Part shown: in pieces, positions 1 through 64,000 of the stretch
How the letters are laid out: each line of letters begins with the position of its first letter
Numbering within the stretch: the stretch's first letter is position 1
IMG/VR virus record: IMGVR_UViG_3300025889_000073
Coordinates: 107,729 to 171,728 of that record
Strand: one strand, 5' to 3'
From: a virus
Length of the DNA stretch: 64,000 nucleotides
Program-made: the position numbers and the translations under genes
The notes under the pieces: generated by a model
Seen by the model: the letters and a program-made list of their open reading frames with translations, nothing else
Database searches by the model: none
Told to the model about the DNA's origin: nothing

Positions 1-2
1 TA

Positions 3-3000
3 GCTACTGTTGATTTTAACTCGGCAGAACAGAAAACAAAAACACTTGTTACTGCCAATACAACAGTTGTTGGACCAGGAACTTCTTATTCTGTAGGAGG
101 TTCAACTGTTTATCCTGACGATGGACAAATAGCAATACCCACACCAAATAAAATTCCAGGAAGTTCAGACAGTTTGTATACATCTGATATTTTTAAATTG
201 GAAGGAAAATTTCAAGAAGAATATGGATATTTTTCCACAATTACAGGCGGAATTACAAAACGCAGTTCATTTAGAGTTATCGATTCTTTAAATATATCTA
301 ATCCAGTTTCAAATGCAGATTTGTCTGACACTTCTAAAGACATTACAGATAGATATATTTTAAATGATGGTCAAAGAGATGAATATTATGACCACGGTTC
401 AATTACATTGAGACCTGGTTTTCCTCCACCAACAGGACAAATATTGGTATTATTTAATTATTTTGACCACGGTAGTGGTACAACAGGTTATTTTAATTTA
501 GATTCCTATAATCAAAACACTTCTTTAGATTCAGTAGAATCAGTAAGATACGCTAAGATTCCTTTGTTTAGAAGTCCAACTTCAGGAAAAACATACAAGT
601 TAAGAGATTGTATTGATTTTAGACCTAGAAGAACAGATAGAGACACAAGTATACCTAATTTCGAATTGACTGGTATATCTATACCCAAGTCTGGTGAATC
701 TTTGGATTGTGATTATTCTTATTATTTACCTAGAATAGACAGAATCGTTATTCGAGATGATTTGAAATTTGATGTTATTAGAGGAATACCTGCTATAACT
801 CCTCAAACACCAAACGAGCCACCAAACGCAATGACATTGTATACGTTGAGTGTTTTTCCATTTACATTTTTTCCAACAGTTGATACTCAAGTTAAATATG
901 TCGAAAATAAACGATATACGATGCGTGACATTGGTAAGTTAGAAAAGCGTATTAGTAATTTGGAATATTATACATCTTTAAATACTTTAGAAAAATCTAC
1001 TCAAGACTTAACGGTTTTGGATAGTAACGGATTAGAAAGATTTAAAAATGGTATTTTAGTTGATGCTTTTAGAGGACACCAAGTTGGTGACGTTACTAAT
1101 TTAGATTACAAATGTTCAATTAATGCTAAAGGTGGAGAATTAAGGCCTTCGTTTACACAAAAGGGTTATAATTTTCAAGTCAATACTTCAATAAGTACTG
1201 TAACGACACATTCTGGTGTTATTTCTTCACCAGCTTACACAATTCAACCTTTAATAGAACAGAATATAGCCTCAAAGAGTTTATCTGTTAATCCTTTCAC
1301 ACTCAATAATTATATTGGCACAATTAAATTTTGGCCTGCTGGAGATTTTTGGATTGATACAGAGACTAGGCCAGATGTTTTAATTAATTTAGATGGCGAA
1401 AATGATGCTTGGGAAGCAATTGGTGCTGCATTTGAAGATTTACGGCCAGCTGGTTTTGAACAGAATTGGGATCCTTGGAGTGCAAATTTTGCTGGTAAAT
1501 ATCAAGAAGACACCGTAACTACAACACAAGATTATTCAGAAGGTTATTTAGATTATCAAGACACAATTGAAACTACTTATGGTATTCAATATTATTCTAG
1601 AGAAAGAACTGGTACACAAAACACTATTGTTCCCGAAAGAGTATATGCTGATATTGGTAGAAGGCAAGTAGATTTGAGTGTCATACCTTATATTAGAGAA
1701 CAATACATTTACGCTAAAGTTACTGGATTAAAACCTAACATTTATCATTACATTTATGGTGAACAAGGTGATGATGATGACACAAAATATTTTGAACATC
1801 CTTCGGTTGCTTGGTTATATGATGTTAATGGTATTTTTAATGATAAGTATGGAATTTTTGAAGAAGTGACATCCAGTAGTGGAGGAACGGCAAGGGTCAT
1901 GAAAGCTTCAACAAGAAGTTGGTCATTGGAAAGTCCATTCATATATCTTTCTGATGTTAGAGGTGATTGGAATCTAAATGACACAATTACTGGTTCTGTT
2001 AGTGGAAGTACTGCAAAAATTGATGTTATGTTTTGGAATAATGGTAACGTCATTTCTTCTGGTGCTAACACATTAGAGATGGGTTCAGGTGCTCCATACG
2101 ATGACCTTTATGTTGATGTTCCAGCCGAATATGCAGGATTAACATTCAATTCTGGTTCCAAAACTTTAGAAGATGCAAAAACCGTTAATGAATTTTATAA
2201 CGTAAGAATTATTTCGGGTACAGGTATTGGTCAACAAAGAACAATTACTGCATATAATGGAACAACAAAAGTTGCGACATTAGATTCCAATTGGGATGTT
2301 CAACCTGATAGCACTTCTAGATGGTCGGTCGGTAGATTGCAATCGGATGACCACGGTGAATGCCACGGCAGATGGTTTTTACCAAATTATTCACCCACAA
2401 CATATGATAACGGTAGACGATATTTAACAGGAACTAGATTAATCAGATTCACAGATTCTTATTTAAATAATCCTTTAGCTTGTTCATCTATGGCAGAAGA
2501 AAATTGGATTGCTCAAGGTGTTTTGAATACTGTTGAAAATGTAACAGTTTCTGTTCGTGTACCAACAATTGTACCTGTGCAAATTTATGACCTGGAAGAA
2601 AATTATACATACGAATCTTCGGTTGTTGATACTGAAGTTGTGGGTACAGTTTTAGTTAAAGATCGTACTCCGCCGCCTCCATCAGCAGGTAGTGGATGTA
2701 AAATTATCTGTGCTCAAATGTCCGATTTAGGATTTTTCTCGCCTGAAATCAATGATGCGGACCAAAGATTTGGCAGAAGATTACAAAGAAGATTTCCAAG
2801 AATTTATAATGGATACGTTTATTGGGCAAAAACTATTGTTGATTGGAACAAAGGAAAAGGTCCAAATCTGTATCTTTGGGACATGAAAGATAATGGTGAA
2901 ATGCAAAAAAATATTTCTTTGTATATGACACAGGAGTTAGCAAGACCTTGGTCGCAAGAAATGGCCAAATTGGAAGGAGTTAAAACAAACACCTCGATTA

Positions 3001-3209
3001 CAGGTAAATTTATATTCTGGTTTGGTTTCTTAATCTCTGCTCTTGTCGGTTTATTTAAGCCTGATATAACAAAATCGGATTCTAAACTAAAAGGTTATAC
3101 AATTTTGACCATTATGTTGACAATGTTTACCGCAATTAAATTTGTCAAGTTAATCGGTAAACCATTTGGTTTTTTAAAAAATTTAAAACAAAAATTAATT
3201 AGGAATTAA
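3..3209 (+). CDS. DUF4815-type virion structural protein (5' truncated)
   Basis: The reading frame is open from the first complete codon at position 3, so the start lies upstream of the window; 1068 residues are visible. It carries the signature of the DUF4815 virion proteins of T4-like aquatic phages: a DNGQRDEYYDHGSITLRPG-type segment, then PTGQILVLFNYF and LRDCIDFRPRR (about residues 120-210 of the visible part). Such proteins are baseplate- or fibre-associated particle components. The C-terminus is odd: after about residue 1000 there are two hydrophobic stretches (FIFWFGFLISALVGLF and YTILTIMLTMFTAIKFVKLI) followed by a Lys/Arg-rich tail, which looks like a membrane hairpin. The next gene starts one base after the stop, so the two are cotranscribed. 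The family call is from remembered motifs; the exact baseplate position is not known. Confidence 0.8.
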   Translation, partial: ATVDFNSAEQKTKTLVTANTTVVGPGTSYSVGGSTVYPDDGQIAIPTPNKIPGSSDSLYTSDIFKLEGKFQEEYGYFSTITGGITKRSSFRVIDSLNISNPVSNADLSDTSKDITDRYILNDGQRDEYYDHGSITLRPGFPPPTGQILVLFNYFDHGSGTTGYFNLDSYNQNTSLDSVESVRYAKIPLFRSPTSGKTYKLRDCIDFRPRRTDRDTSIPNFELTGISIPKSGESLDCDYSYYLPRIDRIVIRDDLKFDVIRGIPAITPQTPNEPPNAMTLYTLSVFPFTFFPTVDTQVKYVENKRYTMRDIGKLEKRISNLEYYTSLNTLEKSTQDLTVLDSNGLERFKNGILVDAFRGHQVGDVTNLDYKCSINAKGGELRPSFTQKGYNFQVNTSISTVTTHSGVISSPAYTIQPLIEQNIASKSLSVNPFTLNNYIGTIKFWPAGDFWIDTETRPDVLINLDGENDAWEAIGAAFEDLRPAGFEQNWDPWSANFAGKYQEDTVTTTQDYSEGYLDYQDTIETTYGIQYYSRERTGTQNTIVPERVYADIGRRQVDLSVIPYIREQYIYAKVTGLKPNIYHYIYGEQGDDDDTKYFEHPSVAWLYDVNGIFNDKYGIFEEVTSSSGGTARVMKASTRSWSLESPFIYLSDVRGDWNLNDTITGSVSGSTAKIDVMFWNNGNVISSGANTLEMGSGAPYDDLYVDVPAEYAGLTFNSGSKTLEDAKTVNEFYNVRIISGTGIGQQRTITAYNGTTKVATLDSNWDVQPDSTSRWSVGRLQSDDHGECHGRWFLPNYSPTTYDNGRRYLTGTRLIRFTDSYLNNPLACSSMAEENWIAQGVLNTVENVTVSVRVPTIVPVQIYDLEENYTYESSVVDTEVVGTVLVKDRTPPPPSAGSGCKIICAQMSDLGFFSPEINDADQRFGRRLQRRFPRIYNGYVYWAKTIVDWNKGKGPNLYLWDMKDNGEMQKNISLYMTQELARPWSQEMAKLEGVKTNTSITGKFIFWFGFLISALVGLFKPDITKSDSKLKGYTILTIMLTMFTAIKFVKLIGKPFGFLKNLKQKLIRN

Positions 3210-3210
3210 T

Positions 3211-4746
3211 ATGGCCGGATTTATTGACCCAGTAGCGCAAACATTTTTTGTTGATGCAGGACTTCATCGTAAAGGTGTTTATGTGCATAGTGTTGATTTG
3301 GTGTTTTATAGAAAAGACACCACAACTTATCAACCTTTTAAACTACAATTAAGACCTACAGTTAATGGTTATCCACATTCTTCTATGATACACAGTAGTG
3401 CTTCTTTAGGTGAAGTTTCTTTGTTGCCTGAAGATATTAATATCGTAGATTTGGAGACTACAGTTCCCAATTTGAATAATTCGAATCATTATACTAGATT
3501 TGTATTTGGAGCTCCTGTACACTTATTACCTGGTGAACACGCTATAGTGATGTATACAAATTCAGATAATTATTCGGTGTATGTTTCCGAAATTGGAGAT
3601 GTTAGATTAGGCGATACAACAGGAAGAAGAATTGATAAACAGCCTTATGTTGGTTCTTTTTTCAAATCCCAAAACGGTTCAACGTATACAGCTTCACAAG
3701 AAATTGACTTAATGTTTAGAGTTAATTTTTGTCAATTTTCAAATGTTCAAAAAGTTCTTTATGCTGACAATGTTTTTCCAGAAGCTAATTTAGAATATGA
3801 TATTGTAAAATTAACTTCACGAGATTTAAGTTTTCAAAATACCAGTATAAGTTATTCTTATTTGGGTACATCAAATACAACTTTGACATTAGGTTCCACT
3901 TACGATGATATCATTTTAGAAAAAGATGATTATTTAAATGAACGTAATATAGTATTAAATGACAAGCTTTCATTTCGAATTAAAGCTTTAATGAGTACAG
4001 AAGACCCAGATGTTGCTCCAATTGTTGATGTTGAAGGATTAGGACTCATTTCAACAAAATATCATATCAATGATTGTGGATTGCAAGCGTCTAATTTTTC
4101 CATTACAAATCCTGGTTCTGGTTATTCAGCTAATGTTAATTTAACTATTACAGGTTTAAATGGCCAAGGTTCTGGAGCTGTTGCTAAAGGTGTATACAAT
4201 TCCGTAACAGGAAAAATTGATAGTGTTGAAGTAACCAATCCTGGAAGTGGATATGTTGATGGTATAACAGTAACTCCGGCATCAGGTTCTGCTACGTTTT
4301 ATATTGAATCAGAATTAGATAATAAAGGTGGCCCAGCTTTGGCTAGATACATTACAAGAAATGTAACTTTAAATGATGGTTTTGATGCTAATTATATTAG
4401 AGTTATATTAGATGGTTATCAACCTCAAGACTCTACAATAGAAGTGTATTATAGAGTTTTAGCTGATGAGGATCCAACATTTTTTACAGATAGACCTTAT
4501 GTTAGAATGAGAAATGTTCAACAAGGCAATGAAAATTTATTAAATTCTACAAGAGCTTCTATTCCAGGACAATTTATAGAATATCTGTTTATACCTGAAA
4601 CCGATGACACTTCTTATATTAGTAATCAAAATGGTATTTTATATAATACATTCAAAACATTTTCTATTAAAATTGTTATGAGAACTGCAAATCCTGCTCG
4701 AACTCCTATAATTAAAAACTTGAGAGTATTGGCATTAGCACCATGA
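3211..4746 (+). CDS. Virion structural protein, baseplate/fibre associated
   Basis: A 511-residue protein. Its N-terminus (IDPVAQTFFVDAG, then GVYVHSVDLVFYRKD and LRPTVNGYP) is the hallmark of a conserved T4-like structural protein that accompanies the DUF4815 protein in aquatic myoviruses. The middle carries two PGSGY repeats (near residues 302 and 346), a beta-type motif seen in many extended phage tail proteins. The C-terminal third (YIRVILDGYQPQDSTIEVYYRVL) is typical of the same family. It starts one base after the upstream stop and shares a 4-base ATGA overlap with the next gene. Role in adsorption apparatus is inferred from family and location. Confidence 0.75.
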   Translation: MAGFIDPVAQTFFVDAGLHRKGVYVHSVDLVFYRKDTTTYQPFKLQLRPTVNGYPHSSMIHSSASLGEVSLLPEDINIVDLETTVPNLNNSNHYTRFVFGAPVHLLPGEHAIVMYTNSDNYSVYVSEIGDVRLGDTTGRRIDKQPYVGSFFKSQNGSTYTASQEIDLMFRVNFCQFSNVQKVLYADNVFPEANLEYDIVKLTSRDLSFQNTSISYSYLGTSNTTLTLGSTYDDIILEKDDYLNERNIVLNDKLSFRIKALMSTEDPDVAPIVDVEGLGLISTKYHINDCGLQASNFSITNPGSGYSANVNLTITGLNGQGSGAVAKGVYNSVTGKIDSVEVTNPGSGYVDGITVTPASGSATFYIESELDNKGGPALARYITRNVTLNDGFDANYIRVILDGYQPQDSTIEVYYRVLADEDPTFFTDRPYVRMRNVQQGNENLLNSTRASIPGQFIEYLFIPETDDTSYISNQNGILYNTFKTFSIKIVMRTANPARTPIIKNLRVLALAP

Positions 4747-4985
4747 GTACCGTAGATAATACAATTGTTGTACAAACAGAAGATAAAAATCTTTTAAGAG
4801 ATACTAACTCTAAAGGATTGTTGTTTAATAATAAAGCAGAATTGCAAAAATATCAATCTAGAAAAAACTTTATGGCCAGTATTAAACAAGAGAAAATGCA
4901 AGAGAATTCTAGAATACAAAAATTAGAAAATGAAATGAGTGAAATTAAAAACTTACTTCTTCAACTAATAGAAAAAGAGAAATAA
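4743..4985 (+). CDS. Small coiled-coil protein in the fibre operon
   Basis: An 80-residue, highly charged protein. The C-terminal half (about residues 40-80) shows heptad-like spacing of Leu/Ile/Met within Lys/Glu runs and should form a coiled coil. No family is recognised. It overlaps the preceding stop by ATGA and ends directly against the next ATG, so it is translationally coupled within the fibre operon. A role as an assembly chaperone or minor fibre component is possible but not shown. Confidence 0.6.
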   Translation: MSTVDNTIVVQTEDKNLLRDTNSKGLLFNNKAELQKYQSRKNFMASIKQEKMQENSRIQKLENEMSEIKNLLLQLIEKEK

Positions 4986-5315
4986 ATGGCCGGATATTCA
5001 GAACTTACGATAGAACAAGGAGCCACGTTTTCTACTGATATCACAATAAGTGAACCATCAGGAGACCCTATAAATTTGTCTGATTACACAGCTTCTTCTC
5101 AAATGAGAAAATCTTATTATTCAAATACTGCGGTTTCTTTAAACGCAACAGTTTCAAACCCCACTTCTGGAATAGTTACAATTGGATTAACTGCGGCTCA
5201 ATCGGCAAATGTTAATCCAGGAAGATATGTTTATGATGTAATTATTACTCGAAATTCTAATGTTACCAGAGTGGTTGAGGGTATTATAACGGTGTTGCCA
5301 TCAGTAACGAGGTAA
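4986..5315 (+). CDS. Small beta-sandwich virion protein (BppU/Ig-like)
   Basis: A 109-residue protein. The pattern YSELTIEQGATFSTDITI, then NLSDYTASSQMRKSYYS and a final VVEGIITVLPSVTR is a recurrent small domain of T4-like aquatic phages, resembling the N-terminal beta domain of baseplate upper proteins. It is made of alternating polar and hydrophobic residues with no signal peptide. The ATG abuts the upstream TAA. It is probably a fibre adaptor or decoration subunit; the function is inferred only from context. Confidence 0.6.
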   Translation: MAGYSELTIEQGATFSTDITISEPSGDPINLSDYTASSQMRKSYYSNTAVSLNATVSNPTSGIVTIGLTAAQSANVNPGRYVYDVIITRNSNVTRVVEGIITVLPSVTR

Positions 5316-5318
5316 AAA

Positions 5319-5570
5319 ATGCCTATAAATGTTACAATAAACACGACATCGAACCAACAAGTTCAATTAAAACCGCCTCCGAAGACTCAGGTTACTGTTT
5401 CGAACGCTAGACAACAATATGAACTGAACGATTTAGTTGACGTTGATACGAGTGGTTCCGACAACGGAGAAGTCTTACAGTTCGATTCGGCAAATAATAA
5501 ATACATCATAGCGGAACCAACAAATTTAAACTCAAATAACATTACCAACGTAAATGGCGGTCTTTTTTAA
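5319..5570 (+). CDS. Small fibre-operon protein, unknown
   Basis: An 83-residue protein with a Gln/Thr/Val-rich N-terminus (residues 1-35), then LNDLVDVDTSGSDNGEVLQFD and a C-terminus ending NVNGGLF. The LNDLVDVD...GEVLQFDSANNKY segment resembles the short collagen-like or fibre-shaft linkers found in phage fibre proteins, where a domain announces a testable value string. It may be a separate fibre segment or connector. It sits 3 bases after the upstream stop, and the fibre gene follows after 12 bases. Confidence 0.5.
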   Translation: MPINVTINTTSNQQVQLKPPPKTQVTVSNARQQYELNDLVDVDTSGSDNGEVLQFDSANNKYIIAEPTNLNSNNITNVNGGLF

Positions 5571-5582
5571 TAGGAAATAAAA

Positions 5583-7214
5583 ATGGCAAACACAGTAATT
5601 CAGTTAAAATGGTCGGAGGTAACAAACACTCCAACAACACTAAATGTCGCTGAACCTGCTTATTCAAATATTTCCAATAAACTGTTTATTGGATTATCAG
5701 ATTCTAGTGTAATTGCCATTGGTGGTAAACATTATACAGACATTATTGATGCGGCTACTGCACAAGACACAGGAGATACCTTAGTTTTAAGGGATGCAGA
5801 TGGTTCTTTTAGTGCAAATATAATTACTGCTAATGGTATTACCGCTAATATAACCGGTTCAGCAGATTCTCTAACAACACCTAGATGGTTTAATATCAAT
5901 GGTGATGTTGACGATTCAAATACAAGTTTTAATGGCACGGCTAATGTTGACATAACCTTAGAATTAAAGAATACTGGTGTTACTGCTGGTGATTATGGTG
6001 GATCTTCAAACATTCCTGTTTTTAATGTCGATGAAGACGGTCGAATTGTTTCTGCTGCCAATGTTAGTATCACAACATCTTTAGGTATTGCGGCTAATAC
6101 TGGAACCGATAGTATTGCTCTTGCTACCGATACACTCACCTTTGAAGGTTTAGATGGTGTTGTTACTGAAATTGATGCTACTGCAAATAAAGTTAAGTTC
6201 AACGTTGACAGTACAGTTATCAGAACATCTGGCGGACAAACAATTGGTGGTGATTTAGCAATTACAGGTAATCTTGTAATTAGTGGTGAAACAATCACAC
6301 AAGATGTATCAACAATAAGAACAGAAGATGCTTTGATAGAAATGGCAGCAAACAATGCTGCTGATGCTGTTGATATTGGTTTCTTTGGTCAATACAATGA
6401 TGGTGTTGACAAATATACAGCTTTCTATCGAGATGCTTCCGATTCTGGCAATTACAAATTATTGGTTAATGGCACAGAAAAACCACTTGCGGCTAATACT
6501 GTAAATGCTACTGCTTTCGCAGTAGGAACTTTGGTTGCAAATATAACTGGAGGAACAGTTTCAGGTTTAACTTCTGACATTTCAGTTTCCGATGGTGGTA
6601 CTGGCGCAAGTTCATTTACTGCTGGTCAAATGCTTGTTGGTGATGGAACAAATGCTCTACAGTCATTAGCTAATACAGGCACCGCAGGAACATATGCTAA
6701 TGCATCACACGTTCCTGTAATTACAACAGACGATTATGGTCGTGTTTCTGGTGTGACGCCCACAGCAATTTCTATTGATGCAGCTGCAATTTCTAGTGGC
6801 ACATTACCGATCAGCCGTGGTGGTACAAACCAAACATCATTTACTTCTGACCAATTAGTAACCTTTGATGGTACATCTTTAGCATCTAGAGCAAATGTAT
6901 CTCAAACAGCTACGGGTTTGTTGGGTGAAGCAAATACAATTACTTCTCTTTCTTTCGATGGTATAACTGGTGGTATTACCGCTTATACTTCAGACTTAAT
7001 ATCAATTGGTGCCGCTCAAGTTACTTCAGGTACTTTAATTGTTGAAAGAGGAGGTACAGGAGCATCTTCGTTTACTGCTAATGGTGTTGTTATTTCTGGA
7101 ACTACTTCAACCAGTGCTCTTAGCACTTTAACTTCATCAACGGAAGGTCATGTTTTACAAATAAATGCGTCAGGATTACCAACATTTGCACATTTGCAAG
7201 GTGGAACATTCTAA
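5583..7214 (+). CDS. Tail fibre protein with GGTG-SFT repeats
   Basis: A 543-residue protein. Residues 1-70 form a module (NTVIQLKWS ... NKLFIGLSD) shared with the fibre protein at 7738, probably a virion-attachment domain. The remainder is beta-rich and repetitive: SDGGTGASSFTAGQMLVGDG, SRGGTNQTSFTSDQLVTFDG and ERGGTGASSFTANGVVISG recur at about residues 338, 413 and 493. Between them lie segments of the NTGTAGTYANASHVPVITTDDYGRV kind, common in phage tail fibres. It starts after an AGGAAATAAAA ribosome-binding region. It is a likely host-contact or shaft protein. Confidence 0.75.
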   Translation: MANTVIQLKWSEVTNTPTTLNVAEPAYSNISNKLFIGLSDSSVIAIGGKHYTDIIDAATAQDTGDTLVLRDADGSFSANIITANGITANITGSADSLTTPRWFNINGDVDDSNTSFNGTANVDITLELKNTGVTAGDYGGSSNIPVFNVDEDGRIVSAANVSITTSLGIAANTGTDSIALATDTLTFEGLDGVVTEIDATANKVKFNVDSTVIRTSGGQTIGGDLAITGNLVISGETITQDVSTIRTEDALIEMAANNAADAVDIGFFGQYNDGVDKYTAFYRDASDSGNYKLLVNGTEKPLAANTVNATAFAVGTLVANITGGTVSGLTSDISVSDGGTGASSFTAGQMLVGDGTNALQSLANTGTAGTYANASHVPVITTDDYGRVSGVTPTAISIDAAAISSGTLPISRGGTNQTSFTSDQLVTFDGTSLASRANVSQTATGLLGEANTITSLSFDGITGGITAYTSDLISIGAAQVTSGTLIVERGGTGASSFTANGVVISGTTSTSALSTLTSSTEGHVLQINASGLPTFAHLQGGTF

Positions 7215-7237
7215 ATTTAAAATGAAAAGGAAATATT

Positions 7238-7738
7238 ATGAGTGCAGAGTTTTCAAACAAATACCAGGAGATTTTATTTGACAATTTTATATCGATTGTT
7301 AAACAAAATTTAATGTTTCAAACTCAAATACAGTTAACGGAAATTGCTGTAAAAGAGCGTGATGAATTGAAAGAAAAATATGATAAAACTTTAAAAGATT
7401 TTAATGAAGCAAAAAATGAAATTGCTCATTTAAAACCTTTTAAAAATAAAGTAGTTGACAATAATACAAATTTAGAAGACACTAAAAGAATTCAAGGCGC
7501 TTTAAACGATTCAATGAAAAAAATTAATGTCTTAAAAGAACAATTTGAAGAATTGAAAAAGTATACTACTGTTTTAGAATCTTTAATTCCTCCAACAAAA
7601 TTGAAAAAAATAAAACCTGTAGTTGAAAAACAAAAAAGTGAAGTTGTGATAGATACAATTAAAACTCAATCTCAACAACCTCAAGAAGTTTTGGTAGAAA
7701 CACAAGAACCAAAACTTGATAATATAAGTACATTTTAA
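7238..7738 (+). CDS. Coiled-coil protein in the fibre operon
   Basis: A 166-residue protein that is almost entirely helical and charged. Residues 35-115 contain long Lys/Glu runs with regularly spaced Leu/Ile, giving a probable coiled coil. The C-terminus is Gln/Val-rich and probably disordered. A good ribosome-binding site (AAAAGGAAAT) precedes the ATG, and its TAA overlaps the next ATG as TAATG. No family is recognised. Its position among fibre genes suggests a fibre-assembly chaperone or trimerising spacer. Confidence 0.55.
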   Translation: MSAEFSNKYQEILFDNFISIVKQNLMFQTQIQLTEIAVKERDELKEKYDKTLKDFNEAKNEIAHLKPFKNKVVDNNTNLEDTKRIQGALNDSMKKINVLKEQFEELKKYTTVLESLIPPTKLKKIKPVVEKQKSEVVIDTIKTQSQQPQEVLVETQEPKLDNISTF

Positions 7739-8421
7739 TGTCTAATACAATAATTCAGTTAAAATACTCTACAGAAACAGGAAATGTTCCTGTTGATTTG
7801 GCTAATGGTGAATTAGCTATAAATCATGCTGATGGTAAATTATTTTTCTTAGGTCAAGGCGGTGTTACCTATACAGATATATATTCTGGTCCAGGTGGAT
7901 TAGATACTGAAATCCAATTTAATGATTCGGGTATATTAAATGGTAATTCGGGTTTAACATTTGATAAAACAACAGCAACATTAACTGTTGGAACTACAAA
8001 TGTAACTGGAAGAATAGAAGCTTCTTATACTCATGCAAATGGAGCTTTTGATAAAGCAAATGATGTTGGTACATTTTCTCAATCTGCTTATGATGCGGCC
8101 AATGCAGCACTAGGTGCAACATCAACACCTTTCACAGCAAATAGTTACTATTACAATGGGACAGGTTCGACAAGCGTTTTCTATTCACCTTTAGATGAAA
8201 TTTTATCGGCAAATAATACAATGGTCACACTAGACGGATTGATACAAGTTCCGGGTTTACATTATGTAACATCTGCTAATGCAGTATCTTTTTACTCCAC
8301 ACCAACACTAAATACTGTTATCGAAATCAGAACACTACAAAATTTAGCTTCTGGTGTTGAAGACCAAGTCGGTGCTTCTCAATCAGAATCTATTGCTTAT
8401 GCAATAGCTCTTGGGGGTTAA
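7738..8421 (+). CDS. Tail fibre-like protein
   Basis: A 227-residue protein. The first 60 residues (SNTIIQLKYSTETGNVP, NGELAINHADGKLFF) match a widespread phage fibre N-terminal module and resemble the start of the protein at 5583. It then has ETEIQFNDSG-like shaft sequence (here DTEIQFNDSGILNGNSGLTFD), a helical AYDAANAA linker, and a C-terminal beta domain (about residues 130-200) resembling small cyanophage fibre tips (LDGLIQVPGLHYVTSANAVSF). It overlaps the preceding stop by one base. Confidence 0.65.
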   Translation: MSNTIIQLKYSTETGNVPVDLANGELAINHADGKLFFLGQGGVTYTDIYSGPGGLDTEIQFNDSGILNGNSGLTFDKTTATLTVGTTNVTGRIEASYTHANGAFDKANDVGTFSQSAYDAANAALGATSTPFTANSYYYNGTGSTSVFYSPLDEILSANNTMVTLDGLIQVPGLHYVTSANAVSFYSTPTLNTVIEIRTLQNLASGVEDQVGASQSESIAYAIALGG

Positions 8422-8429
8422 TAGGAAAA

Positions 8430-11400
8430 ATGGCAAAACAACTAATACATGATTATACATTTACACCTTCTGCAAATACGGTTGTAATTAATTCCGTAGT
8501 AAAAGAAGAACGATTATTATTGATTACCAATGTAAATAGTGGCATACCAATTTATTTGTTTAGTGACCCCGCAAAAAAATACAATTCAGTTACCCATGAT
8601 TATGAAGCTGAAACGACAACGGTTGTTTTAGAATACAACTGTACTGCAATGACGGATAGTGACCCATTGCAAATCTTTATCGAATCGGATGCAGCAACAA
8701 TGGAAATGTCTGATACATTTCTTGATGCTGTTTCTAAAATCCGTGTTTCTACTCCAGAAAACTTAATTGATACCGACTTTGAATACGGATTGCAATCAAC
8801 AAAATGGGAAACATTAGAACGTGTCAAAAATATTCCAACATTTTTCAGTAGAACTGGAGATGATAGTTTAGTTATAACGGGAATGACCACTATTTCTGGT
8901 AGTGATGTTGTCACAGTATCTACTGAAGTTGAACATAATTTTGCTAAAGGTTATCCAGTACTTGTTGTAGGTTCAAAAAATATTACTTGTGATGGTGGAT
9001 TTGTAGTTACTAATATTTTGAATTTAAATTCTTTTCAATACAAAGCAAAAGGTATACAAAATTTCACAGGTTCCATTCTAGATACCTATACGCAAGTTTT
9101 TCCAGCAAACAAATACCAAGGCACAGAATTTAAATTAGATAATATTAATTCTATTGTAACTGATGAAGCTGCTGGCGGTTCAAAATTAACAGTTACAACT
9201 GCTTTTCCTACAGCTTTTGCAAATAACACAAGTTTCTTTTTAACAAATAGTGTCAGTACATTAGAAGAAAGAATTGATGCGGCCAATGCTGTTGTTTTTG
9301 ATAATTTTGATTCATTAAGTATTTCGTCATATACATCAAATGTTTCAGGTTCAGTTGTTGGAAGCGCTAAAGGTTTAATAGACGTTGATGATTATATTGC
9401 AAGAGAAGCATTCTATTTTGATATGGCTGATGTTACTTTTAGTGGTTCTCCAAACTATACCTTAACTTTTCCTTACAAACATGGATTTGCTGATAAAACT
9501 TATGTTGTTTGGAATCCTGGCGCTGGTGAAACTTTATATGGAACCGATTCAGGATATTGGAACACAAATTTTGGCGGTGGCCAGATGTGGGCTGGATATG
9601 GTTATGTTCTTAGGAGAGTTGATGATTATACGTTTTGGTTGGAAAGAGGATGGAATAACACAAATCGAATAGCAGTAACACAACCTACAATACCTTCATA
9701 TAACAATAGTACAACTAGAAGTTGTTTTATGAGAGGTTATTGGTTGGAGTATCACGGTTACTTTTACAGTAATTATAGTATTTTTAATGGATATTACGAA
9801 TGGCAAGTCTCCGGCCAAGCAAGTAAAGATCCAGCCTTGACTGTAGGAGGTTCAAACGCTACTCCTTGTGCTTTTTATAACATAAATCCTTATTTTACTC
9901 ACCAATACACTTGGTCTGGAATGAATATTAGTGGTATGGGCACAACCAATGGTTATATTTCCGGTCAATATCTCTATAACCTCCGAGACCCCTATGATAA
10001 TTACTATCGGTATTCTCCTTTTATCTATTATCCTTATGGATATATCCGTCAAGGATCCTATCTTCAAAATGGATTTTATCAATATCGATACTATTATACT
10101 TGGTCGGCTGCATCCGGATCCAGTCCAGTAACTTTTGGTGCTGGGAGTCCTTATTTTATTATGGTTCCATTAGTATTAAATACAAACAGAAATACTTTTT
10201 ATTTGGAAAACCATGGTTTGTCAACAGATGACCAGGTTAAAATGTCATATAGTGTTTCTGGATTAAGTCCAATTCAAAATAGAGTTAGTATCGTAACAAA
10301 CAATACTGAATATCCAATAGAATATGTTGACACAAATAGATTTAGATTAAAAAGTGATACAGGTACAATACTTCAACTTCAATCTCCAGGTTCAAACGGA
10401 ACATTTACTTTTACATCTAATGTTGCAAATACATTATCTGACACAATTTATATACAAAATAGTTTATTAAGTGATAATACAGCTGTTATCTATAATGCAA
10501 ATGGAAATTCTGATTTAGGAGGACTGTCAAACAATTCAACTTACTATGTTTTCCAAAAACAAAACAATAGATTTAGATTGACTTCTACAGAAGGTGGTTT
10601 GGTTGGAAGTCCCTTAACAGTTTATCACAGCAGTTCAAATTATTCATTTGATTATATTTACACAGGTACTCATGGAAAAACTTCTGCAAATAATGGAGAT
10701 TTAGCAATATATACAGCTACAACTCCAATTGGCGGTTTAAAAAATGGAAATTATTATTATGTAAGATACTATGATACAACTAGATTTACGTTGCACAGGT
10801 CTTATGCTGGTGCTGTAAACAATACAGACAAAATTAACTTAGCATATCCTTTTACTGGTACTGGTCAATTACAATTTACATCAGTTGTTGATTTTTCTGC
10901 CGCAGGTACAGGAGAACATTTATTAACTGCAACAGAATTTGGTGCTGCAGATGGTGTTTATAAAATAACAAATGATGTTTCTTCAAATACATTTGAGTTA
11001 TTAACAAATTCCACAATTAAATCTAGAGATTATCAATTAGCAATTAGTACACTTGGTATGATTCCAGAGTTTAATGCAATTCGAGTTCCAGGCCATGGTT
11101 TCACACAAAAAACTCTTATTACATATGAAACAACAGGAACAGCAATAAATGGTTTAAACAATGCAGCTTCCTATTATACATACGTTTTAGGTCCAGATTG
11201 GTTCTCACTTGCAAATACTGTTTCTGATATTGATACTGGTAATATAGTTCAATTTGATACTTCTGGTGCTAGTGGAACACATAGAATTTATACGAATTCT
11301 GTTTCTGGTGAAAAAGCTGGAAAAGGAACCATAACTGTATCAGCAACAGAAAAAGTGATTACTGGAACAAACACAAACTTCACTTCAGTATTTACTTCAG

Positions 11401-13787
11401 GTGATGATTTTGTAATTTATTATCCACCAGATACAACAACAATTTCCGTAACAGCAAACAATTTAAATGAAACATTTACATATAGTGGTTCACACGGATA
11501 TAGTGATGGTGATATAGTTAAGATTAGTTGGACTGGTACTGCAATTACAGGAATAAATCCTGATGTTTTCTATTATCTAAATCAATCATCAACCACTTTG
11601 CCGTTGCAAGAATTCACATTACACCCAACATATAGTGATGCTATATCAGGAACAAATGTTATTACTTTTTCTTCAAACGGGTCCGGAGTTCAAAGTACCA
11701 AATATTCCGATGTTGGTACAAGATATGTTGATAAAATTGATTTTGTTAATGGCCAAACGCAAGTGTCATTGGAAAATGAAATTGTTGATTCTGCAACAGA
11801 TGTAGAATATGCGATTCCTTCTGGTTTATTAATTCGTGCAGATGGATTTGCATTACATAGACCATATGATGGCGGTGTTGAATTGATTCCGTCATCTAAT
11901 CCTGACGGAAATATGGTAAGACAAACAAGAAAATATTTCCGTTATCAATCTGGTAAAGGCATACAAGTTAGTTTAGCTGTTAATTTTAGTCCGACTACTC
12001 CAATTGATACTTTAACTAGAAGTGGAACAACAGCAACGATTACAACAAGATACCCACATCGACTTACTGCTGGTTTAAATGTTGTCGTTTCTGGTGCAAC
12101 TACTGCTAGTGCAAATAATTATTGGAATGGTGAATTTACAATTGACACAACTACAGATTATGATTTTACGTTTACTTTACCTGGAACTCCTGATGAAACT
12201 ACTGCTGGAGGTTTAATTGAATTTTATGTAAAATCTTGGCAAAATAGTTTGTTGCGTTGTGGTTTATTTGATGACCAAAATGGATTGTTCTATGAGTATG
12301 ATGGACAAGCTTTGTATGCGGTAAGACGAAGTTCAACAACACAAATTAGTGGAACTTCTTCTGTAACATATAAGAGTTCTTTAATTGTAGGAACAAATAC
12401 AAAATATTCTTCACAACTATCAGCAGGTGAAAGAATCGTAATTAAAGGACAAACATATTTAATTACACAAATTGATAGTGATACTCAAATGTATGTTTTA
12501 CCAAGTTATACTGGTTCAACATTAGGTGGTGCAATCATCACAAAGATTATTGACACTAGAGTACCACAGTCACAATGGAATATTGACAAGGCTGATGGAA
12601 CAGGACCAACAGGATTCTCATTAGATATACATAAGATTCAAATGGCTTATATTGATTATTCTTGGTACGGTGCAGGTAAAGTCAGATTTGGATTTAAAGA
12701 CCAAGACGGTATAGCAAGATATTTCCATCAGTTTGTACACGGAAATAAACAAACTGAAGCTTATATGCGTTCAGGTAATTTACCTTCCAGGTATGAGTTA
12801 TTGAATATTGGAGAACCAACATATGTTCCGGCTTTAGCCCATTGGGGAACATCTGTTATTATGGATGGTAGATTCGATGACGATAAGGCATACGTTTTTA
12901 CCGCTTCGAGTACTCCGTTTAACTTATCTGGTTCTGTCACACTTGATTTAACTGCAAGAGTAGAAACAACAAGTTATTATTATAATATATCCGGTAATCA
13001 ATTAAAAACTATTGGATACGCATTAGATACAACATCAAACACTTTGTTCAATGGTATTTCTGATGGCTTGGTAATAAGTGGTACTGGATTACAAGCTGGA
13101 ACAAAGACTAGCAATCCATATAATTCAACTATCACTCCATATCAGCCGTATTTGGGGGCAATTTATTCTTCAATAGGTTATAGTTCCAGAACCACCAGAA
13201 ACTTAATTGTTTTGGATAGACAACCTACCGGCACGGCAGCTAATGGCACATATACAATAACATATCCGACAACACAAACCGTTACGGGTGTTATACCATT
13301 GATTTCAATTCGATTGGCTCCTAGTGTTGATACCGGTTCACCAGGATTATTAGGTGAAAGAGAAATTATTAACCGGATGCAATTGATTTTATCGAGTGTT
13401 GGTATTCTCTCAACACACACAGTTGAAGTTCAATTGGTATTGAATGGAACTTTAAGTACTAATACTTGGCAACGAGTTAACAGTCCAAGTTTGAGTCAGT
13501 TGTTGTATCATAGTAATAAAGATACAATTTATGGTGGTGCTATTGCATATTCATTCCGAGCGCAAGGTGGTACAGGAACAACAGGTCGTACACCTTCGTT
13601 AACGCAACAAGACCTCGGTGAAGTTGCAACATTAGGTAATTCAATACTTGGTGGTAACGGTACTTTCCCAGATGGTCCAGACGTTTTGACTGTAACTGCT
13701 AGATTGATTGAAGATGCCTCGACAGTTTCCAGTACAAATCCATTTGAAATTACCGGCCGTATTTCTTGGTCAGAGAGTCAGGCATAA
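8430..13787 (+). CDS. Giant repeat-containing tail/adhesin protein (1785 aa)
   Basis: The longest gene in the window. Several repeats of roughly 50-80 residues share the scheme H-G-x3-5-D-x-V/I-x-Y ... G-L/I ... YYV ... TxRFxL. Examples begin near residues 583 (HGLSTDDQVKMSY), 890 (HGFTQKTLITYE) and 1020 (HGYSDGDIVKISW). These resemble the beta repeats of very long phage tail proteins. Residues about 505-565 are extremely tyrosine-rich (17 Tyr in about 50 residues), and the codons there (CTC, TCC, ATC, CCC) differ from the flanks. The C-terminal 700 residues are long beta-strand-rich domains. The ATG follows a TAGGAAAA site. It is probably a long fibre or adhesin; receptor and exact particle position are unknown. 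Confidence 0.7.
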   Translation: MAKQLIHDYTFTPSANTVVINSVVKEERLLLITNVNSGIPIYLFSDPAKKYNSVTHDYEAETTTVVLEYNCTAMTDSDPLQIFIESDAATMEMSDTFLDAVSKIRVSTPENLIDTDFEYGLQSTKWETLERVKNIPTFFSRTGDDSLVITGMTTISGSDVVTVSTEVEHNFAKGYPVLVVGSKNITCDGGFVVTNILNLNSFQYKAKGIQNFTGSILDTYTQVFPANKYQGTEFKLDNINSIVTDEAAGGSKLTVTTAFPTAFANNTSFFLTNSVSTLEERIDAANAVVFDNFDSLSISSYTSNVSGSVVGSAKGLIDVDDYIAREAFYFDMADVTFSGSPNYTLTFPYKHGFADKTYVVWNPGAGETLYGTDSGYWNTNFGGGQMWAGYGYVLRRVDDYTFWLERGWNNTNRIAVTQPTIPSYNNSTTRSCFMRGYWLEYHGYFYSNYSIFNGYYEWQVSGQASKDPALTVGGSNATPCAFYNINPYFTHQYTWSGMNISGMGTTNGYISGQYLYNLRDPYDNYYRYSPFIYYPYGYIRQGSYLQNGFYQYRYYYTWSAASGSSPVTFGAGSPYFIMVPLVLNTNRNTFYLENHGLSTDDQVKMSYSVSGLSPIQNRVSIVTNNTEYPIEYVDTNRFRLKSDTGTILQLQSPGSNGTFTFTSNVANTLSDTIYIQNSLLSDNTAVIYNANGNSDLGGLSNNSTYYVFQKQNNRFRLTSTEGGLVGSPLTVYHSSSNYSFDYIYTGTHGKTSANNGDLAIYTATTPIGGLKNGNYYYVRYYDTTRFTLHRSYAGAVNNTDKINLAYPFTGTGQLQFTSVVDFSAAGTGEHLLTATEFGAADGVYKITNDVSSNTFELLTNSTIKSRDYQLAISTLGMIPEFNAIRVPGHGFTQKTLITYETTGTAINGLNNAASYYTYVLGPDWFSLANTVSDIDTGNIVQFDTSGASGTHRIYTNSVSGEKAGKGTITVSATEKVITGTNTNFTSVFTSGDDFVIYYPPDTTTISVTANNLNETFTYSGSHGYSDGDIVKISWTGTAITGINPDVFYYLNQSSTTLPLQEFTLHPTYSDAISGTNVITFSSNGSGVQSTKYSDVGTRYVDKIDFVNGQTQVSLENEIVDSATDVEYAIPSGLLIRADGFALHRPYDGGVELIPSSNPDGNMVRQTRKYFRYQSGKGIQVSLAVNFSPTTPIDTLTRSGTTATITTRYPHRLTAGLNVVVSGATTASANNYWNGEFTIDTTTDYDFTFTLPGTPDETTAGGLIEFYVKSWQNSLLRCGLFDDQNGLFYEYDGQALYAVRRSSTTQISGTSSVTYKSSLIVGTNTKYSSQLSAGERIVIKGQTYLITQIDSDTQMYVLPSYTGSTLGGAIITKIIDTRVPQSQWNIDKADGTGPTGFSLDIHKIQMAYIDYSWYGAGKVRFGFKDQDGIARYFHQFVHGNKQTEAYMRSGNLPSRYELLNIGEPTYVPALAHWGTSVIMDGRFDDDKAYVFTASSTPFNLSGSVTLDLTARVETTSYYYNISGNQLKTIGYALDTTSNTLFNGISDGLVISGTGLQAGTKTSNPYNSTITPYQPYLGAIYSSIGYSSRTTRNLIVLDRQPTGTAANGTYTITYPTTQTVTGVIPLISIRLAPSVDTGSPGLLGEREIINRMQLILSSVGILSTHTVEVQLVLNGTLSTNTWQRVNSPSLSQLLYHSNKDTIYGGAIAYSFRAQGGTGTTGRTPSLTQQDLGEVATLGNSILGGNGTFPDGPDVLTVTARLIEDASTVSSTNPFEITGRISWSESQA

Positions 13788-15529
13788 TGGCATATCAAAA
13801 AGTTTCACCCGAATATATCGAAACACAAGGCTCTTTAGCTGGAGATATATTAACTTCGAACGGTTCGAATACATATTGGACAACACCTGATTATGTTTCG
13901 TCTTCAGCTGGAGGATGGATTTTAGGTGATATATTCATCAATAGTGGAACAGATTCGAATTCAAATAGTACAGGAGCTTTAAAAGTTGCTGGTGGTATTG
14001 GTGTTAGTGGAAATGTATTTGCCAATTCAGTTGAAGTTTTAGAACAAATTGATTTAACACCCAACGACCATAGAGATTATAAAGAAGGTCGTTTATTTTA
14101 TGACTCGGAACATAAGACATTAAATTATTATAATGATGTTAATGCTGGATTTCCTATTGAACTTGGTGAAAATGTTTTAATACGAATTTTTAATTCAACA
14201 AATGCTCAAATAAACATAGGCGCTCCTGTAACACTTTCAGGACTCACTACAGAAGGTGTACCAAAAGGAGTTTTAGCTGATGCTTCCACACCAACACTAT
14301 ATAACTTTTCTGGATTAGCTGGTCATAATATCGCTAACGGAACATACGGATATGTTGTTGCAGCCGGTATTGTTAGAGGCATGGACACTTCATCCTTAAC
14401 TGAAGGTGGTCGAGCATTCGTTGGCTTTGCAACACCAGGTACTATTGTACAACCATCACCAAGTTATCCAAATTATCCTATGTGTATTGGTTATGTTGCA
14501 AAATCTGATGCAGTAAATGGTATATTTGTTGTTGAGCAACAGAATCACTCCGTAAATTCTTTTAGAGTTTTAAATGACGCTAGAGTTGATGGCACACTAA
14601 CAGCTGCAAATTTAGAAATTTTAGGAACACAAACTACTGTTGCTGTCAATAATCTTGAAGTTGTAGATACTTTTATTTATTTGGGCGGTGGTGATTCAAT
14701 CACATCACCTAATGTTACTGGTGTTAATGGTTTAAATGACTTATCTTTTAAAGGACATTACGAAGGTTCTGGTACAATACAATTTTATGTTGAAATAGAT
14801 GGAACATCACCCGATACATTTAAATGGTCTTATAATGATTTTGTTACTACAGAAGCATCAGCACAAACAATAACAGGTCTTACTCAAACACTATCAAACG
14901 GCATTTCAGTTTTGTTTGAAGCAACTTCAGGACATACGTTGGGTGATAAATGGTGGGGTGAAGGTTCTCCAATCAACACAGATATTGGTACAGTAGGCAA
15001 TAGAAACGATAGTGCTATTGGAGGTCCTGGTTATACTCACATTGGTTGGTTCTTTGATGTAACAGATAATAAATTTAAATTTTTTGATAGATATGATGAC
15101 GAACCAGAAGGCACAATTGACCCAACATCAGGCACAGCAAATTGGCATTTAGCTAATTTGGAATTTGGAACAACAAATACAATAACTTCAAATACTACAA
15201 CATCCAATAGTCGAGTTTTAAACACAGGAACATTAACAGCAACAGATACAAGTTATTTCACATCTGGTGCCAATTCAACATCAAATATTACAGGTGCAGT
15301 TGTTGTAACTGGAGGATTAGGTGTATCAGGAAATGTCTATTGTGCAGGAGAATTGGTTATAGAAGGTTCGGCAAATGGTGATATATCCGGAGTAGATAAT
15401 ATATATGCTAACAATGCTTATTTTAGTCTTGCTAACACAACAACCTTAGCATTTTCTGATGGTTCACAACAAACTTCTGCTGGACTTAGCAAAGGCTTTT
15501 CAGTAGCATTTACTTTTTTAATATTTTAA
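13787..15529 (+). CDS. Tail fibre-like protein
   Basis: A 580-residue protein. I place the start at the ATG that overlaps the upstream TAA as TAATG; an in-frame TTG lies 21 bases further upstream but would be unusual. GALKVAGGIGVSGNV (near residue 64) and VTGGLGVSGNVYCAGELVIEG (near 505) are repeats of the short shaft motif found in many T4-like aquatic phage fibres. The middle (about residues 120-250) has the ENVLIRIFNSTNAQINIGAPV ... GIVRGMDTSSL type domain also seen in phage head or tail fibres. Its C-terminus is short and hydrophobic (SVAFTFLIF). Host interaction is inferred. Confidence 0.65.
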   Translation: MAYQKVSPEYIETQGSLAGDILTSNGSNTYWTTPDYVSSSAGGWILGDIFINSGTDSNSNSTGALKVAGGIGVSGNVFANSVEVLEQIDLTPNDHRDYKEGRLFYDSEHKTLNYYNDVNAGFPIELGENVLIRIFNSTNAQINIGAPVTLSGLTTEGVPKGVLADASTPTLYNFSGLAGHNIANGTYGYVVAAGIVRGMDTSSLTEGGRAFVGFATPGTIVQPSPSYPNYPMCIGYVAKSDAVNGIFVVEQQNHSVNSFRVLNDARVDGTLTAANLEILGTQTTVAVNNLEVVDTFIYLGGGDSITSPNVTGVNGLNDLSFKGHYEGSGTIQFYVEIDGTSPDTFKWSYNDFVTTEASAQTITGLTQTLSNGISVLFEATSGHTLGDKWWGEGSPINTDIGTVGNRNDSAIGGPGYTHIGWFFDVTDNKFKFFDRYDDEPEGTIDPTSGTANWHLANLEFGTTNTITSNTTTSNSRVLNTGTLTATDTSYFTSGANSTSNITGAVVVTGGLGVSGNVYCAGELVIEGSANGDISGVDNIYANNAYFSLANTTTLAFSDGSQQTSAGLSKGFSVAFTFLIF

Positions 15530-15550
15530 ATTATAGATTAAGAGAAAAAT

Positions 15551-15910
15551 ATGGCAAATCCAAATTTACTTAACATGACTGGAATGTACGGTGAAACTGC
15601 CGTAGCACAACTTACAACAGGCACAACAAGTTTGGTGACAAATGCTTCAGCATCTGGTACATTGGTTAAGATAAACAGTTTAATTGTTTCCAATGTGGAT
15701 GGAACAAATGCAGCAGACGTAAACGCATGGATATTAAGAAGTGCTGTTGCTTACAATATTGCTTCAACAATTTCTGTTCCGGCCGATGCAACTCTTGTTT
15801 TAATTTCAAAAGACACTTCAATTTATTTACAAGAAAACGACACTTTGCAATTGTCTGCTGGTACGTCTGGTGACTTAGAAGTTGTTTGTAGTTATGAAGT
15901 TATATCATAA
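15551..15910 (+). CDS. Small beta-rich virion-associated protein
   Basis: A 119-residue protein with the pattern GETAVAQLTTGTTSLV, ISVPADATLVLISKDTSIYLQENDTLQL and DLEVVCSYEVIS. The same beta-rich small protein is common near fibre genes of aquatic phages. I recognise the type but no established function. The start follows AAGAGAAAAAT. It could be a decoration protein or a fibre-tip subunit. Confidence 0.5.
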   Translation: MANPNLLNMTGMYGETAVAQLTTGTTSLVTNASASGTLVKINSLIVSNVDGTNAADVNAWILRSAVAYNIASTISVPADATLVLISKDTSIYLQENDTLQLSAGTSGDLEVVCSYEVIS

Positions 15911-15921
15911 GGTAATTAACC

Positions 15922-17061
15922 ATGGCAGGTTATTATACCTATAATGGAGGCCTAATAGGTACAGGTCAAATATCAGAAGTTGCAGGTGTTCATGATTTAA
16001 GAAGAAATTTACTTACACCACCAGGTGCTTTTTATACATTTTCTACCCACACATTTACTACTGCTGGAAATGATACGAGTAGAAATGGACCAACTTTAAG
16101 TGAGGTACAAACATCTTATAGTAGTGAAATATGGACTTCAGATAGTAGTTTTTTGAATGTGTATTCAGGAGTACAACTTTGGAAAGTACCCGCAACAGCA
16201 AATTACGACATAACAGCAGCTGGAGCACGGGGTGGTAGTGGTATAAATGGTACTTCCTATACTTCTGCTGGTAGTGGTAGAATAGTTAGTGGCAGAGTTT
16301 CTTTAATAGCAGGCGATGTTATAGCAATTATCGTTGGAGCTATTGGTAATGAAAGAGGTGGCGGCGGCGGAAGTTTTGTTTGGTATTGGGGAAATCCCAT
16401 AAGTTCTGGTCCAGGTACTCAAAATTTAATTATAGCTGCTGGCGGCGGAGGAGGAGGAGGCGCTTGGCCATCATCAGGAAATTGGGCTGATGCTCCGCAA
16501 TCAGAATCAGCAGTATCTTGGTTTGCATTAACTCCGACAACTTATGTAACATATAACTCACCTCCAACTAATGGCGGTTCTGGTGAACAAAGAGACAATA
16601 CTGTTAATTATTGGGATGGCTGTCCTGGCGCAGGATGGAACGAAGACGGAGTAGTACAGACAACTGCGCCAACAGCGTATTATACTACATGGGGAGAAAC
16701 AGCTGATACTTCTAATAGTACTATTATGGGAGCGCTATCACCAAAATCACCAGTTTCGCCTGGAAGAGGTGGAATAGCTTGGTTTAATAGTGCTGGAGGA
16801 AACCCCGATGGAAGTGGCGCAGGTGGATTTGGTGGAGGAGGAACTATGGGAGGAGACAATGCATCCGCCTCTGGAGTTGGCGGCGGTGGCGGAGGTTATA
16901 GTGGCGGATGTCAAGGCGGCAACAATGGCGCCAGCAGCGCCGGCGGCCGTGCTCAAGGAGGCGGCGCCGGCAGTTACTTAAATTCATCTCCTTACCTAAC
17001 TAATAAAACTTGGGGGTCTACTAATAGTGGTGCGGGTTACGTTACAATTACAAAAGTCTGA
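15922..17061 (+). CDS. Glycine-rich adhesin-like protein
   Basis: A 379-residue protein. Residues 1-85 are a non-repetitive head; from about residue 90 (WKVPATANYDITAAGARGG) to the end it becomes very glycine-rich, with runs such as GGGGGGGAW near 175 and GSGAGGFGGGGTMGG near 297. This follows the glycine-rich domain seen in ALK-type receptors and in phage adhesins, where T4-like gp38 tips use polyglycine-II sandwiches. Local GC content rises sharply because of GGC/GGA codons. It is preceded by a GGTAATTAACC leader. It is likely a receptor-binding tip, and the second glycine-rich gene follows. Confidence 0.6.
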   Translation: MAGYYTYNGGLIGTGQISEVAGVHDLRRNLLTPPGAFYTFSTHTFTTAGNDTSRNGPTLSEVQTSYSSEIWTSDSSFLNVYSGVQLWKVPATANYDITAAGARGGSGINGTSYTSAGSGRIVSGRVSLIAGDVIAIIVGAIGNERGGGGGSFVWYWGNPISSGPGTQNLIIAAGGGGGGGAWPSSGNWADAPQSESAVSWFALTPTTYVTYNSPPTNGGSGEQRDNTVNYWDGCPGAGWNEDGVVQTTAPTAYYTTWGETADTSNSTIMGALSPKSPVSPGRGGIAWFNSAGGNPDGSGAGGFGGGGTMGGDNASASGVGGGGGGYSGGCQGGNNGASSAGGRAQGGGAGSYLNSSPYLTNKTWGSTNSGAGYVTITKV

Positions 17062-17069
17062 TAATTAAA

Positions 17070-19112
17070 ATGAAAAGAAATAGTAATTTTATAACTTCAC
17101 AAAAATTAGATGTTACTAAAACATTTTATTCTGGTATACACGACACATTTGATAATTATAATTTTAGAAAAGATGATTCATGGCCAGAACCTAGAAAAAT
17201 AACAAGTGTAAATAATGCTACAGATAGTTATTCTTCAGCTGGAAATTATACCAGTAGTAGCAATTATGGTTTTCAAGGCCGAACTTTTCGATGGCAAGTT
17301 TATTTTACTGGTTTTATTCCAGGAGATTATATATGGTTAGTAACAAATGACGCACAGAATTCTTTTACCGCCTCTGATTTTACAGACAATTCACTCACAT
17401 CAAAGATTCAATTAAGTTCTACAGATATAACAAATGGCTATGTGTATTTTTATAAAACTTTAAGTTCAACTACTGTAGATGGTGTACAAGAAGGTTTTCG
17501 TGTATATTGGTATTATGGTGATGTGTCTACTTATTTTGGAGATTTCTTGTGGTATAGTGGTATTTTTTACATTCGAACTCCATCGGCCACTTTTGATACA
17601 AGCACTTATAGTTTAAATGAAGGTAGTACTGTAACACCTACAATATACACTAACTATGTAGCAGATAACTTGGTATTGTATTGGCGAGTTTTATATGGTT
17701 CTGGATTAACAGCAGAAGATTTTACAACTCAACCTTCGTTAACACAGTTGCAACTTGGTAGCAGCGGTTCTTATGGATTTAATCAATCTTGGTACACTCT
17801 TGACGTATCTCCTGGTTACTATACACCTAATCAAACATGGACAGCAAATTCTGACTTTTTAACAGAAGGGACAGAAACAATAACTATGTATTTGAGATGG
17901 TTAACTTCATCCGGACCAATATTACACACAGCAACTATTAACGTAAATGACACCTCTCAAAATGTACTTGCAACGATTTCTGAAAGTACAACTTCAATAG
18001 ATGAAGGTAGTAATGTTGTATTTACAATAGATACTTCTTCTTCAGCAACAACAGTTCCAGACGGAACAGTTTTAAATTGGGATTTAGAAAACATATCAAC
18101 TACGACTGGATATTGGAACAACACCGATATTATAGAAGGATTTGCAAATACAGTTTCTATTGTAAGTAACACAGCAACAGTAACAATAACAGCAAATACT
18201 GATGCATTTACAGAAGGTTCGGAATCTTTTAGACTTAGATTAAAAGATACTTACGGAACATACATAGCAAACAGTAATACTGTCACAATCAATGACACAT
18301 CGACTGGAACAGCAGAAACACTACAAGTTGTTGCTGGCCAAGCTGAATATACAACTCCTGGATCATATTCTTGGACAGCACCAAACGGTGTAACAAATGT
18401 TTCCGTAGTATGCATAGGTGCTGGGGCTGCTGGGGTCAACTCTGCTGGTGGCGCTCGAGGCGGCGGTGGCGGCGGGCTGGGTTGGAAAAATAATATACCA
18501 GTCGTACCCGGTAATTCTTATACCGTTGAAGTAGGCGCAGGCACTAGCTCAACCGGCACAGCGACTACTGCTGGGAGTAGTTATTTTATAAGCCTTGCAA
18601 CTGTTGCTGGTTATGGTGGAACAAGTACATCAGGTGCAGCAGCTACTTATGTTGGTGATGGCGGTGGTAATGGTGGTATAGGTGGAGTAGGAGCTTCTGG
18701 CTATGAGTCTGGCGGTGGTGGTGCTGGTGGATATAGCGGCGCTGGCGGCAATGGCGGTTGGTACCCATCGCCGGCGGCCACGGACGGTTCAGGTGGCGGT
18801 GGCGGCGGCGGAGGATATGGTAATCTTACAGGCGGCGGCGGTGGAGGAACAGGAATATACGGCGAAGGAACGAATGGCTCAGCAGGCGCTAGCACAACAG
18901 GCTCTTATGGTACCGGCGGCGGCGGAGGTTCAGGTGGTGTAGATGGTAACACCGGTGCTAGCCCTGTTTACGGAGGGAATTATGGTGGTGGGTCGTATGG
19001 TAGATTTGGTAACGGCGGTACGTCAGTTGGAGCGGGAGGAGCTGTTCGTATCATATGGGGTGACGGACTTATTAGTAGGTCCTTTCCTTCAACCAATACT
19101 GGAGACGTTTAA
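17070..19112 (+). CDS. Calx-beta-like plus glycine-rich adhesin protein
   Basis: A 680-residue modular protein. Residues about 175-300 and 300-405 form two Calx-beta-like repeats (SATFDTSTYSLNEGSTV...; ATISESTTSIDEGSNVVFTI ... DAFTEGSESFRLRL ... VTINDTS). From about residue 425 (TPGSYSWTAPNGVTNVSVVC) the protein is a glycine-rich domain extending to near residue 660, with many GGGGGG runs encoded by GC-rich GGC/GGT codons. The arrangement suggests a shaft followed by a polyglycine tip. It probably acts in adsorption alongside the protein at 15922. It is the last gene before the glycosyltransferase pair. Confidence 0.6.
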   Translation: MKRNSNFITSQKLDVTKTFYSGIHDTFDNYNFRKDDSWPEPRKITSVNNATDSYSSAGNYTSSSNYGFQGRTFRWQVYFTGFIPGDYIWLVTNDAQNSFTASDFTDNSLTSKIQLSSTDITNGYVYFYKTLSSTTVDGVQEGFRVYWYYGDVSTYFGDFLWYSGIFYIRTPSATFDTSTYSLNEGSTVTPTIYTNYVADNLVLYWRVLYGSGLTAEDFTTQPSLTQLQLGSSGSYGFNQSWYTLDVSPGYYTPNQTWTANSDFLTEGTETITMYLRWLTSSGPILHTATINVNDTSQNVLATISESTTSIDEGSNVVFTIDTSSSATTVPDGTVLNWDLENISTTTGYWNNTDIIEGFANTVSIVSNTATVTITANTDAFTEGSESFRLRLKDTYGTYIANSNTVTINDTSTGTAETLQVVAGQAEYTTPGSYSWTAPNGVTNVSVVCIGAGAAGVNSAGGARGGGGGGLGWKNNIPVVPGNSYTVEVGAGTSSTGTATTAGSSYFISLATVAGYGGTSTSGAAATYVGDGGGNGGIGGVGASGYESGGGGAGGYSGAGGNGGWYPSPAATDGSGGGGGGGGYGNLTGGGGGGTGIYGEGTNGSAGASTTGSYGTGGGGGSGGVDGNTGASPVYGGNYGGGSYGRFGNGGTSVGAGGAVRIIWGDGLISRSFPSTNTGDV

Positions 19113-19141
19113 TATATAATATATAAACATTTGGAGTTATT

Positions 19142-20911
19142 ATGCACGACCTTGATTTGATGTTACAATACCAATTTGTTGGTAAAAATAAAGAAGCCCG
19201 TGAAATATCGGACAGAATGGAAGAATTAGGACCGAAAAGAGTTACTGATTCTTTTGGTAATAATACAAGTGATATTTGGTTGAGACACAAATATAATAGA
19301 GGATGGTTTTTATTACAAGAAGGTAATTACCAAGAAGGTTCACAATGTTTAGACGCAGGAAGATTTTTGGGTGTTTATGGTTCATCTCCACTACCAACGA
19401 AATCTCCAATTTTTAATCCTAAAGAAAACAATTTAAAAGATAAAAAAATTGTCATCAATCTTGAAGGTGGTTTTGGTGATGAAATTATACACGTTAGATT
19501 TGCAAAATCGTACAAGGATGCTGGCGCAAGTCAAGTGATTGTTGTTTGTTCTTCAGGTTTAAAAGATGTATTTTCAAGAATTGATGGTGTAGACCAAGTT
19601 GTTTCTAGAAAAGAATTTGATGATACGATTGAACATGATTATTGGATTCCAGGTTTCAGTTCGGGTTGGGTAGCTGGTCACACTTTTGAAAATTTTCCAA
19701 ATCAACAATACATTTATCCACTTGATGAATATGTGAATAAATGGGAAAATAAAATGCCCAAAAATGAAAAGGTGAAAATTGGAATAAGATGGGCAGGTAA
19801 TCCTAAATTTGAACATCAACAATTCAGAAAGTTTCCAGTTGATTTTATAACCAATTTAAAAAAATATAATGAACTAGAACTCTATAGTTTTCAAAAAGAC
19901 CACAATACAATTGATTTACCGGATTCAATTGTAGATTTACAACATGAACTTGAAACTTGGGATGATACAATTGGTGCATTAAAACAATTAGATTTATTAA
20001 TTACATCTTGTACATCTTTGGCACATTTAGCTGGTGCATTGGGTATAAAAACTTGGGTTGTTGTCCCTATTTTACCTTATCATCCTTGGGCATGGAAATC
20101 ACCCGAATCAACAAAATCTCCTTATTATCAAACAGTAAAAATTTTTAGACAAGAAGAATATAGGAAATGGAACACAACTTGGCAAAAATTATATTCTGAA
20201 CTAGAAGAAGAATACAGTTTAAAAAATGTAGATTTACCCAATTGTGATAAAGAATACAAAAAAATAAATCTTGGATGTGGTTTAGAGCAATATCAGGATT
20301 GTATCAATGTTGATAAAGAAGAAATTCTACAACCAGATGTTGTATTTGATTTAAATGAAAAAAAATGGCCTTGGAAAGACGATGAGTTTTCTTTTATTTC
20401 GGCAAAAAATATTTTACAGTATTTAAATAATCCAGAAGATACTATAAAAGAAATGTATAGAATAAGTGAAAATGGAGCTTTATGGGAAATTAAAGTGCCT
20501 GATCCAGCTGCTTATACTTCAGATAGTGAAATCAATTCCACAAGAAAATTTGGTTTAGAATATTTTGAAAATTTTGACCAAAGAAAGTTAATGGATAATA
20601 AAATAGTAAAAGGTTATATAGATAATCTATTTGCATATAAAGAAAAAATTGATTTCGAAATTGTTGATGTTTCTTTTGAATATCATCCAGAAATTATAAG
20701 AAAAATGAATTCTGGAGTTATTCAGTTGGAACACGTTATGGAAATGCAAAGAACTTTGAGAAATATTAATTTATATACAACAATTTTAATACAAGTAAAT
20801 AAGATACCTAGATATAAAGATGAAGAATTTGAAAATAAACTTAAAGATATAATTCAAAAAAAAGGTAAAAATCTTCAGTTTGGTATTGGAGTTAATAAAA
20901 TTTTAAATTAA
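19142..20911 (+). CDS. Bifunctional glycosyltransferase (GT9-like)/SAM methyltransferase
   Basis: A 589-residue fusion. Residues 1-85 are helical and TPR-like. Residues about 100-350 resemble GT9/heptosyltransferase-like enzymes of the TPR-glycosyltransferase type: NLEGGFGDEIIHVRFAKSY near 105, KIGIRWAGNPKFEHQQFRKFP near 215, and a donor-site region TSCTSLAHLAGALG near 285. From about residue 375 a Rossmann-type methyltransferase domain follows: KKINLGCGLEQYQDCINVD (SAM motif LGCG), then WPWKDDEFSFISAKNILQYL. A TTTGGAGTT ribosome-binding site precedes the ATG. It could glycosylate and methylate virion fibres or alter a host surface glycan; the substrate is unknown. Confidence 0.7.
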   Translation: MHDLDLMLQYQFVGKNKEAREISDRMEELGPKRVTDSFGNNTSDIWLRHKYNRGWFLLQEGNYQEGSQCLDAGRFLGVYGSSPLPTKSPIFNPKENNLKDKKIVINLEGGFGDEIIHVRFAKSYKDAGASQVIVVCSSGLKDVFSRIDGVDQVVSRKEFDDTIEHDYWIPGFSSGWVAGHTFENFPNQQYIYPLDEYVNKWENKMPKNEKVKIGIRWAGNPKFEHQQFRKFPVDFITNLKKYNELELYSFQKDHNTIDLPDSIVDLQHELETWDDTIGALKQLDLLITSCTSLAHLAGALGIKTWVVVPILPYHPWAWKSPESTKSPYYQTVKIFRQEEYRKWNTTWQKLYSELEEEYSLKNVDLPNCDKEYKKINLGCGLEQYQDCINVDKEEILQPDVVFDLNEKKWPWKDDEFSFISAKNILQYLNNPEDTIKEMYRISENGALWEIKVPDPAAYTSDSEINSTRKFGLEYFENFDQRKLMDNKIVKGYIDNLFAYKEKIDFEIVDVSFEYHPEIIRKMNSGVIQLEHVMEMQRTLRNINLYTTILIQVNKIPRYKDEEFENKLKDIIQKKGKNLQFGIGVNKILN

Positions 20912-20913
20912 TT

Positions 20914-21615
20914 ATGGAAACATTATTTTATTCTTACGATAGAGAAATTGAAAACTCTTATATTATAACCTTAAAAGGTAACGAAAATTCAGAAAGATTA
21001 TCGAAACAATGTCAAGAATCTTGTGATAAAGTTGGCCAAAGATATAAAATATGGGAAGCATATAATGGAATAGAAAACAAAATTGTTGTTCCAGAACATA
21101 TGAAAAATAGTGATTTTATGAAACTATTAAAAGTTTCTGACCACTATCTTACACGGGGTGAAGTTGCTTGTGCATTGAGTCATATTAGTCTTTGGGTTCA
21201 TTGTGTTAAACTTGATAGGCCAATTGTAATATTTGAACACGATGCTGTTTTATTAAAAGCTTTTGAACACCACAATTTTTATAATTCTATTGTGTTTTTA
21301 GGTAGTGCAGAGTGGGTAGAAAAAAACTGGCCAGTGACTCCTATTCCACCACACGGTACTGATGGCCATAATAAACATTTTATTTGTAGAGCTCATGCAT
21401 ATTCCATTGACCCACCAATTGCAAAAAATTTATTATCTCATGTTTTAAAAATGGGTATTTGTGACCCACTAGATATAATGATGAGGGCAGATTTGTTTAA
21501 TATAAGTCACGAAGGAGTTTATGCTTATGACAAATCTGAACCAAAAAATACAACGATTATGTCTAGACCTAGTGAAGGTAGAACGACCAAAAGAAATGAC
21601 CGCCTGATGTATTGA
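20914..21615 (+). CDS. Family 25-type glycosyltransferase
   Basis: A 233-residue protein. The start (IENSYIITLKGNENSERL) and the middle (LTRGEVACALSHISLWVHC, then PIVIFEHDAVLLK) match GT25 LPS-type glycosyltransferases, where the EHDA segment corresponds to the family's ExDA motif that contributes to sugar-nucleotide/metal binding. The gene begins 2 bases after the stop of the GT/methyltransferase fusion and forms a two-gene glycan cassette with it. A 48-base intergenic region with a late-promoter-like box then leads to gp13. The acceptor is unknown. Confidence 0.75.
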   Translation: METLFYSYDREIENSYIITLKGNENSERLSKQCQESCDKVGQRYKIWEAYNGIENKIVVPEHMKNSDFMKLLKVSDHYLTRGEVACALSHISLWVHCVKLDRPIVIFEHDAVLLKAFEHHNFYNSIVFLGSAEWVEKNWPVTPIPPHGTDGHNKHFICRAHAYSIDPPIAKNLLSHVLKMGICDPLDIMMRADLFNISHEGVYAYDKSEPKNTTIMSRPSEGRTTKRNDRLMY

Positions 21616-21629
21616 CGTTTTTGGTAAAG

Positions 21630-21637
21630 CATAAATA
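21630..21637 (+). promoter_or_regulatory. Late promoter-like box upstream of gp13
   Basis: CATAAATA lies in the 48-base gap before gp13, close to the T4 late consensus TATAAATA recognised by gp55. It is 27 bases upstream of the ATG. Confidence 0.55.
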
Positions 21638-21663
21638 CTCAGATAACCATAGGGAGTTTATTC

Positions 21664-22617
21664 ATGGCCATTAGCACTAGGTCTCAATTTAAAGACTATT
21701 GTTTAAGAAGATTAGGCCATCCGGTCATACAAATCAATGTAGATGATGACCAGGTGGAAGACCGTATTGATGATGCACTTCAATTTTTTCACGATTACCA
21801 TTTTGATGGATGTGAAAAAATCTACATGAAACACCAATTTACACAAGAAGATATTGATAGAAGATGGATTTATTGTCCTGATGCTGTTCTTTTTGTTACT
21901 GGTGTTATGCCTTTTGACGATTCAAATTCTTCTATCAATATGTTCGATTTAAGATATCAGCTTAGATTACATGACCTCTATGACTTCACATCGGTTTCTT
22001 ATGTTTCTTATGAGATTACCATGCAACACATTCGCACTTTGAATTTGTTGTTTTCTGGTACACCACAATTTAGATTTAATCGTCACCAAAATAAAGTATT
22101 TTTAGACATTGATTGGGAAAGAGATGCTCAATTAGGTAAATATGTTGTTATTGAGTGTTATAGAAAATTAGAACCAACATCAATAACTTTAACAGGCACC
22201 ATTACTGGCACAGTTTCTTCTAATACATTAACCGGCACATCAACAGTTTTTGACCAAGAAATTATTGAGAACGACTTTATTACATTATCTGACGGTCAAC
22301 AAGTTCAAGTTCGTAAAATCAATTCACCTACTGAAATAGAAATATCAAATGCTTTAAGTTCTGATGTAACTGCAAATACTATGGTTAAAGCAGGCGTGTC
22401 TGATGTTTGGGAAGATAGATTTTTAAAGAGATATGCAACAGCTCTAATCAAATATCAATGGGGTACCAATCTATCTAAGTTTGCTGGTATTCAAATGCCA
22501 GGTGGTGTGACTTTAGATGGTCCGAGAATTATGGAAGAAGCAAGAACAGAAATTGATAAAGTCGAAGAAGAAATGCAATCATACAATGTTTTACCCAACG
22601 ACTTCATAATGGGATAA
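21664..22617 (+). CDS. 13: Neck protein gp13
   Basis: A 317-residue homologue of T4 gp13 (309 residues), which with gp14 builds the neck that seals the portal and joins head to tail. The segments VDDDQVEDRIDDALQFFHDYH near residue 27 and WERDAQLGKYVVIECYRKLEP near 156 are characteristic, as is the C-terminal YQWGTNLSKFAGIQMPGGVTLD. A beta insertion at about residues 178-240 is TITGTVSSNTLTGTST-like. AGGGAG precedes the ATG. gp14 follows after 3 bases. Confidence 0.9.
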   Translation: MAISTRSQFKDYCLRRLGHPVIQINVDDDQVEDRIDDALQFFHDYHFDGCEKIYMKHQFTQEDIDRRWIYCPDAVLFVTGVMPFDDSNSSINMFDLRYQLRLHDLYDFTSVSYVSYEITMQHIRTLNLLFSGTPQFRFNRHQNKVFLDIDWERDAQLGKYVVIECYRKLEPTSITLTGTITGTVSSNTLTGTSTVFDQEIIENDFITLSDGQQVQVRKINSPTEIEISNALSSDVTANTMVKAGVSDVWEDRFLKRYATALIKYQWGTNLSKFAGIQMPGGVTLDGPRIMEEARTEIDKVEEEMQSYNVLPNDFIMG

Positions 22618-22620
22618 ACA

Positions 22621-23523
22621 ATGCCTACTAATTTCTATTTCAATAATTTTCCAGCCAACCATGTAACGCAAGAACAACTTCTTGTCGAAGATTTGGTCAT
22701 TGAATCCATGCAAATTCATGGAATGGATGTGTTTTATCTTCCTAGAACAACAAGAGACCAAGTAGATTATCTTTATGGAGAAGATACACTCAAACAATAT
22801 GTATCCGCATATCCTATTGAAATGTATTTGGAAAATGTTACTGGTATGGATGGAGAAGGAGATTTTGTTTCTAAATTTGGTTTAGAAATTAGAGATGAAG
22901 TTTCTTTATTAGTTTCTCGCCGTAGATTTGCATATCAAGTTGGTCAAAACATAATTAGACCTAGAGAAGGTGATTTGATTTATATACCATTAGTAGAAAA
23001 CTTTTTTGAAATTACTTTTGTTGAACACGAAAACGACCAGGCTATGTTTTATACATTGGGTCGTGGCCGTGGTGGTAATGTTTATGTTTATTCACTAAAA
23101 ATGAAACAGTTTGTGTTCTCAAATGAATTGATATCAACAGGAATAAGTGAGATTGATGAACAAATTCGTGACAATTATTCTAGAACAAGATTAACTGTGG
23201 ATACTGGTGGTAGTGGAAACTATAAACAAGATGAAATTATTTACCAAGGAACAGATTTGGCCAATGCTACAGCAACAGCTGTTGTACATACTTGGGATTA
23301 CCATACTAAAGCATTAGACATTTATCGGGTGATTGGTACTTTTGCTGGGTCATCGTCAATCATTGGCGACGAAAGTGGCGCAATTTGGACACAAACAGGT
23401 GCAGCTGACGATACTGTATTTGATAATAATGTGTTTGAGGACATTGTTGACAATACCAGAATTGAAACGGAAGCGGATTCAATAATCGACTTTTCAGAAA
23501 TTAACCCATTTGGTGAACCATAA
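22621..23523 (+). CDS. 14: Neck protein gp14
   Basis: A 300-residue gp14 homologue (T4: 256). The N-terminal HGMDVFYLPRTTRDQVDYLYGED and YPIEMYLENVTGMDGEGDFVSKFG are typical of T4-like gp14. It completes the neck above gp13. Residues about 210-260 form an extra beta domain (YKQDEIIYQGTDLANATATAVVHTWD) of the kind inserted in several aquatic T4-like structural proteins. The stop TAA overlaps the gp15 ATG by one base. Confidence 0.9.
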   Translation: MPTNFYFNNFPANHVTQEQLLVEDLVIESMQIHGMDVFYLPRTTRDQVDYLYGEDTLKQYVSAYPIEMYLENVTGMDGEGDFVSKFGLEIRDEVSLLVSRRRFAYQVGQNIIRPREGDLIYIPLVENFFEITFVEHENDQAMFYTLGRGRGGNVYVYSLKMKQFVFSNELISTGISEIDEQIRDNYSRTRLTVDTGGSGNYKQDEIIYQGTDLANATATAVVHTWDYHTKALDIYRVIGTFAGSSSIIGDESGAIWTQTGAADDTVFDNNVFEDIVDNTRIETEADSIIDFSEINPFGEP

Positions 23524-24566
23524 TGTTAGGCAAAAACCATTTTTATAACCGAACAATAAGAAAAGTCGTTGTGGCTTTTGGTACTATTTTCAATGATATC
23601 TATTTGCAAAGATATTCGAAAGATGGTAATACTGCATACGAAAAATTTAAAGTACCTCTTTCTTATGGGTCCAAAGAAAAATATATCACACGAATTACAT
23701 CAGACCCGAATTTAACAAAATCTGTCAATACATTGGTGCCTAGAATTTCTTTTGAGTTGACAGGTTTTAATTATGATAGTTCCAGAAAACAAATAAGTTC
23801 ATTAAGAAATTTTGCAAAAGATTCTACCACAGGAGCTTTGGCAACACAATATGTACCTGTTCCTTATGATTTTACATTTTCGTTATCCATTTATGTACGA
23901 AACACAGAAGATGGTACACAAATTATAGAACAAATTTTGCCTTTTTTTACACCAGATTTTAGTGTAACGGTTGATTTTATACCTGATATGAATCAGAAAT
24001 ATGACATACCTATCATACTGAATTCAGTATCAACATCAACCGATTATGAAGGCGACATGATGACAACTCGCTTAATAACATGGGATTTGGAATTTACGGT
24101 CAAAGGTTATATCTGGCCAGCAGTAATTAATCCTTCTGGTTTAATTGGCGATTCTTATGCCAATACAAGTGCTCCTGGTGGAGTTTCTTATGGCAGAGTT
24201 ATTACCAATCTATATGAAGAAACTCAAAACAAATCAGCACAAAAAGTTGTTGTTGATTATGCAAATGGAAACAATTACTTTTCAACTTCAGAAACAATTA
24301 GAGTTGAAAGTAAAGGAATAACTGGAAAAATAATTTATTTTAGTAATAGTAGTAGTGGCATATTAATTGCTGGTGAGTTGAATCAGCTTTTGGAAGTTGG
24401 TGATATAGTGCGTGGCGATTATACTGGTGCTAAATATACCATAACATCACTGGATAGTTCTCCAGTAAAATCAGTATCAATAATCACAACGACAGTACCT
24501 GAAGATTCTGATCCAGATGATGAATTTGGATTTGCAGAAACTATTAATGAATGGCCAAATGCATGA
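23523..24566 (+). CDS. 15: Tail sheath stabiliser gp15
   Basis: A 347-residue gp15 homologue (T4: 272). FYNRTIRKVVVAFGTIFNDIY at the start and the central PYDFTFSLSIYVRNTEDGTQIIEQILPFF are hallmarks. T4 gp15 forms the hexameric terminator ring that caps the tail tube and sheath and joins the neck. The C-terminal 130 residues are an extension with an added beta-strand domain. It overlaps gp14 by one base and gp16 by an ATGA. Confidence 0.9.
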   Translation: MLGKNHFYNRTIRKVVVAFGTIFNDIYLQRYSKDGNTAYEKFKVPLSYGSKEKYITRITSDPNLTKSVNTLVPRISFELTGFNYDSSRKQISSLRNFAKDSTTGALATQYVPVPYDFTFSLSIYVRNTEDGTQIIEQILPFFTPDFSVTVDFIPDMNQKYDIPIILNSVSTSTDYEGDMMTTRLITWDLEFTVKGYIWPAVINPSGLIGDSYANTSAPGGVSYGRVITNLYEETQNKSAQKVVVDYANGNNYFSTSETIRVESKGITGKIIYFSNSSSGILIAGELNQLLEVGDIVRGDYTGAKYTITSLDSSPVKSVSIITTTVPEDSDPDDEFGFAETINEWPNA

Positions 24567-24970
24567 TGGAAAAATTAAACAAAAACTTATCCGAAGCTTT
24601 AGAATTGGAACCAATCAAGTTTGGTTCTGACGAAAACTTACCTGTTTATTCAAATAAACAAGAACCTATACAAGACGATTCCGAATTCGCCAGACACAAC
24701 ATTCGTGAATTGATTGAAAAGGGTAATGTTGCGATTGATAATCTCCTACACGTTGCTAAAGAATCTGAACACCCTAGAGCTTATGAAGTCGCAGCAGGTT
24801 TAATTAAAAATTTATCTGACTTAAACAAAGATTTGTTAGAGGTACAGAAAAGAAAACAAGATTTAACTGGTGAAAAACAAAGTAAAAATATGAATATTGA
24901 TAAAGCTGTGTTTGTTGGTTCCACTTCAGAATTGGTAAAATTTTTAAAAAACAATAAAGGACAAGAATAA
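24563..24970 (+). CDS. 16: Terminase small subunit gp16
   Basis: A 135-residue protein if started at the ATG overlapping the gp15 stop (ATGATG; a further in-frame ATG lies 12 bases upstream). The order 15-16-17 and the helical central region (ARHNIRELIEKGNVAIDNLLHVAKESEHPRAYEVAAGLIKNL, about residues 45-85) match T4-like gp16, which recognises concatemeric DNA and stimulates gp17. The C-terminus is Lys-rich. Its stop overlaps the Dps-like gene by one base. Confidence 0.85.
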   Translation: MMEKLNKNLSEALELEPIKFGSDENLPVYSNKQEPIQDDSEFARHNIRELIEKGNVAIDNLLHVAKESEHPRAYEVAAGLIKNLSDLNKDLLEVQKRKQDLTGEKQSKNMNIDKAVFVGSTSELVKFLKNNKGQE

Positions 24971-25404
24971 TGGAACGATTGATTCAACAGTTAAAGGTTA
25001 TATTGGGTACAAATTTTAGTTTGTATTTTAAATCACACAGCTTCCATTGGAATGTGGAAGGTGCTGATTTTGTACAGTACCACACTTATCTTGGTGATTT
25101 TTACGAAAAAGTTTTTGATAACACCGATATTCTTGCTGAAAAAATTCGAATGTTGGATTCATATGCACCAACAGGACTCTCTCGTATGATTGAATTATCA
25201 GCAATAGAAGAAACAGAATCGATTCCTGACGCATTAGGTATGTTTAATGAATTAAAGTCTGATAATGATAAGATGATTGTACAAATTAAAGCTGGTATAG
25301 TTTTGGCAGACCAAGAAAACGAATCTGCGGTTTCAAATTACTTACAAGAACTTTTAGACCAACACCAGAAACACGCATGGTTTTTCCGTAGTATAACGAA
25401 ATGA
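24970..25404 (+). CDS. Dps-like ferritin-family protein
   Basis: A 144-residue protein with the Dps signature: SFHWNVEGADFVQYH near residue 24, followed by DNTDILAEKIRMLD. Dps proteins form 12-mers that oxidise and store iron and protect DNA. Compared with E. coli Dps, His26, His38, Asp53 and Glu57 occupy the ferroxidase positions H51, H63, D78 and E82, but the D67 position is Gly42, with an Asp one residue later. It is shorter at the N-terminus than E. coli Dps and lacks the long Lys-rich tail. It sits between gp16 and gp17 with overlaps at both ends, an unusual place. A protective or packaging-linked role is inference. Confidence 0.85.
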   Translation: MERLIQQLKVILGTNFSLYFKSHSFHWNVEGADFVQYHTYLGDFYEKVFDNTDILAEKIRMLDSYAPTGLSRMIELSAIEETESIPDALGMFNELKSDNDKMIVQIKAGIVLADQENESAVSNYLQELLDQHQKHAWFFRSITK

Positions 25405-27026
25405 CAGAAGGCGGTTATCTTGGTAATGACCGACTAAAAAAAGTTGGTGTTGAAATATCATATACCGAAGAACAAGTCAAAGAAATTATAAAATGTTCTG
25501 AAGACCCGGTATATTTTATTAAAAACTATGTTCAGATCGTACACGTTGATAGAGGTTTAATACCTTTTGATATGTGGCCGTTTCAAGAAGAAATGGTCAA
25601 AGATTTCCATGAAAATCGTTTTTCAATTTGTAAGATGCCTCGGCAGGTTGGTAAAACGACTACGACAGTTGGTTATATGTTGTGGTGTGTTTTATTCCAA
25701 GATGAATACACGATTGCAATTTTGGCCAACAAAGGCGCCTTAGCTCAAGAAATACTTTCACGTTTACAGAAAGCTTATGAATATTTACCACTTTGGTTAC
25801 AACAAGGTATCATTACTTGGAACAAAAGAAGTGTTGAACTGGAAAACGGTTCAAAAATTTATGCTTATGCAACATCCGCAGCTGGTGTTCGTGGTGGCAC
25901 ATACAACTTAATATTTTTAGACGAATTTGCTTTCGTGCCTAAGAATATGGCAGACGATTTCTTTACGTCTACTTACCCTGTTATTTCTTCTGGTCAAACG
26001 ACAAAAGTTATCATTGTTTCAACCCCTTATGGTCTAAACCACTTTTATAAGATGTGGGTCGATGCGTCTGAAAGTCGTTCTCTTTACAAGCCAATTGAAG
26101 TTCATTGGTCGCAAGTTCCTGGCCGTGATGCTAAATGGCGTGAAGAAACCATAAGAAATACCAGTGAAGAACAGTTTCGCCAAGAATTTGAGACTGAGTT
26201 CATTGGTTCATCGGCAACTTTAATATCTGGTGCTAAATTAAGAAGTCTGGCATTTTTTAATCCTTTATCTTCCGATGATAATTTAGACATTTATGAACAA
26301 CCCAAACCCGGACATTTGTATATCTGTACGGTGGATTGTTCAGAAGGTGTTGAACAGGATTATTCAACTATAAATGTTCTTGATGTTTCCCAAACTCCAT
26401 ATAAACAAGTTGCTAAATACCGAAACAATAAATTACCATTATTGTTTTTTCCAACAATCATTTACTCGATTGCAAATAGATTCAATGAAGCGTTTGTTTT
26501 AATTGAGACAAATAATGTTGGCCAACAAGTTGTAGATATATTACACTATGACTTAGAATACGAAAATGTTTATAAAATTGACCATCATCACATAAAAGGA
26601 CAAACAATATCGGGTGGATTCAAACGAGCGGCCAGTTTTGGTATTAAAACCACCAAATCAGTTAAAAAAATTGGTTGTGCAAACCTCAAAACTCTAATAG
26701 AAACTGACAAATTAATCATTAATGATTTTGACACTATTGCAGAACTGAACACATTTACAAGAATCCGAGATACATACCAAGCAGAAGAAGGTAATAACGA
26801 TGACTTAGTAATGGGTTTAGTACTGTTTGCATGGCTAACCGCACAGTCATACTTCAGAGATTCTACGAATATTGACATTCGTAGAGTACTTATAGAAGAA
26901 TATAATATGGCCGAAGAAGAAAATATCACTCCTGTAGGTTTTATCGAAGATGGACGAAAAGAAGAAATTATAAATGATGGATATGACATTTGGACTGAAA
27001 GAGGTTATCCATCTTCAATTTTATAA
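25401..27026 (+). CDS. 17: Terminase large subunit gp17
   Basis: A 541-residue packaging ATPase/nuclease (T4: 610). Walker A is MPRQVGKTT near residue 79, Walker B LIFLDEFAF near residue 170, with coupling motif VSTPYG near 206. The RNase H-fold nuclease begins with TVDCSEGVEQDYS near 310 and includes VLIETNNVGQQV near 370. The N-terminal region is shorter than in T4. Its ATG overlaps the Dps-like stop (ATGA), so it is translationally coupled to it. Confidence 0.95.
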   Translation: MTEGGYLGNDRLKKVGVEISYTEEQVKEIIKCSEDPVYFIKNYVQIVHVDRGLIPFDMWPFQEEMVKDFHENRFSICKMPRQVGKTTTTVGYMLWCVLFQDEYTIAILANKGALAQEILSRLQKAYEYLPLWLQQGIITWNKRSVELENGSKIYAYATSAAGVRGGTYNLIFLDEFAFVPKNMADDFFTSTYPVISSGQTTKVIIVSTPYGLNHFYKMWVDASESRSLYKPIEVHWSQVPGRDAKWREETIRNTSEEQFRQEFETEFIGSSATLISGAKLRSLAFFNPLSSDDNLDIYEQPKPGHLYICTVDCSEGVEQDYSTINVLDVSQTPYKQVAKYRNNKLPLLFFPTIIYSIANRFNEAFVLIETNNVGQQVVDILHYDLEYENVYKIDHHHIKGQTISGGFKRAASFGIKTTKSVKKIGCANLKTLIETDKLIINDFDTIAELNTFTRIRDTYQAEEGNNDDLVMGLVLFAWLTAQSYFRDSTNIDIRRVLIEEYNMAEEENITPVGFIEDGRKEEIINDGYDIWTERGYPSSIL

Positions 27027-27030
27027 AACA

Positions 27031-27037
27031 CTAAATA
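27031..27037 (+). promoter_or_regulatory. Late promoter-like box upstream of gp18
   Basis: CTAAATA lies in the 61-base gap after gp17, about 50 bases before the gp18 ATG, which has its own AAGGAG site. It resembles the T4 late consensus TATAAATA. Confidence 0.45.
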
Positions 27038-27087
27038 GTATATCAAGAAATCTTAAATTGACCCTGTAAAAACATAAGGAGAAATCC

Positions 27088-28773
27088 ATGGCATTCCAAT
27101 TATCACCTGGGGTAAACGTATCTGAGATTGACCTCACTACGGTTGTCCCCGCAGTCGCCACTTCAACTGGCGCAATTGCTGGAAATTTTGCATGGGGTCC
27201 AGTCAATGAAATAGTTACCATTTCTGACGAGGTTCGCCTAGCAGACACATTTGGTAAACCTAATGAAGATAATTATGAACACTGGTTCTCAGCATCAAAC
27301 TTCCTATCATATTCTAATAATTTAAAAGTTGTTCGAGCTGCCGGCTCCGGAGCATTAAATGCTGGTTCCAATTCAACCGGAGTACTTGTCGGTAATGATG
27401 ATGAATATTCAAGTGCTACACTCACTCTAGTCACCCACGGCGAATGGATTGCAAGATTTCCTGGTGAACTAGGCAATTCACTTAGTGTTGAGATGGTAGA
27501 CAGCAACACAATTACCACCTTGGCCAATAGTGGTCTGGACAAATTTGTTCCTTCTGCTGCACCTGGAACATCTACTTGGGTAAATGCACAAGGAGGTTCG
27601 GATGATGAACTGCACGTTATTGTAATTGATGCTCAAGGCAAATTTACTGGTGTGGCAGGACAAGTTTTAGAAACATTCCTTTATGTCTCTAAAGCTTCTG
27701 ATGCTAAAGATGATTATGGTAATACAAATTATTACGCTCAAGTCATAAACAATAGGTCGAAATATATCCGTTGGGCTGCCCACACAGATTTGACGACGGC
27801 CGCCGAAAGTTGGGGAAATACAGCTGCCAATGTAACATTTGCTAACCTGACTTCAAATGTTACATCAATATTAAATGGTGGTGCTGATGGTACTTACAGT
27901 TCTGGAAATACTGTAACAGGTTTAGGTTTGTTTGCATCGGCTGAAGCTGTTGACGTTTCGTTGTTAATTGGTGGTCCTGCCGATTCGACTGTTGTTAGTG
28001 AACTACACGATATTGTCGAATCCAGAAAAGATTGTCTTGCTTTCATTTCACCAGAAAAAGCTGATGTTGTAAACAATGCTGGTTCTGAAGCAACAGACGC
28101 TATTGCATATCGTGATGGCTTAACATCATCTTCTTTTTTGGTGATGGATTCAAATTGGAAATATCAATACGACAAGTACAACGACAAGTATCGTTGGATT
28201 CCTTGTAACGCTGATGTTGCTGGTGCTTGTGCAAGAACAGACCAGCAACGTGACCCATGGTACTCGCCAGGTGGTTTAAATCGAGGTATACTTAAAAATG
28301 TTATTAAGTTGGCATGGAATCCAAATCAAGCCGACCGTGATAACCTCTACCAAAAAGGTATCAACCCAATAGTTTCTTTTGCTGGTGAAGGTACAGTTCT
28401 GTTTGGTGACAAAACAATGTTGTCTAAGCCTTCTGCATTTGACCGCATTAATGTTCGCCGGCTGTTTATTGTACTTGAGAAAGCAATTTCCCGTGCTGCA
28501 CGGTACTCAATGTTTGAATTTAATGACCAATTCACAAGAGCACAGTTTGTAAATTTGGTCGAACCATTCTTGCGTGATGTACAAGGCCGCCGTGGTATTA
28601 CCGACTTCCGTGTTGTTTGTGACGAATCCAATAATACTGGACAAGTTATTGACCGTAACGAATTTGTTGGTGATATCTACATTAAGCCCGCACGTTCTAT
28701 TAACTTTATCCAACTCAACTTTGTTGCGGTTCGCACAGGCGTATCGTTTAATGAAGTTGTAGGACAGTTCTAA
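27088..28773 (+). CDS. 18: Tail sheath protein gp18
   Basis: A 561-residue contractile sheath subunit (T4: 659). The start FQLSPGVNVSEIDLTTVVPAV and the C-terminal conserved domain (YSPGGLNRGILKNVIKLAWNPNQ near 390, then FGDKTMLSKPSAFDRINVRRLF near 435) are classic. The C-terminal FVGDIYIKPARSINFIQLNFVAVR is the handshake domain common to sheath proteins. It is expressed late and in many copies; a strong AAGGAG site and use of GGT/CGT codons fit that. Confidence 0.95.
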   Translation: MAFQLSPGVNVSEIDLTTVVPAVATSTGAIAGNFAWGPVNEIVTISDEVRLADTFGKPNEDNYEHWFSASNFLSYSNNLKVVRAAGSGALNAGSNSTGVLVGNDDEYSSATLTLVTHGEWIARFPGELGNSLSVEMVDSNTITTLANSGLDKFVPSAAPGTSTWVNAQGGSDDELHVIVIDAQGKFTGVAGQVLETFLYVSKASDAKDDYGNTNYYAQVINNRSKYIRWAAHTDLTTAAESWGNTAANVTFANLTSNVTSILNGGADGTYSSGNTVTGLGLFASAEAVDVSLLIGGPADSTVVSELHDIVESRKDCLAFISPEKADVVNNAGSEATDAIAYRDGLTSSSFLVMDSNWKYQYDKYNDKYRWIPCNADVAGACARTDQQRDPWYSPGGLNRGILKNVIKLAWNPNQADRDNLYQKGINPIVSFAGEGTVLFGDKTMLSKPSAFDRINVRRLFIVLEKAISRAARYSMFEFNDQFTRAQFVNLVEPFLRDVQGRRGITDFRVVCDESNNTGQVIDRNEFVGDIYIKPARSINFIQLNFVAVRTGVSFNEVVGQF

Positions 28774-28776
28774 ATA
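28770..28776 (+). promoter_or_regulatory. Late promoter-like box upstream of gp19
   Basis: CTAAATA overlaps the gp18 stop and lies 22 bases before the gp19 ATG. It resembles the T4 late -10 box. Confidence 0.45.
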
Positions 28777-28798
28777 TAAGAGAAACAGGAGAAAATAA

Positions 28799-29344
28799 AT
28801 GGCATTAAATATTAACGAATTTAGAAGCCAAATGACTGGTGACGGTGCCCGTCCCAATCTATTTGAAGTTTCTATGCCGTTTCCTGGGTTCTCAGCACCA
28901 GGAACAGCACAATCAAAATTAACTTTCCAATGTAAGACGGCTCAATTGCCTGGCGCCACAATTGGTGTGGTGCCTGTACAGTATTTTGGACGTGAGTTAA
29001 AGTTTGCAGGTAACAGAACATTCGCTGACTGGACAATCACAGTTATTAATGATGAAGATTTTGTCATTCGTAACGCCTTTGAGCGTTGGATGAATGGAAT
29101 CAATTCACACAATTTGAATGTTCGTAACCCAGCTGCTTTATCTCCGTTAGGATATACTGTTGATGGAGAAGTCACACAATTTGGTAAACAAGGCGACACC
29201 TTGAAAAAATACAAATTTGTTGGTTTATTTCCAACAGATTTGACACCGATTGATGTTGACTGGGGTTCAAATGATACAATTGAGGAGTTTTCTGTAACTC
29301 TGACGTATCAATGGTGGGAATCCGTAGCCGATAATGTGGTTTAA
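28799..29344 (+). CDS. 19: Tail tube protein gp19
   Basis: A 181-residue tube subunit (T4: 163). RPNLFEVSMPFPGF near residue 19 and FQCKTAQLPGATIGVVPVQYFGRELKFAG are conserved in T4-like tubes, as is the C-terminal SNDTIEEFSVTLTYQWWE. It polymerises inside the sheath to form the DNA conduit. The start follows AGGAGAAAATAA. A clear intrinsic terminator follows the stop codon. Confidence 0.95.
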   Translation: MALNINEFRSQMTGDGARPNLFEVSMPFPGFSAPGTAQSKLTFQCKTAQLPGATIGVVPVQYFGRELKFAGNRTFADWTITVINDEDFVIRNAFERWMNGINSHNLNVRNPAALSPLGYTVDGEVTQFGKQGDTLKKYKFVGLFPTDLTPIDVDWGSNDTIEEFSVTLTYQWWESVADNVV

Positions 29345-29376
29345 ATATTGGGGGGATTTTTCCCCAATATTATTTT
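29344..29376 (+). terminator. Intrinsic terminator after gp19
   Basis: A 10-base-pair stem AATATTGGGG/CCCCAATATT (29344-29353 with 29362-29371) encloses an 8-base loop and is followed by ATTTT. It separates the sheath/tube unit from the portal unit. Confidence 0.8.
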
Positions 29377-29390
29377 AGGATGATAAACAT

Positions 29391-31031
29391 ATGGCAATAA
29401 AACTTTTTGGTTTTACTTTAGGACAAAAGGACGTTGTTCAGCAACAACCGGCTGAGCAACCTTCTTTTGCGCTTCCTAATGAGGCTTTAGATGATGGCGC
29501 AGTAACCGTAACACAAAATGCTTATTACGGTACATATGTAGATTTAGAAGGTTCCATTCGAAATGAATTGGAACTTATTACTCGTTACAGAGAAATGGCT
29601 AATCATCCAGAATTGGAACAAGCCATTGATGATATTGTAAATGAAGCTATTACACACGATGAATCCGGTAGAACGGTAGATATTGTATTAGATAAATTAA
29701 AACAACCAGAATCAATTAAGAAAAAAATTACAGAAGAATTTGAAAATGTTCTTCGTATGTTAAATTTTGGTAATCTTTCTGATGATTTGTTTAAGCGTTG
29801 GTATATTGATGGTAGAATTTATTTCCATGCTGTGGTAGATGAATCTAAACCAAAAGAAGGTATTAAAGAACTTCGTTACATTGACCCACGGAAAATTCGC
29901 AAGGTTCGTGAAATCAAAAAAGACCGAGATCCAAAAACCGGCGCAAACATAATCAAATCAATTGCTGAATATTATGTTTATTCCGACAAAGGAACAACAA
30001 CACAAAATTATTCTGCACAAGTAAACTCAGGTTTAAGAATTGCAACCGATTCGGTTATTAATATTAACTCTGGTTTGATGGATGCAAAGAATACTTTTGT
30101 AATTTCTTATCTACACAAAGCAATTAAGCCACTCAATCAATTGCGTATGATTGAGGACGCAGTAGTTATTTACCGAATATCAAGAGCACCAGAACGCCGT
30201 ATTTTTTACATTGACGTTGGTAACTTACCAAAAGGTAAAGCAGAACAATACTTGCGTGATGTAATGGTCAAGTATCGTAACAAGATGGTTTATGATGCTT
30301 CTACTGGTGAACTCAGAGATGACCGCAAGCATATGTCAATGCTTGAAGATTTCTGGTTACCACGCCGTGAAGGTGGTAAAGGTACAGAGATTACAACTCT
30401 ACCAGCTGGTCAAAACCTTGGTGAGTTAGAAGATGTTAAGTATTTTCAAAAGAAACTTCTTCAATCTTTGAATGTACCTATTTCACGTTTAGAACCACAA
30501 CAAGGCGGCATGATTGGCCTTGGACGTGTTTCTGAAGTTACAAGAGATGAAGTTAAGTTTGCAAAGTTTATCCAAAGATTACGCAATAAATTCTCTCAAA
30601 TTTTTGACGACGCATTGGGCACTCAATTAGTATTAAAAGGTATTTGTACTAAAGAGGAGTGGGAAGAATTTAAAGAAAAAATTTATTATGATTATAAAAA
30701 GGATAATAATTTTACCGAAATGCGTGAAGCTGAATTGCTTCGTGAAAGATTGAATCTATTAGGTACAGTTGACCCGTATATTGGTCGTTATTATTCTGCC
30801 AGCTGGGTCAAAAAGAATGTTTTACAAATGACAGATGACGATATTAAACGTCTGAAAAAAGAAATTGATGAAGAAGAAAAAGAAGGAACAGGTGGTCCTA
30901 CTTTACAACAAGGACAAGAACCGCCGGCTTCACCTGAAGAATATCCACCAGCAGACAATACTGGAGAAGTTGAATCACCAACTCCTCAATTGGATGCTGA
31001 GACAGAACGGTATTCTACCAGGTTAAACTAA
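29391..31031 (+). CDS. 20: Portal vertex protein gp20
   Basis: A 546-residue dodecameric portal protein (T4: 524). Conserved segments include VDLEGSIRNELELITRYREMA near residue 51, the RMIEDAVVIYRISRAPERRIFYIDVGNLP region near 250 and QQGGMIGLGRVSEVTRDEVKF near 370. It is the gatekeeper of DNA entry and nucleates prohead assembly. The C-terminus is acidic and Pro/Gln-rich. It is the first gene after the gp19 terminator and has a TTAGGATGAT leader. Confidence 0.95.
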   Translation: MAIKLFGFTLGQKDVVQQQPAEQPSFALPNEALDDGAVTVTQNAYYGTYVDLEGSIRNELELITRYREMANHPELEQAIDDIVNEAITHDESGRTVDIVLDKLKQPESIKKKITEEFENVLRMLNFGNLSDDLFKRWYIDGRIYFHAVVDESKPKEGIKELRYIDPRKIRKVREIKKDRDPKTGANIIKSIAEYYVYSDKGTTTQNYSAQVNSGLRIATDSVININSGLMDAKNTFVISYLHKAIKPLNQLRMIEDAVVIYRISRAPERRIFYIDVGNLPKGKAEQYLRDVMVKYRNKMVYDASTGELRDDRKHMSMLEDFWLPRREGGKGTEITTLPAGQNLGELEDVKYFQKKLLQSLNVPISRLEPQQGGMIGLGRVSEVTRDEVKFAKFIQRLRNKFSQIFDDALGTQLVLKGICTKEEWEEFKEKIYYDYKKDNNFTEMREAELLRERLNLLGTVDPYIGRYYSASWVKKNVLQMTDDDIKRLKKEIDEEEKEGTGGPTLQQGQEPPASPEEYPPADNTGEVESPTPQLDAETERYSTRLN

Positions 31032-31034
31032 ATA
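31028..31034 (+). promoter_or_regulatory. Late promoter-like box upstream of gp67-like gene
   Basis: CTAAATA overlaps the gp20 stop, 18 bases before the next ATG. It fits the TAAATA pattern of the other late boxes here. Confidence 0.4.
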
Positions 31035-31051
31035 ATTAACGAGGAAAAATT

Positions 31052-31270
31052 ATGGACACACAAAAATTCATACAAAATGTTGCTGACGGCGAATCAACAA
31101 AAGCTAAAGAGACATTAGAGAATCTTTTAGCTTCTAAAGCTTTTGATTCTTTAGATGCAAGAAAACAACAGATTGCTAAAACAATTTATAACGGTGGGCA
31201 AACAGAAGTCGAGTCTGAAATTGAAGTTCAAGACACAGAAGATACTCCTTTAGAAACAGAAGAAGAATGA
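31052..31270 (+). CDS. 67: Prohead core protein gp67-like
   Basis: A 72-residue protein immediately after gp20, the position of gene 67 in T4. It has the same design as T4 gp67: a short helical N-terminal half (KAKETLENLLASKAFDSLDARKQQIAKTIYN) and an acidic C-terminal tail rich in Glu and Asp. T4 gp67 is an abundant core component cleaved by the gp21 protease during maturation. A good GAGGAAAAAT site precedes it. The stop overlaps the next ATG. Confidence 0.7.
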   Translation: MDTQKFIQNVADGESTKAKETLENLLASKAFDSLDARKQQIAKTIYNGGQTEVESEIEVQDTEDTPLETEEE

Positions 31271-32001
31271 AATCATTAGAAGATTTTAAAAATACTTTAG
31301 AAGAAGAAAAATCAGACTACTCTAAGTTTGATGTGTTAGTTCGTGCTGGGCTTGCTAACAAAGCTCAGCTTGCTCGTATACACCGTGTTTTGGATAAAAT
31401 GACGGAAGACCGGCCACAATTTAATAATGCCGATAAAATGATTGTGCAGAATTTGTTCAATAAGATGGTCGACTTACTATCCAATAATAAACAAATTTTT
31501 CAAAAAACTAGACAAGCAGTTAGAGAAGAATCCGAAGAAGAATTTGAAAATGCAATTCAAATTTCTGAAGAAACCCCAGACTTACCTAAGGACCCACCTT
31601 TCGTTTTGGTGTTAAAAAGAAAAGCTATAAGACTTTTTCCAAACAAAGTTAAAATGGCTTTGTATTACAACCAAAAATTAGACAAGTATTTTTCAATACC
31701 TTACGGACCAAATGTTTCTGCTGGCCCGTTGCAAGCAGAAGAAGCCGAAGAAGAACAAGTTACGATTGTAGAAGCGGTAATGGACCAATTACATAAGATT
31801 GTAGGCAAGAAGCAAGCGAATACAGTTAAGTTTGCCAACGGCCAAACTAGGAAGGTGGACCACTTCACTGCTTCTGCAATCACTCAAGTACACAATGCCC
31901 TCAATGATGAAAACAAAAAGAAGTTTGCAGATATGGTTCATAAATCACCTGCACACTTAGCTAAAGCATCAGACTTTGCTTTTAGTAGGGCTAAAAAATG
32001 A
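31267..32001 (+). CDS. Conserved T4-like head-operon protein
   Basis: A 244-residue protein lying between the gp67- and gp68-like genes. The N-terminal half (SDYSKFDVLVRAGLANKAQLARIH, then NNADKMIVQNLFNKMVDLLSNNKQIFQ) is a conserved protein of aquatic T4-like phages known to me only as hypothetical. The centre (FVLVLKRKAIRLFPNKVKMALYYNQ) and the C-terminal TVKFANGQTRKVDHFTASAI region (about residues 185-205) look like separate small domains. ATGA overlaps link it to both neighbours. Participation in the prohead core is inferred from position. Confidence 0.6.
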   Translation: MKSLEDFKNTLEEEKSDYSKFDVLVRAGLANKAQLARIHRVLDKMTEDRPQFNNADKMIVQNLFNKMVDLLSNNKQIFQKTRQAVREESEEEFENAIQISEETPDLPKDPPFVLVLKRKAIRLFPNKVKMALYYNQKLDKYFSIPYGPNVSAGPLQAEEAEEEQVTIVEAVMDQLHKIVGKKQANTVKFANGQTRKVDHFTASAITQVHNALNDENKKKFADMVHKSPAHLAKASDFAFSRAKK

Positions 32002-32435
32002 CATTCTTAGATTGTATTTTAGAGAACAAACTAAGTGAGGCAAAAGATAAAATTATCGAGCGTCTAAATAATATTGCGGCAAAAAAATTAGAAGAAGCAA
32101 AAAAATATATTGCTTCTGATATGTATGAAGAAGTTGAGATAGATGAGGCTGCAAACCGCAACATTATTAAGATGGGTAGAATCAGTAAGATTCGCCGTAG
32201 GATTCGAAGAAATGCAAAAGGTCGTATTGTTGTTCAAAAGAATCGCAGACGGTCAGGTATTAAAGGATATAGAATTTCAGGTAATACAGTAAAACGTATT
32301 CCTGCCACAGAAAGATTAAGAAAGGCACGTTTATTAAAACGGTCATGGAAAACAACTAGAAGAGCTAAATTGCGCCGGTCATTGTTAAAAAGGAAGATGT
32401 CAATGCGTAGGCGCTCATCAATGGGACTAAGATAA
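31998..32435 (+). CDS. 68: Prohead core protein gp68-like with basic tail
   Basis: A 145-residue protein. Residues 1-50 (DCILENKLSEAKDKIIERLNNIAAKKLEEAKKYIASDMYEE, shown here by its ends) match the recurrent N-terminal helical module of T4-like prohead core proteins. From about residue 58 to the end the protein is extraordinarily basic, dense in Arg and Lys (RISKIRRRIRRNAKGRIVV; KRKMSMRRRSSMGLR). The order 67-x-68-21-22-23 supports gp68. The tail could contact DNA or the acidic scaffold. The name is from position and N-terminal pattern only. Confidence 0.55.
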   Translation: MTFLDCILENKLSEAKDKIIERLNNIAAKKLEEAKKYIASDMYEEVEIDEAANRNIIKMGRISKIRRRIRRNAKGRIVVQKNRRRSGIKGYRISGNTVKRIPATERLRKARLLKRSWKTTRRAKLRRSLLKRKMSMRRRSSMGLR

Positions 32436-32436
32436 A

Positions 32437-32802
32437 ATGGCATATGAAATTATAAACAACAAAAGAAGTAAATCGGTAATTCGAGTTACTGGTACTGGCG
32501 ATACTGCAATAAATTTATTAATGTTAGCCGCTGATAATACAGAAACCATTCAATCAGCCTCAATTACAAGTGTACTGAGTTCTTCAAACGGAATTTGGTC
32601 TGTTTATCGTGGTGATGATAATACTGGTGTTTTAATTTTAGAATTGCCAGATGCTGTTGATTGGCCATTAACAACTCATGATATATCATTGGGTAATACA
32701 TCAACAGCAAATGTTTTCATTAATAATAGTGGCGCAAACGGAACTTTAATTTTAACTGTGAGTAAACAAGCTACTTACAACCCGCCGCAGACAGGAATGT
32801 AA
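32437..32802 (+). CDS. Small beta-rich protein in the head operon
   Basis: A 121-residue protein between the core and protease genes. It is composed of alternating beta-type stretches (SVIRVTGTGDTAINLLMLA, SSNGIWSVYRGDDNTGVLILEL, NGTLILTVSKQATY) without charge clusters or membrane segments. I recognise the type from other aquatic myoviruses but no function. Its place and fold style suggest a capsid decoration or minor virion protein. It starts one base after the upstream stop. Confidence 0.5.
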   Translation: MAYEIINNKRSKSVIRVTGTGDTAINLLMLAADNTETIQSASITSVLSSSNGIWSVYRGDDNTGVLILELPDAVDWPLTTHDISLGNTSTANVFINNSGANGTLILTVSKQATYNPPQTGM

Positions 32803-32803
32803 A

Positions 32804-33454
32804 ATGAAACTCATTAGAGAAACAGTAGAAGAAGTAAAGTACCTAACAGAAACCACCGAAAAAGGTGGTAAAAAGCTTTATATTGAAGGTACTTTTCTTG
32901 TTGGTGATACAGTCAACAAAAACAATCGAATGTATAAAATGAATACTCTCAGAACTGAGGTTGAGAGATATCAAGATGAATTCATTAAGACAAATCGTGC
33001 TCTTGGTGAATTAGGTCATCCGGATACACCCACAATCAACCTTGAAAGAGTTTCACACAAGATTGTTTCATTGAGTGAGGATGGCAATACTTTTTATGGT
33101 AAAGCTTTAATTCTTGATACACCTTATGGCAATATCGTCAAAAACTTTATTGACAATGATGTTAATTTAGGTGTTTCTTCAAGAGCTCTTGGCTCTTTGC
33201 AACAAACTAAAGAAGGTTATAACTTGGTTCAAGATGACCTTCGCCTTGCTACAGCAGCTGATATTGTTGCTGACCCCTCTGCCCCAGGCGCTTTCGTTAA
33301 TGGTATCATGGAGAATAAAGAGTGGATGTTCGTAGATGGTAAGTTTGTTGAATCGGACTTTGACCATGCAAAAAAACAAATTCGAACAGCTTCTAAACAA
33401 CAAATTGAAGAAGTTGCTCTAAAATTATTCGAAAATTACCTACGAAAACTTTAA
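32804..33454 (+). CDS. 21: Prohead core protease gp21
   Basis: A 216-residue serine protease (T4: 212) that matures the prohead by cleaving core and capsid proteins after (I/L)xE. The catalytic His lies in GELGHPDTPTINLERVSHKI near residue 72, and the catalytic Ser in NLGVSSRALGSL near residue 125. DRVNKNNRMY-like sequence (here DTVNKNNRMYKMNTL) precedes it. Its own targets probably include a site in gp23 near residue 51. Confidence 0.93.
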   Translation: MKLIRETVEEVKYLTETTEKGGKKLYIEGTFLVGDTVNKNNRMYKMNTLRTEVERYQDEFIKTNRALGELGHPDTPTINLERVSHKIVSLSEDGNTFYGKALILDTPYGNIVKNFIDNDVNLGVSSRALGSLQQTKEGYNLVQDDLRLATAADIVADPSAPGAFVNGIMENKEWMFVDGKFVESDFDHAKKQIRTASKQQIEEVALKLFENYLRKL

Positions 33455-33457
33455 AAT

Positions 33458-33465
33458 TATAAATA
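33458..33465 (+). promoter_or_regulatory. Late promoter, exact T4 consensus, upstream of gp22
   Basis: TATAAATA, identical to the T4 late -10 consensus, lies in the 33-base gap between gp21 and gp22, 22 bases upstream of the ATG. It is the best late promoter in the window. Confidence 0.7.
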
Positions 33466-33487
33466 CAAAATAATAAGGAGAATCCTA

Positions 33488-34504
33488 ATGGCTCAAAATA
33501 AACTAATGGAAGCGGCTGCAGAAGTTCTTGCTGGTAGCAAAGCAAAAGCAGCATCTATGCCTCCGCAAAAATTAGATGGCGAAGTTGTAGACGTTGGTGG
33601 TCCTACACCACAAAATGCGAAACCCGATGATGATTCGCATAAAATGGATGTGACCAAAGCAGCGAAGAAAGCTACGGCACCGTCCACCAAACCCTCTGAT
33701 GCTTCCGCTAAAATGGAAGAAGTCGAAGAGCAAGAAGAAGTTATTGCTGAAGAAGAGCAAGTTGAGCAAGAAAAACTCGACTTATCTGAAGACATTGATG
33801 CTTTGTTTGCTGACGATAAAAACATTTCGGAAGAATTCAAATCTAAAGTCACAACTATTTTTGAAGCCCGAGTTACTGACCGTATTTCTCAAATCCAAGA
33901 ACAAATGGAAGAAAAATATGCTAGTCAATTAGAAGAATCGGTTGAAGAAATCAAAAAAGACCTTACAGAAAAGGTTGATGATTACCTCAACTATGTTGTT
34001 GAACAATGGATGTCGGAAAATGAAATTGCTATCGAATCTAGCCTCCGTTCTGAATTGACGGAAGAATTCATTACTGGCCTCCGTAATCTGTTCGCAGAAC
34101 ATTATATTGATGTACCTGCTGAAAAAGTTGACCTTGTTGATGAACTTGCTAGTAAAGTTGAAGAACTTGAAGGCAAACTCGATGAGGAAATTGAGCGAGG
34201 CATGAGTTTCGCTAAAGCTCTTGTTGAATCACGCAAGGGTGAAATTGTTAGAGATGTAACGGAAGGTCTTACAGACACTCAAGTTGAAAAAATCAAATCG
34301 CTTGCAGAGAGCGTTGAATTCTCCACAGAGGACGAATACAAAGAAAAACTTGAGACAATCCGTGAAAACTATTTCCCCACAAATGTGAAGAAAGCTGACG
34401 AGCAACAACTGCATGAGCAGGTAGAAGATGCTGAAGAACAAAAAGTCATTCATGACCCAATGGTTGCCGCAGTATCACAAGCTATTTCGAAAACTAAAAA
34501 ATAA
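33488..34504 (+). CDS. 22: Prohead scaffold core protein gp22
   Basis: A 338-residue scaffold protein (T4: 269) with the expected features: an acidic, Glu/Lys-rich, almost entirely helical sequence and a long central coiled coil (about residues 100-260). A disordered Ala/Pro/Lys-rich N-terminal region spans residues 15-75. It templates gp23 assembly and is degraded by gp21. It directly precedes gp23. An AAGGAGAA site precedes the start. Confidence 0.88.
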   Translation: MAQNKLMEAAAEVLAGSKAKAASMPPQKLDGEVVDVGGPTPQNAKPDDDSHKMDVTKAAKKATAPSTKPSDASAKMEEVEEQEEVIAEEEQVEQEKLDLSEDIDALFADDKNISEEFKSKVTTIFEARVTDRISQIQEQMEEKYASQLEESVEEIKKDLTEKVDDYLNYVVEQWMSENEIAIESSLRSELTEEFITGLRNLFAEHYIDVPAEKVDLVDELASKVEELEGKLDEEIERGMSFAKALVESRKGEIVRDVTEGLTDTQVEKIKSLAESVEFSTEDEYKEKLETIRENYFPTNVKKADEQQLHEQVEDAEEQKVIHDPMVAAVSQAISKTKK

Positions 34505-34526
34505 TAAAAACTAAGGAGACTTAAAA

Positions 34527-35837
34527 ATGTATTTGTCCGAATCTTTACAAAAGAAATGGGAAGGCGTTCTGGACCATCCAGACCTGGCTCCCATTAAAGA
34601 CCCCTATCGTAAGGCGGTTACCGCTGTTGTTTTGGAAAACCAAGCAACAGAAATGAGAAAAGCTGGCATGATTAATGAAGCTTCACCCACAAACTCGGCC
34701 GGTGACGGTGGTTTTACTGGTGGTGCTACAGCTACAGGTCCTGTTGCTGGTTTCGACCCTATCCTCATTTCGCTGGTTCGCCGTTCGTTGCCGAATCTGA
34801 TTGCGTATGATGTCTGCGGCGTTCAGCCGATGACAGGTCCTACCGGTCTGATTTTTGCAATGCGTTCTACCTATGGTACAGACCGTAGTGGTACTGAAGC
34901 CTTTTACAATGAGGCTAACACAGGCCATTCGGGTATTGGTGGCGCACAAGCTGCTCTTGGCGTTGGTGCTGCTGCATCGAACACCTTCTTGAGCAACGCT
35001 TCGGCTGTTGCTGGTTATTCCACTTCTGCTGGTGAGGACAATCCTTTCCGTGAGATGGGTTTCTCGATTGAGAAAGTTACCGTTACTGCAAATACCCGTG
35101 CTCTGAAGGCCGAGTATTCGATGGAACTTGCTCAAGACCTGAAAGCTGTTCATGGTCTGGATGCAGAAACAGAACTCAGCAACATTCTTTCTTCGGAAAT
35201 TCTTGCTGAAATCAACCGTGAAGTTATCCGTAACATTTATGGTACGGCTGTTACCGGTGCTCAAATCGGTACGACAACTGAAGGTACGTTTGACCTCGAC
35301 ACCGATTCGAACGGCCGTTGGATGGTTGAAAAAGTCAAAGGTCTGGCTTTCCAGATTGAGCGTGAAGCTAACGCTATCGCCAAAGAAACCCGTAGAGGGA
35401 AAGGTAACATCATGATTTGTTCGTCTGATGTTGCTTCTGCTCTCGCTATGGCAGGCATTCTCGACTACAATTCGGCTCTGGCTTCGAATGTTAACTTGAC
35501 CGTTGACGATACTGGCAATACTTTTGCTGGCACGTTGTTTGGTCGTGTTAAAGTTTACATTGACCCGTATTTCACTGCTACGAATTCTAACGAATTTGCT
35601 GTTGTTGGTTATAAGGGTAGCAATGCTTATGACTCTGGTCTGTTCTATTGCCCATACGTTCCTCTGCAAATGGTTCGTGCGGTTGATACGACAACCTTCC
35701 AGCCAAAAATTGGTTTCAAAACCCGTTACGGCATGGTTGCAAATCCTTTTGCACAAGGTACAGTCAAGGGTGAAGGCGCTCGTACAGTTCTTACGAACAA
35801 GTACTATCGTGCTTTCAAGGTTGCAAACTTGATGTAA
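34527..35837 (+). CDS. 23: Major capsid protein gp23
   Basis: A 436-residue HK97-fold capsid subunit (T4: 521). ALIxxSLPNLIAYDV-type sequence (SLVRRSLPNLIAYDVCGVQPM near residue 86) and YGTDRSGTEAFYNEANTG near 115 are diagnostic. The propeptide probably ends at INE51/A52, matching the gp21 cleavage rule. It is the product expected in highest amount, and codon use is distinct from neighbours: many CTG, CGT, TTC and ACC codons. An AAGGAG site precedes it and a strong terminator follows. Confidence 0.96.
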   Translation: MYLSESLQKKWEGVLDHPDLAPIKDPYRKAVTAVVLENQATEMRKAGMINEASPTNSAGDGGFTGGATATGPVAGFDPILISLVRRSLPNLIAYDVCGVQPMTGPTGLIFAMRSTYGTDRSGTEAFYNEANTGHSGIGGAQAALGVGAAASNTFLSNASAVAGYSTSAGEDNPFREMGFSIEKVTVTANTRALKAEYSMELAQDLKAVHGLDAETELSNILSSEILAEINREVIRNIYGTAVTGAQIGTTTEGTFDLDTDSNGRWMVEKVKGLAFQIEREANAIAKETRRGKGNIMICSSDVASALAMAGILDYNSALASNVNLTVDDTGNTFAGTLFGRVKVYIDPYFTATNSNEFAVVGYKGSNAYDSGLFYCPYVPLQMVRAVDTTTFQPKIGFKTRYGMVANPFAQGTVKGEGARTVLTNKYYRAFKVANLM

Positions 35838-35880
35838 TCTTTACAGTCTCAATAATATATAACAATAAATGAGACTTTAA

Positions 35881-35909
35881 GACCCACCAGAAATGGTGGG
35901 TCTTTTTTT
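35881..35909 (+). terminator. Intrinsic terminator after gp23
   Basis: A perfect 8-base-pair stem GACCCACC/GGTGGGTC with a 6-base loop is followed by seven T residues. It ends the head operon. Confidence 0.9.
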
Positions 35910-35913
35910 ACGC

Positions 35914-35920
35914 CTAAATA
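35914..35920 (+). promoter_or_regulatory. Late promoter-like box, possibly leaderless
   Basis: CTAAATA lies directly after the gp23 terminator and ends 5 bases before the ATG at 35926. A late transcript would begin at or near that ATG, and no Shine-Dalgarno sequence is present. Confidence 0.45.
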
Positions 35921-35925
35921 ATACT

Positions 35926-36465
35926 ATGTCAGCATTAACTAGAAACCCTACAAATCCAAATTTTCTACAAAGCAACAAATATCAGTTGAACTTTAGTAGA
36001 TTACCTAACTTGCAATACTTTTGCCAATCGGTAAGTGTGCCTGGCATTTCATTGTCAGAAGCTGTAATTAATACACCTTTTGTTGATTTATATTCTCCAG
36101 GTGAAAAAGCTATATACGATTTAATTAATGTGACATTTATGATTGATGAAGAAATGAAATCGTGGATTGAAGTACACGATTGGATTAGAGCAATGACTTT
36201 TCCTAAAGAATATGAAGAATATAAAAATTTGAAATCCATAAGTCAAATTTCTGCTATAAAAGCAAACAAATTTCCTCAATTTTCTGATGCAACTCTAACA
36301 GTATTATCATCTTCAAACAAACCATATTATTCATTTAAATTTCATAATATTTTTCCAACAACTTTATCCACTTTTGTTATGAGTACACAAGATAGTCCGG
36401 ACACTATTATGACTGCCGATGCAACATTTCGGTATGAATACTACGACATTGAAAAATTGTTTTAA
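35926..36465 (+). CDS. Tail tube-like protein (gp19/gp3/gp54 type)
   Basis: A 179-residue protein. I take the ATG at 35926; an in-frame ATG at 35893 lies inside the gp23 terminator stem. NKYQLNFSRLPNLQYFCQSVSVPGISL and the following NTPFVDLYSPGEKAIYDLINVTFMIDE (quoted in part) are typical of tube-fold proteins of T4-like phages, related to gp19 and gp54. In cyanophage genomes the gene after gp23 is often called gp3, the tube terminator, and the length is close to T4 gp3 (176). I cannot decide among these. uvsY follows. Confidence 0.7.
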   Translation: MSALTRNPTNPNFLQSNKYQLNFSRLPNLQYFCQSVSVPGISLSEAVINTPFVDLYSPGEKAIYDLINVTFMIDEEMKSWIEVHDWIRAMTFPKEYEEYKNLKSISQISAIKANKFPQFSDATLTVLSSSNKPYYSFKFHNIFPTTLSTFVMSTQDSPDTIMTADATFRYEYYDIEKLF

Positions 36466-36471
36466 AATAGC

Positions 36472-36500
36472 TTGACAAAAGGTTGCGAATAGTGTAACCT
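36472..36500 (+). promoter_or_regulatory. Sigma70-type promoter for uvsY
   Basis: TTGACA (36472-36477), a 17-base spacer and TAACCT (36495-36500) precede uvsY. An AGGTT...AACCT inverted repeat (36480-36484 and 36496-36500) spans the spacer and -10. The -10 is weak (3 of 6 consensus). Confidence 0.55.
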
Positions 36501-36518
36501 AATGTTTGGAGGTATATT

Positions 36519-36950
36519 ATGAAAATTGATGAAGTGCTTGAGATGTGGTCCAAAGATGCCGAGGTTGATAGAACAGAACCAGGCAAAGAACTACTAAAAA
36601 TTCCCAAATTACACAGTAAGTATCTGAACATACTTTCCCAACATCGTTTACTCTCCAAACAGGCAGAGTTTAAATATAACACAATGAAAAAACTTAAATG
36701 GGAATATTACACAGGTAAGTTAGATGAGGATACATTAAGTAAGTATGGATGGGAACCATTTCCTTACACCCTCAAATCCGAAATGAATACATATTTAGAG
36801 AGTGATGAAGATATTAATAAATTTATGGCACAAAAAGTAATGTATGATGAAATTGTGGACATCTGTACTTCTATACTCAAAGAACTAAACAGTCGCACAT
36901 TCCAATTGCGTGACTTCATATCATGGGAAAAATTTATACAAGGTGTTTGA
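36519..36950 (+). CDS. uvsY: Recombination mediator UvsY
   Basis: A 143-residue UvsY (T4: 137), which loads UvsX onto gp32-coated single-stranded DNA. Conserved parts are MWSKDAEVDRTEPGKELLKIPKLHSKYL (in part) near residue 9, and YYTGKLDEDTLSKYGWEPFP near residue 63. The protein is helical with a C-terminal oligomerisation region. A TTGGAGGT site precedes the ATG. It overlaps the start region of uvsW, as expected for this pair. Confidence 0.92.
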   Translation: MKIDEVLEMWSKDAEVDRTEPGKELLKIPKLHSKYLNILSQHRLLSKQAEFKYNTMKKLKWEYYTGKLDEDTLSKYGWEPFPYTLKSEMNTYLESDEDINKFMAQKVMYDEIVDICTSILKELNSRTFQLRDFISWEKFIQGV

Positions 36951-38412
36951 TTTAATAATTTCTAAACAAGATGAAGCTTTCATCAAAATTAATTGTGATA
37001 AAGGCATAGGCCAAGAACTTTCGCAATACTTTACCTTTTTCGTTCCTGGTTATCAGTTTATGCCTGCCTATAAAAATAGGTTATGGGACGGAAAAATAAG
37101 ATTATTCGACCAAAGAACAAATACCACATATCACGGCTTAATTACCTACATACAAAAATTTTGTGAAGAACGTGATTATCAATTATTAGTAGACCCAGAA
37201 ATAGAATTAAAACAAGAATTTTCTGGCCTAGAAGCCACAAACTTCATCAAAAAACTAAAATTACCACATGAGGTTCGTGAATATCAATTTAAAGCTTTCT
37301 TACAAGCAGTCAGAAACAAAAGACTTTTATTATTATCACCAACCGCTTCAGGTAAGTCTCTTATATTATATCTTATAGTGAGATATTTACAATCATCTAA
37401 ATTTCAAAAAGGTCTATTAATTGTTCCTACAACTTCGCTTGTTGAACAGATGTATAAAGATTTCGAGAGTTACGGTTATCAATCCGATAAATTTTGTCAC
37501 CGCCAATACTCAGGCAAAGAAAAACACACAAACAAGTTTCTTACCATCACAACATGGCAATCAATTTATAAAAACCCTAAGGAATATTTTGAACAGTTTA
37601 ACTTTGTTCTTGGTGATGAAGCACACCAGTTTAAAGCTAAATCGTTGACAACCATTCTTTCAGGTTGCACAAATGCGAAATATAGAATAGGTTGTACAGG
37701 TACATTAGATGGTACACAAACACATCGATTGGTACTAGAAGGTTTATTTGGTGCAGTCTATAAGGCAACAACAACATCGGAACTAATAGAAAACAAACAG
37801 TTGGCCGATTTTAATATTAAGTGCTTGATACTTAAATATAATGATGGAATATGTAAGATGGTTAAAAACTGGAAGTATCAGGAAGAAATAGACTACATAG
37901 TAAAGAATAAAGAAAGAAATGATTTTATAAAAAATTTAGTCTTGTCACTTAAAGGCAATACACTTATTCTATTTCAATTTGTAGAAAAACATGGCAAAGA
38001 CTTACACGCACTCATCAAAGAACACGCCGGTAAAAGACACGTTTTCTTTGTCTTTGGAGGAACAGATGTTGAAGTTAGGGAGTCGGTTCGTGCAATTACT
38101 GAAAAAGAACAAGACGCAATTATTGTGGCATCTTATGGCACTTTTAGTACTGGCGTTAACATTCGAAACTTACACAATATCGTCTTTGCCTCTCCTTCTA
38201 AATCTAGGATTCGGAATTTGCAGTCCATTGGTAGGGGTTTACGGATAGGTGATAACAAAGAGAAAGCTACATTATTTGATATTGCAGATGACTTCCGTAT
38301 AGGCAAATATGTTAATTATACCTTGAAACATTTCATAGAACGTGTTAAAATATACGATGAAGAAAAGTTCAACTATAAATTTTACAACATAGAGTTAAAA
38401 AATGGAAACTAA
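36943..38412 (+). CDS. uvsW: UvsW DNA/RNA helicase
   Basis: A 489-residue superfamily 2 helicase (T4: 503) that unwinds R-loops and branched DNA during recombination-dependent replication. The N-terminal domain (GYQFMPAYKNRLWDGKIRLF) matches T4 UvsW. Walker A is SPTASGKSL near residue 135 and the DExH box is GDEAHQF near residue 225. Motif VI is QSIGRGLR near residue 425. No ATG is available: I chose GTG at 36943 because it aligns with the T4 N-terminus; GTG at 36910 would add 11 residues. Expression is probably coupled to uvsY. Confidence 0.9.
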   Translation: MFDLIISKQDEAFIKINCDKGIGQELSQYFTFFVPGYQFMPAYKNRLWDGKIRLFDQRTNTTYHGLITYIQKFCEERDYQLLVDPEIELKQEFSGLEATNFIKKLKLPHEVREYQFKAFLQAVRNKRLLLLSPTASGKSLILYLIVRYLQSSKFQKGLLIVPTTSLVEQMYKDFESYGYQSDKFCHRQYSGKEKHTNKFLTITTWQSIYKNPKEYFEQFNFVLGDEAHQFKAKSLTTILSGCTNAKYRIGCTGTLDGTQTHRLVLEGLFGAVYKATTTSELIENKQLADFNIKCLILKYNDGICKMVKNWKYQEEIDYIVKNKERNDFIKNLVLSLKGNTLILFQFVEKHGKDLHALIKEHAGKRHVFFVFGGTDVEVRESVRAITEKEQDAIIVASYGTFSTGVNIRNLHNIVFASPSKSRIRNLQSIGRGLRIGDNKEKATLFDIADDFRIGKYVNYTLKHFIERVKIYDEEKFNYKFYNIELKNGN

Positions 38413-38812
38413 TACTAACATAAAAATTGTAAGACTACAAAGTGGTGAAGATATCATTGCAAATTATTTTGTTGATGATGAAAACGGTACAATTATGTTA
38501 GACAATCCTATGCACATTATTTTTAAAAGAAATAATAATGGCCAAACAGTTATGATGATGATGCCTTGGTTGCCAATTGAAATAATTAAACAAAATCATG
38601 CTATCATTGACATGGCAGATATATTAACAATAATCGACCCTAAAGAAAATTTAATCACACATTACGGTAATACTGTAATAGAAATTATGGAAAAAATGTC
38701 AACAAAAGAAATGGAAGAAGAACTAGATGATGAAGATTACGATGATGAAAAACTCGACTTAGAAAACCTTATGGAAATAATGTATCAGAAAAGGAAATCT
38801 AATCTACATTAA
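38402..38812 (+). CDS. Sm-like candidate protein, paralogue of 56069 gene
   Basis: A 136-residue protein. Residues 1-90 form five beta-rich segments (IKIVRLQSGEDIIANYFVDD, GTIMLDNPMHIIFKR, MMMPWLPIEI, DILTIIDPKENL), like an LSm/Sm barrel; the C-terminal 45 residues are acidic and helical. The same scheme appears in the 102-residue protein at 56069 (IKLITFKTNQTILAEVV ... GIMVKTPVQVV ... FMPFLEYSEE ... DVLTINTP). The Sm-like fold is an inference from pattern. It overlaps the uvsW stop region and precedes gp55. Confidence 0.55.
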   Translation: METNTNIKIVRLQSGEDIIANYFVDDENGTIMLDNPMHIIFKRNNNGQTVMMMMPWLPIEIIKQNHAIIDMADILTIIDPKENLITHYGNTVIEIMEKMSTKEMEEELDDEDYDDEKLDLENLMEIMYQKRKSNLH

Positions 38813-38890
38813 ATTTTTTATTTTCAAATGGGACACCGAGACTGTAACATCTTGTCAAGCCCTTTGTCAACACTTAAACAGGTAATAATT

Positions 38891-39424
38891 ATGGCTAAAT
38901 CAAATCATTATATCAACAATGCAGATTTTTTGACTGCTCTTATAGAGTATAAAAAGGCCTGTAAACAGGCAGAAAAAGATAGTTTGGAGGAACCAAATAT
39001 TCCGAATTATATCGGTGAATGTTTTTATAAAATTGCAGAACACCTTTCCCGTAAACCAAATTTTGTTTCTTATTCTTTCCGAGATGAAATGATTTCAGAC
39101 GGTATAGAAAATTGTCTAATGTACTTCCGTAATTTTAACCCGGATAAAAGTAAAAATCCATTTGCTTATTTTACTCAAATCATATATTATGCTTTTCTCC
39201 GCAGAATTATGAAAGAGAAGAAACAACTCTATGTGAAATACAAGGCAACAGAACAATACGGCATCATTGATGAATTTGAAATGTTTGAAGATGCTGAAGG
39301 TAATATTAGGCAATTCGAACTATATGAAAACATTTCGGAATTTATACAAAACTTTGAGGAAAATAAACGCAAGAAAAAAGAAGGTAAGGTAAAAGGTATT
39401 GAAAAATTTATTGGAGATATTTAA
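38891..39424 (+). CDS. 55: Late transcription sigma factor gp55
   Basis: A 177-residue late sigma factor (T4: 185). It directs host RNA polymerase to TATAAATA late promoters. The region ISDGIENCLMYFRNFNPDKSKNPFAYFTQIIYYAFLRRI (in part; about residues 72-110) is the sigma region 2 of gp55. I prefer the ATG at 38891, which has an ACAGGTAAT leader and matches the usual length; an in-frame ATG at 38828 adds 21 residues with no match. The presence of gp55 agrees with the late boxes seen near the structural genes. Confidence 0.9.
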   Translation: MAKSNHYINNADFLTALIEYKKACKQAEKDSLEEPNIPNYIGECFYKIAEHLSRKPNFVSYSFRDEMISDGIENCLMYFRNFNPDKSKNPFAYFTQIIYYAFLRRIMKEKKQLYVKYKATEQYGIIDEFEMFEDAEGNIRQFELYENISEFIQNFEENKRKKKEGKVKGIEKFIGDI

Positions 39425-39425
39425 T

Positions 39426-39602
39426 ATGCAAAAACAAAAAATTGAACATCACATTGAACGACTGAAAGAAAAACACAAAGACTTAGAGTTGGATTTAATG
39501 GAAGCTCACGCACAATGGAACGATACTCTTGCCGCACAAATTAAAAAAGAAAAGTTAAAATTAAAAGACGAAATTGAAAAACTTAAAACACAGATATCAT
39601 GA
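39426..39602 (+). CDS. DUF465/YdcH-like small protein
   Basis: A 58-residue helical protein. IEHHIERLKEKHKDLELDLMEAH followed by IKKEKLKLKDEIEKLK (in part) is the DUF465 (YdcH) pattern, an antiparallel helical hairpin of unknown function common in proteobacteria and found in several T4-like aquatic phages. The start is one base after the gp55 stop and its stop overlaps the gp47 ATG, placing it in the gp55-47-46 operon. Confidence 0.7.
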   Translation: MQKQKIEHHIERLKEKHKDLELDLMEAHAQWNDTLAAQIKKEKLKLKDEIEKLKTQIS

Positions 39603-40672
39603 AAATATGTATACTTGGTGACACTCACTTCGGTGCTCGAGGGGATTCTTTAGACTTTCACAAATACTTCCAAAAATTTTACGATGATGTTTTGTTTCCT
39701 TATCTTTTGGAAAATAAAATTGATGTTGTCATGCAAATGGGAGATTTATTTGATAGGCGAAAGTTTGTCAACTTTAACTCACTTTATCTTTCCCGTAAAT
39801 ATTTCTTTGACAAACTACAAGAAAATAATATTCAATTGTATACTTTGGTCGGTAACCATGATGTTGCCTTTAAGAACACACTTGAGGTAAATTCACCATC
39901 GTTATTGTTGAACGAATACAAGAATATTTTCCTTGTAGAACAATTTTGGACGGAAGATTTTGATGGTGTCAAAATTGATATTGTGCCTTGGATTTGTGAT
40001 GAAAATCAAAAAGAAATTTTCGATAAAATGAAGGCATCCAAATCTCAAATTTGTTTTGGGCATTTTGAGATTGCGGGTTTTGAGATGGACAAAGGCAATA
40101 TTTGTGACCATGGGCTTGACAAAAAGGCCTTGGACAAGTATGATGTCGTATTGTCTGGACATTTTCATCATAAATCAACTGATGGTAATATTACTTATGT
40201 TGGTACTCCTTATGAAATGACATGGGCAGACTATAATGACCCGAAAGGTTTTCATATTTTTGATACCGACACCAGAGAATTGGAGTTCATAAAAAACCCA
40301 TTCACAATGTTCAATAAAATATTGTATGATGACAATGCTTCGGATTTTGAACAATGGAAAAATTATAACTATGCTGATAAAAAGAACACTTACGTCAAAG
40401 TTGTAGTTATAAACAAACAGAATCCTTTCTTGTTTGATTTTGTTATTGATAATTTGTACAAGGCAGGAATTTCCGACTTATCTATTGTGGAAGATTTTAA
40501 TGACTTGTATCTGATTGATGACCAAGACATTGTTGACCAGGCAGAAGATACTATGACCATCTTGTCTAAGTATATTGATAACTTAACACTTGATGTTGAA
40601 CCTGATAAATTGAAAACTTTGATGAGAGAACTTTATGTTGAAGCACTTAATGTTTCAGAAGTGGCTGAATGA
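39599..40672 (+). CDS. 47: Recombination nuclease subunit gp47
   Basis: A 357-residue Mre11/SbcD-like metallophosphoesterase (T4: 339). With gp46 it resects DNA ends to load UvsX. Phosphodiesterase motifs appear in order: GDTHFGARGD near residue 6, GDLFDRRKFV near 46, GNHD near 82, CFGHFEIAG near 148 and LSGHFHHKST near 185. The stop overlaps the gp46 start by ATGA, as usual for this pair. Confidence 0.95.
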   Translation: MKICILGDTHFGARGDSLDFHKYFQKFYDDVLFPYLLENKIDVVMQMGDLFDRRKFVNFNSLYLSRKYFFDKLQENNIQLYTLVGNHDVAFKNTLEVNSPSLLLNEYKNIFLVEQFWTEDFDGVKIDIVPWICDENQKEIFDKMKASKSQICFGHFEIAGFEMDKGNICDHGLDKKALDKYDVVLSGHFHHKSTDGNITYVGTPYEMTWADYNDPKGFHIFDTDTRELEFIKNPFTMFNKILYDDNASDFEQWKNYNYADKKNTYVKVVVINKQNPFLFDFVIDNLYKAGISDLSIVEDFNDLYLIDDQDIVDQAEDTMTILSKYIDNLTLDVEPDKLKTLMRELYVEALNVSEVAE

Positions 40673-42381
40673 TTTTATTTGAAAATATACGATGGAAAAA
40701 TTTATTAAGTACCGGTAATTATTTCACAGAGATTTCTCTGTCTAATAATGCAAACACTTTAATCGTAGGTGAAAATGGTTCTGGAAAAAGCACGATGCTT
40801 GATGCATTGTGTTTTGCTTTGTTTGGCAAACCATTTCGTGATATTAATAAACCACAGTTACTAAATTCCATCAATGGAAAAGATTGTGTTGTTGAAGTTA
40901 AGTTCAAAATTGGCAACAACAACTATAATATCATTCGAGGTATCAAACCTAACATATTTGAAATATACTGCAATGGTGATTTACTAAATCAAGATGCTGC
41001 ATCCAGAGACTACCAGGAACACTTGGAGAAGTTCATCCTTAAAATGAACTACAAATCTTTCACTCAGATAGTTATTCTTGGTTCGGCATCTTTTACACCC
41101 TTTATGCAATTGAAGGCAGCTGACCGTAGGGAAATTATTGAAGACCTTCTTGATATACAAATCTTTTCTACAATGAATGGCTTGGTTAAAGAACGATTAT
41201 CAAATAATAAAGACTTAACAACTACCAAAAAACATGAGATAGATTTAACTCAACAGAAATATGATATGCAGAAAAAGCATATTGATAATCTGAAACAAAA
41301 CAATGATGATAAGGTGAATCAATATGTTGTTGAAATAGACAACAATAATGCCATAGTTAATTCTTTGTTGTCCAATGTTGCAATACTTACGACACAAACA
41401 GAAGAACTACAGAAAATTGTAAGTAATAAAATTGACACCGAAAACAAGGTCAAAAAAATTACAAAGTTTGAATCTCAAATAGAAAGTAACCTATCCAAGT
41501 TTAGAAAAGATATTGGGTTTTTTCAAACACATGATAATTGTCCAACTTGCCGGCAGGCCATCGAAGAAGGTTTTAAAGAAGAAGAACTAAACAATTTGAA
41601 CAATAAAGTTTCTGAATGTGAACATGGTTTATCTGAACTTGAAAAGAAACTGTTGGTAGAACAAAACAAATTAAATGACATATCAGAAAAACAAAAAGAA
41701 CTCAATCAGAAACAAGTAGAAATTGCCACTATTAATACTACAATCACCGAAACAAATAAGATGATTGCTAGGTTGAATAGGTTGGTTGAAGAACTTAAAG
41801 ACACAAAGCAATTTACCGATAAAGAAGAACAAGAATTAAACATCATTAATGATACATTAAATGACTTAAAGCAACATTTACGCACTCTTATAGATGAAAA
41901 AACATATTATGAAGTCGCATCAACATTGTTGCGTGATAATGGTATTAAAACAAAGATTGTCAAACAGTATTTACCTGTTATCAATAAATTAGTCAACAAG
42001 TATTTGGCTTCTTTGGACTTTTTTGTAAACTTCAACCTTGATGAATCATTTAAAGAAACGATTAAATCTAGACATAGAGACGAGTTTAGTTATCATAATT
42101 TTTCTGAAGGTGAAAAACAACGCATTGATATGGCATTGATGTTAACTTGGCGGTCTATTGCAAAACTTAGAAATTCTGCCAACACAAATCTTTTAATACT
42201 TGATGAGACATTTGATTCTTCACTTGATACTAACGGCACGGAAGAATTGATGAAGATACTTCATATGTTAGAAGGTGTAAACCTGTTTGTCATTTCACAT
42301 AAAGGTGATATATTACAGGATAAATTTTTAAATGTTATTAGATTTTCAAAAGAAAAGAATTTTTCGAGGATAGTAAAATGA
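40669..42381 (+). CDS. 46: Recombination nuclease ATPase subunit gp46
   Basis: A 570-residue Rad50/SbcC-like ATPase (T4: 560). Walker A is GENGSGKSTML near residue 34. Two long coiled-coil arms flank a zinc hook CPTCRQ near residue 290. The ABC signature FSEGEKQRID is near 480 and Walker B LLILDETFDSSLD near 507. It partners gp47. Its C-terminus overlaps the peptide deformylase start by ATGA, so that accessory gene is in the same operon. Confidence 0.95.
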   Translation: MILFENIRWKNLLSTGNYFTEISLSNNANTLIVGENGSGKSTMLDALCFALFGKPFRDINKPQLLNSINGKDCVVEVKFKIGNNNYNIIRGIKPNIFEIYCNGDLLNQDAASRDYQEHLEKFILKMNYKSFTQIVILGSASFTPFMQLKAADRREIIEDLLDIQIFSTMNGLVKERLSNNKDLTTTKKHEIDLTQQKYDMQKKHIDNLKQNNDDKVNQYVVEIDNNNAIVNSLLSNVAILTTQTEELQKIVSNKIDTENKVKKITKFESQIESNLSKFRKDIGFFQTHDNCPTCRQAIEEGFKEEELNNLNNKVSECEHGLSELEKKLLVEQNKLNDISEKQKELNQKQVEIATINTTITETNKMIARLNRLVEELKDTKQFTDKEEQELNIINDTLNDLKQHLRTLIDEKTYYEVASTLLRDNGIKTKIVKQYLPVINKLVNKYLASLDFFVNFNLDESFKETIKSRHRDEFSYHNFSEGEKQRIDMALMLTWRSIAKLRNSANTNLLILDETFDSSLDTNGTEELMKILHMLEGVNLFVISHKGDILQDKFLNVIRFSKEKNFSRIVK

Positions 42382-42959
42382 GTGATATATTAACAATTGA
42401 TACTTCAAAAGATTTGTATACTAATTCTAAACCATTAGAACCTTTGCCTCTGTTTGATGATAATCATCCTTATCTATCTAAAGTTATGCCTGATTACGAT
42501 ACTACGGCACTACCTAATACGAAAATGACAAACTTGGTACAACAATTGAAGATGACTATGAAACGATATGGCGGCATAGGGTTATCTGCCAATCAATGTG
42601 GTGTTATTGAAAGAATCTTTGTAATTGGCCATGAAGATTTCTCTTTGACTTGTATTAACCCAAAAGTTGTTGAACTTTCGGAAGACTTGGCAAGTCAGAG
42701 TGAAGGTTGCCTCAGCTACCCAGGTTTATATCTTAAAATAAAAAGACCGTCTTGGATTGTAGGTGAATTTACCACAGAAGAAGGCAAGACTGAACGTATG
42801 AGAATGGAAGGTGTAACTGCTAGATGTTTCCTACATGAACTGGACCACATGGACGGTAAAAAGTTTGTTGAACTTGTTGGTCCTGCAACACTAATGACGG
42901 CTAAAAGAAAACAAGAAAAGATGATGAAGAAATTTGTTAGAAAGCAAAAGAAAAAATAA
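42378..42959 (+). CDS. def: Peptide deformylase
   Basis: A 193-residue phage peptide deformylase, which removes the formyl group from nascent N-terminal methionine. All three family motifs are intact: GGIGLSANQCG near residue 65, EGCLSYPG near residue 108 and HELDHMDG near residue 153, giving the Cys/His/His metal site. A Lys-rich C-terminal tail (KRKQEKMMKKFVRKQKKK) follows. Phage-encoded versions are known in marine T4-like phages. It overlaps gp46 by ATGA and its TAA overlaps the next ATG. Confidence 0.93.
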   Translation: MSDILTIDTSKDLYTNSKPLEPLPLFDDNHPYLSKVMPDYDTTALPNTKMTNLVQQLKMTMKRYGGIGLSANQCGVIERIFVIGHEDFSLTCINPKVVELSEDLASQSEGCLSYPGLYLKIKRPSWIVGEFTTEEGKTERMRMEGVTARCFLHELDHMDGKKFVELVGPATLMTAKRKQEKMMKKFVRKQKKK

Positions 42960-44233
42960 TGTCATATTCATTCGACCCTAAAGACGATGTAGAAACACAA
43001 TGGCAGAAATGGCAAGATTCCGGCCTTGAGTTTGAAAACATTGATACTGATAAACTTCGTGAGAAAACTATTGAAGAACTCACTTATGTTTCTCAAATGG
43101 ATGTCCGTGAATACACACTATTCCAAAAGTGGTGTGAAGTACAAGACAAATACCCTTCTGTTGTTGTAAATGATTTGTGGGAAGGTGAAAGACTTGTACT
43201 GAAAGATGAAAGTCAACGGCGTGATATTGAAGAAGTGAAAACTAATATTTGGATGCCACAAGACCCAGAAGAATATTTGGCATTAGAACCTGAACTGGTC
43301 TATGCCAACAAACAAGATGATTTGCCTGAATTGTGGAACTGTATTCGTACATTCTCATCCACAATGAAGAACAATGCCAATATTGGGCGTAATCTAAACT
43401 TTATTGTAAAAGATAAAATTACAAAGAAGTATCTTGGTGTTATTTGTATTTCATCTGATTTCTTAGACTTAACACCGAGAGACAAGTACATTGGTTGGGA
43501 CAGAGAACTCAAAACCAAGAAGATGATTAATCATAGTGCCATTGGTTCTACAATTGTGCCTTTGCAACCACTTGGTTTTAATTATGTTGGTGGTAAGTTA
43601 CTTGCTCTATTGTGTCTATCTGATGACGTACAAGAAAAGTGGAAAGAATTGTATGGTGATATACTTGCAGCTGTCACCACAACATCTCTTTATGGTAAGA
43701 CCAAGGCTGGTGGGTTATCACAATACGATAACTTAGATTATTGGCAGTCTATGGGTTTCACAGCAGGTTCTGTCTCATTCGAACCACTAAAAGAAACACG
43801 ATACATGATTCGGGAATGGCTGAAAACAAATCACACTAGAAAATACTTTGATTGGTATGTTGCAAAGAAACCATCAGGTCAACCACATAAGCGTGACCAT
43901 AAGAATCGTTCACTTCAATTTGTTTACTCTCAATTAAATATACCAAAAGAATTAATCAAATCAGAACACGCTCGGGGAATTTATTGGTCGCCACTTTATG
44001 CAGAAACCTGTGAGTTTCTCCGAGGCGAACATGATGGCAAAAATATGAAAAAGTGTTTTGAATCTAGTGTAAATGACCTAAGTAATATATGGAAACAGAA
44101 GCACGCCAAGCCAAGAATCAAACAATTGGTTAAAAAAGGCAGAGTTTCACATGAAACCTTGTTCTACGACAATTTGGCAATTATGAATTGGGAACAGGTG
44201 AAAGAACAATATTTGCCACAAGTCGGCCGATAA
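42959..44233 (+). CDS. Conserved phage protein, paralogue of 63308 gene
   Basis: A 424-residue protein. Its core (about residues 140-270) has NFIVKDKITKKYLGVICISS, VPLQPLGFNYVGGKLLALLC, and TTTSLYGKTKAGGLSQYDNL. The truncated protein at 63308 repeats this scheme (VPAQPFGFNYLGGKLLAAIC; TTSLYGSSKAVSQYD), so they are paralogues. The layout recalls GNAT-like DUF4338 proteins, but this is inference from pattern. An N-terminal acidic helical region and a basic C-terminal third frame it. Function unknown. It starts at the last base of the deformylase stop. Confidence 0.6.
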   Translation: MSYSFDPKDDVETQWQKWQDSGLEFENIDTDKLREKTIEELTYVSQMDVREYTLFQKWCEVQDKYPSVVVNDLWEGERLVLKDESQRRDIEEVKTNIWMPQDPEEYLALEPELVYANKQDDLPELWNCIRTFSSTMKNNANIGRNLNFIVKDKITKKYLGVICISSDFLDLTPRDKYIGWDRELKTKKMINHSAIGSTIVPLQPLGFNYVGGKLLALLCLSDDVQEKWKELYGDILAAVTTTSLYGKTKAGGLSQYDNLDYWQSMGFTAGSVSFEPLKETRYMIREWLKTNHTRKYFDWYVAKKPSGQPHKRDHKNRSLQFVYSQLNIPKELIKSEHARGIYWSPLYAETCEFLRGEHDGKNMKKCFESSVNDLSNIWKQKHAKPRIKQLVKKGRVSHETLFYDNLAIMNWEQVKEQYLPQVGR

Positions 44234-44235
44234 TT

Positions 44236-44244
44236 TGTTATAAT
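44236..44244 (+). promoter_or_regulatory. Extended -10 promoter for the tRNA gene
   Basis: TGTTATAAT is a perfect -10 (44239-44244) with TGn extension. TTGCCA at 44213 would be 20 bases away, too far for a normal -35. It lies 13 bases before the tRNA. Confidence 0.5.
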
Positions 44245-44256
44245 ATATCTTTAAAT

Positions 44257-44330
44257 GCGGATGTAGTTCAATGGTAGAACGGCAGCCTTCCAAGCTTCAT
44301 ATGTGGGTTCGATTCCCTCCATCCGCTCCA
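44257..44330 (+). tRNA. tRNA-Gly (anticodon UCC)
   Basis: A 74-base cloverleaf with encoded CCA: acceptor GCGGATG pairs with CATCCGC, D-arm GTTC/GAAC, anticodon loop CTTCCAA with anticodon TCC, T-loop TTCGATT. The anticodon stem has a C-U mismatch (28/42) and the T-stem a U-U mismatch (50/64). It reads GGA (and GGG) codons. These are abundant in the glycine-rich fibre genes, so it may support late protein synthesis; that link is inferred. Confidence 0.9.
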
Positions 44331-44363
44331 TTAATACTAAAGTATTAAAAGTGAGTACTCACT
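44331..44363. repeat. Two adjacent palindromes after the tRNA
   Basis: TTAATACT-AA-AGTATTAA (44331-44348) is a perfect inverted repeat; AGTGAGTACTCACT (44350-44363) is a perfect 14-base palindrome. They sit between the tRNA and the promoter of the VWA gene and could be operators, processing signals or a weak terminator. Confidence 0.7.
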
Positions 44364-44402
44364 AACTTATGTTGTTAAAATGCAACAAAAGTCAAAAAAC
44401 GC

Positions 44403-44431
44403 TTGACACCTCACTCAAAATGGATTATAAT
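44403..44431 (+). promoter_or_regulatory. Consensus sigma70 promoter for the VWA gene
   Basis: TTGACA (44403-44408), a 17-base spacer and TATAAT (44426-44431), all exact. It lies 29 bases upstream of the ATG at 44460. Confidence 0.9.
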
Positions 44432-44459
44432 ACCACCATAAATTGGTAAAGGATTTATT

Positions 44460-46808
44460 ATGACATTTACGGTTCAACAAAAAACGGCACTAGCCAAACT
44501 AATGGCAACCGAGAACCTAACGGTTGAACACCAAAAAATTCAAACCGCAAAATTTGACCCTATTAAACGGGTACTTTATTTGCCAATTTGGCAAGATATG
44601 AATGGTTTTATGTATGACCTTTTGACCGGCCATGAAGTTGGCCATGCTTTGTATACTCCTGCCGAAGGCTGGCATGATGTTGCTTCTGATACATCCAAAG
44701 GTCGTTATTATAAAAACTTTTTAAATGTTGTTGAGGACGCTCGAATTGAGAAAAAAGTCCAGCGTAAATATCCTGGTCTCCGTCCTTCCTTCATTAAAGC
44801 TTATAATGAATTAATGAATCGTGATTTCTTTGGTATTAAAAATAAAGAAATCGATGGTCTGCCTTTTATTGACCGTCTAAACATTTTCACCAAATCGCAA
44901 TATAGTGCTTCTTGGATTTCTTTTAGTGCTCAGGAAGAATTAATTATCGAGCGTATCAAAACACTTGAAACTTGGGATGATGTACTAAAATTAACCCAAC
45001 AAATTTATGATTACTCTAAGGAAGAGCAATCAGAAATGTTTGAGGAAGTATATAACGATTTTGATTTCGATGATAACAATTATGATTATGATTCCGATGA
45101 ATATGATAATTATGATGATTATGGTGATTCAACTGAAACGGAAGACTTAAACGACAATTTTCAAAACAAAAATTCTGACAAACCAGAAGATAATGATGAA
45201 AATGATAATGATGATGTTTCCAGTGATGAAAATTCGGAAAACACGGAAGATGATACAACCGGAAAAATAAATCGTTTTAAAGATTCTAATCCTTATGATG
45301 GCCAATTTCAACCTCGGTGTCAAACTGATGAAACTTTCCGTCAAAAAGAATCAATTCTGCTTAATGAAAAATCAAAAGAATATGTTTATATACAAATTCC
45401 AAAACCTAAATTGGAAAAAATTATAACTCCATGGAAACGTGTTCAGGAACAAATGACTAAACACTATGAAACTGAAATATCAGAATACGGTCTTTATACT
45501 AAAGAGGATGTCAATTCTTGGGTAAAAGATTTTAAAAACAAAAATGAGCGTTATGTTGGTTTGCTTGCAAAAGAATTTGAAATGCGTAAAGCCGCCAAAG
45601 CGTTTAGTAAATTAAAAATTTCTGATACTGGTGATATCGATATTAATAAATTGGCATCATATAAATTTGATGATAATATTTTCCGTAAAGTTATGAGGGT
45701 GCCAAAAGGCAAATCTCACGGACTTGTACTATTGTTAGATAAATCTGGTTCTATGGGTGATAACATGGCCGGTTCTATCGAACAAATATTGGTGCTTTCT
45801 TTGTTTTGTCGCAAAGTGAGTATTCCTTTTGTTGTTTATGGTTTTGGTAATTCAACAGAAGCATTGGCTTGTGATTTAGGTTGTGACATGAGTGACCGAA
45901 CAAAATTGGTTGATTACTGGAATACCTTTGAAACAAATGAAGGAACTCTCTCCCTTGATGGTGTTCGTTTGCGTGAATATTTAAATTCATCTATGACAAA
46001 TGCTGAGTTTTCTATGGCTTTGCGTAATATGATTTGTTTGCAATCTGCTTTCGAACGCCGTTATTCAAATTATTATAGTGGCCGCCGAGCTTATGCAATT
46101 CCTCTATCGGAAGAAATGTCCAACACTCCACTTACTGAAGCTATTGTTGCAACAGCATCAATCATGAAAGATTTCAAACGTAAACATAATTTAGACCTTA
46201 CAAGTTTGGTTATTGTCCACGATGGTGATGCTGATTGGGTTCGTTGTTATAATACTATCATTACAAGCAAAGACGGTGAAAGTAGATTATCCCGTGAACA
46301 ATTTAATACAGAATCCCAAAATGTGATTTTGTGTGACCGTAAAAATAAATATGAAAAGAAATTGAAATGGTTGTTTCAAAAAAATAATATAATGTATGAT
46401 GTTTTAGATTGGTTCAAATCAACCACAGGTTCAAAAGTTTTTGGTTTCTTTTTGACTGGTTCTAAAACATCACACATAAAAAATTCCATTTATCATCGTT
46501 ACCATTTTGAAGATGGAAGTGATTTGCAACAAATTAGGAACCGAAGCTTTTATTCTTTTGATGACAAACTGAAACAATTGGTCAAACAAATGAAAAAAGA
46601 TAAGTTTCTTTCCAGTAAACCACAAGGATATGATAATTTTTTCCTGATTACTGGTGGCGATGACTTGAAAACTGAACAGGAAGAAATTGATGTTGGTGAA
46701 GGTAAAGTTACTTCTGCTAAATTGACAAAAGCTTTTATGAAATTCAATAAGAAAAAATCAATTAACCGTGTTTTGGTATCTAAATTCATTGAAGGAATGT
46801 CTACCTAA
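44460..46808 (+). CDS. CobT-like VWA-domain protein with HExxH motif
   Basis: A 782-residue protein. Residues 50-65 contain GHEVGHAL, an HExxH zinc-peptidase-like motif, within a region about VVEDARIEKKVQRKYPGLRP that resembles CobT-type proteins. Residues about 190-280 are a very acidic Asp/Asn/Glu-rich linker. A C-terminal von Willebrand factor A domain begins near residue 420, with MIDAS motif DKSGSMGDNM near 427. CobT/VWA proteins pair with MoxR/CobS AAA ATPases, and one follows at 46898. Cobaltochelatase or substrate remodelling roles are known for such pairs; the phage target is unknown. It has its own consensus promoter. Confidence 0.75.
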   Translation: MTFTVQQKTALAKLMATENLTVEHQKIQTAKFDPIKRVLYLPIWQDMNGFMYDLLTGHEVGHALYTPAEGWHDVASDTSKGRYYKNFLNVVEDARIEKKVQRKYPGLRPSFIKAYNELMNRDFFGIKNKEIDGLPFIDRLNIFTKSQYSASWISFSAQEELIIERIKTLETWDDVLKLTQQIYDYSKEEQSEMFEEVYNDFDFDDNNYDYDSDEYDNYDDYGDSTETEDLNDNFQNKNSDKPEDNDENDNDDVSSDENSENTEDDTTGKINRFKDSNPYDGQFQPRCQTDETFRQKESILLNEKSKEYVYIQIPKPKLEKIITPWKRVQEQMTKHYETEISEYGLYTKEDVNSWVKDFKNKNERYVGLLAKEFEMRKAAKAFSKLKISDTGDIDINKLASYKFDDNIFRKVMRVPKGKSHGLVLLLDKSGSMGDNMAGSIEQILVLSLFCRKVSIPFVVYGFGNSTEALACDLGCDMSDRTKLVDYWNTFETNEGTLSLDGVRLREYLNSSMTNAEFSMALRNMICLQSAFERRYSNYYSGRRAYAIPLSEEMSNTPLTEAIVATASIMKDFKRKHNLDLTSLVIVHDGDADWVRCYNTIITSKDGESRLSREQFNTESQNVILCDRKNKYEKKLKWLFQKNNIMYDVLDWFKSTTGSKVFGFFLTGSKTSHIKNSIYHRYHFEDGSDLQQIRNRSFYSFDDKLKQLVKQMKKDKFLSSKPQGYDNFFLITGGDDLKTEQEEIDVGEGKVTSAKLTKAFMKFNKKKSINRVLVSKFIEGMST

Positions 46809-46835
46809 ATTGTTGTTTTTGTGCGACACAGCTGG

Positions 46836-46864
46836 TTGCCAAACCTATCCGGTTGTGTTATAAT
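46836..46864 (+). promoter_or_regulatory. Sigma70 promoter for the AAA ATPase gene
   Basis: TTGCCA (46836-46841), a 17-base spacer and TATAAT (46859-46864) lie 34 bases before the ATG, which has an AAAAGGAAAT site. Confidence 0.85.
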
Positions 46865-46897
46865 TCTTTATAAATTGTGAAAAAGGAAATTTTTATT

Positions 46898-48073
46898 ATG
46901 GCAAAGCGTTCTGAAATCCGTGAAAAATTCATCAATGCCTTGGCTGCGACTGGCCAAGATACCGTTACGGTCGATGAAATTAAAACTATTTGTTCGCAAA
47001 TTGATATTGCTCACCCCTACTGGTTTACTAATGACACCTCAAATCGTGTAAAACGTGGTACATATAAAGTGCCTGGTGTTACTGGTGTTGCTTTACAAGC
47101 GCAAGTGATTCCTATGACAAAACCTGTTGAGAAATCTTCTAACAAAATTGTAAATGTTCAAACTGAATTGGAAGAAACCAATTTGGTTCCTACGTCATAT
47201 ACTAACTATGTTCCATTTGGCAACTTTGATGATGTTTTGTCAATCGTTAAATCGATGCGTTTCTTTCCCGTTTTTGTTTCTGGCCATTCTGGTAACGGCA
47301 AGACCATGTCAATTGAACAGGCCTGTGCCAAGGCCAAACGTAAATTTGTTTGCGTTTCTATGACACCAGAAACCGATGAGAGTGACCTTCTTGGTAATTA
47401 TGTACTAATCGATGGTAATATGGAATGGCGTGATGGTCCTGTGACTACTGCTGCTCGCCAAGGCGCTGTCCTTTGTATTGATGAAATCGATTATGGTGCT
47501 CAGAACCTGTCCTCATTGCAACGGGTGCTTGAAGGCAAACCCTTTATGCTTAAGAAAAAAGGTGAATTGATTACACCTGCACCTGGTTTCACCGTGTTTG
47601 CTACTGCCAACACCAAAGGTAAAGGTTCGGATGATGGTCGTTATATGTTCACCAATGTTCTCAACGAAGCTTTTCTTGAGCGTTTTCGTACCACGATGGA
47701 ACAGGAGTTTCCGCCCGTAACTATTGAACGTAAAATCATTAAAAAAGAATTGGCCTCTGCTGGCCGTGAAGATGATGATTTTGCTGAAAAACTTGTAACA
47801 TGGGCTGATGTTATTCGCAAAACATTCGCCGATGGCGGTTGCGATGAGGTGATTTCTACTCGGCGCTTGGTTCATATTGTTGAAACTTATGGTATCTTTG
47901 GTGATAAAATCAAAGCACTTACCTTGTGTTTGAACCGTTTTGACGATGACACCAAGGCATCATTTGTTGATTTATATACCAAAGTTGATGCTGGTGCTTC
48001 TGCCGAACAAATTCTAACGGAACAACCAGAACAAACAGAAACTGGTGTAGGTGATAATGATATCCCGTTTTAA
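46898..48073 (+). CDS. cobS: CobS/MoxR-like AAA ATPase
   Basis: A 391-residue AAA+ ATPase. The ATG at 46898 has a clear ribosome-binding site; an upstream in-frame start at 46877 would add 7 residues. Walker A is GHSGNGKTM near residue 128, Walker B VLCIDEIDYG near 190, sensor ATANTKGKG near 228, and arginine-finger region LERFRTTME near 260. The N-terminal 60 residues are a CobS-like helical domain with TNDTSNRVKRGTYKVPG. CobS-type ATPases are frequent in marine phages, normally subunits of cobalt chelatase. Here it stands directly after a CobT/VWA partner, under its own promoter. A B12 link is plausible but unproven. Confidence 0.8.
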   Translation: MAKRSEIREKFINALAATGQDTVTVDEIKTICSQIDIAHPYWFTNDTSNRVKRGTYKVPGVTGVALQAQVIPMTKPVEKSSNKIVNVQTELEETNLVPTSYTNYVPFGNFDDVLSIVKSMRFFPVFVSGHSGNGKTMSIEQACAKAKRKFVCVSMTPETDESDLLGNYVLIDGNMEWRDGPVTTAARQGAVLCIDEIDYGAQNLSSLQRVLEGKPFMLKKKGELITPAPGFTVFATANTKGKGSDDGRYMFTNVLNEAFLERFRTTMEQEFPPVTIERKIIKKELASAGREDDDFAEKLVTWADVIRKTFADGGCDEVISTRRLVHIVETYGIFGDKIKALTLCLNRFDDDTKASFVDLYTKVDAGASAEQILTEQPEQTETGVGDNDIPF

Positions 48074-48085
48074 TCTCTGCCTGTA

Positions 48086-48120
48086 TAAGTATTGACATTC
48101 CATACTTAATACAATATAAT
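48086..48120 (+). promoter_or_regulatory. Consensus sigma70 promoter with operator-like inverted repeat
   Basis: TTGACA (48092-48097), a 17-base spacer and TATAAT (48115-48120), all exact. A 7-base inverted repeat TAAGTAT/ATACTTA (48086-48092, 48102-48108) brackets the -35, as an operator would. Confidence 0.85.
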
Positions 48121-48132
48121 CAACGAATTGCA

Positions 48133-48172
48133 GGGACGGGCCGCCTCTGTAATATTTTCCCAAGTGCGGCCC
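48133..48172 (+). promoter_or_regulatory. Structured 5' leader, possible pseudoknot
   Basis: GGGCCGC/GCGGCCC (48138-48144 with 48166-48172) form a GC-rich stem. GGGA (48133-48136) can pair with TCCC in its loop (48158-48161), giving an H-type pseudoknot. It precedes the winged-helix gene and could be an attenuator or regulatory element. Confidence 0.45.
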
Positions 48173-48194
48173 ATTTTCTATAAGGAAATTTGTA

Positions 48195-48467
48195 ATGTCT
48201 GTTAAAGCTAAAGTTCTAGCGTATCTTTCGAAAGATTCGGAGTATAATACTCTAACCGCAAATAAAATGCGTTCCGTTTTCGGCGCAAAAAACCCCTCGG
48301 CCGTCATTGACGAGCTGCGTAAAGAGGGTCATGCTATTTACTTGAATAGCCGTACCAATGCAAGTGGCGAGAAAGTTTCTTTCTACCGTCTTGGTACTCC
48401 AACCAAGCGTATGATTGCTGCTGGTATCGCAGCCCTGCGTAATTCAGGTGTTCGTGCTTTTGCCTAA
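48195..48467 (+). CDS. Winged-helix DNA-binding protein candidate
   Basis: A 90-residue protein with the layout of a small winged helix: VKAKVLAYLSK, then NTLTANKMRSVFGAKNPSAVIDELRKEGHAIYL (in part) as the recognition region, and a beta-wing GEKVSFYRLGTPTKRM. The C-terminus is Ala-rich and basic. Similar small HTH proteins occur in aquatic T4-like phages. It stands alone between a consensus promoter and a strong terminator, so it is an independent transcription unit. It may regulate itself through the inverted repeat at its promoter; this is inference. Confidence 0.65.
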   Translation: MSVKAKVLAYLSKDSEYNTLTANKMRSVFGAKNPSAVIDELRKEGHAIYLNSRTNASGEKVSFYRLGTPTKRMIAAGIAALRNSGVRAFA

Positions 48468-48485
48468 ATAATCTAAAAGCCGTTT

Positions 48486-48523
48486 AAGAGAGAGGATATA
48501 TAATTATGTCCTCTCTCTTTTTT
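48486..48523 (+). terminator. Intrinsic terminator after the winged-helix gene
   Basis: An 11-base-pair stem AAGAGAGAGGA/TCCTCTCTCTT with a 12-base loop is followed by a T run. A CTAAATA box at 48464 lies just upstream. Confidence 0.88.
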
Positions 48524-48537
48524 ACTATGGATTAATT

Positions 48538-49356
48538 ATGGAAATACAAATCAAAGTCGATGAACTGAAAAAAAGTAAAGTTTTTATTGCCACCCCTATG
48601 TACGGCGGCATGGCCAATGGCCTCTATATTAAATCGTGTTTAGACCTACAAAACACTCTCAACCGTTATGGTGTTGAAAGTAAATTCTCCTTCTTGTTCA
48701 ATGAGTCACTAATCACAAGGGCTCGAAATTATCTTGTTGATGAGTTCCTTAGGACAGAAGGTTATACACATTTATTGTTTATCGATTCTGATATTCATTT
48801 TTCTCCACAAGACATTTTGGCACTACTTGCCTTAGATAAGGATGTTATTGGTGGACCTTATCCTAAAAAAGCTATCAATTGGAAAAATGTTGCTGAAGCA
48901 TTAAGGAAAAATCCTGATATGGAACCAGGCGAATTAGAACAATTGGTAGGAGAATATGTTTTCAATGTGGTCAGAGGTACTAAACAATTTTCTGTTACTG
49001 AACCGTTAGAAGTTATGGAAATTGGAACAGGTTTCATGTTAGTAAAACGTGAAGTGTTTAATAAGATGGCAGAAGCCTATCCCATGATTCACTATAAACC
49101 AGACCACCAAGGTCAGGCCAATTTTGACGGGTCACGTTACATTCATGCTTACTTTGATACTGTGATTGATTCTAAAGATTCTATTACAGGCGGCGGTTCT
49201 GACCGTTATCTGAGTGAAGATTATATGTTCTGCCAGATGTGGAGAAAAATTGGTGGTAAAGTTTGGCTATGTCCTTGGATGAAAACACAACACGTTGGTA
49301 CCTATGCTTTTACAGGTAATATGCCAGCGGTAGCTAATTTTACAGGTAAACTGTAA
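48538..49356 (+). CDS. GT-A-type glycosyltransferase
   Basis: A 272-residue protein. VFIATPMYGGMANGLYIKSCLDL near residue 16 and HLLFIDSDIHFSPQDIL near residue 78 (DxD metal/sugar-nucleotide site) are typical of GT-A fold enzymes carried by T4-like phages. A C-terminal SEDYMFCQMWRKIGGKVWLCPW segment near 230 completes the fold. The final codons lie inside the first hairpin of the following leader. Acceptor unknown; other glycan genes here are at 19142, 20914 and 54805. Confidence 0.75.
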   Translation: MEIQIKVDELKKSKVFIATPMYGGMANGLYIKSCLDLQNTLNRYGVESKFSFLFNESLITRARNYLVDEFLRTEGYTHLLFIDSDIHFSPQDILALLALDKDVIGGPYPKKAINWKNVAEALRKNPDMEPGELEQLVGEYVFNVVRGTKQFSVTEPLEVMEIGTGFMLVKREVFNKMAEAYPMIHYKPDHQGQANFDGSRYIHAYFDTVIDSKDSITGGGSDRYLSEDYMFCQMWRKIGGKVWLCPWMKTQHVGTYAFTGNMPAVANFTGKL

Positions 49357-49448
49357 ATAAACAGAGGGTAAAACCTCTGCAAAATCTTGGTAAAACAAGT
49401 GCATTTGGTAAAACAAATGTTAAACATAAGACAATAAAGGGGTAAAAC
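49341..49448 (+). repeat. GGTAAAAC hairpin array in the leader of the clamp operon
   Basis: GGTAAAAC occurs four times (49367, 49389, 49407, 49441). Three copies lie in hairpins with the identical 6-base loop GTAAAA: CAGAGG/CCTCTG (49362-49379), CTTG/CAAG (49386-49399) and CATTTG/CAAATG (49402-49419). A related hairpin TACAG-GTAAA-CTGTA (49341-49355) spans the preceding stop codon. The fourth copy overlaps the ribosome-binding AAAGGGG just before the ATG at 49450. It looks like an RNA operator. Confidence 0.85.
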
Positions 49449-49449
49449 T

Positions 49450-50583
49450 ATGTCAATTTTAAAAATTAAACCGTATGGCGAATTTACGGAAGAACATCGC
49501 CAAATCGTGGAAAATAATTTGAGAAAAGATGTATTCCACGAATTCTATACGAATTCATCTTACAAATCATTGAAATTTAAAGGAACACACTTAGTTCCTG
49601 AATCTGTAATCAATCGTGATGGTGAAGGCAGTTCACAATCAACCAGATATAATGGATTAAATCCGAAATATTCTGAATTGAAATCTGGTATTTTAGAGAC
49701 CGGTTGGCAGTTGTATCAACGTCCAATTTCTCTTAAAGAAACTAAAGATAAAAAGTATATTTTTCTGGATGGCCGAACAAAAGATAAAATTTTAACGGAA
49801 GTTAAATTTAAAAATCGGATTGTTAATATATACGAAATTGATGAATCTGAGGAAGAATATTTTAATGTAGCCTTGAACAATGGTGTGGATAACCCACCTG
49901 CTGGTTTAATGTTACAGGAAGATGTTGTCGGGATTATGTTGCGCCAAATTAAAAATGGTTACTTACAAAATGACCCCGATGAAATTTTAAAAGCAGTTAA
50001 TCTAGCCTGTGGTAATGGTAAATTTTCATCAAACAAACGTGATGAAATCCGTTGGCAAGTTTATCATCGTGAACTGAATATTCAAAACACAAACTTACTT
50101 CCAAAGTCCTGGGCTAATGCTGGTGAAGTTAATTTGTGGTTACAAACACACAATTATATAAACAACAACAAAGTTTTGTATTTGCCATATTCTTCAACAT
50201 CTGCACCGAAAGCACTTGTAGCAGCTGCAAGCAAATCGCAACAAAATCCAAATAAAGAAATTAGAGTGGTTATTTACATACGAAATTTCTTAGGTGTTGA
50301 TTTGGAAAAATTCTATATCAAATCAATGTTGAAATTTAAAAATGAATGGTATAGGTTCCTTAATGAGTTTGGCCAAGCATATTTCGATAACAAGAATCCT
50401 TTAGACACAAAGGTTAAGTTATATGGTTGTGTTCCATCCAATATTGAAGGTTTATGTGAAGATATGAATAACATGATTATCTTTAACAAAAACGACCAAA
50501 AGATTGATGAGAATTATATTCTTTCAAATTCTTTAGACATTGATTCGTTTGTGGAAGAAGATGATGAGGAAGAAATGGTATGA
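49450..50583 (+). CDS. ParB-like candidate protein, first gene of clamp operon
   Basis: A 377-residue protein I do not firmly recognise. Residues about 35-150 have the layout of a ParB/Srx-type domain: THLVPESVINRDG, ELKSGILETGWQLYQRPISL, YIFLDGRTKDKIL and IVNIYEIDESEEEYF. The middle is helical, and the C-terminus ends in an acidic tail (DSFVEEDDEEEMV). It heads an operon with the DUF3310-like gene and gp45, all joined by ATGA overlaps. Its ribosome-binding region is the last GGTAAAAC copy, so its translation, and possibly that of the coupled gp45, may be controlled by a loop-binding protein. A DNA-binding regulatory role is only a guess. Confidence 0.45.
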   Translation: MSILKIKPYGEFTEEHRQIVENNLRKDVFHEFYTNSSYKSLKFKGTHLVPESVINRDGEGSSQSTRYNGLNPKYSELKSGILETGWQLYQRPISLKETKDKKYIFLDGRTKDKILTEVKFKNRIVNIYEIDESEEEYFNVALNNGVDNPPAGLMLQEDVVGIMLRQIKNGYLQNDPDEILKAVNLACGNGKFSSNKRDEIRWQVYHRELNIQNTNLLPKSWANAGEVNLWLQTHNYINNNKVLYLPYSSTSAPKALVAAASKSQQNPNKEIRVVIYIRNFLGVDLEKFYIKSMLKFKNEWYRFLNEFGQAYFDNKNPLDTKVKLYGCVPSNIEGLCEDMNNMIIFNKNDQKIDENYILSNSLDIDSFVEEDDEEEMV

Positions 50584-50858
50584 TTGATTACAAATATAGT
50601 GAGGATAGAATCTTAAAAGAATTACAGTCTTATGTAGATTCTACTTACAACGAACACTACTCACAAAATAAATTTCAGGCAACTGAGTTTATTATGGATA
50701 GTGGCCACGGCGAAGGGTTCTGTATTGGTAATATTATGAAATATGCTCAACGATACGGTAAAAAAGATGGATACAATAGAAAAGACTTGCTTAAAGTTTT
50801 ACACTATGGTATAATGGCTCTTCACAATCATGATTTGAAAAAGGATAATAGATTATGA
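50580..50858 (+). CDS. DUF3310-like protein
   Basis: A 92-residue protein. The C-terminal FCIGNIMKYAQRYGKKDGYNRKDLLKVLHYGIMAL (about residues 47-82, in part) is the core of DUF3310, a small phage-encoded helical protein of unknown function. ATGA overlaps join it to the upstream gene and to gp45. Its job in the replication operon is unknown. Confidence 0.75.
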   Translation: MIDYKYSEDRILKELQSYVDSTYNEHYSQNKFQATEFIMDSGHGEGFCIGNIMKYAQRYGKKDGYNRKDLLKVLHYGIMALHNHDLKKDNRL

Positions 50859-51535
50859 AATTTTCGAGTGAAACAATTGGTATTTTAAAAAACTTTGGTA
50901 ATATTAACCAAGGCATCATGTTTAAAAAAGGTAAGACACTTAAAACTGTTTCGCCACATAAAAACATTTTGACTCATGCTGAGATTCAGGAAGATATTCC
51001 TACTGACTTTGGTGTTTATGATTTGCCACATTTCCTCTCGACCATGTCGGCATTTAAAGATGTTCCAAGTCTGGAGTTTGAAGAAAAACAAATGTTTATT
51101 GTTGGACCACAAGGTGACAAATTCACCTATCGTTTTTGTGAACCAACAATGATTGTTCTTCCGCCTGAAAAAGAATTGGTCATGCCTGACCCAGAAGTTA
51201 AGTTTGAAATTTCTAATGATAACTTTGACAAATTCATGCGAGCTGCAAACATTCTATCGTCACCACAAATTGCAATCAAATCGGATGGCCAAAATGTGAA
51301 TATTGTTTCTTTGGATATGCAAAACGACTCTGCACATACCTATTCACTTAATGTTTCTGAAGGTAATGGTGATACCTATCAGATTGTATTTAAAACTGAA
51401 AACTTCAGTAAAATACTTTCTGGTACTTATGAATTTTCTTATTCGTCTAAGGGTGTTTCACACTTTAAAAATAAGAATCTTAATTTGAAATACTGGGTGA
51501 CGAGTGAAGCTGGTTCCAGTTTCACCAAAGGTTAA
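50855..51535 (+). CDS. 45: Sliding clamp gp45
   Basis: A 226-residue trimeric DNA polymerase processivity clamp (T4: 228). It also activates late transcription with gp33 and gp55. The N-terminal KFSSETIGILKNFGNINQGI and the central DFGVYDLPHFLSTMSAF are conserved. It overlaps the DUF3310-like gene by ATGA, so translation depends on the upstream genes whose leader holds the hairpin array. Confidence 0.93.
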   Translation: MKFSSETIGILKNFGNINQGIMFKKGKTLKTVSPHKNILTHAEIQEDIPTDFGVYDLPHFLSTMSAFKDVPSLEFEEKQMFIVGPQGDKFTYRFCEPTMIVLPPEKELVMPDPEVKFEISNDNFDKFMRAANILSSPQIAIKSDGQNVNIVSLDMQNDSAHTYSLNVSEGNGDTYQIVFKTENFSKILSGTYEFSYSSKGVSHFKNKNLNLKYWVTSEAGSSFTKG

Positions 51536-51564
51536 TTTTATTATGTTTTTTGTGAGGAGTTCCT

Positions 51565-52497
51565 ATGGAACATTTGTTATGGACAGAGAAGTATCGGCCT
51601 CAGACGGTGGAAGATTGTATTCTTCCTGACCGTCTGAAAAAGCCGTTTCAAGAATATGTAGACCAAAAAAATATACCAAACTTTTTATTGAGTGGCGGCG
51701 CCGGTGTCGGTAAGACAACCGTTGCTAAAGCAATGTGTGAAGAAATTGGTTGCGATTATATGGTCATCAATGGTTCTGATGAATCTGGCATTGATACTTT
51801 TAGGATGAAGATTAAGAACTATGCTTCTTCAATGTCTCTTGCTGGTGGCCGAAAAGTCATCATCATTGACGAAGCTGATTATCTAAACCCAAATTCAACA
51901 CAACCAGCTTTGCGTAATGCGATTGAAGAATTCGCAAGCAATTGTTCGTTCATTTTCACCTGTAATTACAAGAATCGAATCATTGAACCACTCCACTCTC
52001 GGTGTGCAGTAATTGATTTTGGTTTGAGAAATGGTGAAAAACAAAAGATGGCCTCTGCGTTTTTCAAGCGTATTCAGTCTATTTTGCAAAGTGAAAAAAT
52101 CGACTTTGAAGACAAGGTTCTTGCTGAGTTGGTGAAGAAACACTTTCCAGATTTTCGGAGAGTGATTAATGAGTTACAGCGTTACAGTCAATTTGGTTCT
52201 ATTGATACTGGTATCTTGGCACAAATCGCCGATATATCACTATCTGAAATTATAAAGAGCCTCAAAGAGAAAGATTTCGGTTCTGTTCGTAAATGGGTTG
52301 CTACACATGAAGTAGACCCAAATACACTTTACCGTAAACTTTATGATGCAATGTATGATTCGCTGAAACCCCAATCTATCCCTCAAGCGGTTGTTATTCT
52401 TGCTGACTACCAGTATAAGACGGCTTTTGTTGCTGACCAAGAAATTAATACAGTTGCTTGTTTGACTGAGTTGATGGTGAATTGTGAATTTGTATGA
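51565..52497 (+). CDS. 44: Clamp loader large subunit gp44
   Basis: A 310-residue AAA+ clamp loader ATPase (T4: 319). Walker A is SGGAGVGKTTVAK near residue 46, Walker B VIIIDEADYLN near 105, and the SRC motif LHSRCAVIDF near 150. It has its own GAGGAG site after a 29-base gap. Its stop overlaps the following membrane-protein start (ATGA), which separates it from gp62. Confidence 0.95.
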   Translation: MEHLLWTEKYRPQTVEDCILPDRLKKPFQEYVDQKNIPNFLLSGGAGVGKTTVAKAMCEEIGCDYMVINGSDESGIDTFRMKIKNYASSMSLAGGRKVIIIDEADYLNPNSTQPALRNAIEEFASNCSFIFTCNYKNRIIEPLHSRCAVIDFGLRNGEKQKMASAFFKRIQSILQSEKIDFEDKVLAELVKKHFPDFRRVINELQRYSQFGSIDTGILAQIADISLSEIIKSLKEKDFGSVRKWVATHEVDPNTLYRKLYDAMYDSLKPQSIPQAVVILADYQYKTAFVADQEINTVACLTELMVNCEFV

Positions 52498-52787
52498 TAG
52501 ATTCGATTTTCAGACCTACTATAGAATGGATTAAAGATGACTGGCGTAGTAATTCGTTTAGATTTATTATTGAAGTGTTTGCTTGGGCTATTAGCATTGG
52601 CTGTAGTATTACCATGGCTCTCACCGTTCCTAACCCACCCCTTATTGTCTTATACCCTATTTGGATTTTGGGTTGTAGTATGTACGCTTGGGCTGCCTAT
52701 ACTCGCCGCAGTTTTGGTATGCTCGCTAATTATCTACTACTTGTCACCATTGACACCACAGGACTAATTAGGATGTTGTTGCAATGA
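52494..52787 (+). CDS. Small membrane protein between genes 44 and 62
   Basis: A 97-residue protein with three hydrophobic segments, approximately residues 23-45, 49-67 and 74-95 (IIEVFAWAISIGCSITMAL; PLIVLYPIWILGCSMYAWAA; GMLANYLLLVTIDTTGLI), so it should be an integral membrane protein. It is linked by ATGA overlaps to gp44 upstream and gp62 downstream. In T4 genes 44 and 62 are directly adjacent and translationally coupled. Its function is not recognised. A second hydrophobic frame at 52537 is rejected as a shadow. Confidence 0.7.
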   Translation: MIDSIFRPTIEWIKDDWRSNSFRFIIEVFAWAISIGCSITMALTVPNPPLIVLYPIWILGCSMYAWAAYTRRSFGMLANYLLLVTIDTTGLIRMLLQ

Positions 52788-53173
52788 GTGGACCTTTTGA
52801 TTATGTAAATTCAATACTACAAAATAAGAAACAGTTAATTGTTGATGAGTTGACTGAACGTGAATATATACCATTTTTAACAAATAGGAGTTTGTCGTAC
52901 CATAAAGATTGTGTTTTATTTGCAAATGAGGTCAATATGAGACACCATTTGGATAAAAAGTTACAATTTGATTTTCTTATAAATATAATCAGGGCTCAGA
53001 AAAGACCCTTTGCGAAGTGGATAAAAGCTGAAAAGAGTGAAGATTTAGAATGTATAAAGACTGTCTTTAAATTCTCAGATTCTAAAGCAAAAGAAGCTTT
53101 ACGTCTACTAAACGAGAAACAAATCCAACAATTAAAAGAACAAACCGATACGGGTGGATTAAGGAAAAAATAA
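52784..53173 (+). CDS. 62: Clamp loader small subunit gp62
   Basis: A 129-residue protein, shorter than T4 gp62 (187). FDYVNSILQNKKQLI and the central HHLDKKLQFDFLINIIRAQKRPFAKW are the T4-like gp62 pattern. It completes the 4:1 gp44-gp62 loader. It ends one base before regA. Confidence 0.85.
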   Translation: MSGPFDYVNSILQNKKQLIVDELTEREYIPFLTNRSLSYHKDCVLFANEVNMRHHLDKKLQFDFLINIIRAQKRPFAKWIKAEKSEDLECIKTVFKFSDSKAKEALRLLNEKQIQQLKEQTDTGGLRKK

Positions 53174-53174
53174 T

Positions 53175-53576
53175 ATGGTGGACTTAAACAATTTTATTGA
53201 AGTGGGTCTAAAGGAACAAGATGATTTTTTAAAAATTCGTGAAACATTAACTAGAATAGGAGTATCTTCCAGGCGAGAAAAGGTTTTGTATCAATCTTGC
53301 CACATTTTACATAAACAAGGAAGATACTATATCGTACACTTTAAAGAATTATTTGGTTTAGATGGTAAACCTTCAAACTTATCCGAAAATGACATACAAA
53401 GACGTAATGCAATTGCAAAATTACTTGAAGATTGGGGATTACTTAAAATTCTAAACCATGAAAGAATTGGTAATAATGTTGCCCCATTACACCAAGTTAA
53501 AATTATTTCTTTTAAAGAAAAAGAGGAATGGGAATTGGTTACTAAATACAATATTGGTAAAAAGTCTAACGAATAA
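53175..53576 (+). CDS. regA: Translational repressor RegA
   Basis: A 133-residue homologue of T4 RegA (122). DFLKIRETLTRIGVSSRREKVLYQSCHIL near residue 17 (in part) and IAKLLEDWGLLKIL, then ISFKEKEEWELVTKYNIGKK, closely follow T4 RegA. RegA represses early mRNAs by binding U/A-rich ribosome-binding regions. Candidate targets in this window, including the GTAAAA hairpins, cannot be assigned from sequence alone. Confidence 0.93.
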   Translation: MVDLNNFIEVGLKEQDDFLKIRETLTRIGVSSRREKVLYQSCHILHKQGRYYIVHFKELFGLDGKPSNLSENDIQRRNAIAKLLEDWGLLKILNHERIGNNVAPLHQVKIISFKEKEEWELVTKYNIGKKSNE

Positions 53577-53589
53577 CCTTTTGGAGTTT

Positions 53590-53778
53590 ATGATGAAAAA
53601 AGTGAAAGACAAATTGATAAAACTGAAAAACAAATATAGTAATGAAATTGTGTTTACCCGAAACTACAATGAGGTAGTTAAGGAAAACAATATGGAATTT
53701 ATCCGTGTATATAATGAAAACAATCCTCAAAGAACCTTTCTTGTTAACCGGGATGCTTTCACTATTGTGGATAAATAA
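53590..53778 (+). CDS. Small unknown protein after regA
   Basis: A 62-residue Lys-rich protein. The start is the ATGATG after a TTTTGGAGTTT site; a longer in-frame extension would run back into regA and is not supported. The sequence has NEIVFTRNYNEVVKENNMEFIRVYNENNPQRTFLVNRDAF: a helix, then strands. No family is recognised. It ends in a GATAAATAA stretch, and a probable terminator hairpin follows. Confidence 0.55.
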   Translation: MMKKVKDKLIKLKNKYSNEIVFTRNYNEVVKENNMEFIRVYNENNPQRTFLVNRDAFTIVDK

Positions 53779-53781
53779 AAT

Positions 53782-53809
53782 TGTGGTGCCTTATGGGCCA
53801 CATATTTTG
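53782..53809 (+). terminator. Probable intrinsic terminator
   Basis: TGTGGT/GCCACA stem with an inner CC/GG pair around TTAT is followed by TATTTTGT. It would close the replisome operon before Hsp20. The bulge makes it less certain than the other terminators. Confidence 0.5.
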
Positions 53810-53835
53810 TAACCTCGCTTAAAAGGAGAAAAACT

Positions 53836-54318
53836 ATGGTAACACGACTTTCTTTTGGTCCTTTACATCACTCAACACTTGGATTCGACCGATTCTTTGA
53901 TGAAGTTGAAAAGATGTTGAATGTTGATGTGACAAAGACCGTTTCAAACTTCCCACCACACAATATTATTAAACTTGATGAGTCTCGTTATGTCGTTGAG
54001 TTGGCCGTTGCTGGCTTCTCAAAGGATGAAATTGATATTTCTGTTGATGAAAACGTATTGACCGTGAAAGGTGTGAAGGACGAAAAAGAAACATCTGTCG
54101 AATACCTACATAAAGGTATTGGAACACGTTCATTCACAAAAACTCTTACAATTGCTGACACAATCGAAGTAAAAGGTGCAGAGTTTAAGGATGGTATTCT
54201 ACGCATTGGTTTGGAGAATATTATTCCTGAACACAAGAAACCTCGCAAGATTGAAATTGGAAACAATTTGAAAGAGTTCACACCTCAATTGCTGCAGGAA
54301 GAAAAACTCGCAGCATAA
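53836..54318 (+). CDS. hsp20: Hsp20 small heat-shock protein
   Basis: A 160-residue alpha-crystallin-domain chaperone. The domain runs from about residue 45 to 145: VVELAVAGFSKDEIDISVDENVLTVKG (in part), GIGTRSFTKTLTIADTIEVKGAEFKDGILRIGL, then the IEI C-terminal motif near residue 139. The N-terminus HHSTLGFDRFFDEVEKML is typical of class A Hsp20s. Hsp20 is a common gene in aquatic T4-like phages, where it is thought to help scaffold or replication proteins. A strong AAAAGGAGAAA site precedes it and a UUCG terminator follows. Confidence 0.95.
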   Translation: MVTRLSFGPLHHSTLGFDRFFDEVEKMLNVDVTKTVSNFPPHNIIKLDESRYVVELAVAGFSKDEIDISVDENVLTVKGVKDEKETSVEYLHKGIGTRSFTKTLTIADTIEVKGAEFKDGILRIGLENIIPEHKKPRKIEIGNNLKEFTPQLLQEEKLAA

Positions 54319-54322
54319 ACCT

Positions 54323-54342
54323 TGGGGCTTCGGCCCCATTTT
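54323..54342 (+). terminator. Intrinsic terminator with UUCG tetraloop
   Basis: TGGGGC-TTCG-GCCCCA with the classic C(UUCG)G loop, followed by TTTTATT. It closes the Hsp20 gene and abuts the dCMP deaminase start. Confidence 0.85.
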
Positions 54343-54345
54343 ATT

Positions 54346-54792
54346 ATGATGAAAATTAAATTTCAAAAAGCACATATGGATGTGGCAGAAGTTTATTCAA
54401 AATTATCTTCTGCTGAAAGACTTCAAGTTGGATGTGTCATTGTAAAAGATAATACCATCATTGGTATTGGTTACAATGGTATGCCTTCTGGATGGTCCAA
54501 TGTCTGTGAGATGGAGGTTCCAGATACAACTTCAGGTTTTAATGGAACTTCCACAAAGTCTGTAACAAGACCAGAAGTACTTCATGCAGAATCAAATGCC
54601 ATTGCTAAGGTGGCCAGGTCGACAAACTCAACAGATGGTGCTAGTATGTTTATTACTCATGCTCCTTGTATAGATTGCGCTAAAATGATTTACCAGGCAG
54701 GAATATCTTCCGTGTATTACAGAGAATCATATCGGAATGATGACGGTTTAAATTTTTTAAAGCGATGTGACGTAAGTGTATTAAAACTATAA
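54346..54792 (+). CDS. cd: dCMP deaminase
   Basis: A 148-residue zinc-dependent deaminase. It makes dUMP from dCMP, feeding dTMP synthesis. HAESNAIAK near residue 80 holds the HAE site, and THAPCIDCAKMI near 105 the PCxxC site. KAHMDVAEVYSKLSSAERLQVGCVIVKD (in part) at residues 9-35 is the family N-terminus. I choose the ATGATG after the Hsp20 terminator; no Shine-Dalgarno is apparent. Confidence 0.9.
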   Translation: MMKIKFQKAHMDVAEVYSKLSSAERLQVGCVIVKDNTIIGIGYNGMPSGWSNVCEMEVPDTTSGFNGTSTKSVTRPEVLHAESNAIAKVARSTNSTDGASMFITHAPCIDCAKMIYQAGISSVYYRESYRNDDGLNFLKRCDVSVLKL

Positions 54793-54804
54793 AGGAACAA
54801 TTTT

Positions 54805-55266
54805 ATGTTAGTCTTACCTGATGAATTGGTAGTAAAGCCAATAGGTTTTACTTGTTCAACATTTGATTTACTTCATGCTGGACACATTCTAATGTTAGCT
54901 GAAGCAAAAAAACTCTGTGATTATTTAATTGTAGGACTTCAAAGTGACCCATCGATTGACAGGCCTAATGAAAAAAATAAGCCTGTTCAATCAATCGTTG
55001 AGAGATATGTACAGTTAGAGGCAGTAAAATTTGTAGATGAAATTATCGTTTACAATACAGAGAAAGACTTAGAAGATTTGTTGATGTTTTTACCAATTAA
55101 TGTTCGTATTATTGGTGAAGAATATGAAGGCAAAGAATTCACAGGAAAAGAAATTTGTGAAGACAGGGGTATAAAGATTTTTTACAACTCCCGTAAACAC
55201 CGTTTCAGTTCTTCTGAGCTGCGCCAACGTACATATCATTCTGAATTGCTAAAGGAGAAATTCTAA
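54805..55266 (+). CDS. Cytidylyltransferase-type nucleotidyltransferase
   Basis: A 153-residue HxGH nucleotidyltransferase. TCSTFDLLHAGHILMLAEAK near residue 17 contains the HAGH catalytic motif. FNSRKHRFSSSELRQRTYH (here YNSRKHRFSSSELR) near 130 corresponds to the second signature of the family. Relatives activate glycerol-3-phosphate or sugar phosphates with CTP. It could supply substrate for glycan enzymes in the window (inference). An AAAGGAAC site precedes the ATG and its stop overlaps the next gene. Confidence 0.85.
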   Translation: MLVLPDELVVKPIGFTCSTFDLLHAGHILMLAEAKKLCDYLIVGLQSDPSIDRPNEKNKPVQSIVERYVQLEAVKFVDEIIVYNTEKDLEDLLMFLPINVRIIGEEYEGKEFTGKEICEDRGIKIFYNSRKHRFSSSELRQRTYHSELLKEKF

Positions 55267-55637
55267 TGTGTAAAGTTTTTACCGATGTGCAGATGTTTAT
55301 GTCTGCTGCAGGTCAATCTATCAACAAAAATAATCCAGAACAATCTGATTTATATTCTAAACTTATCACAGAAGAATATTCTGAATTCTGTGAAGCATTT
55401 CAACAAGATGATGAGGTTGAAATGGCAGATGCTTGTTTTGATATGATTTGGGTTATTGTTGGTTTTATGGCATCAAAAGGTTGGGATTGTAATGCCATTT
55501 GGGATGAAGGTACAAAGTCTAACCTTGCCAAAATTGACAAAGAAACCGGTAAGGTTTTAAAACGTGAAGACGGCAAAGTGATGAAACCAGAAGGTTGGCA
55601 ACCACCAAACTTTGGTAAATTTGTTGAAAAGATTTGA
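55266..55637 (+). CDS. MazG-like nucleotide pyrophosphohydrolase
   Basis: A 123-residue all-alpha NTP-PPase. ITEEYSEFCEAFQQDDEVEMADACFDMIWVIVGFM (in part; residues 35-70) carries the EExxE and DxxxD metal-binding residues of the family. Its C-terminal KEDGKVLKREDGKVMKPEGWQPPNF (here as ETGKVLKREDGKVMKP) is a frequent tail of phage proteins of this group. MazG-like enzymes are thought to remove (p)ppGpp or aberrant dNTPs. It starts at the last base of the cytidylyltransferase stop. Confidence 0.85.
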   Translation: MCKVFTDVQMFMSAAGQSINKNNPEQSDLYSKLITEEYSEFCEAFQQDDEVEMADACFDMIWVIVGFMASKGWDCNAIWDEGTKSNLAKIDKETGKVLKREDGKVMKPEGWQPPNFGKFVEKI

Positions 55638-55662
55638 CATATATAAAATTTTCAGATATAAT
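55634..55662 (+). promoter_or_regulatory. Consensus sigma70 promoter
   Basis: TTGACA (55634-55639), a 17-base spacer and TATAAT (55657-55662), all exact. It overlaps the upstream stop and drives the gene at 55689. Confidence 0.9.
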
Positions 55663-55688
55663 ATTTGTATATTTTTTGAGGACTAAAA

Positions 55689-55913
55689 ATGAACATTCGT
55701 GAAGTTGCTAAGAAACTGGCCGTAGAGTACAAGATGCCTAAGGCCGAAAAATATAGTTTGGCCCTAAGGGAGTTTGATAAAATGGTTGAGGTTCTTGGAT
55801 TCGTTCAAGACCCTAATTACAACATGGCCGACTTTGAAGGCCGTGAAATGCTTTTCCCAAAACGCTGGGTTACCATCGGCGTGTTGCCTGAGGAGACAAC
55901 AATAAATGTATAA
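55689..55913 (+). CDS. Small unknown protein under a consensus promoter
   Basis: A 74-residue protein. The first half is a charged helix-turn pattern (NIREVAKKLAVEYKMPKAEKYSLALREFDKM); the rest includes DFEGREMLFPKRWVTIGV. No family is recognised. GAGGACTAAAA precedes the ATG. A small gene starts 7 bases before its stop. Strong promoter strength suggests early, abundant expression. Confidence 0.6.
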   Translation: MNIREVAKKLAVEYKMPKAEKYSLALREFDKMVEVLGFVQDPNYNMADFEGREMLFPKRWVTIGVLPEETTINV

Positions 55914-56076
55914 TTTGTTTTATATAAATCCTGAAAGTTTTATGGTGCATACTGAGAACTTTCAAACCTTCAAAGAAGTCTCCGATTTCGGTCTAACACT
56001 AGAAGAAGGTTCTATATTAGAAATTACAAACGACACTCCTTTGAAATTATCTGAACCTCCTATTGAAAATGATTAA
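55906..56076 (+). CDS. Short overlapping protein (56 aa), unknown
   Basis: ATG at 55906 overlaps the stop of the upstream gene and runs to TAA at 56076, overlapping the next ATG. It encodes a 56-residue acidic protein with YNLFYINPESFMVH and ILEITNDTPLKLSEPP segments. Gapless overlap on both sides and GAGGAGACAAC upstream support translation. No family is recognised. Confidence 0.55.
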   Translation: MYNLFYINPESFMVHTENFQTFKEVSDFGLTLEEGSILEITNDTPLKLSEPPIEND

Positions 56077-56377
56077 ACTTATCACCTTTAAAACAAATCA
56101 AACCATTCTAGCCGAAGTTGTGCGTGAATCGCAAAGTGGTATTATGGTAAAAACTCCTGTACAAGTCGTAAGTATGCCAAATCAAAACGGCCCAATGGAA
56201 GCTTCACAACTTGCTTTCATGCCTTTTCTGGAATATTCTGAAGAATTTAAGACCGGAATTCAATTTAACCTTGATGACGTTCTAACAATCAATACACCAG
56301 TTCGTGAATTGGAAAATCAGTATAATCAAATATTTGGGAGTGGTATTCAAATTGCCTCGTCCATTCCAAAAATGTGA
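56069..56377 (+). CDS. Sm-like candidate protein, paralogue of 38402 gene
   Basis: A 102-residue protein. I take the ATG at 56069. Its pattern IKLITFKTNQTILAEVV, GIMVKTPVQVVSM, LAFMPFLEYSEE and DVLTINTPVREL parallels residues 7-90 of the protein at 38402. This suggests a shared small beta-barrel (Sm-like) fold, an inference. It overlaps the preceding gene by 8 bases and lies directly upstream of DNA polymerase; its end contains the -10 box of that gene. Confidence 0.55.
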   Translation: MIKLITFKTNQTILAEVVRESQSGIMVKTPVQVVSMPNQNGPMEASQLAFMPFLEYSEEFKTGIQFNLDDVLTINTPVRELENQYNQIFGSGIQIASSIPKM

Positions 56378-56383
56378 TATAAT
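56375..56383 (+). promoter_or_regulatory. Extended -10 promoter upstream of gp43
   Basis: TGATATAAT has a perfect -10 (56378-56383) with TGn extension. Transcription would begin at about 56390, the A of the gp43 ATG. No Shine-Dalgarno is present. A TTGCCT at 56352 is 20 bases upstream of the -10. Confidence 0.5.
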
Positions 56384-56389
56384 GATTGA

Positions 56390-58924
56390 ATGACTAATTA
56401 TTACACCAACGTACAAGTTTACGGTAACAACATTCTTTTCCGTGGCGTAAATAACGGTCGGCGATTTGGTAAAAAAATACCATACTCGCCGACTTTGTTT
56501 TTACCATCTAAAAAACCAACAGACTTTAAAAGTTTGCATGGTGATTTTTTAGAGCCTAAAAAGTTTAAAACTATTCGTGAAACAAGAGATTTCATTAAGA
56601 AATACGAAGAAGTTGAAAACTTTAAAATATATGGTAATGCTAGTTTTGAATATGCCTTCATCTCCGAACACCAAAAAGGTATGATAGAGTGGGACATAAA
56701 TCAACTTGATATAGCAATCATCGATATTGAGGTTGGTTCTGAAAATGGTTTCCCAGATCCAATTGATGCAAATGAGCCAATTACTGCAATTTCTATCCGA
56801 AAACTTAATGGTGAGATGGTTGTTTATGGTTGTGGAGAATTTCAAAATTATCGTGATGATATAAACTATATTCGTTGTAAAGATGAATGGACACTCTGTA
56901 AAACATTTTTAGAAGATTGGAAAGATAATCATCCAGATGTTATTTCTGGATGGAACGTAAAGTTTTTCGATATACCATATTTGGTTAATCGATTTAAACG
57001 TATTCTTGGAGAAGAATATGTCAACAAACTTTCACCGTGGGATATCATATATACCCGTGAAAAAGTTATTAGAGGTAAAAAACAAATTGCTTATGATTTG
57101 TTAGGCATATCTTGTTTAGATTTTATTGAATTATATAAATGGTATGCGCCTGGTGGTAAATCGCAAGAATCATATCGTTTGGACAATATCGCTTATGTAG
57201 AACTTGGAGAAAATAAATTATCATATGAAGAATTCGATAACCTACACCAACTGTATAAACTCAACTATCAAAAATTTATTGAGTATAACATCAAAGATGT
57301 GGAACTTGTCGTTAAACTGGAAGAAAAGTTAAAATTAATTGAATTAGCTTTGACTCTTGCCTACGATACAAAGACAAACTATGAAGATGTCTTTGCTCAA
57401 ACTCGTATGTGGGATTCTCTAATCTATTCTTATCTGATTAACAAAGGGACTGTTGTACCGCCAAAAAAGATTAAAGCAAAAGATTCTGCTTTTGAAGGTG
57501 CTTACGTCAAAGAACCTCAAGTAGGATTACATCCATGGGTCGCATCATTTGATTTGAATTCTTTGTATCCACATTTGATGATGCAATACAATTTATCTCC
57601 TGAAACATTAATAGAACCAAAAGACTATACACAAAATATGCGTGATATAGTTTCTTCTGGTGTTTCGGTTGATAAACTATTAACAAAACAAATAGACACT
57701 TCCGGGCTGGTTGACGTTACAATGACACCAAACGGTCAATTTTTCAGAACTGACATACAAGGTTTTATTCCTAAAATGTTGGAAGAAATGTATGAAGACC
57801 GAAAAAAGTTTAAAAAGATGATGTTAAAATGTCAACAAGACATTCAAAATGAAGAAGACACACATAAGAAAAGGGAGTTGGAAAATCTAATTGCTAGGTA
57901 TAACAACCTTCAACTTGCAAAAAAGGTTTCGTTGAATTCTGCTTATGGTGCAATGGGTTCACAATATTTCCGTTTTTATGATTTGAGGCAAGCTCTTGCT
58001 GTTACATTGGCTGGCCAATTATCCATTAAGTGGATTGAAAATAAGTTAAATTCTTATTTAAATACTTTATTAAAAACACAGGATGATTATGTTATTGCAT
58101 CAGATACAGATTCAATTTATCTTAAACTTGAACCTCTCGTAAAATCGGTGTTTCAGAAAGAAACAGAAACTTCTAAAATTATATCCTTTATGGATAAAGT
58201 CTGTGAAGATAAAATTCAACCGTTTATCGACAAGAGTTATTCTGAGCTTGCAGAGTATGTTCATGCGTATGCACAAAAGATGCAAATGAAACGTGAAGCT
58301 TTGGCTGACAAAGGTATTTGGACTGCCAAGAAGCGTTACATTTTAAATGTATATAATAATGAAGGTGTTGTATATAAAAAACCTAAACTAAAAGTTATGG
58401 GTCTTGAAATGATTAAATCATCCACACCTTCTGCGGTGCGTGAAAAAATGCGTGAGTTGATTGAATTGATGATGACTGCAAAAGAAACCGAGATACAAGA
58501 CTTCATATCAAATTTTCGAAGTGAATTCAAAAAGTTACCTGTAGAAGAAATATCTTTTCCTAGAGGTTTGAATGGTCTCAATGATTATTCCGATTCTGCG
58601 ACTTTATATAAAAAAGGCACACCTATTCATGTTAAAGGTGCAATCATTTATAATTTCAATTTGAAAAAATTGGAGTTGACAAATAAATATCCTTCCATCC
58701 AAGAAGGTGAGAAGTTGAAGTTTACTTATCTCAAAATGCCAAATCCTTTTAAAGATTCAGTAATCTCTTACCCAACTAGATTGCCTAGAGAATTCAATTT
58801 GCAGGAATATATTGATTATGACCTACAATTTGAAAAGTCCTTTTTAGAACCTGTAAAAGTTATTTTAGATTGTATTGGTTGGAAGGTAGAAAAAACATTT
58901 TCTTTGGAAAGTTTTTTTGAATGA
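56390..58924 (+). CDS. 43: DNA polymerase gp43 (family B)
   Basis: An 844-residue replicative polymerase (T4: 898). Exonuclease motif I is AIIDIEVGS near residue 109, and SGWNVKFFDIPYL near 187 is Exo II. Polymerase motif A is FDLNSLYPHLMM near 387, motif B KVSLNSAYGAMGS near 512, and motif C ASDTDSIYL near 568. The thumb region includes KRYILNVYNNEGV. It is slightly shorter than T4 gp43. The ATG lies directly at the expected transcription start. Confidence 0.96.
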   Translation: MTNYYTNVQVYGNNILFRGVNNGRRFGKKIPYSPTLFLPSKKPTDFKSLHGDFLEPKKFKTIRETRDFIKKYEEVENFKIYGNASFEYAFISEHQKGMIEWDINQLDIAIIDIEVGSENGFPDPIDANEPITAISIRKLNGEMVVYGCGEFQNYRDDINYIRCKDEWTLCKTFLEDWKDNHPDVISGWNVKFFDIPYLVNRFKRILGEEYVNKLSPWDIIYTREKVIRGKKQIAYDLLGISCLDFIELYKWYAPGGKSQESYRLDNIAYVELGENKLSYEEFDNLHQLYKLNYQKFIEYNIKDVELVVKLEEKLKLIELALTLAYDTKTNYEDVFAQTRMWDSLIYSYLINKGTVVPPKKIKAKDSAFEGAYVKEPQVGLHPWVASFDLNSLYPHLMMQYNLSPETLIEPKDYTQNMRDIVSSGVSVDKLLTKQIDTSGLVDVTMTPNGQFFRTDIQGFIPKMLEEMYEDRKKFKKMMLKCQQDIQNEEDTHKKRELENLIARYNNLQLAKKVSLNSAYGAMGSQYFRFYDLRQALAVTLAGQLSIKWIENKLNSYLNTLLKTQDDYVIASDTDSIYLKLEPLVKSVFQKETETSKIISFMDKVCEDKIQPFIDKSYSELAEYVHAYAQKMQMKREALADKGIWTAKKRYILNVYNNEGVVYKKPKLKVMGLEMIKSSTPSAVREKMRELIELMMTAKETEIQDFISNFRSEFKKLPVEEISFPRGLNGLNDYSDSATLYKKGTPIHVKGAIIYNFNLKKLELTNKYPSIQEGEKLKFTYLKMPNPFKDSVISYPTRLPREFNLQEYIDYDLQFEKSFLEPVKVILDCIGWKVEKTFSLESFFE

Positions 58925-59727
58925 AATATTGTTTGGTCATTAAAGAGATAAACAAGTTTGACGCTGTTGAATTTGTCCAAGAATATCATTATTCGAAAGT
59001 GATGCCTAAACTAACAAAACATTATTTGGGTATATTCAATGATGACGCACTCGTTGGTGTTTTAACTCTAGGATGGGGAACTCAACCACTTCAAACAATA
59101 AAAAAATTATTTCCAAATTGTCAAACAAAAGATTACTATGAAATAGGTAAAATGTGTATGCATCCCGATATGCCAAGAAATTCAGAGTCACAAATGCTCT
59201 CTGCTGTCATAAAATGGATGAAGAACAATTTACCTACAGTTAAATATTTGTATACATGGGCTGATGGTATTGTAGGTAAACCTGGTTATGTTTATCAAGC
59301 GGCCAACTTTTATTATGGAGGATTTATTTGGACTGATGTTTACATTGGACCAGATGGTGAAAAAATACATCCGAGAACTGCTAAAGGTTTGTGTATAGAA
59401 AATGGTAAACGGTTGGGTCGAGATAAAGTTTTTTGGTTAACGTTTGACTTTATGCAAGATAAAGGAATCAAAAGAATCAAAGGCAAACAGTTTAGATACA
59501 TAATGCCTTTGACGAAAGAAATAAGAAATCGTTTGAATAAAGATTCTACGGTCAATTGGAACACAAATTATCCTAAACACTCAGACTTGTTATGGAAAGA
59601 AATGACAGGTGTTGGCCAATATTCAGAAACCACAATGATACCACAATTTGACTTGGGTGTAGTGAACTTAAATAGAAAGAATGTGTTTTCAAACGCAAGG
59701 AAGAATACTTTAGAAAATTTCTTTTAA
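58921..59727 (+). CDS. Mom/GNAT-like protein downstream of gp43
   Basis: A 268-residue protein. VQEYHYSKVMPKLTKHYLGIF, then ALVGVLTLGWGTQ and YEIGKMCMHPDMPRNSESQML, with KYLYTWADGIVGKPGYVYQAANF, follow the pattern of Mom-type acyltransferase-fold proteins, which in phage Mu modify adenine in DNA. Many T4-like phages carry a similar gene next to replication genes. A DNA-modifying role is inference. ATGA overlap joins it to gp43. Confidence 0.6.
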   Translation: MKYCLVIKEINKFDAVEFVQEYHYSKVMPKLTKHYLGIFNDDALVGVLTLGWGTQPLQTIKKLFPNCQTKDYYEIGKMCMHPDMPRNSESQMLSAVIKWMKNNLPTVKYLYTWADGIVGKPGYVYQAANFYYGGFIWTDVYIGPDGEKIHPRTAKGLCIENGKRLGRDKVFWLTFDFMQDKGIKRIKGKQFRYIMPLTKEIRNRLNKDSTVNWNTNYPKHSDLLWKEMTGVGQYSETTMIPQFDLGVVNLNRKNVFSNARKNTLENFF

Positions 59728-59728
59728 C

Positions 59729-60550
59729 ATGACACAAGTAATACTTCCATTCTTAACAGCAATAGCACTATCAACAATTGCTGCTTTTTATTCGGTCATA
59801 GGTTTAGCACAAATATTTCCAGGTTCATTTTGGCCAATCGTTATTATGGGTGGTGTATTAGAAGTTGCTAAACTTGTGACTGTTTCTTGGTTGTATAATA
59901 ATTGGAAAGAAACAGTAATATTAATGAGGTATTACTTCATTACTGCTGTGATATTTCTTATGTTGATTACTTCAATGGGTATCTTTGGTTATTTGTCAAA
60001 GGCACACCTAGAAACAAATATAGTTGTTGGTGCCAATAGTGTTGAAATAAAGATATTAGAACAACAAGAAAAAATATCTAAAGAAAGGTTAGATTACTTG
60101 TTGTTAAAAGCAGGCAATGACCCAACTAAAATAGCTAGAGCAACGAACAACGCAATTATGGAAACTCAGGCAGAATTAAAACGCCTAGCGGAACAAAAGT
60201 TGCCGTTGTTAAAGGAAGAAAACGCTTTGCTGGCAGAAGTTGGTCCAATCAAATACATCGCCGAAGCTTTGTATGATAAAGAAGACCCAAACTTCATAGA
60301 TAAAGCTGTACGCATTGTTATTTTAGTTATCATTGTGGTATTTGACCCACTTGCTGTATTGTTACTTATTGCCGCAAACCAAACATATCGAAAGATAAAA
60401 ACAGTAGTGGAAGAACCACCTAAAAAGGCAACAAAGAATAGAAAGCTTGACAAGAAACCTAGTCCTAGTTTAGAATCATTCTTTGATAGTAATGCACATG
60501 AACTTGTACCAAAAAAAGAAATACTTAAAATTGATGGAGAAATAAAATGA
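59729..60550 (+). CDS. Membrane protein with coiled coil
   Basis: A 273-residue protein. Hydrophobic segments lie at about residues 5-27, 32-50, 66-90 and 190-213 (last: IVILVIIVVFDPLAVLLLIA). Between them, residues 95-165 form a Glu/Lys/Leu-rich coiled coil. The C-terminus is basic and polar. The FDPLAVLLLIAAN motif is shared with membrane proteins of other aquatic T4-like phages, function unknown. It sits between gp43-linked genes and uvsX with ATGA overlaps. Confidence 0.65.
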   Translation: MTQVILPFLTAIALSTIAAFYSVIGLAQIFPGSFWPIVIMGGVLEVAKLVTVSWLYNNWKETVILMRYYFITAVIFLMLITSMGIFGYLSKAHLETNIVVGANSVEIKILEQQEKISKERLDYLLLKAGNDPTKIARATNNAIMETQAELKRLAEQKLPLLKEENALLAEVGPIKYIAEALYDKEDPNFIDKAVRIVILVIIVVFDPLAVLLLIAANQTYRKIKTVVEEPPKKATKNRKLDKKPSPSLESFFDSNAHELVPKKEILKIDGEIK

Positions 60551-61593
60551 GTTTGCTCGATAAATTGAAAAAGAATTCAACAATTAAAGATTCGGCTATT
60601 CTTACCAAATCTAAATTTTTTACCGAGAAAGATATAATTCAAACTGATGTGCCTATGGTAAACGTGGCGTTATCAGGTAGTTTAGATGGAGGTTTGACGC
60701 CAGGTTTAACAATGCTTGCTGGTCCATCTAAGCATTTTAAGACAGCGTTTGCTTTGTTGATGGCTTCTGCCTATCAAAAGAAATATCCTGAGGCTGTCGT
60801 GTTATTTTATGATTCAGAATTTGGCACACCGACCAAATACTTTGAAACATTTAATATCAATATGGATAATGTGTTGCATACTCCAATTACTGATGTTGAA
60901 CAATTGAAGTTTGATGTTATGAAACAACTACAGGAACTGGAAAAAGATGACCGTGTAATTATTGTAATTGACTCAATTGGTAACTTGGCATCTAAGAAAG
61001 AAGTTGAAGATGCGTTGAATGAAAAGTCGGTTGCTGATATGTCACGAGCAAAACAAATGAAATCTTTGTTCCGCATGGTGACACCACACCTGACCATTAA
61101 AGATATTCCAATGGTTGTTGTCAATCACACTTACAAAGAAATTGGTATGTTTCCTAAAGATATTGTTGGTGGTGGTACAGGCAGTTACTATTCTGCTGAC
61201 ACAATTTGGATTCTTGGTCGCCAACAAGAAAAAACTGGAACTGAAATCACAGGTTACAACTTTATCATCAACGTAGAGAAGTCACGTTATGTGCGTGAGA
61301 AGTCTAAGATTCCAGTTACAGTATCATTCGAAGGTGGTATTCAGAAGTATTCTGGTTTGCTTGATGTTGCAATGGAAGGTGGTTTTGTACAAAAGCCATC
61401 GAATGGTTGGTATGCTAAAGTTGACCAAACGACAGGTGAGTTAGGTCAAAAGTATCGTGAAGCAGATACTAATACCAAAGAATTTTGGAATGAACTTTTA
61501 ACAAATGGGAAGTTTTCAGAATTTGTCACTAAAAAATATTCTGTAACTTACAATTCAATCATTGAACAGGAACAGGAAAATGAAATGGTTTGA
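60547..61593 (+). CDS. uvsX: Recombinase UvsX
   Basis: A 348-residue RecA-like recombinase (T4: 391). The phosphate-binding loop is AGPSKHFKTAF near residue 58, the variant typical of UvsX. VVLFYDSEFGTP near 83 and VIIVIDSIGNLAS near 137 (Walker B) follow, then VVVNHTY and FPKDIVGGGTGSYYSADTIW. It drives strand exchange with UvsY and gp32. Its end overlaps the next gene's start. Confidence 0.96.
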   Translation: MSLLDKLKKNSTIKDSAILTKSKFFTEKDIIQTDVPMVNVALSGSLDGGLTPGLTMLAGPSKHFKTAFALLMASAYQKKYPEAVVLFYDSEFGTPTKYFETFNINMDNVLHTPITDVEQLKFDVMKQLQELEKDDRVIIVIDSIGNLASKKEVEDALNEKSVADMSRAKQMKSLFRMVTPHLTIKDIPMVVVNHTYKEIGMFPKDIVGGGTGSYYSADTIWILGRQQEKTGTEITGYNFIINVEKSRYVREKSKIPVTVSFEGGIQKYSGLLDVAMEGGFVQKPSNGWYAKVDQTTGELGQKYREADTNTKEFWNELLTNGKFSEFVTKKYSVTYNSIIEQEQENEMV

Positions 61594-61954
61594 AAAGGAA
61601 CAAAAGACCTTAACAAAGGGTGTTGATTTTGATTTGATTGATACCAGAAATTCAGATGATGCAATCATAAGAACATCGGTTAAAATTTTATCTGGTAAAT
61701 ATAAAGACATCGTTTATCACTATGGTAAAGTAGGTATTAAAGAAAATTCTGACACACCCATTGTAAAATACCAATATGTAATAACAAAAGAAGGTAAATT
61801 TGATGTGAAAAAGTTGCATACCGATAAAAAATTCATTAAACTAATGGGTGACATATTGGTAGAAATATTTGACAAACACTTAGACCTGAATTCAATGAAA
61901 GAAAATGATGACCCGACTGGAATCAACGATACTGAAGAATCTCATTTACAATGA
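61580..61954 (+). CDS. Conserved T4-like protein between uvsX and gp41
   Basis: A 124-residue protein. I take the ATG at 61580, which follows an ACAGGAAA site; a longer start would add residues encoded within uvsX. IRTSVKILSGKYKDIVYHYGKVGIKENSD (in part) and HTDKKFIKLMGDILVEIFDKHL form a beta-then-alpha arrangement. Homologues lie at the same place in other aquatic T4-like phages, function unknown. It overlaps gp41 by 50 bases. Confidence 0.65.
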   Translation: MKWFEKEQKTLTKGVDFDLIDTRNSDDAIIRTSVKILSGKYKDIVYHYGKVGIKENSDTPIVKYQYVITKEGKFDVKKLHTDKKFIKLMGDILVEIFDKHLDLNSMKENDDPTGINDTEESHLQ

Positions 61955-63311
61955 AGAATACACTAGAAAAGTAATACCCTTTATTCAACAAAATTATTTT
62001 TCGGAAAATACTGACAAAATTCTTTTTAAAGAAATTTTTGACTTTGTAGATAAGTATAAAAATTTACCAACATATGAAGCTCTAGTAATTAATTTTACGG
62101 AGAAGAAAAACTTAACAGAATCAGAAGTTAGAACTGCAATAGAATCTTTAAATGAAATTAAAGAAAATAAGGATGATACTGTTGAGTTAGCTTGGCTTGT
62201 AGAACAAACAGAAAAGTTCTGTCAAGATAGAGCAATTTATAATGCAATCATGGAATCTGTCTCCATCTTGGATGATAGGACCAAAAAGTCAAAAGGTGAA
62301 ATACCAAAACTTTTATCTGATGCTCTTGGTGTTTCCTTTGATGCAAATGTAGGACACGATTACATACAAGATTTTGAAGACCGTTATGATTTCTATCATA
62401 GAGTTGAATCAAGGATAAGATTTGACTTGGATATGTTTAATAAAATCACCAAAGGCGGTTTACCTAAGAAAACTTTGAACATTGCTCTTGCTGGCACCGG
62501 TGTTGGTAAGTCCTTGTTTATGTGTCACGTTGCTTCTTCAGCACTTTCACAAGGATTGAATGTTTTGTATATCACCATGGAAATGGCTGAAGAAAAAATT
62601 GCTGAACGTATTGATGCTAATTTGTTGAACATCGATTTGAATGAACTACAAAGTATTTCCCGTGAGGATTATGAAAGAAAATTTTCACATTTAAAGAATA
62701 AGACTCAAGGTAAATTAATCATCAAAGAATACCCAACGGCAGCTGCCAGCACATTACACTTCAGAGCTCTACTAAATGAACTCCAATTAAAGAAGTCTTT
62801 CAAACCAGATATTGTTTTTATAGATTATTTAAATATCTGTGCATCATCAAGAATTAAACCTGGAGGTGCTGTTAACAGTTATACCTATGTTAAATCTATC
62901 GCCGAAGAACTTAGAGGATTGGCTGTTGAACATGATGTGCCAATTATTTCAGCTACACAAACAACTAGGTCTGGTTATACCAACTCTGACCCAGGCCTTG
63001 AAGATACATCAGAATCATTTGGTCTGCCGGCAACTGCTGACTTTATGTTTGCTCTTGTCACCAATGAAGATTTAGAACAACTAAACCAAATTCTAGTCAA
63101 ACAGTTGAAGAATCGATATTCTGACCCAACACACTATAAAAGATTCGTTATTGGTATAGACAAAGCTAAAATGAGATTATATGATGTTGAACAGATAGCA
63201 CAAATTGATTTGGTCGATTCTGGCCAAGAAGATATACCAGATAAACCATTAAACACTTTTGGAAATCGTGAAACTAAATTTAATAAAAATTTTAGTAACT
63301 TGAAAGTATGA
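61905..63311 (+). CDS. 41: Replicative DNA helicase gp41
   Basis: A 468-residue DnaB-type hexameric helicase (T4: 475). The N-terminal LIYNEEYTRKVIPFIQQNYF is typical. Walker A is ALAGTGVGKSLF near residue 195, and Walker B IVFIDYLNIC near 304, with SATQTTRSGYTN near 350 the sensor region. The start is the ATGATG at 61905/61908, inside the previous gene. It unwinds the fork with primase gp61, outside this window. Confidence 0.95.
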   Translation: MMTRLESTILKNLIYNEEYTRKVIPFIQQNYFSENTDKILFKEIFDFVDKYKNLPTYEALVINFTEKKNLTESEVRTAIESLNEIKENKDDTVELAWLVEQTEKFCQDRAIYNAIMESVSILDDRTKKSKGEIPKLLSDALGVSFDANVGHDYIQDFEDRYDFYHRVESRIRFDLDMFNKITKGGLPKKTLNIALAGTGVGKSLFMCHVASSALSQGLNVLYITMEMAEEKIAERIDANLLNIDLNELQSISREDYERKFSHLKNKTQGKLIIKEYPTAAASTLHFRALLNELQLKKSFKPDIVFIDYLNICASSRIKPGGAVNSYTYVKSIAEELRGLAVEHDVPIISATQTTRSGYTNSDPGLEDTSESFGLPATADFMFALVTNEDLEQLNQILVKQLKNRYSDPTHYKRFVIGIDKAKMRLYDVEQIAQIDLVDSGQEDIPDKPLNTFGNRETKFNKNFSNLKV

Positions 63312-64000
63312 AGTTAAACACAGAACAGGCAATTAAATGTGCCAACATTTTTTCAAATTATTTCGATAAGTTTGGTCGAATTGATGAATACATGAGGGAA
63401 CAAAAACTGATAGCAATGGCTGAAAGGCCATTTGTTTTGCCTGGTATGGGACCAGAAGAAGATTTATTTTCTGATTTCCATATTTCACCTGCTGACATGG
63501 AATTTGAAATTATTGAATTACCCCAAGACAGATGGGACACTTACCTCGATATGATTTCTTCCCATTCAAATATGACCAGTATTCCCGGTAGATGTTTAAG
63601 ATTGGCAGTTTTGGAGAAAAAGACAGGAAAGTGGTGTGGTTTCATTCGATTAGGCTCACCAGTCATCAACTGTAAGCCAAGAAATGAAATGCTTGGACAA
63701 GTCTTTACGCAAGTCCAAGGCGGTGCCCAATTGTTCAATCAATGTGCAATTATGGGTTTTGTTATTGTACCAGCACAACCTTTTGGGTTTAATTACCTTG
63801 GCGGTAAATTACTTGCGGCAATCTGCACATCACATGAAGTTCGGCAAATGATGGATGCGAAATATAAAATGACAACTTGCCTATTTGAGACTACCAGTTT
63901 ATATGGTAGTTCTAAGGCAGTATCACAATATGACGGTATGAAACCTCTGATTCGTTTCAAAGGACTAACTGATAGTGATTTTTTACCTATGTTGCATGGT
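63308..64000 (+). CDS. Conserved phage protein (3' truncated), paralogue of 42959 gene
   Basis: The frame opens at the ATG overlapping the gp41 stop and runs past the window end; 231 residues are visible. CLRLAVLEKKTGKWCGFIRL, IVPAQPFGFNYLGGKLLAAIC and FETTSLYGSSKAVSQYDG match the core of the protein at 42959. An extended N-terminal region of about 100 residues lies ahead of the shared core. Its function is unknown. A DUF4338/GNAT-like fold is an inference. Confidence 0.65.
   Translation, partial: MKLNTEQAIKCANIFSNYFDKFGRIDEYMREQKLIAMAERPFVLPGMGPEEDLFSDFHISPADMEFEIIELPQDRWDTYLDMISSHSNMTSIPGRCLRLAVLEKKTGKWCGFIRLGSPVINCKPRNEMLGQVFTQVQGGAQLFNQCAIMGFVIVPAQPFGFNYLGGKLLAAICTSHEVRQMMDAKYKMTTCLFETTSLYGSSKAVSQYDGMKPLIRFKGLTDSDFLPMLHG

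Follow-up and report, generated by a model that had tools for sequence, protein, structure and literature searches.

The Dps of Escherichia coli, which represents the DNA-binding type of the family, has an N-terminal lysine-rich tail, and the internal head proteins of phage T4 carry an N-terminal head-targeting peptide. The nearest solved homologue of the phage protein described here is the Dps of Pseudomonas aeruginosa (PA0962, PDB 8ff9), a peroxide-using ferroxidase with a demonstrated role in H2O2 defence, which can also cleave DNA in vitro when divalent cations are present and binds Fe1 through H37, D64 and E68, and Fe2 through H49 and E68 (PMC10002758). Dps genes are already known as such in phages: in the accessible text of the respective reports, those of Lactobacillus phages (PMC6669764) and of the gut Gratiaviridae (PMC8008677) are interpreted as protection against oxidative damage, and neither a terminase junction nor a fusion with a prohead protease is reported there. 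According to the same text, the Lactobacillus phage gene adjoins genes of DNA metabolism (PMC6669764), whereas the dps gene of the present phage lies at the junction of the two terminase genes. What is new in our analysis is a virus-only clade of Dps proteins and the fusion of Dps with prohead protease and, in one contig, with TerL; a conserved terminase-junction Dps or a protease fusion was not found in the literature searched, which left out most subscription journals.

The dps gene at the terminase junction

The window, i.e., the whole stretch of 64,000 nucleotides analysed, is a portion of a 171.7-kb virus record and contains a T4-like late block in the order gp14, gp15, gp16, dps, gp17, gp18, followed by more head and tail genes. 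On the plus strand, the tail sheath stabiliser gene gp15 (23523..24566; PF16724, 3e-69) precedes gp16, the terminase small subunit (24551..24970; PF11053, 3.6e-9; phrog_445, 5.7e-34), whose true start is probably the ATG at 24563, overlapping the gp15 stop; then come dps (24970..25404, plus strand, ATG start), which encodes a virus-type Dps mini-ferritin of 144 aa, the terminase large subunit gp17 (25401..27026, plus strand; PF03237, 2.1e-27; PF17289) and the tail sheath gene gp18 (27088..28773, plus strand; phrog_23, 3.7e-144). The stop codon of gp16 (TAA, 24968-24970) shares one base with the dps ATG at 24970, and the end of dps shares four bases with the start of gp17 (ATGA, 25401..25404, plus strand), just as the original prediction had described. 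A likely ribosome-binding site for dps, AAAGGA, is located inside the gp16 gene (24956..24961, plus strand), 8 nt upstream of the ATG, and no clear ribosome site precedes gp17 in the window sequence, which makes coupled translation of dps and gp17, possibly through the ATGA, plausible. The overlaps thus support the view that dps is placed for translation together with gp16 and gp17. A late promoter belonging to dps itself was considered and rejected, as the window shows no enrichment of CTAAATA or TATAAATA, and neither is present immediately before the gene. No ferritin-like gene other than dps was found in the whole virus record. Further along the window, in the head gene block past the probable portal gene, a very basic protein of 145 aa (31998-32435) is perhaps a prohead core protein.

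Viral contigs were retrieved by Dps and, independently, by gp17, and 63 of the 80 loci found through gp17 have dps. Of 239 related viral loci holding both dps and gp17, a set that includes near-duplicates of single contigs, 229 have the two genes no more than 40 nt apart, and of the 230 that show gp16, 226 have dps equally close to it; the survey of this junction that had been proposed therefore found the position conserved on both sides. The dps gene evolves under purifying selection (median omega of about 0.21, compared with 0.25 for gp16 and 0.06 for gp17) and, since over 200 related viral loci also show this gene order, dps is a real gene far beyond chance. In the annotated phage collection only seven records match the window Dps at 1e-5, and the two of them that were inspected, S-EIV1 and BUCT695, carry dps away from the terminase genes. 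The gp17 of Pelagibacter phage Mosig EXVC030M and Synechococcus phage DSL-LC03 is related (54% identity) and belongs to the same late block, but neither phage has Dps at the junction, which holds a 69-aa ORF of no known family in the former (L529:2290-2499) and nothing in the latter.

Judging from these sequences, the address at the junction is fixed and its occupant is mobile. The gene is missing in several lineages, an absence that requires about six changes on gp17 trees, and must therefore be dispensable; the records lacking it, which are short fragments, contain no Dps elsewhere. Two types of Dps, about 40% alike, have switched at least seven times on the gp17 tree, and alleles only 38-45% identical have been exchanged beneath gp17 proteins that are 93-94% identical, as in the pair L134 and L153, which are 94% alike in gp17, 88% in gp16 and only 44% in Dps. 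A component of the terminase motor is expected to be retained with gp17 and co-adapted to it, and dps shows neither trait. Because divergent alleles swap under a near-identical gp17, co-adaptation of Dps with the motor is improbable, and the tight functional tie to the motor implied by the original prediction is weakened. Open reading frames resembling NUMOD3 or GIY-YIG proteins, the GIY-YIG matches being under the curated cut-off, occur between dps and gp17 in three loci (L136, L325 and L030), and in L321 gp16 and dps are separated by an HNH endonuclease; homing could drive the exchange of Dps alleles. In another locus (L152), a 1.7-kb insertion between gp16 and dps contains a glycine-rich ORF that resembles a tail-fibre or adhesin protein.

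Fold, surface and metal site of the viral Dps

The identification of the window protein as Dps is agreed upon by a PDB sequence search, Pfam (Ferritin PF00210, 2.3e-20), PHROGs (PHROG 3636, 2.5e-31), AlphaFold2 and Foldseek. The AlphaFold2 model of the monomer (pLDDT 96.9) has helices at residues 2-28, 34-49, 51-61, 70-76, 88-115 and 119-143, that is, the four-helix ferritin-like fold plus the short extra helix of Dps, and Foldseek superimposes it on P. aeruginosa Dps 8ff9 with a TM of 0.95 at 29% identity. With this fold and with the ferroxidase ligands in place, the Dps-like identity first proposed is borne out. The P. aeruginosa protein shares all four iron ligands with that of the phage and differs in having Glu53 where the latter has Gly42, and in being the product of a cellular stress gene outside any packaging operon.

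Almost all the viral proteins measured (128/129) are 144-145 aa long, and 88 distinct proteins are acidic (pI 4.8-5.8). A positively charged N- or C-terminal tail was not found, given this length, the acidic pI and a helix that begins at residue 2, and the window Dps also has no N-terminal head-targeting peptide, as nothing extends ahead of the first helix in the model. The phage protein therefore differs from E. coli Dps, a member of the same family, in being acidic and without the lysine-rich tail, which favours protection through iron chemistry over DNA binding mediated by a tail.

Residues H26, H38, D53 and E57 of the window Dps align with H37, H49, D64 and E68 of PA0962, and in a tally of 313 viral and 78 cellular proteins, made without a motif filter, none of the four varies where it is covered; the few gaps are truncated frames. 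The first histidine was partly favoured by retrieval, since some search patterns contain HWN, and H38, D53 and E57 much less so. Position 42 is Gly and position 43 is Asp in the window protein, and the residue of P. aeruginosa Dps aligned with Gly42, E53, is not among the iron ligands (PMC10002758). Gly is found at position 42 in 102/171 proteins of the terminase-junction group and in 72/142 other viral proteins, and Glu in 72/78 cellular relatives, which are the nearest matches to the viral profile and hence not a sample of all Dps; the pattern of one scan included G, N or D at this position, and the other scans, without it, show the same trend. Being so frequent, Gly42 is a viral tendency and not a peculiarity of the window phage, and some viral Dps retain Asp or Glu there. 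An acidic residue four places past the second His, although common, is not taken here as defining Dps, because it is not a ligand in PA0962; the window protein lacks it. The statement that the ferroxidase residues are conserved except at the position of E. coli Asp67 consequently stands for the four ligands and for the presence of Gly42 and Asp43, but the exception falls on a position that aligns with a non-ligand, the counterpart of Asp67 having been judged by alignment to P. aeruginosa Dps (E53) and not to E. coli Dps. Position 43 varies freely, so Asp43 is no conserved substitute, and an altered metal site at Gly42/Asp43 was rejected as a candidate; the altered metal chemistry suggested earlier gains little from a change at a non-ligand position while the four true ligands are invariant. 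Elsewhere in the protein, Asn99 (window numbering) is nearly invariant in viral Dps, and His occupies this position in 62/78 cellular relatives.

Virus-only ancestry and links to head genes

In a tree of 113 rows, built from few columns by a quick method, 80 viral Dps group against 32 cellular ones with an SH-aLRT of 99, and one further viral row (L521) is placed among cellular Dps. On this phylogenetic ground the window Dps and its relatives form a virus-only clade, as defined in this analysis. Recent capture from a host was rejected as an origin, because the viral proteins form a clade of their own and the nearest cellular matches are about 42% identical or less, a figure that leaves out L157 and L158, two phage contigs binned as bacteria. 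These two were binned as Bacteroidetes and Gammaproteobacteria genomes and are phage-like by gene content.

Outside the terminase-junction group, the Dps relatives adjoin late genes, such as those of a cytidylyltransferase-like protein and a virion structural protein; Dps overlaps the head protease gene in L405 and comes after the major head protein in L158. In about 33 loci Dps is a domain within a long protein, and eight of the nine long proteins scanned have a prohead serine protease match ahead of it, with one match below the curated cut-off. These fusion frames, which come from uncultivated phages, include L413:3317-5524, L419:3335-5218 and L425:3134-5152, besides those of L443, L458 and L408, and where checked they stand between the portal gene and an SU10-type capsid gene. 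The ninth protein scanned (L407:2-4936) is a single frame of 1645 aa that has portal-like, protease-like and Dps matches and runs off the end of the locus. C-terminal to Dps, the protease fusions have an acidic stretch rich in Ala and Glu, which may be a scaffold. Proteins named prohead protease in BFVD also contain the Dps fold. In these other phage groups Dps is thus a domain of a head-maturation protein, whereas the window Dps is free-standing; both belong to the one virus-only clade and have the four ligands in common. One contig (L078:1294-3267) has Dps and TerL in a single frame of 658 aa, which may be an assembly error.

Possible roles in the infected cell

The most economical account, which we consider reasonably probable, is that of a late mini-ferritin that guards phage DNA around packaging and is no co-adapted subunit of the terminase motor. 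Dps would be a late product, translated from a message shared with gp16 and gp17, and would most likely assemble from the modelled monomer into the usual hollow dodecamer, in which the predicted two-iron centres would bind and oxidise Fe2+, probably using H2O2, a role supported by the fact that PA0962, with the same four ligands, does so (PMC10002758). The removal of Fe2+ and peroxide would then keep hydroxyl radicals from forming at a time when newly replicated phage DNA, soon to be packaged, fills the cell. The fold, the conserved ligands, the purifying selection, the conserved junction and the virus-only ancestry are the observations behind this account. It would be counted against if Gly42 slowed iron oxidation, which it could do. 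The extreme reading of the Gly42 change, a Dps that is no ferroxidase and serves, for example, as a scaffold or as a binder of another metal, seems quite improbable to us: position 42 is indeed most often Gly in viral proteins and Glu in cellular ones, but the four ligands are invariant, the aligned Glu of P. aeruginosa Dps is not a ligand and some viral members keep an acidic residue there. Direct contact of Dps with DNA during packaging, for example as a partner that nicks or holds DNA for the terminase, would be in line with the in vitro cutting of DNA by PA0962 in the presence of divalent cations (PMC10002758) and with the Dps-TerL frame; nevertheless, that frame comes from one contig of doubtful assembly, the protein is acidic and tail-less and it is not co-adapted with gp17, and we regard such contact as very improbable.

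The position itself may have no functional meaning, the junction being a permissive site for cargo, visited by endonucleases, and Dps a generic stress gene. We find this doubtful, even though the repeated changes in presence and type of Dps on the gp17 tree, the endonuclease-like ORFs of four loci and the different small ORF of Mosig all fit it, for the cargo is nearly always Dps, with few endonuclease-like or other inserts, it is always co-oriented and tightly packed, and in unrelated phages Dps of this clade is retained next to other head genes. Were general protection the sole role, it would not be explained why Dps is linked again and again, in separate groups of phages, with genes for heads and packaging. 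That link might instead mean that viral Dps acts at the procapsid or virion or within it, where it would be built into or enter the head and shield the packaged DNA from iron and radicals, the junction gene being the free-standing form. The loci in which Dps stands within a long protein, mostly behind a prohead serine protease where scanned, argue for this, as do L407, L405, L158 and the BFVD prohead proteases, all of which fall in the same virus-only clade as the window protein. The window dps, however, adjoins the terminase and not the protease, and we consider such a role rather unlikely; since its product is free-standing and has no N-terminal extension like the T4 targeting peptide, a procapsid role in the window phage is possible but unproven. 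The suggestion that Dps acts on DNA awaiting packaging or enters the head receives indirect support from the sequences of its protease-fused, virus-only relatives. More tentatively, we envisage that this viral lineage might have been kept as a module associated with heads and packaging, free-standing in the terminase-junction clade and protease-fused in others, in which a mini-ferritin at the procapsid or within it would protect DNA during and after packaging.

Phage Dps genes have been known so far as scattered stress genes. The gene at the terminase junction of a large group of uncultivated phages and the protease-fused Dps of other phages indicate that phages may have tied Dps to the making of heads. 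Its constant position within the packaging operon of a phage group that is widespread, together with the protease fusion, suggests that assembling heads or packaging DNA may include keeping iron and radicals under control.

Follow-up and report, generated by a model that had tools for sequence, protein, structure and literature searches.

We found that the two adjacent genes for a VWA protein and a MoxR/CobS-like ATPase in the window, by which we mean the whole 64,000-nucleotide stretch of viral DNA analyzed here, almost certainly encode a single machine, in which a MoxR-type ATPase works with a VWA co-factor. To our main reading, that this AAA+/VWA machine with a zincin-like domain remodels proteins at sites of phage replication and perhaps clips them, we give a probability of about one half; we infer both the proteolysis and the target. 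That the pair has some role in DNA replication or recombination is, taken by itself, slightly favored. New here are the conserved HExxH/E-D site, the replication and recombination settings of the pair in three contexts, and the case against a role in vitamin B12 synthesis.

Both genes that the earlier note had described as adjacent are present on the forward strand, as open reading frames at 44460-46808 and 46877/46898-48073. The first encodes a CobT-like VWA protein of 782 amino acids, of which the phrog_459 profile ('peptidase'; 463 phage records, 160 IMG/VR stretches) spans residues 5-779 (E 6.6e-176). The second encodes an ATPase of 391 amino acids matched by the phrog_249 profile ('porphyrin biosynthesis') at E 2.6e-103, and by these matches the pair is assigned to a known phage family. 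A search for co-occurrence in other phages, which the earlier note had proposed, placed the ATPase gene directly 3' of the VWA gene and on the same strand in all 78 relatives with room for an ATPase. The pairwise distances for one protein correlate with those for the other (r = 0.82 over 59 genomes), in part through shared ancestry alone.

The ATPase scores above the Pfam cut-offs for AAA_5 (76.2 bits) and CbbQ_C (22.1 bits), indicating an AAA core with a CbbQ-type C-terminal lid, and its Walker A (GHSGNGKT, 47282-47305) and Walker B (CIDEID, 47474-47491) motifs are conserved in 60 ATPases. Translation most likely starts at the ATG at 46898 (gene 46898-48073) rather than at the GTG at 46877, because a Shine-Dalgarno sequence (AAAGGAAA) lies between the two and the -10 box of the upstream promoter ends at 46864. 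An N-terminal extension (46898-47092) looks winged-helix-like by eye (..NRVKRGTYKVP..), and 114 of 135 T4-like relatives carry its RGxYxV-type motif; this segment had no significant match in Pfam or the PDB. In DnaE-type relatives, the N-terminus of the ATPase often carries a C2H2-like finger instead, as judged by eye from a CxxC...HxxxH arrangement with which weak hints of Ros/MucR and C2H2 (E 0.06-0.19) are compatible, and a strict C2H2 pattern fits just 5 of 31. Both modules are missing from the cellular CobS examined. Inspection suggests that they may bind DNA, with no profile rising above chance.

The VWA protein (44460-46808) falls into three parts: an N-terminal domain, an acidic linker predicted to be disordered (residues 201-281, 45060-45302; pLDDT 28-37), and a helical region with the VWA domain (residues about 289-782, 45324-46808). 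Pfam alone assigned no domain to it, and the Pfam VWA model (PF00092) found nothing in the window genome because the domain is too divergent; phmmer and profile searches of the PDB returned only low-complexity matches to the linker. Foldseek nevertheless placed the VWA domains of NorD (9qh6/9qhe) and MDN1-MIDAS (8ql1) among its closest folds (probability 1.00/0.99-1.00), which together with the Pfam matches of the ATPase and the conserved adjacency upholds the view that this is a MoxR-VWA pair. The DKSGSM motif reported previously is present (D427-K-S429-G-S431-M), and the protein has the full DxSxS...T...D metal site: D427, S429 and S431 (45738-45755), T556 (46125-46127) and D588 (46221-46223). 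These five residues and H58, E59 and H62 of the N-terminal HExxH motif show zero variation in 55 aligned homologues, so neither motif is a chance occurrence. In profile comparison, the T4-like and DnaE-type VWA families matched well across the VWA domain (99.3%).

The N-terminal domain (residues 1-200, 44460-45059) was modeled by AF2 with a pLDDT of 86.3 and a pTM of 0.83. Its HEVGH motif (44631-44645), noted earlier as His57-His61, is real with numbering off by one, the residues being H58, E59 and H62 on the predicted helix 49-65. A second helix (84-103) carries an N-x-x-E-D motif whose conserved E92-D93 (44733-44738) may supply the third metal ligand. We compared 59 N-domains from T4-like, DnaE-type and Gordonia-type relatives, and found that only P42, G57, H58, E59, H62, T66, N89 and D93 are invariant across all three groups; position 92 is E in 58 and D in one. 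HExxH and the downstream E-D are retained in 136/136 T4-like, 28/30 DnaE-type and 30/33 island relatives. The fold prediction around HEVGH that the earlier note had called for gave zincin-like matches at weak E-values: the best structural matches of the model were selecase (probability 0.98), ArdC (0.85), abylysin (0.72) and IrrE/PprI, with E of 0.15-0.62 for the first three, and a resemblance to minigluzincins is plausible. We consider it very probable that the domain has a zincin fold and binds metal. Invariance of E59, the general base of zincins, points to more than plain metal binding, for which this residue would be unneeded. The peptidase-like chemistry suggested earlier thus stands as plausible, and actual proteolysis is a tentative proposal that we hold somewhat below even odds. 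Both histidines are lost in Pseudomonas phage nickie, Stenotrophomonas phage BUCTxx99 and an Acinetobacter plasmid, as well as in three of the 33 island copies, indicating that some members can do without the zincin site.

The genomic settings of the pair provide the evidence for a role in DNA metabolism. In the window, which comes from a T4-like phage, the pair lies between genes for the gp47 and gp46 recombination nuclease (39599-42381, forward strand) and genes for the gp45 sliding clamp and gp44 clamp loader (50855-52497, forward strand), the same order as in S-PM2 and HTVC008M, and gp44-47 genes were found at 105 of 112 T4-like loci with flanks. Two further, separate settings were recognized. 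In phage-plasmids, the pair accompanies a ligase and DnaE (dnaE or ligase at 29/33 DnaE-type loci); in IncC plasmids and bacterial islands, it accompanies ssb-bet-exo (ssb/bet/exo at 15 and DUF3150 at 22 of 33 loci). Gene orders are DnaB-primase-ligase-VWA-MoxR-polymerase-SSB-exo-recombinase in SSU5, VWA-MoxR followed by primase-helicase-polymerase in ICP2, and MoxR-hyp-ssb-bet-exo-DUF3150-VWA in IncC. In Gordonia phage Kvothe and Rhodococcus phage ReqiDocB7, no replication genes were recognizable next to the pair. We considered chance placement, confined to the replication region of T4-like phages, and dropped the idea when the DnaE and ssb-bet-exo contexts came to light. A place among replication genes can, however, reflect the timing of expression instead of function. 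The accessible parts of the literature on MoxR-VWA pairs and DNA replication yielded no proposal of this role.

These settings also bear on the possibility that the pair is a metal-insertion chaperone, in which metal held by HExxH is delivered to a phage DNA-metabolism metalloenzyme such as the small subunit of ribonucleotide reductase or the nuclease gp46/47. Nitric oxide reductase receives its non-heme iron from NorQD (PMC13036017, PMC9976466), and gp46/47 adjoin the pair of T4-like relatives. We regard this explanation as improbable: delivery alone would not need the general base E59, and the three contexts would mean differing targets. T4, moreover, has these metalloenzymes but is not known to carry a MoxR/VWA pair.

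As the earlier note had claimed, each gene has its own strong sigma70 promoter with a 17-base spacer: TTGACA-17-TATAAT for the VWA gene (44403-44431, forward strand; 12/12 matches) and TTGCCA-17-TATAAT for the ATPase gene (46836-46864, forward strand; 11/12). Exact TTGACA-N16-18-TATAAT occurs three times in the window compared with 0.14 expected, and none of 100 shuffles reached three. Among diverged relatives (about 50-65% protein identity), all 77 VWA upstream regions score at least 10/12, 69 of them at least 11, and 67 of the 77 ATPase upstream regions score at least 11, a score reached by 0.35% of single-base shuffles; at the other 10 loci, the ATPase lies within about 40 nt of the VWA gene and lacks such a promoter. 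The promoters suggest early rather than late expression, which speaks against a virion assembly chaperone that processes structural proteins. That role comes from a proposal by Iyer et al. (2021, PMC7824862) for a pair of MoxR and a metallopeptidase-vWA protein in group 2.2 jumbo phages; as described there, that pair has the same domain architecture, and the paper also cites a MoxR-vWA pair reported for tail assembly in an archaeal virus. The SSU5 and ICP2 pairs, however, are distant from structural genes, and relatives beside ssb-bet-exo occur on elements that make no virion, namely IncC conjugative plasmids and bacterial islands. A virion-protein target, raised earlier, is therefore less likely than a role in DNA replication or recombination, and we rate virion assembly as unlikely. 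Early expression would also suit a machine for counter-defense or host takeover, whose target, removed or cleaved, would be a host protein with no link to replication, and the antirestriction protein ArdC is among the structural neighbors of the N-domain. We nonetheless find this quite unlikely, given that PADLOC gave no match, that the pair has core-gene conservation and a fixed position in cyanophages, unlike variable counter-defense genes, and that the ssb-bet-exo operon context indicates DNA metabolism.

The pair has been called viral CobST, and the cyanophage 'peptidase' has been stated to be CobT, in a paper (Liu et al., 2021, PMC8651126) whose available part describes the same two-gene cluster in haloarchaeal and bacterial tailed viruses and makes no mention of an HExxH site or a replication/recombination context. 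According to that paper and earlier cyanophage papers, viral CobS and CobT are cobaltochelatase subunits that join host CobN, raise cobalamin synthesis and thereby help ribonucleotide reduction. CobS homology is indeed clear (TIGR01650, 82 bits; CobS structures 9ujv/9udk at E 1e-24), SSU5 matches CobT_C at 2.5e-112, and Pfam CobT hits 4 of the 55 VWA homologues. However, 82 bits is far below the TIGR01650 CobS equivalog cut-off of 558.55, and the VWA protein has no match to the CobT equivalog TIGR01651. CobN was not found in the phage genome record, although the host may have its own; the E. coli control genome lacks CobN, yet the pair occurs on phage-plasmids of E. coli and Klebsiella. The window phage and SSU5 encode class I NrdA/NrdB, whose activity does not depend on B12, and ICP2 has no annotated ribonucleotide reductase. 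The one cellular CobT compared, from a Sphingomonas plasmid whose CobS and CobT have AAA+ and VWA domains homologous to those of the phage pair, lacks HExxH...E-D: its N-domain keeps the ARIE helix, the only part aligned with the T4-like VWA family in profile comparison (at low probability), and has DAFAL at the HExxH position. Its gene order, cobS-cobT, is opposite to that of the phage pair, and its neighbors are not DNA-metabolism genes. Because both subunits miss the cobaltochelatase cut-offs, CobN is absent from the phage record and the ribonucleotide reductase is class I, a B12 role is very unlikely, and the chelatase activity suggested in the earlier note is not borne out.

Under our main reading, and by analogy with NorQ/NorD, the ATPase would form a ring whose pore receives a finger of the VWA domain; the MIDAS metal would grip an acidic residue of the target, which ATP hydrolysis would then twist or pull. 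The zincin-type N-domain, on its flexible acidic tether, would hold and probably cut the remodeled protein, and in lineages without the two histidines it may only bind. The target would be a DNA-bound protein that belongs either to the host or to the replisome or recombination complex of the phage; early in infection, the machine would thereby help the phage to replicate or recombine its DNA. A bolder and more doubtful proposal is that viral 'CobST' is misnamed, belonging as a single branch to a machine of MoxR and a protease-armed VWA protein that is widespread on mobile elements and clears or cleaves DNA-bound proteins for replication and recombination in T4-like phages, DnaE-type phage-plasmids and ssb-bet-exo operons, with cellular CobT sharing its ancestry and having lost the metal site. 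In marine phage ecology, cobS serves as a marker and counts among the core 'auxiliary metabolic genes' of cyanophages, credited to vitamin B12 (PMC9983427). Should the pair instead be a replication/recombination remodeler, many of the claims about viral B12 metabolism drawn from metagenomes would have to be revised, and phages, IncC resistance plasmids and bacterial islands would share a protease-linked AAA+ remodeler open to direct tests in the laboratory on phages and plasmids.

The closest known systems are the PHROG 459/249 pairs of phages such as S-PM2 and Pelagibacter phage HTVC008M, which match over the whole length (VWA protein about 30-33% identity, ATPase up to about 50%), have the same gene order, likewise lie between gp46/47 and gp45/44, and keep HExxH and MIDAS. 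Unlike them, the window phage carries additional genes, a peptide deformylase and a DruA-like gene among them, that separate gp46 from the pair. NorQ/NorD of denitrifiers also combines a MoxR ATPase with a MIDAS-bearing VWA protein, but the NorD-type protein of a Sinorhizobium plasmid lacks HExxH, and the NorQ/NorD target, nitric oxide reductase, has no counterpart beside the window pair, whose neighbors are gp46/47 and gp45/44. The ssb-bet-exo-MoxR-DUF3150-VWA module of IncC plasmids and islands shares MoxR, MIDAS and the HExxH...ED site of the VWA protein, but its MoxR and VWA genes are split by other genes and its DUF3150 protein is missing from phage loci. If the proposed machine of MoxR and a protease-armed VWA protein is real, its logic would be comparable to that of eukaryotic p97-SPRTN.

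The VWA protein gene (44460-46808, + strand; a 782-aa ORF) is followed by the MoxR/CobS-like AAA+ ATPase gene (46898-48073, + strand; a 391-aa ORF), confirming the adjacent pair of the earlier note, whose MoxR-VWA reading is right. A GTG at 46877 is unlikely to be the ATPase start: the ribosome-binding sequence lies 3' of it, and 46864 is the last base of the -10 box. The window is the final 64 kb of a virus record totaling 171,728 bases, in which T4-type replication genes are present. Sequence matches indicate that the pair is a further member of an already known phage family, because the best families are phrog_459 ("peptidase", E 6.6e-176) for the VWA protein and phrog_249 ("porphyrin biosynthesis", E 2.6e-103) for the ATPase, and tblastn found relatives of the former in 463 phage records and of the latter in 533, predominantly of cyanophages and pelagiphages. 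In all 78 IMG/VR relatives with enough downstream sequence, the ATPase gene is directly 3' of the VWA gene on the same strand. Distances of the two proteins correlate (r = 0.82), for which common ancestry accounts in part.

The N-domain of the VWA protein (residues 1-200) carries the HEVGH motif. Modeled alone (pLDDT 86.3, pTM 0.83), it is predicted to place H58, E59 and H62 on one helix and E92-D93 on another. Among 59 N-domains of the T4-like, DnaE-type and Gordonia-type relatives, some as little as 15% identical, just eight columns never vary (P42, G57, H58, E59, H62, T66, N89, and D93); position 92 is a glutamate in 58 domains and an aspartate in the remaining one. The best PDB matches were selecase, ArdC, and abylysin, followed by IrrE/PprI and aminopeptidases, all of which are HExxH zincins. 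Because their E-values are weak (at least 0.15), the zincin-fold assignment leans on concurring independent signs. Among proteins with complete N-termini, HExxH is present in 136/136 T4-like, 29/30 DnaE-type and 30/33 IncC/island members, and is accompanied by the downstream E-D in 136, 28, and 30 of them, respectively. Pseudomonas phage nickie, Stenotrophomonas phage BUCTxx99 and one Acinetobacter plasmid have lost it. Sequence and predicted fold lend real support to the peptidase-like chemistry raised previously, and cleavage itself is possible. VWA relatives encoded by three sequences (L086, L087, and L168) lack both histidines and keep the glutamate (SEISK, REVST, QEVAK); these are apparent pseudoenzymes in loci otherwise alike.

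A chelatase, which the earlier note also considered possible, is unsupported: the ATPase scored 82 bits against the CobS model, far below the cut-off of 558.55, the VWA protein did not match the CobT model, and CobN was not found in the phage record. A CobN of the host of this phage is possible. CobN was not found in the E. coli control genome either, and E. coli and Klebsiella harbor phage-plasmids with the pair. HExxH is absent from the one cellular CobT examined, from a Sphingomonas plasmid. The window phage, like SSU5, encodes class I NrdA and NrdB.

The most likely role of the pair would be remodeling, perhaps with cleavage, of proteins in phage DNA replication or recombination. Genes for gp47, gp46, gp45, or gp44 accompany the pair at 105 of 112 T4-like loci that have 4 kb or more of flanking sequence to one side, and the order gp47-gp46-VWA-ATPase-gp45-gp44 is common to S-PM2, HTVC008M, and the window. 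dnaE or ligase occurs at 29/33 loci of DnaE-type phages and phage-plasmids. SSU5 has the order DnaB, primase, ligase, VWA, ATPase, DNA polymerase, SSB, exonuclease, recombinase; its structural genes are at least 14 kb distant. In ICP2 the pair is 5' of primase, helicase, and polymerase. Kvothe and ReqiDocB7 are exceptions, with mostly uncharacterized neighbors. Location in replication regions could reflect timing only, and given that replication genes cover about one third of the SSU5 and ICP2 genomes, the context argument needs several independent settings. A stronger argument for a replication or recombination role comes from the IncC and island operons. One IncC plasmid has the order ATPase, hypothetical, ssb, bet, exo, DUF3150, VWA, and bacterial genomes also carry related modules; within the flanks read, ssb, bet, or exo occurs at 15/33 such loci and DUF3150 at 22/33. 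The module of ssb-bet-exo, MoxR, DUF3150 protein and zincin-VWA protein (L166:7411-15404, L207, L227, L239, and L248) is thus found on an IncC plasmid as well as in many bacterial genomes; its DUF3150 protein is uncharacterized.

Separate sigma70 promoters for the two genes were borne out as well. Exact copies of TTGACA-N16-18-TATAAT number three in the window versus 0.14 expected, one being 5' of the VWA gene, and the ATPase gene has TTGCCA-17-TATAAT. In each of 77 relatives with proteins 50-65% identical, a site matching at 10 or more of the 12 positions lies about 57 bases 5' of the VWA start, and in 67 of them the ATPase gene has one matching at 11 or more. Such retention at this divergence indicates that both promoters are under selection, and their host-type sigma70 sequence suggests early expression.

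Just 5' of the pair are a DruA-like gene (42959-44233; Pfam Druantia DruA, E 3.3e-24), flanked by peptide deformylase and tRNA-Gly genes, and, directly 5' of the VWA gene, that tRNA-Gly (TCC) gene (44257-44330), the sole tRNA gene found in the window; SSU5 likewise has a tRNA gene directly 5' of its VWA gene. Within 48092-48519, the gene of a weakly winged-helix-like 90-aa protein (48195-48467) has a perfect sigma70 promoter (at 48092) and, at 48486-48519, a terminator-like hairpin of 15 pairs, so it is probably transcribed on its own. Outside the window, the stretch L092 of the same record encodes a fatty acid desaturase (L092:6970-7761; Pfam, E 1.1e-15) between the genes for the large and the small subunit of ribonucleotide reductase and, directly 3' of the small subunit gene, an isocitrate lyase (L092:8970-10202, record bases about 26969-28201; Pfam ICL, E 1.8e-101), which is atypical of T4-like phage.

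Excerpts of Liu et al. (2021; PMC8651126) describe viral cobST, identify the cyanophage "peptidase" as CobT and propose use of host CobN. For group 2.2 jumbo phages, those of Iyer et al. (2021; PMC7824862) describe MoxR paired with a metallopeptidase-vWA protein and propose virion assembly as the role. In a literature search covering open papers, neither set of excerpts links the pair to replication or recombination genes. T4-like ATPases have a short N-terminal module, winged-helix-like in appearance, with an RGxYxV-type motif in 114/135; DnaE-type ATPases have a CxxC/D...H...H module, of which only 5/31 fit a strict C2H2 pattern. Profile searches with these modules supported neither assignment, and Sphingomonas CobS lacks such a module. 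AlphaFold2 modeled the VWA domain and N-domain confidently, separated by an acidic disordered linker (residues 201-281), and the five MIDAS residues are unchanged in all 55 homologues aligned. Foldseek neighbors of the VWA domain include the MDN1 MIDAS domain and NorD VWA structures solved with NorQ. In the NorQD structures (2026; PMC13036017), the pore of the AAA+ partner holds a finger of the VWA, and the proposed mechanism is one of twisting; by analogy, the phage pair may work in the same way.
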